Assembly (NCBI RefSeq): GCF_902784195.1 | Contig: NZ_CACZTX010000012.1 | Location: 1-35,960, forward strand | DNA: 35,960 nt | Origin: an uncultured Methanobrevibacter sp. | GTDB taxonomy: Archaea > Methanobacteriota > Methanobacteria > Methanobacteriales > Methanobacteriaceae | Direction of reading: 5' to 3' | In this document: in pieces, positions 1-35,960 of the stretch | How the letters are laid out: each line of letters opens with the position of its first letter | Position numbering within the stretch: the stretch's first letter is position 1 | Notes under the pieces: generated by a model | What the model was told of the DNA's origin: nothing | What the model saw: only the letters and a program-made list of their open reading frames with translations | Database searches by the model: none | Program-made: the position numbers and the translations under genes

Positions 1-1
1 T

Positions 2-628
2 TATCTCTTAAACAAAAAAGGAGACAATTTAAGCAGGCTCGACCGTTTTGATGAATCCATTGAATGTTATGACAAGGCTTTGGAAATAGAAGGGGATAAC
101 GAATACATCTGGAACAACAAGGCAATAGCTATGCTTAACTCTGGGAATATAGAAGAAGCTCTTGAAGCAAGCAATGGAGCATTGAATGCAAACCCTAACA
201 ATCCAGTAGTTCTCTATTGGAGAGGATTCATTTTGGAAATCTTGGCAGAATTCGATAAGGCCTTAGAGGTTTATGATAAATTGATCACCATTGATGACAC
301 CAACCCAGAAGTTTGGAATGCACGTGGAAATGTATTGACTGATATGGAAAGGCCTGAAGAGGCATTGGAAGCATATGACAAGGCTTTGGAATTATGTTTG
401 GAAGATGCTCTTCTTGATCTTGGTAGATTTGAAGAGGCAATTGAATGCTATGACAAGGCAATAGAACTCGAACCAAGGAACACATCATTCCTCTTAAACA
501 AAGGAGTTGTTCTAATGGAACTTGGTAGATTCGATGAAGCAGAAATCCTTTTCACTAAAGTTCTTGCTCTCGACCCATCAAACGATGATGCAAGAGTCCT
601 AAAAATGGAATGCTTGGAAAATATGTAA
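2..628 (+). CDS. TPR repeat protein, 5' end cut off by window
   Basis: Tandem tetratricopeptide repeats with the recurrent YDKALE/YDKAIE helix-B signature, so a protein-interaction scaffold; the partner cannot be told. The frame stays open from base 2 through TTG at 80, and the residues before that TTG are clearly TPR (RFDESIECYDKALE). The gene therefore starts outside the window and no start is visible. One repeat unit, between two YDKA motifs around bases 380-450, is only 25 residues long instead of 34: nine residues of helix A are missing in frame. The stop TAA is at 626-628, followed by T-rich sequence. Large TPR families are common in Methanobrevibacter. Family is certain, role unknown. 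Confidence 0.9.
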   Translation, partial: YLLNKKGDNLSRLDRFDESIECYDKALEIEGDNEYIWNNKAIAMLNSGNIEEALEASNGALNANPNNPVVLYWRGFILEILAEFDKALEVYDKLITIDDTNPEVWNARGNVLTDMERPEEALEAYDKALELCLEDALLDLGRFEEAIECYDKAIELEPRNTSFLLNKGVVLMELGRFDEAEILFTKVLALDPSNDDARVLKMECLENM

Positions 629-877
629 CTATTTTTTTAAAATTTTTAACTTTTTTACCTATTTTTTACTACTTTTATAATAATTAATTAGTTTATGTAG
701 ATTATAGAATTAATAATAAATAAAAAATGAATTTGAATTAATTAAATTGAAATAATAATTAATTAAAAATAGGTTTGCCATATATGACTATATTTTAATA
801 ATAGCTAAAATTAAAATAATGAAAAGAAAAATTTATTGAAAAAATAAGAAAAATAAAAATAGAGATCGGTTAAAAAA

Positions 878-1549
878 TCAAAACTTTAGATTATCAATTG
901 CATTGACTAATTTTTCACTTAAATCATATGTTCTTTCCATTGGCTCATAGGAATAAGTTTCATACACAATTGTTGGAATCCCACTTCCTACAACAGGAAT
1001 TGTAATGTATGGAGGACTTGTCCTATACTCTGGAGCATAATAAACAAGTTCAGTGATCTTATCCAAAAGAATATTCAAAATATGTGTTGATTCCTCATCA
1101 AATCCTGGAGCGAAAATGAAATTGGTTTTTGCATAAGTTCCAGGACCCTTCAATCCTTTATTGCTATGAATATCTGCAAAGAAATCATATTTATTATCTA
1201 TTATATGAGGAGCTGCAAACTCTTGAGCAAGCAATTGGCCATCCATACGACCTTCTGTTTCTGCGTCAAGCTCTCCAACCACATTTATATTGTAAATATA
1301 ATAGGAATAGTTTAAAATTCCTTCCTTATCCCATTCAACTATGGTATCAAACAAGCCTCTATGAGCCTTACTTTCCATTGGATGCATACCAATTAAGTAA
1401 GCTACTTTAATATCTGAATCTGTGTTTCCAAAAGGCCCATGAAGATGAATAGTTCCTAAATCATTTTCTCCAATCAATTCTGCATCATATAATGAAGAAT
1501 CCACTTTTGCTTCATCTGTAGGCTCTTCTGGATAATTATTCTTAAACAT
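878..1549 (-). CDS. M14-like zinc carboxypeptidase/deacylase-like protein without anchor
   Basis: 223 residues. Seen: HPMES (His56, Glu59) and DIHSNKG (His128), which match the HxxE...H zinc triad of M14 carboxypeptidases and the AstE/aspartoacylase group. EGRMDGQ (Arg101) and the late TIVYETYSYEP (Glu197) sit where the substrate Arg and catalytic Glu are expected. It is a close paralog of the gene just upstream (1576-2382); the two are 26 bp apart on the same strand and probably cotranscribed. Unlike its partner it has no N-terminal membrane segment and begins directly at the conserved NNYPEEPT region. A role in trimming cell-wall or peptide substrates is only a guess. The family call rests on motifs and spacing. 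Confidence 0.6.
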   Translation of the reverse strand: MFKNNYPEEPTDEAKVDSSLYDAELIGENDLGTIHLHGPFGNTDSDIKVAYLIGMHPMESKAHRGLFDTIVEWDKEGILNYSYYIYNINVVGELDAETEGRMDGQLLAQEFAAPHIIDNKYDFFADIHSNKGLKGPGTYAKTNFIFAPGFDEESTHILNILLDKITELVYYAPEYRTSPPYITIPVVGSGIPTIVYETYSYEPMERTYDLSEKLVNAIDNLKF

Positions 1550-1575
1550 TTACACACATCTCACTTTAAACTGCA

Positions 1576-2382
1576 TTAAAATTCTAAACTATCAACTGTA
1601 TCTACAAACTTATTCATCAAATCATAAGTTGTATTGATCGGTTCATAACAATATGTTTCATAGTTTACTGTAGGGATTCCTGCCTGTTCTGTAGGCAATG
1701 TGATATAAGGTGGACTTGACTGTGCACTTGGGAAATAATAAACCAGCTCTGGCATTTTATTTAAGATCTTATTTACAAAGGCTTCTGACTTTTCATCCTG
1801 ACCTACTGCAAAGACAAAATTAGTCTCTTCATAAGTTCCTGAAATCATTCCCTTATTGCTATGAACATCCACAAAAAGGTCATAATCATTGTTGATTATA
1901 TGAGGGGCTACAAACTCCTGAGCAAGCAACTGACCATCCATTCTGCCCTCATCATCAGCATCATAATTTGTTACATTGATTTTGTAGATATAATAACAAT
2001 AATTCAAAGAAGCGCTTTTAGAATTTACAGTATCAAATAAAGCCTTATGAGCCTTGCTTTCCAATGGATGCATACCGATTGAATAAGCTATTTTAATGTT
2101 TGAATTAGGGTTTCCAAAAGGTCCTAACAATTCTACTGTCCCCAACTCATTTTCACCAAGCAACTCAGAGTTCACATTGGAAGTGTCTATTTTCGCTTCA
2201 GCGGTTGGCCCATCCGGATATGACTGGTTAATTATGAATGCATCATCAACATTTGCATCAATGCCCTCATTAGAATTGCTTGAATTATTCATAGATATTG
2301 CATATCCAAAGAAAACAATAGCTATCGCTAAGATAATCACTAAAATAAGTATTAATTTTGATTTATTGTTATCTGGTATCAT
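1576..2382 (-). CDS. M14-like zinc carboxypeptidase-like protein with N-terminal membrane anchor
   Basis: 268 residues. A hydrophobic segment at about 9-30, preceded by Lys residues, acts as an uncleaved anchor or signal, placing the catalytic domain outside the membrane. It is followed by an Asn/Ser-rich linker (33-45). Predicted zinc ligands are His105 and Glu108 in HPLES and His174 in VDVHSNKG; the candidate catalytic Glu is Glu242 in VNYETYCYEP. The paralog at 878-1549 is very similar from residue 53 on, so this is a tandem duplication in which only this copy keeps the anchor. Outside the membrane of a pseudomurein-walled archaeon the substrate could be a wall or secreted peptide, but nothing here proves it. 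Confidence 0.6.
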   Translation of the reverse strand: MIPDNNKSKLILILVIILAIAIVFFGYAISMNNSSNSNEGIDANVDDAFIINQSYPDGPTAEAKIDTSNVNSELLGENELGTVELLGPFGNPNSNIKIAYSIGMHPLESKAHKALFDTVNSKSASLNYCYYIYKINVTNYDADDEGRMDGQLLAQEFVAPHIINNDYDLFVDVHSNKGMISGTYEETNFVFAVGQDEKSEAFVNKILNKMPELVYYFPSAQSSPPYITLPTEQAGIPTVNYETYCYEPINTTYDLMNKFVDTVDSLEF

Positions 2383-2450
2383 ATTCTCAAAAATAGTAAA
2401 TATTAGAGAATAATTAAAATTAGTCCCTAATAGTTTAAAATAAATTTTTA

Positions 2451-3812
2451 TTAATTTTTATATTTCTCTACCAAACTGATTCCCCAACTAGCCATTTCAT
2501 TAGCTTTTTCCTGGGAGTCAGATTCAGCAAAGCATCTAAAGATTGGTTCAGTACCTGAAGGTCTGATAATTACCCAACCATCCTCTTTTAGGATTTTAAC
2601 CCCATCTGTTGTATCAAGCTCAAAATCAGTTGTTTCCTTGATCTCATCTGCAATCTTTGTCATGACTTCTTGCTTTAAGTCATCCGCACATTCGACTTTT
2701 AACTTTTCCTGATAATAAACTGGAAGCTCTGCTACAAGTTCAGATAATGGCTTATCTTCCTTAACAAGTATTTCAAGGATTTTCGCTACAGTCATAGCTG
2801 CATCTCTTCCATAGATGAAGTCTGGGAAAATGAGCCCTCCATTTTCTTCACCACCAAACAATCCATCAGTATCCTTAAGCTTTCTTGCAACAAGCAAATC
2901 TCCAACAGCAGTGGATATAACTTCACCGCCAAACTCTTCAGCAATATCATAAATTGCTTGGGAAGTAGCTACAGTAGTTACAATAATGCCTCCCCCATTT
3001 TCCTTTAACATATGCTTTTCAACAAGGGCAAAGGTCTTATCTCCCAAGATAAAGTTTCCTTTCTCATCAATGCAGATGGTCCTATCTGCATCACCATCAT
3101 GAGCAAGACCAATATCCGCTCCGAGATTCTTGACAGTTGCAATTAAATCCTGAAGATTTGGTTCAATTGGCTCTGGATCTCTTCCTGGGAAAAATCCATC
3201 TGCCTGACAGTTGATGGTTGTCACTTCACAACCTAATTCCTTAAGGATATAAGGTGCTGTATAGGAACCTGCTCCGGAACCACAATCAACTACAACCTTA
3301 AGTTTCCTATTTCTGATTGCTTCTGCATCAACTCTTTTAATGGTCTCTGCAATATACTCCTTGATTATAGTGTCATTAGTGAAACATTCTCCAATCTTAT
3401 CCCAAGAAGCCCTATTAGGCTCTGAGTCAAAGTATAATTTTTCAACCTCAATTTCCATATCATCTGGAGTCCCTATACCGAACTCATCCACGAATTTCAA
3501 TCCATTATACTTTGGAGGGTTATGAGAAGCGGTTACAATGATTCCACCATCATAATAGTTTCTTACAGCATATTGAATAGCGGGAGTTGGAAGAATACCT
3601 AAATCCACCACATCACAGCCAGATGAAAGCAATCCTGCAGTAATTGCATATTTGAGCATAGGAGTGCTGGTTCTTGTATCTCCTCCAATAGCTACAGTGC
3701 CTTGAACAATTGATCCATAACTTGCTGCAAGACGTGATGCAAATTCTGGAGTCAAAACATCATTTGCAGTTCTTCTTACACCAAATGTACCAAATAATCT
3801 TTTTTCCACCAT
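2451..3812 (-). CDS. glmM: Phosphoglucosamine mutase / phosphomannomutase family
   Basis: 453 residues, normal length for alpha-D-phosphohexomutases. Active-site phosphoserine loop TASHNPPKYNG (Ser96), Mg-binding DGDADR (239-244), sugar-binding GGEENGG and the C-terminal phosphate loop RPSGTEP are all intact, in family order. Converts glucosamine-6-phosphate to glucosamine-1-phosphate for UDP-GlcNAc, a precursor of pseudomurein and glycans. Archaeal members can also act on mannose or glucose phosphates, so substrate specificity is inferred. The ATG at 3812 has an AAGGTC-type leader. Single gene with AT-rich spacers on both sides. Confidence 0.9.
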   Translation of the reverse strand: MVEKRLFGTFGVRRTANDVLTPEFASRLAASYGSIVQGTVAIGGDTRTSTPMLKYAITAGLLSSGCDVVDLGILPTPAIQYAVRNYYDGGIIVTASHNPPKYNGLKFVDEFGIGTPDDMEIEVEKLYFDSEPNRASWDKIGECFTNDTIIKEYIAETIKRVDAEAIRNRKLKVVVDCGSGAGSYTAPYILKELGCEVTTINCQADGFFPGRDPEPIEPNLQDLIATVKNLGADIGLAHDGDADRTICIDEKGNFILGDKTFALVEKHMLKENGGGIIVTTVATSQAIYDIAEEFGGEVISTAVGDLLVARKLKDTDGLFGGEENGGLIFPDFIYGRDAAMTVAKILEILVKEDKPLSELVAELPVYYQEKLKVECADDLKQEVMTKIADEIKETTDFELDTTDGVKILKEDGWVIIRPSGTEPIFRCFAESDSQEKANEMASWGISLVEKYKN

Positions 3813-3922
3813 TTTATGACCTTTGTAAAATTAATAAATGATTAAATATATAATATTTAAAATTATTTTAAATCTAAATATATTTTTGTTTATAAAGTTT
3901 AAATATTTTATTAAAAATTAAC

Positions 3923-4321
3923 CTAAGAAACCAATTTAATTGAATTTGAATTGGATAAAATCAGTTCCATTGAAGACTTGTATTCTGTTATGCTGCCAAT
4001 TACCTTAACTTTATGATTCCTAAAGCTGTCCAAATCATTTCCAGCATCCTTAAGCTCCACTAATGTCGATTCAAAGATAATCAGATTTATCTTCCCAGTG
4101 CCATCATTTAACTCCATAAAGCAAGAGCTTCCACTTGAAGACTCCTTAATCGATTCAATCACTCCTGTGACTGCTACAGTCTCTCCAATATTGTTTCTTG
4201 TAATGTCCTTTACTTGAATTTCCTTTGGTTCAATGTAAGATGCAAAAACCAGCATTCCCATAATTCCTACAAGCGATGTAATCAATGCAACTTTAAAAAT
4301 TATTTTATCATTTAATTCCAT
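3923..4321 (-). CDS. Membrane-anchored OB-fold protein
   Basis: 132 residues. One transmembrane helix (about 9-29, KVALITSLVGIMGMLVFASY), then an OB-fold-like domain with the typical pattern GETVAVTGVIESIKE ... FMELNDGTGKINLIIF ... HKVKVIGSITEY. This resembles the tRNA-anticodon/nucleic-acid-binding OB group seen in exported nucleases such as YhcR, but no nuclease domain is attached. It probably sits on the outer face of the membrane. Ligand unknown. The upstream spacer (4322-4565) is T/A-rich; on the minus strand it also holds the U-rich terminator of the ligase gene. Confidence 0.7.
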   Translation of the reverse strand: MELNDKIIFKVALITSLVGIMGMLVFASYIEPKEIQVKDITRNNIGETVAVTGVIESIKESSSGSSCFMELNDGTGKINLIIFESTLVELKDAGNDLDSFRNHKVKVIGSITEYKSSMELILSNSNSIKLVS

Positions 4322-4479
4322 AAAATCACCAAATAAAATTATTCTTAAAATGATTTATTTGGTAAATAACATATAAATATTGCTTAAAATTAAAAAATAA
4401 GTCATATAATAATTTTAATATTGTTTTAAACTCATTTTAATTATTTAAAATGATATCAATGATAAAATAATTTAAAAAA

Positions 4480-4562
4480 GGCTAAAAAATGTATAAAAAA
4501 CATTAAAATAAAAAAAGAATGAAAAAATGAGAAAATAAAAAAATAAAAGAAATAAAAAATTA
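4480..4562 (-). terminator. U-rich terminator of the ligase gene
   Basis: Read on the minus strand directly after the ligase stop, the sequence is a long series of T runs broken by single bases, with no strong hairpin. This is the usual archaeal intrinsic / FttA-type termination signal. Confidence 0.55.
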
Positions 4563-4565
4563 AGA

Positions 4566-6221
4566 TTATTGGCCATTATACATTGATTCCAATCTTTCAA
4601 TTGTATCAATGTCCTCTACACCCTTATCTGTCCTTATGCTTTTTACAATTGGGAAACGTAAAGAGTATCCTGCAGGATATTCTGGACTTTTAACAATCTC
4701 ACTGTATTTTATTTCTAAAACAATTTTTGGTTGGACACTAATGTGAGTTCCTTTCTCTGAGATTATAATTTCTTTCATTTGCCTTGTTAGATTTGCCAAA
4801 TCATCATCTGAAAGTCCACTTCCAATCTTGGTGATTGTAAGCAATTCACCATATTCATCGCGAAGAGCAATCTCATAAGATCCTATAAACTCTCCTCTTT
4901 TACCTATTCCCTTTGTTCCTCCAACAATAACTGCATCCAATGTTTCAGGTTCTGCCTTGAACTTTAACATTTTCTTTCCACGGATTCCAGGAATATACGG
5001 TTCAGCGCAGTTTTTAATCATTATTCCTTCATGCCCACCAGCTATGGATCTATTGAACAACTCTACAGCATCATCAATGTTTTCAGGACCTACTTTTACT
5101 ATATCACTGAGGTTCAATTCATCAATTGAGCAATCCACAGCATTTTCCAGAATCTCCCTACGCTTAATAATAGGTTCATCAACTATAGGCTCCTTAAAGT
5201 AAAGCAAATCATATAGGAATATTTTTATAGGAACATTTTTCATTGCATCATGGATATCATATTTCCTTCTGACTCTTTGCAATACTGTTTGGAACGGAAG
5301 AGGCTTATCATCCTTAAATCCTACAATTTCCCCTTCAGCAATGAAGTCTTCATCCGGGAACCCTCTTCTTATGAAATCAACTGCATCTGGAAAAGCATGT
5401 GTAACATTTTCCAAACGACGGGTGAATAATGTAATCTCATCCCCATTCTTATGGAATTGAGTACGGAACCCATCATATTTAGTCTCACAAAGTGCACAGC
5501 CCATTTCTTCAATGCTTATATCAATACCTTCAGAGAGTTGTGCAAGCATTGGCTTTACAGCTCTTCCAGGAATTAATGTCAATTTTTTAAGGCCATCTTC
5601 ACCTTCAAGCTTTGCCACTTTTGCAACAAGACCTAAGTCATTTGTCAACATATGAGCCCTTTCAGCAACAGCCTTATCAACACCAAAGGCTTGAGAAATT
5701 GCATCGCGGATAATTCCTTCACCTACACCAATCCTAAGCTCTTCCAAAATGGTTCTGCAAATATATTTTGCTTCCTTTCCAGAAGCAGAAGATAAAAGTT
5801 CAAGAATATTGGAAATTTTACGGGCAGTGGACCTGCTTCCAGATATTGTTGCCAATTTTCTTAATTGATTATAAACAAATTTGACAGTTAAAGGTTGTGA
5901 GAAGAATGTCATTTGAGCCTTTTTGGCATAGAGCTTTTCTGCAGCCGCTCCAATATCTCCTTCATCACGGATGGCATCTTCAACTACATCTACAGAAACT
6001 CCTACAGCATCCCCAACAGCTTTCATAACAAGCTTATCTCCTATTCCCTGTTCCTCTTCACTCCAAGATGGGAAAACGCTTCCTAAAGCCATTAAAGTGA
6101 TTTTCTCCAAATCTTCCTCTTCAACTCTTTTGAAAAAATCAGCTAAAATATCTGTCTTTTCCAATCTTTTTGTAGTGGCACCTAATGCCTCATAAACATT
6201 AACAAGTTCTTGATATTTCAT
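4566..6221 (-). CDS. lig: ATP-dependent DNA ligase
   Basis: 551 residues, close to the usual length of archaeal replicative ligases. N-terminal DNA-binding domain (1-210), adenylation domain with motif I TKYDGFR (Lys248 is the nucleotide-accepting lysine), motif III-like FIAEGEIVGF, motif IV GGHEGIMIKN, motif V MLKFKAE, then the OB domain. Seals nicks in replication (Okazaki fragments) and repair using ATP. The SD GGGAGTGA lies just before ATG 6221. It lies 53 bp downstream of thiC on the same strand, so readthrough is possible, but the functions are unrelated. Confidence 0.96.
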   Translation of the reverse strand: MKYQELVNVYEALGATTKRLEKTDILADFFKRVEEEDLEKITLMALGSVFPSWSEEEQGIGDKLVMKAVGDAVGVSVDVVEDAIRDEGDIGAAAEKLYAKKAQMTFFSQPLTVKFVYNQLRKLATISGSRSTARKISNILELLSSASGKEAKYICRTILEELRIGVGEGIIRDAISQAFGVDKAVAERAHMLTNDLGLVAKVAKLEGEDGLKKLTLIPGRAVKPMLAQLSEGIDISIEEMGCALCETKYDGFRTQFHKNGDEITLFTRRLENVTHAFPDAVDFIRRGFPDEDFIAEGEIVGFKDDKPLPFQTVLQRVRRKYDIHDAMKNVPIKIFLYDLLYFKEPIVDEPIIKRREILENAVDCSIDELNLSDIVKVGPENIDDAVELFNRSIAGGHEGIMIKNCAEPYIPGIRGKKMLKFKAEPETLDAVIVGGTKGIGKRGEFIGSYEIALRDEYGELLTITKIGSGLSDDDLANLTRQMKEIIISEKGTHISVQPKIVLEIKYSEIVKSPEYPAGYSLRFPIVKSIRTDKGVEDIDTIERLESMYNGQ

Positions 6222-6274
6222 CTTTTCACTCCCAAGAATCCATGATAAACTTATACAATAAATGTAATATTAAT

Positions 6275-7549
6275 CTAAAAATCTCCTTTAGCTATTTTAA
6301 CTGCACAGTATTCTCCACACATAGCGCACATTTCATCATCATCAAGTTCACATTTGTTTCTATAATGTCTTGGCTTGACATTATCAAAAGCAAGATTGAA
6401 TTGGCTTTCCCAGTCAAAGTTTTTCCTTGCAGTTGCCATTGCCACTTCCTTTTCCCATGCAGTGTCCAATCCTAAGGCAACATCTGCAGCTTGAGCAGCA
6501 ATCTTGCTTGCAATAACTCCTTCCTTAACATCCTCGAGGGAAGGCAGTGACAAATGTTCTGCAGGTGTTACATAACATAGGAAATCAGCACCACTTGAAG
6601 CTGCAATAGCTCCCCCAATAGCTGAAGTGATATGATCATAACCAGGTGCCAAATCTGTAACGATTGGGCCTAAAACATAGAATGGAGCTCCATGACATAA
6701 TGTCTTTTGGATTTCCATATTTGACCTGATTTGATTTAATGGAACATGCCCTGGACCTTCAACCATGGTTTGAACTCCAGATTCCTGAGCTCTTTTTACA
6801 AGAGTTCCCAAGGTTACCAATTCCTGAATCTGTGAAGTGTCAGTTGCATCAGATAAGCATCCTGGACGAAGCCCATCACCTAAGGAAAGGGTGATGTCAT
6901 ATTCCAAAGCTATTTCCAAAAGATAATCATAATTTGCATATAATGGGTTTTCCTCTCCATTGTGCAAGATCCATGAAGCAAGGAAAGTTCCGCCTCTGCT
7001 TACAATGCCCATCATTCTTTTGGCCTTCTGAAGCTTGTCTACCAAATCACGATTGATACCACAGTGAAGTGTCATGAAGTCAACCCCATCTTTAGCCTGA
7101 TGTATGATAGAGTTGAATATGTCATCCTCATCCATTTCGATGATTTCATTGCCTTTATTTAATGTAATGACTCCCGCTTCATAAATTGGAACAGTTCCAA
7201 TAGGCACATCTACAGAGTCCATGATCTTTTCTCTGAATTCAAGTAATTTAGGACCTGTACTTAAGTCCATAATCGCATCTGCACCAAAATCAACTGCTAA
7301 CTTTGCCTTTTTCATTTCAAGATCAATATCCTCGATTTTGCTTGATGAACCAATATTAGCATTGATTTTAGTGGTTAATCCCTTTCCAATACCGCAAGCT
7401 TTAGTTTCTCTTCCAATATTCTTTGGGATTACAATAGTTCCATTGGCTACTCCCTTTAATATCTTATCTGCATCTATCCTTTCAAATTCTGCAACCTCTT
7501 TCATTTCAGGAGTGATGTTTCCTTTTTTAGCTTCAGTCATCTGTGTCAT
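6275..7549 (-). CDS. thiC: Phosphomethylpyrimidine synthase ThiC
   Basis: 424 residues, the compact archaeal ThiC form. Radical-SAM enzyme that rearranges aminoimidazole ribotide into hydroxymethylpyrimidine phosphate for thiamine. Family signatures seen: NIGSS near the start, LSTGPK, GTVPIYEA, MTLHCGIN, EGPGHVPLNQI, YDHITSAIGGA. The C-terminal cluster motif is CAMCGEYC (Cys408, 411, 415), i.e. CX2CX3C, where bacterial ThiC has CX2CX4C. The SD AAAGGTG precedes ATG 7549. The 470-bp spacer upstream showed no TPP riboswitch elements. The stop TAG is in one arm of a weak 5-bp hairpin (6275-6291). Confidence 0.95.
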   Translation of the reverse strand: MTQMTEAKKGNITPEMKEVAEFERIDADKILKGVANGTIVIPKNIGRETKACGIGKGLTTKINANIGSSSKIEDIDLEMKKAKLAVDFGADAIMDLSTGPKLLEFREKIMDSVDVPIGTVPIYEAGVITLNKGNEIIEMDEDDIFNSIIHQAKDGVDFMTLHCGINRDLVDKLQKAKRMMGIVSRGGTFLASWILHNGEENPLYANYDYLLEIALEYDITLSLGDGLRPGCLSDATDTSQIQELVTLGTLVKRAQESGVQTMVEGPGHVPLNQIRSNMEIQKTLCHGAPFYVLGPIVTDLAPGYDHITSAIGGAIAASSGADFLCYVTPAEHLSLPSLEDVKEGVIASKIAAQAADVALGLDTAWEKEVAMATARKNFDWESQFNLAFDNVKPRHYRNKCELDDDEMCAMCGEYCAVKIAKGDF

Positions 7550-8021
7550 TAAAGCACCTTTAATAATTTAAATCATTTTTTAATATTGAAATATAATTGT
7601 AATAATCATTCATAGTATTATAATCTATTACATAATCCATAACATATAAAATTATGTAATTTATTATTTAATTAATTTGTTGTATTTGGATAAGTTTTAG
7701 CGAAAAAATATTAAAAAAATAAAATGTTGTAGAGATATTAAACTAAATAAAATAATAAAAAAATTAAGAAAAATTTTACAAGTTTAATTTAATGATATAT
7801 TAAAAATCATAACTGGATAAATATTAAAAATAAAAATGAACAAAATAACATTAAAACTAAATAAAATAATAGAATTTACCAGGTTAAATCTAAAAAAATT
7901 GAATAAACAATATTTAAATAATGGAAATACTAAATATTTATATAACCAACAAAAGTTGAAAATACTAACTGAAAAAATTAGATTCAACAATATTGGTTGA
8001 AAAATTTTTAGGAGAATAAAA
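7550..8021. other. 472-bp AT-rich spacer between divergent thiC and SDR genes
   Basis: Holds both promoters. On the plus strand there are TATA-like boxes at 7911-7920 and 7937-7944 and a strong SD AGGAG just before the SDR start at 8022. The open frame at 7784-7990 (-) is low-complexity Phe/Asn/Ile sequence without SD and is not a gene. Apart from the leader hairpin listed separately, nothing else is recognisable. Confidence 0.6.
7944..7998 (+). promoter_or_regulatory. Three-tier inverted repeat in the SDR leader
   Basis: Nested arms AACCAA/TTGGTT (7944-7949, 7993-7998), GTTGAA/TTCAAC (7955-7960, 7983-7988) and CTAA/TTAG (7965-7968, 7978-7981) are separated by A-rich internal loops. If transcription starts from the TATA at 7911-7920 the whole hairpin is in the mRNA leader and ends 12 nt before the SD. 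With the TATA at 7937-7944 it would straddle the start site and act as DNA. Confidence 0.4.
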
Positions 8022-8792
8022 ATGAAAAACTATTTCGACATTAAAGACAAAGTAGCAGTTATTACTGGTGCTTCCTCAGGATTAGGTTGGCAAATTGCTC
8101 AAGCATACGCAAGCCAAGGTGCAAAATTAGCACTATTCGCTAGAAGAGAAGAAAGATTACTTGAAAACGTTGCTGAAATTGAAAAAGAATTCGGAACTGA
8201 AGTAATGTACGCTGTATGTGATGTCGGAGATTATGACAGCATTACCGCAGCTGTTGACAAAGTAATGGACGCTTACGGAAGAATTGACATTCTCGTAAAT
8301 GCAGCAGGTATGGGTAACAACAAAATGGTTGTTGACCAATCAAATGAAGAATGGGAAAAACACATCCACATTGACTTAAGCGGTGTATACTACATGTGTA
8401 AAGCTGTTGGAGAAATCATGATCAAACAAGAATACGGTAAGATCATCAACATCGGTTCTATCCACAGTAGAGTTATCTTCCCTGGTGGAGGAATTAGTGC
8501 TTACTCCTCTGCAAAAGGTGGAGTAATGAACTTAACCAAAAACTTAGCTGTAGAATGGGCTAAATACAACATTACCGTAAACGCAATCGGTCCAGCAGTA
8601 TTCAAAACCGAATTAACCGAAGAGTCTCTTGGATTACCTGGATTTATGGACTTAATTGCAGCATACTGTCCAGCTGGCAGATTAGGTGAACCTGGTGAAT
8701 TAGACGGTCTCGCAATTTACTTAGCATCTGACGCATCCAGCTTCTGTACCGGTCAATTAATCTGTGTTGACGGCGGATGGACTGCAATATAA
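8022..8792 (+). CDS. Short-chain dehydrogenase/reductase, likely highly expressed
   Basis: 256 residues, classical SDR. Cofactor loop TGASSGLG (15-22); catalytic Ser146, Tyr161 and Lys165 (YSSAK); NAAG motif at 93-96. Arg41-Arg42 after beta-2 favour NADP(H) over NAD(H). Closest in look to gluconate 5-dehydrogenase / 3-oxoacyl reductase types, but the substrate cannot be read from sequence. Codon use is strongly C-ending in two-fold boxes (AAC, TTC, TAC, ATC), unlike most neighbours, and the SD AGGAG is near perfect; both point to high expression. Monocistronic, followed by a long hairpin. Confidence 0.85.
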   Translation: MKNYFDIKDKVAVITGASSGLGWQIAQAYASQGAKLALFARREERLLENVAEIEKEFGTEVMYAVCDVGDYDSITAAVDKVMDAYGRIDILVNAAGMGNNKMVVDQSNEEWEKHIHIDLSGVYYMCKAVGEIMIKQEYGKIINIGSIHSRVIFPGGGISAYSSAKGGVMNLTKNLAVEWAKYNITVNAIGPAVFKTELTEESLGLPGFMDLIAAYCPAGRLGEPGELDGLAIYLASDASSFCTGQLICVDGGWTAI

Positions 8793-8808
8793 TTAAAAAA
8801 CAATTTAT

Positions 8809-8855
8809 GAATAATAATGGATGGGCCATTAAGGCTCCTCCATAATTTATTATTC
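8809..8855 (+). terminator. Long hairpin after the SDR gene
   Basis: Arms GAATAATAA (8809-8817) and TTATTATTC (8847-8855) enclose further pairing TGGA/TCCA and GGGCC/GGCTC around 8818-8845, about 17 nt after the stop codon. It is G/C-richer than the surrounding spacer, so it stands out as a transcript end or 3' stabiliser. Confidence 0.6.
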
Positions 8856-8988
8856 AAATAAAAACTCTCTTTTTATAAACAATTTTTCTAAAGACTTTTT
8901 CTAAATACAATTAAACTACTTTTATAGAATAATTTGAAAATAAATTGTTCTATTATTCACGAATAAAATAAAAATTTAAAAAAATATA

Positions 8989-9012
8989 TTATAGTGACAT
9001 TAGTCACTATAA
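8989..9012 (-). terminator. Terminator hairpin with the CDF stop codon in its loop
   Basis: Perfect 10-bp arms (8989-8998 and 9003-9012) with a 4-nt loop. The stop codon TAA (9000-9002) lies inside the loop. On the minus strand the hairpin is followed by T-rich sequence (runs of 7 and 5 T). Confidence 0.75.
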
Positions 9013-10100
9013 TCTGCATCCAAGATTGCATCAAATTGATAATTTGGATATTTATCTTGAATTTCTTTTAATACTTTCTCTTTTACTTCAGCACGATTTG
9101 CATCAAAATCAATGATTAAATCGAAAGTGATTAAATTTAAGTCATCATCCATATAGAATCCATGCATTTGCAATATTTCCGGATATTTTGCAATTATTTC
9201 ATTAAGACTTTCCTTAATTTTTCTAGTTTCTTCACTATCTGTATTTGATGCATAGATTCCAACTGTGAGTATGATTCCAAACTCTTCATATACAGAATAT
9301 AGAATACGTCTGGTTAACTTATGAATCTCCTTTGCAGTCAAGTCATCCCTAAGCTCAACATGAACAGATCCCATCAATTGAGTTGGACCGTAATTGTGCA
9401 AAGTCAAGTCATAAACACCTAAGACCTCATCAAATTCACTTATTCTATCCTTAAGCTTATCGGTTATTTCACTGTCTACACGTGTACCAATCATGCTGCT
9501 TAATGTTTCAGAAAGCATTTCAATAGCTGCCTTAATAATGACAAAGGCAATGATTGTACCTAAAATACCCTCCAAACTAATGTTCCAGATTAAGCTAATA
9601 ATAGCTGCAACCACTGTAGACAATGAAAGTATTGCATCAAACAGTGCATCGCTTCCAGACGCAACCAATGACTGGGAATTTATTTCCTTTCCTTTTCCTT
9701 TAACATATCTTCCTAAAAGGAATTTTACAACCACAGCAACAGCGATTATGAAGATTGAAACAAAGGTATAGTCTGCCAAGACAGGATTGAATATCTTTGG
9801 AACAGACTCTTCCAAAGCGGTTATTCCTGCAAGCAATACAATAATTGAGATGATTACAGATGAAAAATACTCTATTCTTCCGTAACCGTAAGGATGCTTT
9901 TTATCTGGAGCTTTTCCTGCTAATTTTGTTCCAATAATTGTAATTATTGAAGATAAAGCATCTGTTAAATTGTTTACTGCATCCAATGTGATTGCAATAC
10001 TGTTTACCATAATCCCAATGCTTGCCTTAAATGCAACAAGGATTAAATTCACCAGTATTCCAATGACACTGGTCCTTACTATAATCTTGTCTCTCTCCAT
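9000..10100 (-). CDS. Cation diffusion facilitator (CDF) metal exporter
   Basis: 366 residues. N-terminal six-helix membrane domain, His/Gly-containing loop KKHPYGYGRIEY after helix 2, and a C-terminal cytoplasmic ferredoxin-like domain (about 215-366). Exports divalent metal by proton antiport. Helix 2 reads DAVNNLTDA, giving N43xxxD47, and helix 5 reads SDALFDA, giving DxxxD. Asn in place of the His of zinc exporters suggests an Mn/Fe-type CDF, which is inference. The C-terminus is extended by about 70 residues beyond the basic fold (VKEKVLKEIQDKYP). It is divergent from the MarR gene across 415 bp, so metal- or stress-linked control by that regulator is possible but unproven. Confidence 0.9.
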   Translation of the reverse strand: MERDKIIVRTSVIGILVNLILVAFKASIGIMVNSIAITLDAVNNLTDALSSIITIIGTKLAGKAPDKKHPYGYGRIEYFSSVIISIIVLLAGITALEESVPKIFNPVLADYTFVSIFIIAVAVVVKFLLGRYVKGKGKEINSQSLVASGSDALFDAILSLSTVVAAIISLIWNISLEGILGTIIAFVIIKAAIEMLSETLSSMIGTRVDSEITDKLKDRISEFDEVLGVYDLTLHNYGPTQLMGSVHVELRDDLTAKEIHKLTRRILYSVYEEFGIILTVGIYASNTDSEETRKIKESLNEIIAKYPEILQMHGFYMDDDLNLITFDLIIDFDANRAEVKEKVLKEIQDKYPNYQFDAILDADYSD

Positions 10101-10515
10101 AAAATGCCTCGATTAATTATAAAAAAATACTTAATTATAGTATATATATCAAACAAAATATAATTTGCTATTTAAGCTAATGATTGATATTTTTACTTTG
10201 AAACTAAGAAAATAGGTTTTAGTTAATGAATTCCAATACTAAACTCAGTTAATGATAGTTAAAAAATTTAAAATTTTATAGATAAATGAACAAATCAAAC
10301 CAAAAAATATGGAAATAATTAAAAAAAGCAATATAAAAAATTAACAATGCGATAATTAATACTGAATAATTCCTATTAAAAAAATAATAAAAATGAAAAA
10401 AATTATACATTAAAATATAAAATTGATATTTAAATTATACATTATTCAAATTTATCAATACATTTATATATTAAAAGGAAGTTATTAATTAACAAAGTAA
10501 ACTTAAGGGGATATA
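10101..10515. other. 415-bp AT-rich divergent spacer (CDF / MarR)
   Basis: Contains the MarR promoter (TATA TTTATATATT at 10463-10472) and presumably the CDF promoter on the other strand. AGTTAATGA occurs twice (about 10220 and 10247). No coding frame or RNA structure was recognised. Confidence 0.5.
10481..10493 (+). promoter_or_regulatory. Candidate MarR operator
   Basis: GTTATTAATTAAC is a 13-bp dyad with one mismatched pair. It lies 8 bp after the TATA box and before the predicted start of transcription, the usual position for autorepression. Confidence 0.35.
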
Positions 10516-10968
10516 ATGCGTAAAAATTCAGTATTCAATCAAGAAAACAGTTATCTAAATTCATGGTATAATATAACAAAGGGATTTGGAGAATTCTTTA
10601 AAGAAAGAAGTGCAGATTTGGAAATCACTCCTGCTGAAGCAATGTTATTATCAAAAATTTATTATAAGGATGGAATTAGCCAAAGGGAAATTGCACATAG
10701 TTTAATTGTTTCCGAAGCAAACATCACAAAAACATTCAAAAAATTAGAAGGAAAAGAATTGGTTTATAAGACTGTTGATGAAGACAATAATGCTCGCCGT
10801 AACTTACATTTAACTGAAAAAGGAGAAGCAACCTTTGAAAGATGTATAGAAATATTCGGAGAATTCGATGAAATCACTTTTGAAGACTACGATTCCGAAG
10901 AAAAAGAAAAAATGGAGAAACAATTAAAAAAGATCTCCGATAAATCTTTGAACATTATTAAAAAATAA
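10516..10968 (+). CDS. MarR-family transcriptional regulator
   Basis: 150 residues. Winged helix-turn-helix: ITPAEAMLLSKIYYKDGISQREIAHSLIVSEANITKTFKKLEGKELV, with the wing EDNNARRNLHLTEKG, flanked by helices for dimerisation. SD AAGGGGATATA before ATG 10516. Likely a dimeric repressor responding to a small molecule or oxidation. It has no Cys, so direct thiol sensing is unlikely. Autoregulation through the dyad at 10481-10493 and control of the divergent CDF exporter are possibilities inferred from position only. Confidence 0.88.
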   Translation: MRKNSVFNQENSYLNSWYNITKGFGEFFKERSADLEITPAEAMLLSKIYYKDGISQREIAHSLIVSEANITKTFKKLEGKELVYKTVDEDNNARRNLHLTEKGEATFERCIEIFGEFDEITFEDYDSEEKEKMEKQLKKISDKSLNIIKK

Positions 10969-11122
10969 TTTATTCCATCAAACACCATACTGAAATCATT
11001 TTATAATGCTTTTGAAAGTAAGACTGATTTAGAATTTATATTAAAACTAATTTAAAAAAAATATAGCAATTAAAATTTTTATTATAACTAATTTTAAAAA
11101 AATAAAAAAGAAAAAAAGAAGA

Positions 11123-11137
11123 AAATAAATTTTATTT
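11123..11137 (-). terminator. Small palindrome overlapping the MtrA-paralog stop
   Basis: Perfect 7-bp arms around one base, overlapping the stop codon (11136-11138) and followed on the minus strand by T-rich sequence to about 11050. Weak on its own because it is all A/T. Confidence 0.4.
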
Positions 11138-11711
11138 AAGCATCAATCTCTAATTCTTCATTTTTTGAAGATACTTCAATGGTACTTTCCTTACCTTTTT
11201 CTTCATCTAAATCAATTACTAAAGCATCTTCTTCTAAAGCACCAGGATCTTTTTCTATACATTCCTTTACTTTAGCAGTGATTGCTCCACCATCCTCATT
11301 GTCAATCAGATCAACAAGTTCCACTTGTTGCTGGAATCTTTCTACACCTTCCATTGGAATGTTTTCTACAAATGGAATAGCACCAGTAGCTCCAGTGATT
11401 TTCTTTTTCTCAGGGTCGCAACCATTTTCATGCAATGCTCGCATACTTTGACCAGTAATGTGTCCTTGCACTTCAGCTCCACAAAGAATCAAGAATCTGA
11501 TGTTTGGGTTTGAAATGATGTTTGCCACCACTTTTTCAATACCTAAGTTTTCAGTCTTGCATGGTCCAGCAATTGCTGCTCCCGCAGCTGCAGGTATGTC
11601 TTCATTGTGAGAAGCTAAAGTAGTTACAGCAACAGGACTTTCTGGATCCCCAACAATATAATCTCCACTTACAACAGGCCAGTTATCAGCAGTAGGTTTT
11701 TTATCTACCAT
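11136..11711 (-). CDS. mtrA2: Soluble paralog of methyltransferase subunit MtrA
   Basis: 191 residues with strong family sequence: [39 protein letters not shown] and the corrinoid loop [12 protein letters not shown] with His84, the number and position of the cobalt-ligating His in known MtrA. Authentic MtrA of the membrane Mtr complex is about 240 residues with a C-terminal membrane helix. Here the C-terminus is short, acidic and hydrophilic ([14 protein letters not shown]...), so the protein should be cytoplasmic. It is not in an mtrEDCBAFGH operon. It probably binds a corrinoid and carries a methyl group in another reaction or acts as reserve/regulator; partner unknown. The mtrA2 symbol follows usage for such second copies. 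Confidence 0.85.
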
Positions 11712-12073
11712 AATATCACTCTCATATTTTTAATATAAGCTATTTTTTCAATATTTTATTAGAGATATCAAATCCCTAAAGAATATTAGATTCAAGTAAT
11801 TAATTTTATACTGAAATAAGTATTTAAATATTTTGTCACTTAATGCGTATAAAAAGTAAATTAGACTTTAAAAGTTAATTTAGATAAATAAATTCAATTA
11901 AAAATAGAAACTAAAGATTTTATAATGATTTTTAGAAAAATAAGTAAATTACAATTGAGTATTTTATAAAATAAAACTTATAAATAATAATTCAAATAGT
12001 TAAAAAAAAGATAAGGAATGTGTAAAATAAATGAAAGATTAAAAAAAAGATTAAAAAATAAATGATTTATTAA
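11712..12073. other. 362-bp AT-rich spacer
   Basis: Lies between the MtrA paralog and the stress-protein gene, both on the minus strand. It carries the U-rich end of the stress-protein transcript and an ATTTAAATA promoter-like box near 11826 for the MtrA paralog. No other feature seen. Confidence 0.5.
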
Positions 12074-12092
12074 TTAATTATGAATTAATAAA
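12066..12092 (-). terminator. Hairpin overlapping the stress-protein stop codon
   Basis: Perfect 10-bp arms (12066-12075 and 12083-12092) with a 7-nt loop; the stop codon 12074-12076 is at the stem-loop border. T runs follow on the minus strand. All A/T, so stability is modest. Confidence 0.5.
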
Positions 12093-12496
12093 ACATCTTT
12101 TTCACATTCTTTAAGTACACTCTCAGCAACACTTCCAAGAACAAACTTATGAATGCCACTTACACCTGAAGATGCAATGATAATCAAATCACAATCCTCA
12201 TCTTCAGCAACCTTATTGATTTGTTCAGATGGGAAACCTGATTTTACCATGGTCCTGACATTAAAACTGTCATCAAAGCAATCCGCCATGGCTTTTACAT
12301 TATCTTCAGCTTCATTTACAGCTTCATTATTCATTTTCCTAACATCTTTGGTTCTATGGAACGCTGTCTTTCTTATTTTAATAGCAACAGAGAGGATTAT
12401 AATTTCCCCATCTTCCGCCAATACATGTTTAGCTCTTTCAACTTCACGTAAAGAGTGTTCAGATCCATCAGTTGGTAATAAAATTTTTTTATACAT
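12074..12496 (-). CDS. Universal stress protein (UspA family)
   Basis: 140 residues, single Usp domain. N-terminal KKILLPTDGSEHS and C-terminal ASSGVSGIHKFVLGSVAESV. The nucleotide-binding pattern Gx2Gx9G(S/T) is present except that the first Gly is Ala, so ATP binding is likely but not certain. Cytoplasmic, probably a dimer. Monocistronic between AT-rich spacers. Specific role unknown. Confidence 0.9.
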   Translation of the reverse strand: MYKKILLPTDGSEHSLREVERAKHVLAEDGEIIILSVAIKIRKTAFHRTKDVRKMNNEAVNEAEDNVKAMADCFDDSFNVRTMVKSGFPSEQINKVAEDEDCDLIIIASSGVSGIHKFVLGSVAESVLKECEKDVLLIHN

Positions 12497-12637
12497 AATT
12501 CCACACTTTATTTTAAAAATACAATTTATTTAAAAGAATTTTATTAATAATTAATCTACAATAGTATATTTGATTTAACTTATATAAGTATATTATTAAT
12601 TCATTCGATAATACATTAACAAAGTTAAGAAAATTGT

Positions 12638-13246
12638 TTATCTTTGTTTTAAATACTTATGAGTTTGAACAGATAATTTTATATTTTTTAAACGAGGAAA
12701 ATTTTCCCTAATCAAGTCAGCCATTAGAGCATCTCTGCTGAATTCACCTTGAAGCCAGATTGTCTTATCATAGCCATACTTGTTTTTTATTGAAATCACT
12801 TCATCTATATCTTCCTCACAAGTGATTACAAACTTAAAGAAAACATTATCATATTTATAATAATTTTCAAAGACCTTTTCCTTATCTTCCTTTGGACTGA
12901 TTACATATTCTATTTCAGGAATGTATTCAAAAATGGAACCATTAGTCTCAAGTTGAATTTTAATGTCTTCAGGAAGCTCCTTAATCAAACGCTTTATCTC
13001 TTCCATCTGTAGAGTAGGTTCTCCGCCGGTTATGACTAATAAGTTTATATTATTGAACTCCATTTGAGTCATCAGAATCTCTGCAACATCATCAACAGAC
13101 AGCATTTCATATGTTGAAATGTCAGTATCACACCACTGGCAGTTCAAATTGCAACCATATAATCTTAAAAAGGTTGCAGGAGCCCCTACATAAGGCCCCT
13201 CCCCTTGAAATGATGTGAAAATTTCACTAACCTTAATTTTAATCAC
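12638..13246 (-). CDS. queE: 7-carboxy-7-deazaguanine synthase QueE
   Basis: 202 residues, small radical-SAM enzyme. FTSFQGEGPYVGAPATFLRLYGC, cluster motif CX3CX2C (Cys32, 36, 39) and the SAM-binding GGEP motif (VITGGEPTL). Converts 6-carboxytetrahydropterin to CDG on the way to preQ0, the precursor of archaeosine in archaeal tRNA. Last gene of the queC-queD-queE set, 68 bp after queD. The first codon in frame is GTG at 13246, which itself lies within an AGGTGAT SD-like string, so the exact start is uncertain by a few codons. Confidence 0.93.
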   Translation of the reverse strand: MIKIKVSEIFTSFQGEGPYVGAPATFLRLYGCNLNCQWCDTDISTYEMLSVDDVAEILMTQMEFNNINLLVITGGEPTLQMEEIKRLIKELPEDIKIQLETNGSIFEYIPEIEYVISPKEDKEKVFENYYKYDNVFFKFVITCEEDIDEVISIKNKYGYDKTIWLQGEFSRDALMADLIRENFPRLKNIKLSVQTHKYLKQR

Positions 13247-13314
13247 CTACTTTAAAAAACTCTAAAATGCTTTAAAGAACCCATTTTAAATCATAATTAG
13301 CAATTTAATCTAAC

Positions 13315-13674
13315 TTATTCCATAGGTTCGTATGTTACACCAGTCTCAGGAGTTTCATAAACTCCAACACTTACCAAACATTCGATTTTAGGCTTTAATC
13401 CATCATAGAAGAACTTGCTCATCTCTTCCATGGTAGGGTCTTCTGAGTCCATAAATTCATTTAAATTCAAATGATCTACACCAATGAACTCATTGAAGAT
13501 TGCTTCGATGTCATAGGTGTCCATAATCATATTTCTGTAATCCAAATCATTATATGGTGCTTTTAAAGTTAAAATTACCCTATATTGGTGTCCATGCCAT
13601 TGAGTACATTTTCCACCTTGGTTCTTTAATTTGTGACAACCATAAATTCTATGTTCTGATACTAATGTTAACAT
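13315..13674 (-). CDS. queD: 6-carboxytetrahydropterin synthase QueD
   Basis: 119 residues, normal for the family. Zinc ligands His14 (GCHKL), His27 and His29 (WHGHQY); catalytic Cys23 in GGKCTQWHGH; a C-terminal Glu in PETGVTYEP for pterin binding. Makes 6-carboxytetrahydropterin from dihydroneopterin triphosphate, the first committed step to preQ0. SD GGAGGT precedes ATG 13674. Between queC (131 bp gap) and queE (68 bp gap), same strand. Confidence 0.93.
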   Translation of the reverse strand: MLTLVSEHRIYGCHKLKNQGGKCTQWHGHQYRVILTLKAPYNDLDYRNMIMDTYDIEAIFNEFIGVDHLNLNEFMDSEDPTMEEMSKFFYDGLKPKIECLVSVGVYETPETGVTYEPME

Positions 13675-13805
13675 AAATATAACCTCCGTAACTAATAAAA
13701 ATTTCTAATCAACATATAATTTTATCTAAATTTTTTAATCTGTATATTCATTGAATATGATAATTAATTTTAATTAATAATTTTAATTAATTTAATTAAT
13801 TTTAA

Positions 13806-14441
13806 TTAATCTATTCCTAATTCTTTTTTAGCTTCTTCAATAGCTTTTATTCTTGATTTGCAACTGAAGCATTCACCACATGGAGTTCCATCATTGTTTA
13901 CATAACAGCTCCATGTCTTTTCTATTGGCACTCCTAACTTCAAGGCAAGCTTTACAACATCCTTTTTATCTGTATCAATAAATGGAGCGCAAACAGGAAT
14001 GTATTCATAGTTATTGACTTTATTTAACTCATTGATCTTCTCTAAAAACTCTGGGGTGGTGTCTGGATAATCACCGATATCTGCCTTGATTGCACCGTAA
14101 TAGACTTCTTCCTTATTGTTGCTTATTGCAAATGCAGTTGCAAGTTCAAGCAATATTGTATTTCTGCTTGGAACAACAGTGCTCTTTGGCTCTTCAACAT
14201 TGTCATTATCAGAATCAGTCAAGCTGCTTGAAAGCAAATCCACAATATTCTGTATATCAAATACGAAATGAGGAACATCATTCATTTGACAGATTTCTGC
14301 TGCCCTTTCAATTTCAATAGCTGCCTTCTGACCATAATTGAAACTGAGTGCAGTTACCTTATTCCCTTCATTCAATAATTTATACAATAAAGTGGAAGAG
14401 TCCAATCCTCCAGATAATATTAAAACTACATCTTTTGACAT
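13806..14441 (-). CDS. queC: 7-cyano-7-deazaguanine (preQ0) synthase QueC
   Basis: 211 residues. ATP pyrophosphatase loop SGGLDSS (10-16) and the C-terminal zinc site formed by Cys179, 188, 191 and 194 (TWSC...TPCGECFSC). Converts CDG to preQ0 with ATP and ammonia. First gene of the queCDE cluster; SD GGAGAT before ATG 14441. The product feeds archaeosine synthesis; no tgtA or arcS is in the window. The spacer after it (13740-13805) is a run of TTTTAATTAA-like units, low complexity. Confidence 0.94.
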   Translation of the reverse strand: MSKDVVLILSGGLDSSTLLYKLLNEGNKVTALSFNYGQKAAIEIERAAEICQMNDVPHFVFDIQNIVDLLSSSLTDSDNDNVEEPKSTVVPSRNTILLELATAFAISNNKEEVYYGAIKADIGDYPDTTPEFLEKINELNKVNNYEYIPVCAPFIDTDKKDVVKLALKLGVPIEKTWSCYVNNDGTPCGECFSCKSRIKAIEEAKKELGID

Positions 14442-14631
14442 TTAAATCTCCATAAATAAAATTAATAAATATATAATATTATATTTCTGTTTTACAATAC
14501 ATTTAAAATTAATTATTAAAATGGTAAAAATAATTAAATTAAATAAAAATTTTAAAATAATTAAAAAAAGATTAAAAAGAATAGAAAAGGATTTATAAGG
14601 AAAATTAAAAAAAGAAAAAATATTTAATTTC

Positions 14632-14652
14632 ATTTAAGAAGGATTCTTAAAT
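14632..14652 (-). terminator. Hairpin enclosing the marker-8 stop codon
   Basis: Perfect 9-bp arms (14632-14640 and 14644-14652) with loop GGA. Stop codon TAA (14647-14649) is in the stem. A long T-rich run follows on the minus strand (about 14590-14630). Confidence 0.7.
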
Positions 14653-15480
14653 TAATGGTTCAGGATGTCTTGAATTTCCTGTTTTCTTTTTAGGTCCTCC
14701 AATCTTATCCAATCTTAATTTAACAAATTCTTTTCCTTTTTCACTTGCTGCAAAAATTGGAATGGAAGTTCCAACAGAGCATAAAGCTCTTTCTGCACCA
14801 ACTTCTCTAATAGGTTTGGAAGCACAGCCAGTAACCACATCATAGAGGTCAAAGACGAGCTCAGCTTCTTCTTCGGATAATCCTGTTGAGTGAACTCCAA
14901 ATAAATAAACATTTACATCATCGTATTCCTTTTCCAATTCCCTAAGAATTACTCCATCTTCAGGATAACAAAGGGTAACTGCTATATTCTTATATCCGTT
15001 TTCAATAGCTAATCTAAAACCTTCCACTTGATCAATAGAAGCATTTTCCTCATCAAGAACATGATTTGGAAGGAATTGCTCTATAAGTTCAGGTATCGGG
15101 CTGGTTTCAACAAGTCCTGAAACCCTTCCACCAACTCCTTGAGCCAATTCACTTTCAGTAACAAGTACAGTTCCACAGCCTTCACAGACCATCACTACAC
15201 AGTCAATGATATTTTCATCAAGTAAAGTGGACAATATTTCAGAAATTCCAAAGGATAAGAAGTCCTTAAGTCTTAATACCCTATCTTTGGTACACATTCC
15301 AAAGTCATCTATTCTGAATTCTATGTTTTTCTTGATTTCTTCTTCAGTTAATTTTTCAATTCCTCTATGCTTATGAAAAAGAGGACAATATTCAATCTTA
15401 GGTTCTCCAACATCAACAACTTTTCCGTATTGAACAGTCACTCTAGCTTTTCCTAAAGCTTCAATTACATGCTTATCCAT
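14647..15480 (-). CDS. Methanogenesis marker protein 8 (DUF2099)
   Basis: 277 residues starting at ATG 15480 (MDKHVIEALG); the frame extends 10 hydrophobic codons upstream, but an AGGG leader and the paralog's start support 15480. Conserved family of methanogens with unknown biochemical role. Eight Cys, including CPLFHKHRG (Cys32), FGMC (Cys63), CEGCG (Cys99, Cys102) and TGC (Cys219), suggest metal or cluster binding (inference). AQGVGGRVSGL and the C-terminal PEPLI are shared with a second copy at 32438-33220. Monocistronic. Confidence 0.9.
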   Translation of the reverse strand: MDKHVIEALGKARVTVQYGKVVDVGEPKIEYCPLFHKHRGIEKLTEEEIKKNIEFRIDDFGMCTKDRVLRLKDFLSFGISEILSTLLDENIIDCVVMVCEGCGTVLVTESELAQGVGGRVSGLVETSPIPELIEQFLPNHVLDEENASIDQVEGFRLAIENGYKNIAVTLCYPEDGVILRELEKEYDDVNVYLFGVHSTGLSEEEAELVFDLYDVVTGCASKPIREVGAERALCSVGTSIPIFAASEKGKEFVKLRLDKIGGPKKKTGNSRHPEPLI

Positions 15481-15671
15481 AATAATCCCTATAATAAAAA
15501 TTATTAACAATTGTGAAATTTTATCTAAATAATAATTTATTTTTCATACAATAAAAATATTTTTAAATTTGGATAAGACTTTAAAAATAGAATGAAAAAT
15601 GAAAAGAATAAAGAAAGATAAAAAATGAATAATAAAAGATAAAAAGATAAATAAAAAAGAAAAACAGAGGA

Positions 15672-15721
15672 AATGGATTAAAGATAGATAAAAGGTATAA
15701 AAATCTATTCTCTAATCCATT
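15672..15721 (-). terminator. Long hairpin followed by T-rich tail
   Basis: Outer arms AATGGATTA/TAATCCATT (15672-15680, 15713-15721), one mismatch, then inner arms AGATAGAT paired across a one-base bulge (15682-15689 with 15703-15711), loop of 13 nt. On the minus strand it is followed by CT/T-rich sequence. It could end a transcript running from cdc48 or a separate small RNA covering the GT-rich tract. Confidence 0.5.
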
Positions 15722-15739
15722 GCATATATTATAGGTGTT

Positions 15740-15832
15740 TTTAGTGTTTTAATTTAATTTTGAGTGTGTTTTATGTTTTGATCTTATGTTTAGTGTTTTA
15801 AGTTGATTTTATAGTGTGTTTTGTGTTTTGAT
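15740..15832. repeat. Imperfect tandem repeat, GT-rich on plus strand
   Basis: Two copies of a 43/44-bp unit (15740-15782 and 15789-15832, period 49 bp). Each begins TTTAGTGTTTTAA and ends TGTTTTGAT, with several internal GTGTTTT words. The minus strand reads as A/C-rich AAAACAC words with almost no G, so a minus-strand RNA here would be unstructured. Confidence 0.7.
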
Positions 15833-15906
15833 TTGTGTTTTATGTGTGATTTATTGATTTGAGCGATTAAATATGTTAATTAAGGAGGAAAAAAGTGATA
15901 AAGGAA

Positions 15907-18141
<2,235 letters not shown>

Positions 18142-18180
18142 TTATTTTTTTGTGAATAGTAATGAATAGATAAATATGAT

Positions 18181-18268
18181 AATTAGCTAATTGGATCTTT
18201 AACTAAGATTTGCTTAGCTAATTTTCGTTACAATAAATAATAAAAGACCATTAATAATCATTGATGGT
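18181..18268 (-). promoter_or_regulatory. Stem-loops in the cdc48 leader
   Basis: Perfect 10-bp arms AATTAGCTAA/TTAGCTAATT (18181-18190, 18214-18223) enclose inner arms ATCTT/AAGAT around 18195-18208. A second hairpin, ACCATTAA/TTGATGGT with a 6-nt loop, is at 18247-18268. Both are 55-140 nt upstream of the cdc48 start and would be in its leader RNA. Confidence 0.45.
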
Positions 18269-18653
18269 ACAGAAATATCAATTGTTTAGAATTAATTTCA
18301 AAATTATTTATTTAATGCTTGAATCTAATCAATAATCCAAATAAAGGACTGGTCAAATACAAACAAATGAAATTTTAAAAACTTCAACAAATACATTAAA
18401 ATTAAACTAAAGATTTAAAGACCATCAATTTATTTAAATAACCAAATAAATACAAATTAATCATCAATAAATAATTAAAAGAATTAATTCTCGTTAAATT
18501 CCATTAATTCAATTATTCAATCGTTTTAATCATAATTACTTGATTTAATTAACCAAATAAAGAATTAAAAGAATTTATTAAAAATTTATCAACAATTATT
18601 AATGTAAATCTTTTAGTTAGTTTTTGTAACTAAATAATACTTGCACTTCATAG

Positions 18654-18664
18654 TATATAAATGT
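18654..18664 (-). promoter_or_regulatory. Putative cdc48 TATA box
   Basis: On the minus strand, GAAACATTTATATACT is a good archaeal BRE/TATA match. Predicted start of transcription near 18632, giving a leader of roughly 500 nt. A closer, weaker A/T box could be used instead. Confidence 0.4.
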
Positions 18665-18977
18665 TTCGATTTTATTAACAAAAAGTTATTTTAATTTAAA
18701 ATTTATTAAAATAGAAAAAAATAATTTAAAATAGTTAAATAAATTAAATAAATGATTAAAATTAATATTATTAATAAATATCTTAAAATATTTATTTAAA
18801 ACAGAAATAAAGAATTTAAAATAAAAATAAATTTAAGTTATTTAAGTGTAAAAAATAAAAAGAAACATGATATCATTTGAATAGATAAAAACAAAAAGAG
18901 AATTTGTATAAAAATTTATAAAAATAATATAAAAAATAATTAAAAAATTATTAAGGAATAATTAAAAAATAAGAAAG

Positions 18978-18997
18978 GTTATCACAAAAGTGATAAC
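18978..18997 (-). terminator. Terminator hairpin after the kinase-like membrane gene
   Basis: GTTATCAC, loop AAAA, GTGATAAC: perfect 8-bp stem, 3 nt after the stop codon of the gene at 19001, then minus-strand TTTCTTATTTTTTAATT. Confidence 0.75.
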
Positions 18998-19000
18998 GTT

Positions 19001-19690
19001 TTATAATATAGTTGCAACCAAATAATATAAGATTGCAGTTACAGAAGGTACAGTAAGGTTATCAATACCACCATAACTGATAGCTTCAGCAACAGTTGCA
19101 ATTGCAGAAATAATCAAGATGTACCAGAAATTAAGTTCTGGAAGGGTGTATCCCATTGCAGTGTAGAAAACCCATACGAATACAGATAAAACTGCAGTTA
19201 CAGAAAGCATTGCAAGGGAACCTGCAAGAGTTTTCTCTCCACCGAATACATGGTATTTGATTCTACCCCATTTTGCCCCAACAAGAGCAGCGAATCCGTC
19301 ACCGTATACTAAAGGAACAATAGCTAATGCTACAATCCAAAGCAAATTAGGATCTATTAAAATTGGGAATATCAAAAGCAATACTGACCAAATACCCGCA
19401 TAGAAGAACAAGCCTAATGCATGACCAGATTCAGTTACACTATTGTGGATTGTTATTGGTGAATACTCTGTCAAGAAGAACAGAGCAATTGTTATAGGCA
19501 ATGTGATAAACCAAAGTAAGATTGAAGGATCTGAGAAGAATGGCATGGCAAATATCATATTACCAACCATGATATGAACAAACTTACGAGAAACTTCCGG
19601 CTTGCTCTTTAAAACCTTTTCTGCCAATAGGAATATGACAACTACATAAAGATAAACAATGACTAATGCAATTATATCGCTAAATAACAT
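19001..19690 (-). CDS. Polyprenol/phytol-kinase-like CTP-dependent membrane protein (SEC59/VTE5 type)
   Basis: 229 residues from ATG 19690 (AAGAGAG leader; the in-frame TTG at 19708 is less likely). About six to seven membrane helices. Family signatures: SRKFVHI (34-40), YGDGFAALVGAKWG (129-142), and FGGEKTLAGS (149-158), the CTP-binding region of dolichol kinase, phytol kinase and diacylglycerol kinase Dgk1. Phosphorylates a lipid alcohol in the membrane; in an archaeon the substrate could be a geranylgeranyl or dolichol-type lipid (inference). It lies 119 bp downstream of the tocopherol-cyclase-like gene on the same strand, but a strong terminator hairpin separates them. Confidence 0.8.
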   Translation of the reverse strand: MLFSDIIALVIVYLYVVVIFLLAEKVLKSKPEVSRKFVHIMVGNMIFAMPFFSDPSILLWFITLPITIALFFLTEYSPITIHNSVTESGHALGLFFYAGIWSVLLLIFPILIDPNLLWIVALAIVPLVYGDGFAALVGAKWGRIKYHVFGGEKTLAGSLAMLSVTAVLSVFVWVFYTAMGYTLPELNFWYILIISAIATVAEAISYGGIDNLTVPSVTAILYYLVATIL

Positions 19691-19794
19691 AATATCTCTC
19701 TTAAACAAAATTAATCATAAAACAGAAAATAATATAACAATTTTAAAAATAATAAATATTAAATCAATTAAGGAATTGATATGATAAAAAAAAT

Positions 19795-19830
19795 AATATT
19801 ATAGATAACTTATCTGTCATCTATAATATT
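19795..19830 (-). terminator. Terminator hairpin with the stop codon in its loop
   Basis: Perfect 12-bp arms (19795-19806 and 19819-19830) with a 12-nt loop that contains the stop codon 19810-19812 of the cyclase-like gene. Minus-strand ATTTTTTTTATC follows immediately. The strongest example of this arrangement in the window. Confidence 0.85.
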
Positions 19831-20958
19831 GTGAGTCCTATCATCATCATATTCTCCGTATTCACAACCTGCATTTTCTATTTTGATATGGTCAATTAAG
19901 GTTCCGTCCTTTTTCATCAACTTGATTTCACCGTAACCGTTTCCACCATTCCAAAGACGGGTGTGTAACTTTTTACCGGTAGGAGCTTCATAATTGAAAA
20001 GCAACATTTCATCACGTTTGCAGTATAATTTGAGTTCAAGCTTGCTGTTCCAATTGCTGCAATTGATGAACCATTCGTTCACTTCTTCTCCTTCTTTGAA
20101 ACCGAAATCAACTCTTACATTATTCCAGAATCTTGCAAAGTTGTATTCATACATCTTTCCTTCATAATAGAAACCTATCAGCAATTTACGAGGAAGTGTA
20201 ATGCCGAATGCCTTAGGCTTTCCACCCCCTGCTTCAAAAGCAGAATTATTAAGTTTCTTGCCAGTGATCAAACTTGTCAGATTACAGGAGGAAATCCATA
20301 ACCAAGGGCTTGTAAAGTCTCCACCCCAGTTCTTATCAGCATATCCAAAGGATTTTTCAGGAATGACTTCATAATCAACACCATCCATTTCAATGGTACC
20401 GCTGTATTGGGTCTTTATTCCTTCAGCGTGCCAAAACATTTCAAAAGCATTCAATTTTCTGAAGAAGCCATTTGCACCATATCCTACATTAAAAGTGATT
20501 TGCTTGTCAATATCCAAGTCCCATTTCATTTCTCCTGCATCACACATGTATTCAGGATGTTCACGTGCTTCCTCTTCAGTAACTTTACAGTATCCAGTCA
20601 TATGGGTTTCAGTTAAGCTGTATTCCCCAACTTTTATATCCAATTTATCATCAGGGCATGAGAAATCCTTCATGGAATAGTAATTATGAATCTGTTTAGG
20701 TTCCTTACCCCATGCTCCAACTTTTAACATGCAGTAAGAAGGTCTTTTACCTGCTTCAATGTTTTTAGGGTCTTGACCTAAGGTAGGTTCATCTTCAGCT
20801 AAATCTGGGTTACATACAAAGTATTCTATAAAGAATGGTCTTGGTTCACCAGTTTCCTTATTGTAAGCTGTTAAAGAATGCCACCACCAGTCATAACCTT
20901 GCTTAGCAAGGGGACCTTTCAACATATAATGGTCTCTTTTCAAATCACTTTTATTCAT
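19810..20958 (-). CDS. Tocopherol-cyclase-like / lipocalin-type protein
   Basis: 382 residues from ATG 20958. GGAGG sits 8 nt upstream, so the in-frame ATG at 20985 is rejected. The motif FGYADKNWGGDFTSPWLWISS (from residue 204) matches the YAEKNWG...WWW core of plant tocopherol cyclase (VTE1), and the N-terminal GYDWWWHSL plus many aromatic residues fit its double beta-barrel. No signal peptide. Methanogens do not make tocopherol, so the substrate is more likely another prenylated or lipid molecule, or the protein is only a lipid binder. The gene next downstream is VTE5-like. Family call rests on the motif and overall aromatic pattern. Confidence 0.65.
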   Translation of the reverse strand: MNKSDLKRDHYMLKGPLAKQGYDWWWHSLTAYNKETGEPRPFFIEYFVCNPDLAEDEPTLGQDPKNIEAGKRPSYCMLKVGAWGKEPKQIHNYYSMKDFSCPDDKLDIKVGEYSLTETHMTGYCKVTEEEAREHPEYMCDAGEMKWDLDIDKQITFNVGYGANGFFRKLNAFEMFWHAEGIKTQYSGTIEMDGVDYEVIPEKSFGYADKNWGGDFTSPWLWISSCNLTSLITGKKLNNSAFEAGGGKPKAFGITLPRKLLIGFYYEGKMYEYNFARFWNNVRVDFGFKEGEEVNEWFINCSNWNSKLELKLYCKRDEMLLFNYEAPTGKKLHTRLWNGGNGYGEIKLMKKDGTLIDHIKIENAGCEYGEYDDDRTHNIIDDR

Positions 20959-21352
20959 CAAAATCCTCCAAAAGAAAATGTTCATGTTTGATAATTCAAA
21001 AAATATAGAATCTAAATTATTTAAATAATTTTGATAAGTCTAATCAGCCAATTACTTAAATCGCTTAATAATCAACCGATATATCCTATATTTTAATTTA
21101 TATTCCATTTATAATAAATATTTTATTATTTAAATTAGGGGAACTTGAGAAAATAGGGCAAAATAGGGATTAATTAAGAAAAATGAAAGGTGGAACATTT
21201 AATTGTTTAAAAAAGAGAAAAAATCAAATTGGAATTTTTGAAAAAATAAAAGAAAATAAAAGAAAATAAAAAAAGAACCCTCAACTCCAAAAGATAAAAG
21301 AAAAGAAAATAAATAAAAGGAGAGAAAATAAATTTGAGGGTAAAAATTTTAA
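20959..21352. other. 394-bp AT-rich spacer
   Basis: Minus-strand promoter region of the cyclase-like gene (A/T boxes near 21010-21030) and, at its right end, the terminator of the zinc-ribbon gene. A short direct repeat AAATAGGG occurs twice at about 21152-21171. Nothing else is recognisable. Confidence 0.5.
21277..21341 (-). terminator. Wide hairpin after the zinc-ribbon gene
   Basis: ACCCTCAA (21277-21284) and TTGAGGGT (21334-21341) pair perfectly over a 49-nt pyrimidine-rich (minus-strand) loop, 12 nt after the stop codon. Further T-rich sequence follows. Confidence 0.5.
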
Positions 21353-21652
21353 CTATTCGTTATAACCACAACAAGTTTTCTTATCATGGTGATGGTGCGG
21401 GATATTTGGATTAGCATGATCAGGCATAGGTTTACCACAGGTTAAAGGACCTTTTCCACGTGCTGATCCGCAACATCCACCTCTCCTTTTATTATGAGCA
21501 AGAATTGCATCAATATCCAAATCTTTCACTTCTTCTAGAAATTCAATATTTTCACTGTGACATTTAGGACAGATTGAGTGTTCACCATTTAAGGTAATCC
21601 AAGTGAATCCACAATCTTTACAAGTATATTTTAAAGTTAAAGCTTTTTCCAT
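21353..21652 (-). CDS. Zinc-ribbon protein with Cys/His-rich tail
   Basis: 99 residues. N-terminal zinc ribbon CKDCGFTW...CPKCHSENI (two CxxC knuckles), then a linker and a C-terminal segment rich in Gly, Cys and His: RRGGCCGSARGKG...TCGKPMPDH...PHHHHDKKTCCG. The tail looks like a second metal-binding site. The mRNA starts from TTTATATAAG at about 21712-21722. It is divergent from the XRE regulator, with the three-site operator array just upstream of its promoter, so it is probably controlled by that regulator. Function unknown; metal handling or redox sensing is a guess. Confidence 0.75.
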   Translation of the reverse strand: MEKALTLKYTCKDCGFTWITLNGEHSICPKCHSENIEFLEEVKDLDIDAILAHNKRRGGCCGSARGKGPLTCGKPMPDHANPNIPHHHHDKKTCCGYNE

Positions 21653-21734
21653 ATTATCAACTACCTTATTTTTTATTTATATCAAATTACATTTTGAATA
21701 TATATTCATAATCTTATATAAATACATAGGAATA

Positions 21735-21792
21735 GTAAATAATATTTAACATAAAGTAAATATATTTATACAATAAGTAAATATAACTTTAC
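21735..21792. promoter_or_regulatory. Three operator dyads at exact 21-bp spacing
   Basis: GTAAATAATATTTAAC (21735-21750), GTAAATATATTTATAC (21756-21771) and GTAAATATAACTTTAC (21777-21792). Each is a 16-bp GT...AC dyad. The shared AGTAAATA starts at 21734, 21755 and 21776, exactly two helical turns apart. The array sits between the divergent zinc-ribbon and XRE genes and overlaps the TATA-like TTTATAC for the XRE gene. Confidence 0.7.
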
Positions 21793-21837
21793 ATAATATT
21801 TTAAAATTCAAATCAATTTATAAAAAAGAGGGCAAAT

Positions 21838-22032
21838 ATGAGAAATAATCTAAGAATTTACAGAGCCATTGAGAATATTACCCAAGAGGAATTGGCAAAT
21901 GAATTGGGAGTCAGCAGACAAACCATAGTGGCTATTGAAAATGACAAATACAATCCATCACTTGAACTTGGCTTTAAAATAGCCCATAAGTTTGATGTGA
22001 AAATAGAAGACATATTCATTAGCGAAATATGA
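21838..22032 (+). CDS. Small XRE-family DNA-binding regulator
   Basis: 64 residues, a single Cro/CI helix-turn-helix: RIYRAIENITQEELANELGVSRQTIVAIENDKYNPSLELGFKIAHKFDVKIEDIF. Same size and layout as the minimal YozG-type regulators. SD GAGGGC before ATG 21838. The operator array upstream fits autoregulation and control of the divergent zinc-ribbon gene. No ligand domain, so the signal must come from elsewhere or from oligomer state. Confidence 0.9.
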   Translation: MRNNLRIYRAIENITQEELANELGVSRQTIVAIENDKYNPSLELGFKIAHKFDVKIEDIFISEI

Positions 22033-22124
22033 ATGAAAACTAAAAGTAGAATTTAGAATTGAATTTAGGATATGAATTTAAAATAATTGAAACAAGCTAA
22101 AATAAGTAAAAAATAGTAAAAAGA

Positions 22125-22156
22125 AATGATGAATTCATTTAATCAAAATCATCATT
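22125..22156 (-). terminator. Hairpin spanning the end of the acidic-protein gene
   Basis: AATGATGA (22125-22132) pairs with TCATCATT (22149-22156); the stop codon 22139-22141 is in the loop. Minus-strand TTTCTTTTTACTATTTTTTAC follows. Confidence 0.6.
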
Positions 22157-22849
22157 ATAATCAAATATGCCGAAGTCCATGCCTTTTGAAGAGCTGAAAT
22201 CAATAAGGTGTGCAATGAATTCCTCCAATGAAACTTCCTCATCTTCACTTAAGATATCCTCTTCATCTGGAAATGCTTCTGGAGCCAAAGTGAAACTGAG
22301 GCCTTCTTGATTTTGAGTAAGGATCTTTATAAAATCCACTACAGAAATCTCACGGGATTCATCAGGTTTCATGTCAAAAAGCTCCAATAATGGATTTTCA
22401 TCATTTATTTCAAATTCAAACTCATTAGGGATTTCAACAATATCCCCTTCCAATACAGGCCCATTGATAACCTTTTCAAAATCATTATCATCAATTACAC
22501 CAAACCTTTGATTCTCAATGAATGGATTTTCAAATCTGAGATTGACTTCATCACCACCAGATAAATCCAAATGAACTTCCTCATCTTCAAAAGCACCTAT
22601 CTGTTCATAGAAATGTTGGAACAAAACCATTTCAACTTCATCAACAATGCTTGAGATATTTTTGAAATCTCTCCAGTTTTGGGAGTTAATTACAAATGCA
22701 CAGAAGTCATCAATAGCTGAAATGACAGATTTATATCTGTTCACGTCTCTTTCAGATAATCTGTTGCATTCAATTAAAGTATTTATCCTAGCTGTTTCAC
22801 TTACCAATCTCTTAATCCAAATCAATTGCACTAAACCAAAATCATTCAT
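22139..22849 (-). CDS. Acidic protein of unknown function
   Basis: 236 residues, not recognised. The N-terminal 80 residues are helical and near neutral (WIKRLVSETARINTLIECNRL); the rest is strongly acidic with many Asp/Glu clusters (PDEEDILSEDEEVSLEEF) and almost no Lys/Arg. No signal peptide or membrane helix. SD GAGGTG before ATG 22849. The leader is probably long: the nearest good minus-strand TATA boxes are at about 23221-23245, and the candidate structured RNA and a hairpin lie between them and the gene. The acidic C-terminus could bind a basic partner, but no function is assigned. Confidence 0.75.
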   Translation of the reverse strand: MNDFGLVQLIWIKRLVSETARINTLIECNRLSERDVNRYKSVISAIDDFCAFVINSQNWRDFKNISSIVDEVEMVLFQHFYEQIGAFEDEEVHLDLSGGDEVNLRFENPFIENQRFGVIDDNDFEKVINGPVLEGDIVEIPNEFEFEINDENPLLELFDMKPDESREISVVDFIKILTQNQEGLSFTLAPEAFPDEEDILSEDEEVSLEEFIAHLIDFSSSKGMDFGIFDYNDDFD

Positions 22850-22921
22850 TAAAACACCTCACAGATGAAAATTCATTCGACAACAAAATACGTTAAATAA
22901 GAACAACCCACCCAATTATAA

Positions 22922-22944
22922 AATAGGCCCCCTTGAAACCTATT
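22922..22944 (-). ncRNA. Hairpin with AAGGGGGC loop upstream of the acidic-protein gene
   Basis: AATAGG/CCTATT 6-bp stem with 11-nt loop. The 8-mer GCCCCCTT (plus strand) is repeated exactly in the loop of helix P2 of the candidate RNA at 23120-23127, which is notable in so AT-rich a genome. Confidence 0.35.
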
Positions 22945-23096
22945 AAATAATATCCCAACCAAGTTCTCCCAAAAAATCATCATAACTAAAAAATGCAAAC
23001 AAAATACAAAGGCACAAATGAGTTGATACTATGAACAAACGAAATATAGGAGTGATTTAATATGATGAAACTCTATTATGATGATCTATTGGTGTA

Positions 23097-23209
23097 ATCA
23101 ACCACAATTATAGATTCATGCCCCCTTCATTAAATCTATAATAACTAAATCCAAACATGAAAACACCCTCGTTTTAACATGATTGAAAATTTTAGATTAT
23201 GTGGTTGAT
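23097..23209 (-). ncRNA. Candidate three-helix structured RNA
   Basis: P1: ATCAACCACA (23097-23106) pairs with TGTGGTTGAT (23200-23209), perfect 10 bp. P2: ATTATAGATT/AATCTATAAT (23107-23116, 23133-23142), perfect 10 bp, directly stacked on P1, loop containing CCCCCTT. P3: CATGAAAAC paired with GTTTT..CATG (23156-23164, 23171-23181, two-base bulge), loop ACCCTC. Together they form a closed three-way junction. A minus-strand TATA (CTTTATAT, 23238-23245) predicts a start near 23215, a few nt before P1. No ORF. It could be a free RNA or the 5' leader of the acidic-protein mRNA; no known family was recognised. Confidence 0.45.
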
Positions 23210-23352
23210 ATGGTAACAATTATATAAACTTGGTTGCATATAAAGGTTTTGAATTTATTGAAAAAAATAAAATTAAAGCTAAAAAAAGCACAATAAAATA
23301 AGAAAAAATAGTTAAAAATAAAAAATTAATTAAAATTATAAAAAAAATTTAA

Positions 23353-24126
23353 CTACATATGAGCATCATCTAAAATGTGATGACACTCACAATCACACTC
23401 TTTTGACAATTCCTTGATTGTGTTGAACAATAATTTAATTAATTCCCCTTTCTTTTTAGCCATTATCCCATAAACCTCATCAGTATTCAATTTAGTGGGG
23501 GAAATGGAAGTTGAATAATTGGAAACAACAGCTATAGGAGCATAACACATTTCCTTTTCCCTTGCAAGAACCGCTTCAGGCAAGGTGGTCATGCCAACAA
23601 TTGATCCTCCAAGTATGCTAAACATTTTAATCTCAGCAGGAGTTTCAAATCTTGGTCCTTCGGTACATACAATTGTTCCTCCATCAACCACAGGCCCATT
23701 TACACATCCAGAATTAGCCAAAATAGCTCCTCTTAATCTGTTACAGAAGGGTTCAGTCATATCTATATGAATAACCTCATTATCATAGAAAGTCCTATCC
23801 CTATTTACAGTGAAATCCAAAAAGTCATCTGGGAGAACAATGGATCCAGGACCAATATCCAAATCAAGTGAACCTACAGCATTTGTAGCCATGATTTGGG
23901 TAACACCTATCTCCTTAAGTGCCATGATGTTTGCCTTAAAATTGATTTTATGTGGAGGGCAAGTGTGACCTGCAGAGTGTCTTGGCAAGAAAGCAACTGT
24001 CTTGTCCCCAATGCTTAAAAGGGAAACCTCAACAGAGCCATATTCAGTCTCAATAACTTTGGTTTCAGTTGCATCTGCCAATTCACTTATTTCTTCTACT
24101 CCACTACCACCAATAATTCCAATCAT
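23353..24126 (-). CDS. 5'-methylthioadenosine/methylthioinosine phosphorylase
   Basis: 257 residues, PNP/MTAP family. Phosphate-binding IGGSGV (4-9) and PRHSAGHTCPPHKINFKANI, plus CTEGPRFETPAEI and GMTTLPEAVLAREKEM, are typical. Releases the purine base from methylthio-nucleosides with phosphate. In the purine-contact region the sequence is VVSNYSTSIS, with Asn where MTA-specific enzymes have Asp, which favours a 6-oxopurine substrate (methylthioinosine), as known for some methanogens; this is inference. The C-terminus CDCECHHILDDAH is an unusual Cys/His tail that could bind metal. SD GAGGT before ATG 24126. Confidence 0.85.
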   Translation of the reverse strand: MIGIIGGSGVEEISELADATETKVIETEYGSVEVSLLSIGDKTVAFLPRHSAGHTCPPHKINFKANIMALKEIGVTQIMATNAVGSLDLDIGPGSIVLPDDFLDFTVNRDRTFYDNEVIHIDMTEPFCNRLRGAILANSGCVNGPVVDGGTIVCTEGPRFETPAEIKMFSILGGSIVGMTTLPEAVLAREKEMCYAPIAVVSNYSTSISPTKLNTDEVYGIMAKKKGELIKLLFNTIKELSKECDCECHHILDDAHM

Positions 24127-24230
24127 ATGATAACCTCAATAAAAATAAAAAATAATAATTGTCTTAATAAATTAATAAAACAATTATTTTATAAATTAAT
24201 AAATTAATTAAAAATTCAAAATAAAATAAG

Positions 24231-24252
24231 AAAAGGATAATATTATCCTTTT
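24231..24252 (-). terminator. Palindrome enclosing the rtcB stop codon
   Basis: A 22-bp perfect palindrome (arms AAAAGGATAAT/ATTATCCTTTT) with the stop TAA (24243-24245) near its apex, followed by minus-strand CTTATTTTATTTTG. Confidence 0.75.
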
Positions 24253-25691
24253 GTAACTGCTAAAGGAACAACTTTTGCAACTAATTTAGCAATTCCTGCA
24301 TCATGAGATGTTTTAACAACTGAATCAACGTTTTTATAAGCACCTGGCGCTTCTTCAGCTAAAACAGGAGCGGAATTTGCTTTTACATGAATTCCTTTTG
24401 CATTCAATTCCTTCTTGATTCCTTCTGCGGTGAATTGTTTTTTAGCAGCAGTTCTTGATAGGACTCTTCCTGCACCATGAGCGGTTGAACCGAAGGTCTC
24501 TTCCATAGCAACATCAGTACCGTGCAAAATGTAAGAAGCAGTGCCCATAGTTCCAGGAATCAATACAGGTTGTCCTACATCCCTGTATTCCTTAGGAATT
24601 TCACGTCTTCCAGGACCAAATGCACGAGTAGCTCCTTTTCTGTGAACAAGAACCTCCATATGGGAACCTTTTACCTTATGAACTTCCTTTTTAGCGATGT
24701 TGTGTGCAACATCGTAAATGGTGCTCATGCCCATATCATCAGCACTGCGGGAGAACACTTCCTCAAATGATTCTCTAACCCAATGGGACATCATTTGACG
24801 ATTTGCCCATGCATAATTAGCACCAGCAGCCATAGCCTTCAAGTAACCTTGTGCCTCTTTGGAATCAATAGGTGCACAAGCCAATTGCCTATCAGGAATA
24901 TTGATTTTATAATTTCTATAAGCCTTATCCATTTGCCTTAAATAGTCAGAACAGATTTGGTGTCCACAACCTCTTGAACCACTGTGAATCATAATAGCTA
25001 TTGATCCCGCTTCAAGACCAAATGCCTTTGCTACAGTTTCGTCATAAATCTCTTCAATCTTTTGAACTTCAAGGAAGTGGTTTCCGGAACCTAATGAACC
25101 TAATTGAGGAATTCCTCTTTTTTTAGCCTTATCACTTACAACAGCGGATTCAGCATCCTTCATTCTGCCGTTTTCTTCCAAGAACTTAAGGTCATCTTCC
25201 CAACCAAATCCACGTTCTACAGCCCACCAAGCACCGTAGTCTAAAACCTCATTGATTTCATTGTCCTTAAGTCTGATTTGACCTTTACTTCCTACACCTG
25301 ATGGAATGTTCTTAAATAAGACTTCAGTAAGTTCCTTAAGCTTAGGTTTGATTTCGTCTTCTGTTAAGTTAGTTCTAAGCATTCTAACTCCACAGTTAAT
25401 GTCAAAACCTACTCCCCCAGGACTTACAACACCATTATTGTAATTGAAAGCTCCTACACCACCAATACTGAAACCATATCCAAAGTGAATGTCTGGCATA
25501 GCTATTGATGCACCTTGAATACCTGGCATGCAAGCTACATTTGCCACTTGCTCAAGAGCTCCCTCTTCAATATCCTTAACGGATTCATCATCAAGATACA
25601 ATCTTCCAGGAACTCTCATTTCCTTTCTATAGCTACTTGGAAGTTCCCATACATTGTCTCTTACCTTTTCAAGATTTTCTTTAACTGACAT
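24243..25691 (-). CDS. rtcB: RNA-splicing ligase RtcB
   Basis: 482 residues from ATG 25691 ([10 protein letters not shown]); an in-frame GTG at 25700 is less likely. Motifs [12 protein letters not shown] (metal Cys), [10 protein letters not shown], and the guanylylated His in [10 protein letters not shown] are present. No intein, in contrast to some archaeal copies. Joins 2',3'-cyclic-phosphate or 3'-phosphate ends to 5'-OH ends using GTP and Mn: tRNA exon ligation and RNA repair. Its activator archease is encoded about 1 kb away (26667-27134) on the other strand. Confidence 0.96.
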
Positions 25692-25795
25692 AAATATCAC
25701 GGAATAAGTTAAAATAAAAATTTAATATTAAATAATAAGTTTGTATAAAATTTTTTGTATAAAAATTATGAATTTCAATTATATTTAATATAAAT

Positions 25796-25840
25796 TCTAA
25801 TTAAAGTCTAATTAAATTCTAATATAATTTCTAATATAAT
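25796..25840. repeat. Short tandem repeat of about 11 bp
   Basis: TCTAAT starts at 25796, 25807, 25818 and 25830, in units TCTAATTAAAG, TCTAATTAAAT, TCTAATATAATT and TCTAATATAAT. The period is about one helical turn, 105-140 bp upstream of rtcB. Confidence 0.6.
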
Positions 25841-26061
25841 ATTATAGTTATGTTTTATAATACATTTAAAATTAATTGTTGAAATTAAAACTAACAAAAT
25901 CAAAAAATGAATATTTGAAAAATGCATTTAAAAATTACACAATCAAATGGATCTAAAAAAAGTAAAAATTGATGTATGGTGTAAAGGATTAAATGATGGT
26001 TATTGAGTTTTTAGTGTTTAAAAAATGATAAAATAAAAATAAAAATTTAATTTTAAAAACA

Positions 26062-26201
26062 CATTGATTAAAGGATGTAAACTATGTAATTTATAAAAAT
26101 CTAAATATTTATGAGATGTTCTTTTTAAGAAATTGCACGATAATATTCATAAATCTTTAGTAGTTTTTATCCTATATGGTTACATCCTTTAATAAACAAT
26201 G
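26062..26201 (-). terminator. 140-nt rod-like hairpin after the small membrane gene
   Basis: Outer CATTG/CAATG (26062-26066, 26197-26201), a 3-nt bulge, then 14 perfect pairs ATTAAAGGATGTAA/TTACATCCTTTAAT (26067-26080, 26180-26193), then inner arms ATAAAAA/TTTTTAT and ATTTATGA/TCATAAAT. It begins 21 nt after the stop codon of the 62-residue gene and is followed on the minus strand by T-rich sequence. Could be a terminator, a separate small RNA, or a MITE-like insertion. Confidence 0.6.
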
Positions 26202-26222
26202 GGTTTGGTTTCATTTGTTTAA

Positions 26223-26411
26223 TTATACCCAGCTCATCATTTCTGGGCTTGGAGCTGCGCTAACAGCTAAAATAGATAAAAGTAATACTGTAAGAACTAC
26301 AAATATTACCATGCAATCTTTAAAGTCAATTCTAAGGTTGTGGAAGTTCATAGGATCCATAATACTGGTTTTTCTTCTTAAGTCACAATTATTGTTAGTA
26401 TGTTTTATCAT
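26223..26411 (-). CDS. Small single-span membrane protein, 62 residues
   Basis: Not recognised, but probably real: a near-ideal SD (GAGGTGA, 6 nt before ATG 26411), a good minus-strand TATA (TTTATATATG at about 26482-26491) and a strong hairpin after the stop. Residues 1-32 are hydrophilic and contain Cys9 and Cys33; 33-53 (CMVIFVVLTVLLLSILAVSAA) form one membrane helix, with a short tail APSPEMMSWV. An overlapping plus-strand frame (26176-26430) has no SD or promoter and is a shadow. Function unknown. Confidence 0.65.
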   Translation of the reverse strand: MIKHTNNNCDLRRKTSIMDPMNFHNLRIDFKDCMVIFVVLTVLLLSILAVSAAPSPEMMSWV

Positions 26412-26526
26412 TTTTTCACCTCATTTTTAATTTAAGTTTTCTTATAAATTTTCTCTCTGTAATACTACTAAGTTCTAAAGCATATATAAAAAAAGAGAAA
26501 GAGAGCATTTGAAAACTAATATGGGG

Positions 26527-26584
26527 TTGGATTTCAAGTGTATTTATTTGGGAATGAAAACAATTTTCCAATTGGTTTTCAAGC
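26527..26584. promoter_or_regulatory. Direct repeats upstream of archease; possible Orc1/Cdc6 site
   Basis: TTGGATTTCAAGT (26527-26539) and TTGGTTTTCAAGC (26572-26584) are 45 bp apart, just before the archease TATA (26587-26594). The complement of 26532-26544 reads AATACACTTGAAA, which closely matches the mini-ORB sequence remembered for Methanothermobacter. GCATTTGAAAAC at 26505-26516 is a weaker third copy. Either promoter operators or an origin element. Confidence 0.35.
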
Positions 26585-26666
26585 AGTTTATATAATATTA
26601 AAATTAAATAATTAATTGGTAGAATTAATAATAAACTTAATAATGAAATAATATTGGTGCATAGCT

Positions 26667-27134
26667 ATGAAGAATAATGAATCAAAAACAGATAAATATG
26701 ATTATTTTGATGTCACTGCAGACATTGGATTCTATGCCTATGGGAAATCCATAGAAGAGGCATACGAAAATGCAGGACTCGCTATGTTCAATGTTATAAC
26801 TGATATAAGCAAAGTAAAAAAAGAGGAATCTAGAGAATTTGAAATAGTTTCAGAGGATTTGGTTTCTCTTTTATATGATTATTTAGAAGAGCTTTTGTTC
26901 CTGCAGGATACAGAGTTCCTGTTCTTTTCTGATTTTAAAGTGAATATTGAAAAAATAGTTGATGATGAGTCTTCCAATCTAGAAAATTATAAATTGACTT
27001 GTTTTGCTTGCGGTGAGGAAATAGATTGGAATGTCCATAGCCCAAAATCCGAAGTTAAAGCCATCACTTTTCATAAAATGTGTGTAAAAGAAGATAATGG
27101 AGTCTTTAAGCTTAGAGCTATTTTAGACTTATGA
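26667..27134 (+). CDS. Archease (RtcB activator)
   Basis: 155 residues, slightly longer than the usual 140. Family features: YDYFDVTADIGFYAYGKSIEEAYENAGLAMFNVITD at the start, LLYDYLEELLFLQDTEFLFFSDF in the middle, and EVKAITFHKMCVKE...LRAILDL at the end. The acidic metal-binding residues of the first segment are kept. Helps RtcB with guanylylation and turnover. Between the last two motifs there is a CFACGEEID insertion with two Cys that is unusual. TATA TTTATATAAT at 26587. Convergent with orc1. Confidence 0.9.
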   Translation: MKNNESKTDKYDYFDVTADIGFYAYGKSIEEAYENAGLAMFNVITDISKVKKEESREFEIVSEDLVSLLYDYLEELLFLQDTEFLFFSDFKVNIEKIVDDESSNLENYKLTCFACGEEIDWNVHSPKSEVKAITFHKMCVKEDNGVFKLRAILDL

Positions 27135-27213
27135 ATTTATATTCATTTTGAAAATAATAAAAAATAGAATTTTAATTAAGAATAATAAAAAATAAAAAAG
27201 AAACAGTTTTGAT

Positions 27214-27234
27214 CAAACTTTTTTTAAAAGTTTG
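27214..27234 (-). terminator. Terminator hairpin of the orc1 gene
   Basis: CAAACTTTT, loop TTT, AAAAGTTTG: perfect 9-bp stem, 18 nt after the orc1 stop, followed on the minus strand by TTTCTTTTTTATTTTTTATT. It may serve the convergent archease gene as well. Confidence 0.75.
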
Positions 27235-27252
27235 AAAAGTAGGATATTAAAT

Positions 27253-28371
27253 CTAAAGATTGCAGCGTTTAATATCCTCAGGAGCAAATCTTAAAATGAT
27301 TTCCCTTGAATTTCCTCTAACTCCTTTTCCAGTGAACTTAGTGTCCACCAATCTTAAGAATTCAAGTTTTTCAAGAGTCCTGTTGAATGTAGCATAGCTA
27401 ACTCCTGCTTCTTCCTTAAACTGTTTAGACAAGTCACCAGCAGTTAAGATTTCATCACTATCAACAACTGCCCTTAGCAAAGTCCTTTCAATGTCATTTA
27501 AGGAATTTATGGTTTCCATCAAATTAATGGAACCTTGTTTGGATACTGCTTCTTCAACATGCTCTAAAGTAATGGATCTGCTTGCATTCGCTTCTGCAAT
27601 ATTACCACATACTCTAAGAAGGTCAATTCCAACCCTTAAATCTCCCACTTCAATGGTGTGATTAGCTATTTCTTCAATGATTTCATCTGAAATCACTCCA
27701 GGATAAAATCCGGCTCTAGCCCTATCTTGGAGAATACTGAATATTTCAGAATAAGTGTATGGCTGGAATGTAATGTCTTGAGGAATGAATACAGTATTTA
27801 CATTCTTATCGAGAGCATATCTGAATTCCAAATCTGAAAGAATTGCAAAAATACCTGTTCTTACACCTTCAAATTCCTCATAAGCCCTTAAAATATCATA
27901 AAATATCTTATTTGCATGTTGTGTTTGGAATAAGTAATTAACATCATCGAAAGCAACAACCAATGCTTTATTGTCAGCAGAAAGCCTGTTCATAACTTTT
28001 TCATACACTCTTGAAAAAGGAACTCCAGTTTCTGGAGGTTGATGTCCAAATAATTTTTTATGAATTTGAGAAAAGATTCCAAAACGTGTTGTGTGCAATT
28101 GACAATTAATGTAACAGCAAACCACTTTATCCGTGGTGCGTTCAACCAATTCAAAAACCTTTTTAAGCGCTGTTGTTTTCCCGGTAGCGCATGAACCCAT
28201 AATCACTGAATTGGTAGGGCGACCGCCTTGAATAGCTGGCCTAATGCACATAGCCATTCCTTCCATTTGGCTGTCCCTAAAATTAAAGTTTTCAGGCATA
28301 TAATCAGGATTAAATGCATTTATGTTTTGGAATAATGTTTCATCTCCCATCAAAATATCTTCTATTGCCAT
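27253..28371 (-). CDS. cdc6: Orc1/Cdc6 replication initiator family protein
   Basis: 372 residues. AAA+ domain with Walker A GSCATGKT (59-66; usual GxxGTGKT, so Ala replaces Gly), Walker B LVVAFDDVNYLF, sensor segment FAILSDLEFRYAL, then a C-terminal winged helix (ILTAGDLSKQFKEEAGVSYATFNRTLEKLEFLRLV). Binds origin repeats and loads MCM. Methanobacteriales usually carry two copies; which one this is cannot be told. The TATA TTTATATAAG (28391-28400) is only about 25 nt before ATG 28371 and there is no SD, so the mRNA is probably leaderless. No clear origin repeats lie directly next to it. Confidence 0.92.
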   Translation of the reverse strand: MAIEDILMGDETLFQNINAFNPDYMPENFNFRDSQMEGMAMCIRPAIQGGRPTNSVIMGSCATGKTTALKKVFELVERTTDKVVCCYINCQLHTTRFGIFSQIHKKLFGHQPPETGVPFSRVYEKVMNRLSADNKALVVAFDDVNYLFQTQHANKIFYDILRAYEEFEGVRTGIFAILSDLEFRYALDKNVNTVFIPQDITFQPYTYSEIFSILQDRARAGFYPGVISDEIIEEIANHTIEVGDLRVGIDLLRVCGNIAEANASRSITLEHVEEAVSKQGSINLMETINSLNDIERTLLRAVVDSDEILTAGDLSKQFKEEAGVSYATFNRTLEKLEFLRLVDTKFTGKGVRGNSREIILRFAPEDIKRCNL

Positions 28372-28615
28372 ATAGTTTATTATATGTTAACTTATATAAA
28401 AAAGTTCTTTAATTTTGAATAATGACATACAAATTTTAATAAAAAAAGAAAATTCATAAAAATTATTGAAAAAATAGAATAAGAAAAAATCTAGAAAAAC
28501 AAGCAAATAAGAAAATAAAATAATGAGAAAAAAACATGCAAGAATAAAATAATAAGAAAATAAAGAAAGTGAAAAAATAAAATAACTAAAACAATTAAAA
28601 AAAAAAGAAAAAGGA

Positions 28616-29353
28616 TTATTTAGCAATATCAACTAAATTAATCACATTTACATCAGCATTTTCCTTTATCCAAGCAAGCAATCTTTCTGCAAAAATCAGC
28701 TTTTTGGTTTTAACCTCATCTGCAGGACCTGTTGCTCCTTCAATGTTAGGTCTTGAATATTTGGTTACAGTTGTTCCAAAATCCATTCCTGCAAGAATCA
28801 TTTCCTCACATCCTAATGCAAGAGTGAAGAACATTGCCCTATCACCATCAGTAAATCCACCAAAGTTGTATAAATGACCTACAGGTTTGGATTGGGTAGT
28901 TCCAAGAATCTTATCAAAGCTAGTTGTCCACTTCACAATGAGCTCTTCATTGTCTCCATGAGCATGAATAACAAAATAAGAGTCTAATGAATTTGCAGCC
29001 AATAAATCTTCCATTTTACCATCTAAGTCAGTAGCAACAATGTCTGGAACAAGATCATCTTCAAGCATTGCAGTTGTAGCACCATCTGCAGAAACAAGGA
29101 TATAGTCATTCAAGTCATAATTTTCCTTTACATATTTAATATGTTTCTTTATGGAAGGGCCTGCACCAACAACAATGAATTTTGAAGTGTCTTTTTTCTC
29201 CATAATCTCATCAAAGAATTCCTCAATGGTCAAGCAACCTTTCTCATCAAGAATCTTATCCAACAATGCTGCAGTGTTCTCATCCCCTTCCCTTGAAAAA
29301 CCAAGAGTATCAAGAATTTCTTTATACCACCCTTCCCATTCATTAAAATCCAT
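28616..29353 (-). CDS. mptE: 6-hydroxymethyl-7,8-dihydropterin pyrophosphokinase MptE
   Basis: 245 residues, archaeal DUF115 type. Motifs VVGAGPSIKKHI, VSADGATTAML, DIVATDLDGKM, VIHAHGDNEE, FGGFTDGDRAMF and AGMDFG are typical. Transfers pyrophosphate from ATP to hydroxymethyl-dihydropterin, a step to methanopterin (and folate in some archaea), the C1 carrier of methanogenesis. It is 68 bp downstream of surE on the same strand and may be cotranscribed. The region after it (28380-28610) is A-rich on the plus strand, i.e. a U-rich minus-strand terminator. Confidence 0.92.
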   Translation of the reverse strand: MDFNEWEGWYKEILDTLGFSREGDENTAALLDKILDEKGCLTIEEFFDEIMEKKDTSKFIVVGAGPSIKKHIKYVKENYDLNDYILVSADGATTAMLEDDLVPDIVATDLDGKMEDLLAANSLDSYFVIHAHGDNEELIVKWTTSFDKILGTTQSKPVGHLYNFGGFTDGDRAMFFTLALGCEEMILAGMDFGTTVTKYSRPNIEGATGPADEVKTKKLIFAERLLAWIKENADVNVINLVDIAK

Positions 29354-29421
29354 ATTTACACCTTATAATTAATGATTATAATTTAAAAATCTTATACTTT
29401 AAAAATATGACAATTTAAAAA

Positions 29422-30210
29422 TCAAAATTCCCAATCTTCCAATCCAGTGATTTTGCCTCCAAAATTAACGCTTAAAGGAGTCAAGCTAGGCCTTCTTTCA
29501 ACCAATAAACAGTATCCATCGGTTCCCTCTTCATATTCTTCAATCAATTGAGGGACATTCATGACTGTATCATTTCCATCCTCATCAACTCTCTCAAGAA
29601 TATTAAAATGAAGCATTCTATCTGCAAGAGTTGTTATCTTAATTTTATCAGACAATGGCTTGGATGGAATATTCAAGTTAAATAAGTCGACTCCTTCGGG
29701 AAGCCCTTCATCCAAAACCTTTTTAACCAATTTAGCAAGAATCTCTTGAGCAAAGCTATAATCTGTATCCACATACCAATTGCCCTCTTCATCCTGCTTA
29801 AAGCAATCATCATCCAAGAACAAGGAGCAGGCAATTGCAGGCACTCCAAGTCCAACTGCTTCAAGTGCTGCACAAACTGTTCCAGAGGTAGTGATTTGGA
29901 ATCTGCTTATATTGATTCCTGGATTGATTCCAGTTACAACAAGATCCGGCTTTTCATCGCAAACATAATTAATACCTACATTAACAGAATCCGCAGGAGT
30001 TCCAGACAAGCCGTAAGCCATGCTGTCATCAGCCAATTCATACTCTTTCAAATACATATGCTTCATGATATTGACTTTGCGACCTACAGCACTGTTATTC
30101 TCTTGAGGTGCTACAACAGTAACATTAGCAAAGCCTTCAAGTGCCTGTTTATTAGCCAGAATACCTGGACCAAGAACACCATCATCATTTGATATTAAAA
30201 TGTTTTTCAT
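29422..30210 (-). CDS. surE: 5'/3'-nucleotidase SurE
   Basis: 262 residues. N-terminal SNDDGVLGPGI with metal-binding Asp8/Asp9, VAPQENNSAVGR, VTGINPGINI, and LNIPSKPL are conserved SurE elements. Metal-dependent phosphatase on nucleoside monophosphates and short polyphosphate; cytoplasmic, multimeric. First gene of a likely surE-mptE unit. Confidence 0.93.
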   Translation of the reverse strand: MKNILISNDDGVLGPGILANKQALEGFANVTVVAPQENNSAVGRKVNIMKHMYLKEYELADDSMAYGLSGTPADSVNVGINYVCDEKPDLVVTGINPGINISRFQITTSGTVCAALEAVGLGVPAIACSLFLDDDCFKQDEEGNWYVDTDYSFAQEILAKLVKKVLDEGLPEGVDLFNLNIPSKPLSDKIKITTLADRMLHFNILERVDEDGNDTVMNVPQLIEEYEEGTDGYCLLVERRPSLTPLSVNFGGKITGLEDWEF

Positions 30211-30367
30211 AAAAAGACCTCATAAAATTTTTTCTTAAGTTTTTTCTTAAATATATTTTATTTTTAATAATACTTATAAATTCTTAAATGATTTCATAAA
30301 AAAATAGAAATTAAATAAAAAAATAGATAGAATAGTTAAAAAATAAAATTAATTAAAAAAAGAAAAT

Positions 30368-30413
30368 AAAATATCTAAAAATGCTTAAAGAAGTCAAAAA
30401 CTTTAGATATTTT
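30368..30413 (-). terminator. Hairpin at the end of the aldo/keto reductase gene
   Basis: Perfect 12-bp arms (30368-30379 and 30402-30413) with a 22-nt loop; the stop codon TAG (30375-30377) is in one arm, so the last 11 codons form the rest of the hairpin. Minus-strand TTATTTTCTTTTTTT follows. Confidence 0.7.
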
Positions 30414-31640
30414 ATTAATTGAAGGCATTGCAACATTCTTTACAAACTTGATTTGATAATTGAATCCCAAGAGTTCAAATTCTGATTTTACCCTATCCAA
30501 TTCATTCGGAATGTCAAGAGACTGAGGACATAACCTCTTGCATCTGCCACAATGATTGCAAAGCCCTGCACTTGCTTGCTTATTGGTTATTCCACCAACA
30601 ACCATATAATAATTCATCATAGCATGTGGAAGTACACCAAATGCCTTTTTATTGAATAGATACTTTTCATTATAAACATTGAAGCAATCTGGAATATTTA
30701 CTCCTCTAGGACAAGGAAGACAATATCCACAGCCAGTGCAATTGATTTTCATCATTGAATTGAAAATACCTTGTGCCTTATCCAATACCTCAATCTCAGC
30801 ATCAGATAACGAATCAATTTCAACCCTTTCTGCAATGGCCATATTCTCTTTCATCTGATCAAGAGAACCCATTCCAGAGAGTACACAAGTAATTTCCTTT
30901 TGATTGAAAACCCAACTTAAAGCCCAATCTACAGAGGATTTATTGGAGTCTACTTCATTAAACAAAGCACTTACCTCTTGAGGCAATTCCCCAGCAAGAA
31001 GTCCTCCTTTTAAAGGTTCCATAACAAATACTGCAATGTCATTTTCATATGCATATTGAATTCCACGAATTCCTGCCTGTGCATTGACATCCAAGTAATT
31101 GTATTGAACAAGCACCATATCCCAAGGGAAATCATCGATTAGAGTTTTGAATTCATGTGGAGACCCATGATATGAAAAACCAATATTTCTGATTTTGCCA
31201 TCATTTCTTGCACTTTCCAAAAATTCGTAAAGTCCCAAATCCTTAAGTCTCAAAATGGTTGACAAGTCAACGCTGTGAACATAATAGTAATCAATGAAAT
31301 CAGTCTGGAGCTTTCTTAACTGTTCATTTAAAAATGCATCCATATCCTCTCTTGACCTTACCATCCAAGAAGGCAATTTAGTGGATAATTTAACCTTATC
31401 CCTATATTTCACTCCATCAGCACCAGTCAAGCTTAAGATGTCTCCTAAAAATGATTCGCTTTCTCCACCATGATATGCATAGGCAGTGTCAATGTAATTT
31501 ACCCCATTTTCAATTGCAAATAAGATAAATTCCTGAGCGCTTTCCCTATCAATGGAATTATTCTTGGTAGGAAGTCTCATCGCACCTATACCAAGAGGAA
31601 ATATTTCATCTCCATTCTTTTTAACTAGTCTTTTAACCAT
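30375..31640 (-). CDS. Aldo/keto reductase with C-terminal double 4Fe-4S domain
   Basis: 421 residues. AKR barrel (1-280) with PLGIGAMRLP, YIDTAYAYHGGESE (catalytic Asp and Tyr), and KLSTKLPSW. Then two clusters: CTGCGYCLPC and CNHCGRCKRLCP, as in predicted oxidoreductases of the COG1453 type. Likely a ferredoxin-linked reductase of small carbonyls or quinones; substrate unknown. SD AAGGGG before ATG 31640. The promoter overlaps a 19-bp dyad (31678-31696) that recurs beyond the HxlR-type regulator gene nearby, so redox control is plausible. Confidence 0.9.
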   Translation of the reverse strand: MVKRLVKKNGDEIFPLGIGAMRLPTKNNSIDRESAQEFILFAIENGVNYIDTAYAYHGGESESFLGDILSLTGADGVKYRDKVKLSTKLPSWMVRSREDMDAFLNEQLRKLQTDFIDYYYVHSVDLSTILRLKDLGLYEFLESARNDGKIRNIGFSYHGSPHEFKTLIDDFPWDMVLVQYNYLDVNAQAGIRGIQYAYENDIAVFVMEPLKGGLLAGELPQEVSALFNEVDSNKSSVDWALSWVFNQKEITCVLSGMGSLDQMKENMAIAERVEIDSLSDAEIEVLDKAQGIFNSMMKINCTGCGYCLPCPRGVNIPDCFNVYNEKYLFNKKAFGVLPHAMMNYYMVVGGITNKQASAGLCNHCGRCKRLCPQSLDIPNELDRVKSEFELLGFNYQIKFVKNVAMPSINKISKVFDFFKHF

Positions 31641-31677
31641 TTAAACCCCTTAAATATACTAATAATATTATGCCAAT

Positions 31678-31696
31678 AGTATAGAAATTATCTACT
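31678..31696. promoter_or_regulatory. 19-bp dyad, copy 1 (reductase promoter)
   Basis: Plus strand AGTATAGAAATTATCTACT; its complement AGTAGATAATTTCTATACT occurs exactly at 33466-33484. Arms AGTA...TACT with most inner pairs symmetric. It overlaps the TATA-like TTTCTATACTA of the reductase gene, so binding would block transcription. HxlR/DUF24 operators are of this general form. Confidence 0.5.
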
Positions 31697-31796
31697 ACTT
31701 TTCTCTCACTACAGATACTAATTTTATTTTCTTCAGTGATTAAAGTTTTGGAAATTCGTTCAAATCGTAGAATTTTAACATATATTCAGATATAAT

Positions 31797-31937
31797 GTGT
31801 ATAAATATTTGACTAATGCTCAATCAGACAGGGAAGATGCGGATTATTCTGCAATAGACTCTATTGGGGAAGATTTAGCTAAAAAAAGAATTAATCAGGC
31901 CGAAGAATTTTTAAAAGAAACTAAAAAATTTTTATAA
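31797..31937 (+). pseudogene. C-terminal remnant of a HEPN-domain protein
   Basis: Reading from GTG 31797: VYKYLTNAQSDREDADYSA... ending AEEFLKETKKFL, stop 31935-31937. The (R)xxADY pattern followed by an Ala/Glu-rich final helix is the C-terminal half of HEPN proteins (often paired with a minimal nucleotidyltransferase as toxin-antitoxin or defence modules). The N-terminal half is absent; upstream frames are closed. No SD. Regarded as a truncated leftover. Confidence 0.55.
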
Positions 31938-31970
31938 TTTTCTAATATGTTATGAGAATAGTCGTTAAAA

Positions 31971-32357
31971 TTAATCATTGGTTTTAAAAAGGACTTCATA
32001 CTCATTTAATAATTCTTCTTTTTGTTTTTCAGATAGATTTCCGCTGTTTACTTCATTGAGGCCGTATTCCAGCATATTATAGAGAATTTTGTTTAGATTG
32101 AATCCTTTTTGTGTTAGTGAATATTCAGTTTTGATGTCATTTTCAAAAACTTGTTTTGTAATTAAATCATTGTCTTCCATGAATTTGAGTGTATCTGTCA
32201 GTACTCTGTTGCTTAGTGTTTTTTCTTCTAGAAATTCGCTGAATTGCTTTTTTCCTAAGAATATGTCTCTGATGATAAATATCACCCATTTTTTGGATAT
32301 CAATTTCAATGTATCGTCTATGGGGCAATTGTCATCGTAATCTTTAATTTTTTTCAT
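31971..32357 (-). CDS. HxlR-family (DUF24) transcriptional regulator
   Basis: 128 residues. Starts KDYDDNCPIDDTLKLISKKWVIFIIRDIFLGKKQFSEF, then the winged helix LSNRVLTDTLKFMEDNDLI and wing TEYSLTQKG. Cys11 is the conserved N-terminal Cys that senses quinones, aldehydes or disulfide stress in YodB/HxlR relatives. Divergent from the second marker-8 gene (80-bp spacer), so it probably controls that gene and itself; the nearby Fe-S reductase is another candidate target through the 19-bp dyads. Confidence 0.9.
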   Translation of the reverse strand: MKKIKDYDDNCPIDDTLKLISKKWVIFIIRDIFLGKKQFSEFLEEKTLSNRVLTDTLKFMEDNDLITKQVFENDIKTEYSLTQKGFNLNKILYNMLEYGLNEVNSGNLSEKQKEELLNEYEVLFKTND

Positions 32358-32412
32358 CTTTTTGACCTATTGTGAGTTTTTCCTTACAAAATCTATTTAA
32401 AAAGCATTGTAT

Positions 32413-32426
32413 ATAACATTTGTTAT
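32413..32426. promoter_or_regulatory. Candidate operator between hxlR and marker-8 paralog
   Basis: ATAACA-TT-TGTTAT, a perfect 6+6 dyad around the likely TATA/start region of the plus-strand gene (ATG 32438) and 56 bp from the hxlR start. Confidence 0.4.
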
Positions 32427-32437
32427 CTGGTGATTGT

Positions 32438-33220
32438 ATGAATGACAGACATGTAATTGAAGCATTAGGAAAAGCTGAAGTCGTAATAGAAAACGGGAAA
32501 ATAACTTTGACAAAAGAATTCATCAAATCCAACATTAACAAAAGAATAGATGAATTTGGAATGTGCACTCCACAAAGGTCAATTGATGTTGAAGACACAA
32601 TGAGCTTTGGAACCAGCGAAACATTAAAAACCAACATGATCAATGGCAATGTTGATTGTGTGGTTGGAGCATGTGAGGGAGTAGGGACATTGCTTATTGA
32701 TGACGCTGAGCTTGTTCAGGGAGTTGGAGGAAGAGTTTCCGCATTGATAAGCACCACTCCAATTGATGAGGTAATGGATAAAGTTGGAAGAGAAAATGTT
32801 TTAAATCCTGAAACTGCAGAGTTGAATCCATTAAAAGGTCTTGAAATGGCAATTGAAAGAGGATATAAAAACATTGCGATAACAATTATTCCAACAGAAA
32901 TGGTTAAGGATTTAAGGCAGTATCCAAAACCTGAAGATGTCAACATATATATTTTTGTAGCACATACAACCAACGTTTCCAAAAAAGAGGCGGAGATGTT
33001 ATTTGATTATGCTGATGTGATTTCAGGATGCTCTTCCATAAACATACGGGAAACTGCTGAAGAAAGAAAACCATATTATGCTGGAAAAAAAGTTCCATTG
33101 TATGCAGTAACCGAAAATGGAAAAAGATTGCTCAATGAAAGATTGGAATATATTGGATATGAGTTATGTGAAAAAAAGTATCCTCAGGATTTCACTCAAA
33201 GTCCTAAGCCATTAATCTAA
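32438..33220 (+). CDS. Second methanogenesis marker 8 (DUF2099) paralog
   Basis: 260 residues from ATG 32438 (MNDRHVIEALG; SD GGTGAT; in-frame TTG 32420 rejected). Clearly related to the copy at 14647-15480: shared RIDEFGMCT, CVVGACEGVGT, LVQGVGGRVSAL, RGYKNIAIT, SGCSS and PKPLI end. Differences: the CPLFHKHRG segment with its Cys is missing, and the second Cys of CEGCG is Val. If Cys32/Cys102 of the main copy are metal ligands, this one has lost them. Divergent from an HxlR regulator, so likely induced conditionally. Function unknown. Confidence 0.88.
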   Translation: MNDRHVIEALGKAEVVIENGKITLTKEFIKSNINKRIDEFGMCTPQRSIDVEDTMSFGTSETLKTNMINGNVDCVVGACEGVGTLLIDDAELVQGVGGRVSALISTTPIDEVMDKVGRENVLNPETAELNPLKGLEMAIERGYKNIAITIIPTEMVKDLRQYPKPEDVNIYIFVAHTTNVSKKEAEMLFDYADVISGCSSINIRETAEERKPYYAGKKVPLYAVTENGKRLLNERLEYIGYELCEKKYPQDFTQSPKPLI

Positions 33221-33268
33221 TTTCATTTATCAATTTGAAGTACTTCATTTAGATGTAGTTAATAATGT

Positions 33269-33288
33269 TACTTCAAAAAAATGAAGTA
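33269..33288 (+). terminator. Hairpin after the marker-8 paralog
   Basis: TACTTCA, loop of six A, TGAAGTA; 49 nt after the stop. An overlapping-type palindrome GAAGTACTTC lies at 33236-33245. No strong T run follows, so termination is uncertain. Confidence 0.4.
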
Positions 33289-33397
33289 TTATTTAAAAAT
33301 GAAGGATAAACTTTAACTTCAGATTAAATGATAAATTTGCTTGTCAATTGATGGAACTGGGTTGATTTACTTATGAAACAAAATTCATTAAAATAGT

Positions 33398-33416
33398 AGT
33401 AGATAATTCACCTACT
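33398..33416. promoter_or_regulatory. 19-bp dyad, copy 2 (diverged)
   Basis: AGTAGATAATTCACCTACT: outer arms AGTAG/CTACT perfect; first 11 bases identical to copy 3. No clear promoter or intact gene follows directly. Confidence 0.4.
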
Positions 33417-33465
33417 TTTCAAGCATTATTCGTTCGTAATGAATGAAATAAAAAAATCAAAAAGC

Positions 33466-33484
33466 AGTAGATAATTTCTATACT
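33466..33484. promoter_or_regulatory. 19-bp dyad, copy 3
   Basis: AGTAGATAATTTCTATACT, the exact reverse complement of copy 1 at 31678-31696; similarity extends a few bases outward on both sides (AAAAG before). It precedes the 44-codon fragment without a TATA box. Confidence 0.45.
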
Positions 33485-33501
33485 GTTACGCCAACAGCAA
33501 C

Positions 33502-33636
33502 ATGAAGCTGGTAAAAAAGAACCAAAAGTTGCATAATCCAGATTCGCCATTGCTGATTGGTGAGGTTAAAGATAGTTATGTTGTAAAGGAAATCAATGAA
33601 CCCAGCTATATTGATGCACAACAAAAGTTATTTTAG
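33502..33636 (+). pseudogene. 44-codon ORF fragment, copy A
   Basis: Encodes MKLVKKNQKLHNPDSPLLIG...SYIDAQQKLF. Aligns without gaps to the ORF at 35608-35742 over all 44 codons (about 32 identical residues), with many third-position differences, so the shared protein was under selection. No SD or promoter. GEVK in copy A and GDVKWG in copy B recall the (D/E)xK of PD-(D/E)XK nuclease-like tails in archaeal ATPases, a weak resemblance. Origin unknown; probably the C-terminus of a larger lost gene. Confidence 0.4.
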
Positions 33637-33727
33637 TTATATGTAAGTTCTAGAGGTTATCAATTAATTTGAATTTTTAATATTACTTTTTTCAGCGAAA
33701 TGTTTAAAAATTATTAAAAATAAAGAT

Positions 33728-33748
33728 GAAGAAGTTTTAAACTTCTTC
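33728..33748. promoter_or_regulatory. 21-bp perfect palindrome upstream of pdxS
   Basis: GAAGAAGTTT-T-AAACTTCTTC, 38 bp upstream of the pdxS TATA box. Either an operator for pdxST or the end of transcripts entering from the left. Confidence 0.45.
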
Positions 33749-33845
33749 GATTTCATTTAAAACATGTTATGTAAAAACTTAACATTTATATATTATTAAA
33801 ATCAATATATCAATTGTTATATTATATTATGGCGGAGAAATTAAC

Positions 33846-34730
33846 ATGGTAGAAAAGGGAACAGATGTGTTAAAGGAAGGTTTTGCCAAAATGACAAAAG
33901 GCGGAGTCATTATGGACGTAGTGAATGCAGAACAGGCTTCAATTGCAGAAGATGCAGGGGCGGTGGCAGTAATGGCACTTGAGAAGGTACCTGCAGACAT
34001 TCGTGCAGCTGGGGGAGTGGCCAGAATGGCTGATCCAACAATTGTTGAAGAGGTGGTTGATGCAGTATCCATCCCTGTAATGGCAAAGGCAAGAATAGGT
34101 CATATTGCAGAAGCGCAAATATTGGAAACCCTAGGAGTTGACATGATTGATGAAAGTGAAGTGTTGACACCTGCAGATGAAGAATATCACATTAACAAAA
34201 AGGAATTTACAATACCATTCGTATGTGGTGCACGTAACCTTGGTGAAGCACTAAGGAGAATTGACGAAGGTGCAGCTATGATTCGTACCAAAGGAGAACC
34301 TGGAACAGGAAACATTGTAGAAGCAGTTCGCCACATGAGAATGGTGATGGGAGAAATCAGAACAATACAGGGAATGGAGGAAGAGGAACTCTGGAAATAT
34401 GCGCGAAACATCGAAGCTCCAATTGAACTTGTAAAGCAAACTGCAGAATTGGGCAAATTACCTGTTGTCAACTTTGCTGCAGGAGGAATTGCAACACCTG
34501 CTGACGCATCACTCATGATGCAGTTAGGTTCCGACGGCATTTTTGTGGGATCAGGAATATTCAAGTCAAACAATCCTGAAGCATTTGCAAAAGCAATAGT
34601 TGAAGCAACTGCAAATTACGACAAGCCTGAAGTATTGGCGGAAGTATCCAAAGGATTGGGCGAGGCCATGAAAGGTCTGGAAATGTCAACTTTGAGCGAA
34701 TCCGACAGAATGCAGGACAGGGGAATTTAA
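33846..34730 (+). CDS. pdxS: Pyridoxal 5'-phosphate synthase subunit PdxS
   Basis: 294 residues. Asp24, Lys81 (MAKARIGH) and Lys149 ([10 protein letters not shown]) are at the catalytic positions of known PdxS. Builds PLP from ribose-5-phosphate, glyceraldehyde-3-phosphate and ammonia delivered by PdxT; forms a 12-mer barrel complex. SD GGCGGAG before ATG 33846; TATA 33786-33795. pdxT follows after 38 bp. The stop codon is exactly the loop of a short hairpin. Confidence 0.97.
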
Positions 34731-34738
34731 AATTCCTC
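34720..34738 (+). terminator. Hairpin whose loop is the pdxS stop codon
   Basis: GGGGAATT / AATTCCTC (8 bp, one G-U) with the 3-nt loop TAA = stop codon 34728-34730, then TTTTTAATTATTTTTT. Inside the pdxST unit, so it may attenuate pdxT. Confidence 0.55.
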
Positions 34739-34768
34739 ATATTTTTAATTATTTTTTAAGGTGCTTAG

Positions 34769-35359
34769 ATGGTAAAAATCGGAATCCTAAATCTTCAGGG
34801 TGCAGTTTCAGAACACTTTGACATGACAAGAAAAACTGTTGAAAACTTAAAACTCGATATAGAAGTGGAAGAAGTAAGATACAGTGATGATGTTGAAAAA
34901 TGTGATGGATTAATCATATCTGGTGGGGAAAGTACTGTAATTGGCAAGCTCATTAAGGAAAGGGGTATTGATAAAGTTATTAAAGAAAATAATATTCCTG
35001 TCTTTGGAACTTGTGCTGGAATGGTGCTTCTTGGCAAAAAAACAGATTTCAACCAGCCACTACTTGAACTTATGGACATAACTGTTAAAAGAAATACCTA
35101 TGGAAGGCAGAAGGATTCATTTGAAGCGAAAATTGAAATATTAAATCAAAAGTATTCTGGTGTGTTTATTAGAGCACCGGCACTTGAATCTTATGATGGG
35201 TCCAAAAATGATATTAAGATATTGTCAGAATTTGATGGTGAAATAATAGCCATTCAGCAAGGACACAACATTGCAATTTCATTTCATCCAGAATTAACAG
35301 AGGACACTTTAATTCATGAATATTTCATTGAAGAAGTTTTAACAAGTCTGAACCATTGA
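34769..35359 (+). CDS. pdxT: Glutaminase subunit PdxT of PLP synthase
   Basis: 196 residues, class I glutamine amidotransferase. Nucleophile Cys82 (FGTCAGM), His173 and Glu175 (SFHPELTED); SGGEST near residue 51 and the oxyanion-region LNLQGAVSEH at the start. Provides ammonia from glutamine to PdxS. Short AAGGTG SD before ATG 34769. Confidence 0.96.
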   Translation: MVKIGILNLQGAVSEHFDMTRKTVENLKLDIEVEEVRYSDDVEKCDGLIISGGESTVIGKLIKERGIDKVIKENNIPVFGTCAGMVLLGKKTDFNQPLLELMDITVKRNTYGRQKDSFEAKIEILNQKYSGVFIRAPALESYDGSKNDIKILSEFDGEIIAIQQGHNIAISFHPELTEDTLIHEYFIEEVLTSLNH

Positions 35360-35445
35360 CTGCTTTTAGAAGTTAATCAAATTGTAAACTTATACTTATC
35401 CATATAGGTTTTTCATGAAGAAACAATTGAAAGGGAATTCCTCCC

Positions 35446-35565
35446 ATGATTCTGGTTAAGGACAATTATCCAAAAATATATAATATCCATTGATGAGTTT
35501 AATATGTCAAGAGAGGAATACGAAATATGAATATCTTAGACTTCTTGTTGAGTGATGAAATTTAA
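35446..35565 (+). pseudogene. C-terminal remnant of a COG1373-type AAA ATPase
   Basis: Three pieces in alternating frames read in order: ILVKDNYPKIYN (from 35446), KYIISIDEFNMSREEYEI (from 35474), MNILDFLLSDEI (35527-35565). The series NYPK...DEFNMSR...N-I-DFLL is the usual C-terminal end of the AAA ATPase/DUF4143 family abundant in Methanobrevibacter. Two frame changes in 120 bp show it is decayed. A new gene of the same family starts 360 bp downstream. Confidence 0.55.
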
Positions 35566-35607
35566 TTAGAAGAGATTATAAATTTAATGTTATTATGCCA
35601 ACGCAAT

Positions 35608-35742
35608 ATGGAGCTGGTCAAAAGGAACCAGAAGTTACATAATCCAAATTCGCCTCTGCTGATTGGGGATGTTAAATGGGGTGATGTTGTAAATGAAGTT
35701 AATGAACCAAGCTATATTGATATGCAACAAAGATTAATTTGA
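35608..35742 (+). pseudogene. 44-codon ORF fragment, copy B
   Basis: Encodes MELVKRNQKLHNPNSPLLIG...SYIDMQQRLI; paralog of the fragment at 33502-33636. The frame is open upstream to 35566 (LEEIINLMLLCQRN) and is then closed by TAA 35563-35565, which is also the end of the ATPase remnant, so the two could once have been adjacent genes. No SD at either ATG (35587, 35608). Function unknown. Confidence 0.4.
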
Positions 35743-35770
35743 TTTCTTTACTTTCAATATTTATATTTTT

Positions 35771-35869
35771 AATTTCATTGGTTTGAAATTTATTTCTAAT
35801 TTTCATATTGATTTTCATTTAACTGAAAACAATATTGATTTTATTATTTACTTTTCATTATACTGAAAA
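35771..35869. promoter_or_regulatory. Three TTTCA-N6-TGAAA dyads at exact 40-bp spacing
   Basis: AATTTCA-N6-TGAAATT (35771-35790), TTTTCA-N6-TGAAAA (35812-35829) and TTTTCA-N6-TGAAAA (35852-35869). The TTTCA cores start at 35773, 35813 and 35853. The third dyad touches the TATA/BRE of the ATPase gene starting at 35923. Confidence 0.65.
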
Positions 35870-35922
35870 CTTTATATGATAGTTATGATAAATTAATAAT
35901 TATAAAAAGAAGTGTGATTTTA

Positions 35923-35960
35923 ATGATTATTCAAAGAAAAGATTATATTGATAAAATCAA
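35923..35960 (+). CDS. AAA ATPase (COG1373/DUF4143 type), start only, cut by window
   Basis: Only 12 codons are visible: MIIQRKDYIDKI, which matches the common N-terminus M-I-I-x-R-x-x-Y-x-x-K-I before the Walker A segment in this family. Support comes from the TATA TTTATATGAT (35871-35880), a GTGAT SD-like leader, and the remnant of the same family just upstream. Full identity needs the sequence beyond 35960. Confidence 0.5.
   Translation, partial: MIIQRKDYIDKI

Follow-up and report, generated by a model that had tools for sequence, protein, structure and literature searches.

Does the intergenic DNA between mtnP and the gene for an acidic protein in this Methanobrevibacter contig encode a structured RNA and, if so, does that RNA act on its own or as the leader of the gene that follows? 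An earlier note on the window (the whole 35,960-nt stretch of DNA analysed here) had proposed a minus-strand RNA with a three-way junction and, apart from it, a hairpin sharing one of its loop sequences. The structured minus-strand RNA is borne out by compensatory changes in relatives. The conserved RNA is larger than the note had described: it is about 315 nt long, extends from 23214 to about 22900 on the minus strand and comprises three separate domains (D1, D2 and D3). Because matched base changes preserve the folds in relatives from the same genus, the RNA is very probably real, and we are highly confident that a new, genus-restricted, three-domain RNA exists here. It is previously undescribed and would be a new RNA family without an Rfam match.

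Architecture of the RNA

The elements of the three domains are as follows.

23097-23209, minus strand: Domain 1, helices P1 and P2 with the G-rich loop AAGGGGGC, and a variable P3 region (23143-23195)
22967-23095, minus strand: Domain 2, a mostly unpaired core enclosed by the long helix P4 (23079-23092/22969-22982)
23037-23057, minus strand: invariant unpaired core of Domain 2, AAUCACUCCU(N)AUUUCGUUU, kept in M. ruminantium M1
22900-22967, minus strand: Domain 3, with P5 (22963-22967/22900-22904), G-tracts, P6 (22939-22951/22915-22927) and a G-rich loop
22952-22962, minus strand: 5' G-tracts UUGGUUGGGAU of a candidate quadruplex
22905-22914, minus strand: 3' G-tracts UGGGUGGGUU of the candidate quadruplex

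The closing helix P1 (23097-23106/23200-23209) and the second helix P2 (23107-23116/23133-23142) are both perfect 10-bp helices, exactly where the note had placed them. RNAfold folds the minus strand from 23209 to 23097 at -30.5 kcal/mol, whereas shuffled sequences average -17.7 (z -4.2) and not one of 200 reached so low an energy. The note had proposed examining P1, P2 and P3 for compensatory changes. They occur in P2, where an A-U pair becomes G-C in three of ten rows, and also in P4 and P5, with P6 staying paired. P1 is largely invariant or has one pair broken: its 5' strand is fixed while the 3' strand drifts and the C9 pair is broken in five of ten, which does not fit selection on P1 simply as a helix. 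The proposed third helix, P3, is the weak point: the region shrinks or disappears in relatives and a third arm is not conserved. The junction and the hairpin are both real and belong to one RNA, as two domains with a third between them; the reported hairpin at 22922-22944 is the tip of D3 (36-nt hairpin, z -4.2). The 8-mer said to be repeated, GCCCCCTT (AAGGGGGC on the RNA strand), is indeed present in the loops of both D1 and D3 here; among relatives the exact repeat is not conserved and only the G-richness of the loops persists, as AGGGG or AGGAG in most.

P4 of Domain 2, a long helix that the note had overlooked, pairs CCAAUAGAUCAUCA with UGAUGAUUUUUUGG in the window, CCAACGAAUCACCA with UGGUGAUUCUUUGG in G014 and CCAAUGAUUUACCA with UGGUAAAUCAUUGG in M. 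ruminantium M1, one bulged base being omitted from the 5' arm in each of the latter two. The core that it encloses is the most conserved unpaired stretch of the RNA and resembles the anti-Shine-Dalgarno sequence of 16S rRNA. Outside the genus the core pattern has a single match (in G035), which lies within a coding region and was set aside. The G-rich loops of D1 and D3 could pair with the CUCCU of D2, a proposal drawn from complementarity, not covariation; in an extra copy of the RNA in G016, CACCUCCUUUG in the D2 core and CAAGGAGG in the D3 loop match over seven bases.

In Domain 3, P5 reads AGAAC/GUUCU, AGAGC/GCUCU, UGAAC/GUUCA or AUAGA/UCUAU across relatives, and P6 varies in sequence yet remains paired (its 3' arm is CCUAUUUUAUAAU in the window, whereas the extra copy has CUUAUCUA and M1 has AUAUUGGG). 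Between these two helices, 13 of 14 loci have GG-N(1-2)-GGG on one strand and, on the other, GG(G)-N(1-2)-GGG or the mirror image of it; locus L015 has lost the arrangement, and the four-tract pattern has no match in 187 kb of control loci with both strands counted. Judged from their sequence, the four tracts may stack as an RNA quadruplex. The sole other GG-N-GGG..GGG-N-GGG arrangement of the window is at 29336 on the minus strand.

Covariation and strand

Compensatory changes are found in P2, P4 and P5. With the helix arms placed by hand for the swap test and the G-U counts, P4 is 97% paired in 12 loci compared with 86% after exchange of entire 3' arms among the loci (0 of 20,000 swaps as high), and P5 is 90% paired compared with 62%, a level not reached in 20,000 swaps. 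Within the main clade, D3 has a covariation score of 0.311 against 0.156 for shuffled alignments (0 of 500), and P2 and P4 each contain one fully compensated pair with three sequences changed. The sequences are related, so such shuffles overstate the significance somewhat. Over all helices the minus strand gives 16 G-U and 3 A-C cells, which favours it as the RNA strand. Together, the strand and the helices of the RNA are well supported.

Distribution in Methanobrevibacter

When the 19 genomes of the genus were searched at the DNA level, 11 of them (one partially) proved to contain the stretch that separates mtnP from the acidic ORF, besides low-complexity matches; one relative, 99% identical, is M. 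olleyae. Two ORF carriers missed by this search, G003 (taken as M. ruminantium M1, with the locus at about 609,610-610,060 of G003:C1) and G014, hold a divergent version of the RNA at the same place, and RNA homologues precede the same acidic ORF in 13 of the 19 genomes, M1 included. The position between mtnP and the acidic ORF is fixed, and G013 has an empty site, where the next conserved gene comes immediately after mtnP. The mtnP protein tree, which is weakly supported, would fit one gain or one loss, so that a single event may explain why RNA and ORF occur together.

The covariance-model search that the note had suggested recovered homologues in the genus. Models R1, R2 and R3 were built for D1, D2 and D3, and D1 was searched in the genus and D2 and D3 in 151 genomes of the order, where neither gave a convincing copy in other genera. 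R1 matches 10 genomes (66-101 bits), R2 likewise 10, and R3 every main-clade locus but L015. R2 matches in genus g9 (E 0.0017-0.096) were read as coding or chance once the sequences had been inspected, and R3 matches beyond the genus are at background level (E 0.02-0.4). The covariance-model searches revealed no dispersed copies within genomes; an own-genome DNA search returned 71 matches besides the locus, nearly all of them to the query's first 115 nt, which look like low-complexity AT-rich sequence. No viral contig carrying the D1 5' strand was found. In agreement with the note, no known family matches the RNA: Rfam 15, RNase P, SRP, box C/D and riboswitches included, has no match in the window at the gathering threshold, and at E up to 10 gives chance-level matches of 13-16 bits against gathering scores of 37-45, with M1 behaving likewise. 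A tRNA/tmRNA scan was also negative.

A conserved promoter ahead of the RNA

Two elements lie upstream of the first helix.

23237-23244, minus strand: TATA box TTTATATG of the RNA promoter, centred 31 nt ahead of the first helix
23212-23236, minus strand: imperfect palindrome GCAACCAAG-TTTATATA-ATTGTTAC between the TATA box and the start, in the main clade only and absent in G003 and G014

The box, CTTTATAT with AAC within a few bases after it, is present in both clades with its centre 29-31 nt before the first helix (29 nt in M. ruminantium M1). A centre 31 nt ahead would place the start about 5 nt before the closing helix, in agreement with the minus-strand TATA box and start point of the note. 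Position and conservation support its assignment as the RNA's own promoter. The inner TTTATATA, considered as a second TATA box, would begin transcription inside P1, and the outer box is therefore preferred. The palindrome is a possible operator.

The acidic ORF and its neighbours

22139-22849, minus strand: acidic ORF of 236 aa, pI 4.05, always downstream of the RNA

The acidity that the note ascribed to the protein downstream of the RNA is confirmed by this pI, with 57 D+E against 16 K+R. Of the genomes searched, 13 of 19 within the genus carry the ORF and none of 120 others in the family does. Its N-terminal half is conserved, and the C-terminal half is variable and was not found in G003 and G014. 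The protein falls in no Pfam, PHROG or PADLOC family and has one sub-cutoff NCBIfam match; AlphaFold predicts a helical N-terminal region with low overall confidence (pLDDT 56), and the predicted fold has no PDB match at E below 2. Facing the ORF is a Cro/CI-type HTH ORF (21838-22032, plus strand), conserved alongside it in L101 (6461-6658). Elsewhere in the window a small, hydrophobic-ended, unannotated ORF of 62 aa (MIKHTNNNCDLRRKT...; 26223-26411, minus strand) precedes rtcB, and is conserved at the same place in L101 (1974-2162).

Free RNA or cis-acting leader

The note had left the choice between a free RNA and a cis-acting leader undecided. We consider the best explanation, at slightly better than even chances, to be a free-standing structured ncRNA, about 315 nt long, transcribed from a TATA promoter of its own and folded into domains D1 to D3. 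Between mtnP and the ORF, G016 (RUG11990) contains two tandem copies of the RNA, of which the upstream one is ORF-less (L017 about 1140-1460, equivalent to G016:C19 25988-26264). Over 335 aligned nt its identity is 67%, and compensatory changes preserve 46 of its 48 helix pairs; the conserved promoter stands ahead of it and T-rich sequence follows. This copy, a single case from one MAG, speaks for a free RNA and against a leader acting purely or simply in cis.

The principal alternative, which we rate as a serious contender somewhat short of an even chance, is that the RNA forms a long, structured 5' leader and controls the acidic ORF in cis through attenuation, translation control or ligand or protein sensing, with the G016 copy as a duplicated leader. 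Linkage is complete, the RNA lying upstream on the same strand in 13 of 13 genomes with the ORF, and there is no obvious separate ORF promoter, a ribosome-binding site but no evident TATA box being found directly before the ORF; both observations favour a leader, as do T-runs ahead of the ribosome-binding site in L012, L016 and L017. Against it, no conserved structure hiding the ribosome-binding site was seen among the relatives, the gap separating the end of D2 from the ORF differs by about 250 nt (113 to 361 nt across loci), the ORF-less copy retains its helices at 67% identity, and a single gene is attached, as opposed to the many served by widespread riboswitches. The ORF is frameshifted with the RNA intact in G017 and G001, where both assemblies are fragmented, making this evidence weak. 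The free-standing RNA that we prefer may still be co-transcribed with the acidic ORF. Two divergent genomes have a further common stretch (TTAT.GGATGGTTTTTG) between D3 and the ORF, at about 1275-1500 in L049 and in the matching part of L048, which is possibly a fourth domain.

The remaining explanations fare far worse. An element acting as DNA, such as a MITE, a recombination site or an operator cluster, would suit the tandem copy in G016 and the palindrome near the promoter; the absence of dispersed copies within genomes, the G-U pairing bias and the fixed site between mtnP and the acidic ORF make it improbable. A plus-strand product, either an RNA or short peptides encoded downstream of the Shine-Dalgarno-like GGAGTGATT..ATG (about 23048-23065), draws on a plus-strand z-score of -5.7 and on the occurrence of GGAGTGATT about 7 nt ahead of an ATG in some relatives, and is less probable again: the short frames, read by eye, move or are interrupted from one relative to another, the 16-to-3 count of G-U cells points to the minus strand, and the conserved TATA box is that of the minus strand. 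Chance inverted repeats in AT-rich intergenic DNA, where short palindromes are common, would fit the loss of P3 and are scarcely credible given covariation in several helices (which contradicts them), an architecture kept in two clades and a z-score of -4.2.

A possible mode of action

A working model can be drawn for the free-standing RNA. Its 5' end would lie at helix P1, as placed by the TATA box. D1 would display a G-rich loop on P1 and P2, D2 would expose the unpaired AAUCACUCCU..AUUUCGUUU core from the long P4 helix, and in D3, P5 and P6 would flank the four G-tracts, possibly stacked as a quadruplex, and present the second G-rich loop. The CUCC core would be the working part, held by pairing with the AGGGG loops and free to pair with purine-rich, Shine-Dalgarno-type sites in mRNA; as for the acidic ORF, it would be either a partner linked genetically to the RNA or a neighbour under regulation. 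In its fullest form, a new class of archaeal ncRNA that combines a natural RNA quadruplex between two helices with an anti-Shine-Dalgarno-like core gated by its own G-rich loops, and that regulates translation in trans with a linked acidic protein, this model is speculative and we think it unlikely to be right as a whole. The RNA itself would offer a candidate for a natural quadruplex-helix module and a potential regulator of translation in the organisms behind rumen methane. Its transcript, structure and function are open to experiment, as it is present in M. ruminantium M1, a rumen methanogen that has been isolated and sequenced.

Comparison with known systems

To our knowledge few structured RNAs are known from methanogens. 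OLE-type RNAs are functionally uncharacterised, large structured ncRNAs tied to a single protein gene, and the partner of OLE is a membrane protein. The RNA described here is likewise large, multi-domain and conserved and adjoins one gene of unknown function; it differs in being confined to one archaeal genus, in having no Rfam match and in its partner, a small soluble-looking acidic protein as opposed to the membrane protein of OLE. With gene-specific 5' leaders and riboswitches it shares an upstream position on the same strand and conservation with one gene, whereas no regulatory switch was seen among the relatives, the spacer is not fixed and an ORF-less copy exists. Spinach-type RNAs are artificial aptamers with a quadruplex between two helices, and D3 has the same order of helix, GG-N-GGG, helix, GGG-N-GGG and helix; D3 is, however, natural and unrelated in sequence, and its quadruplex is a candidate. 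Methanogen sRNAs such as M. mazei sRNA154/162 reportedly cover ribosome-binding sites. Compared with these, the present RNA is larger and of other sequence and its mRNA pairing is hypothetical, and it resembles them in that its exposed CUCC-type core could pair with Shine-Dalgarno sequences.
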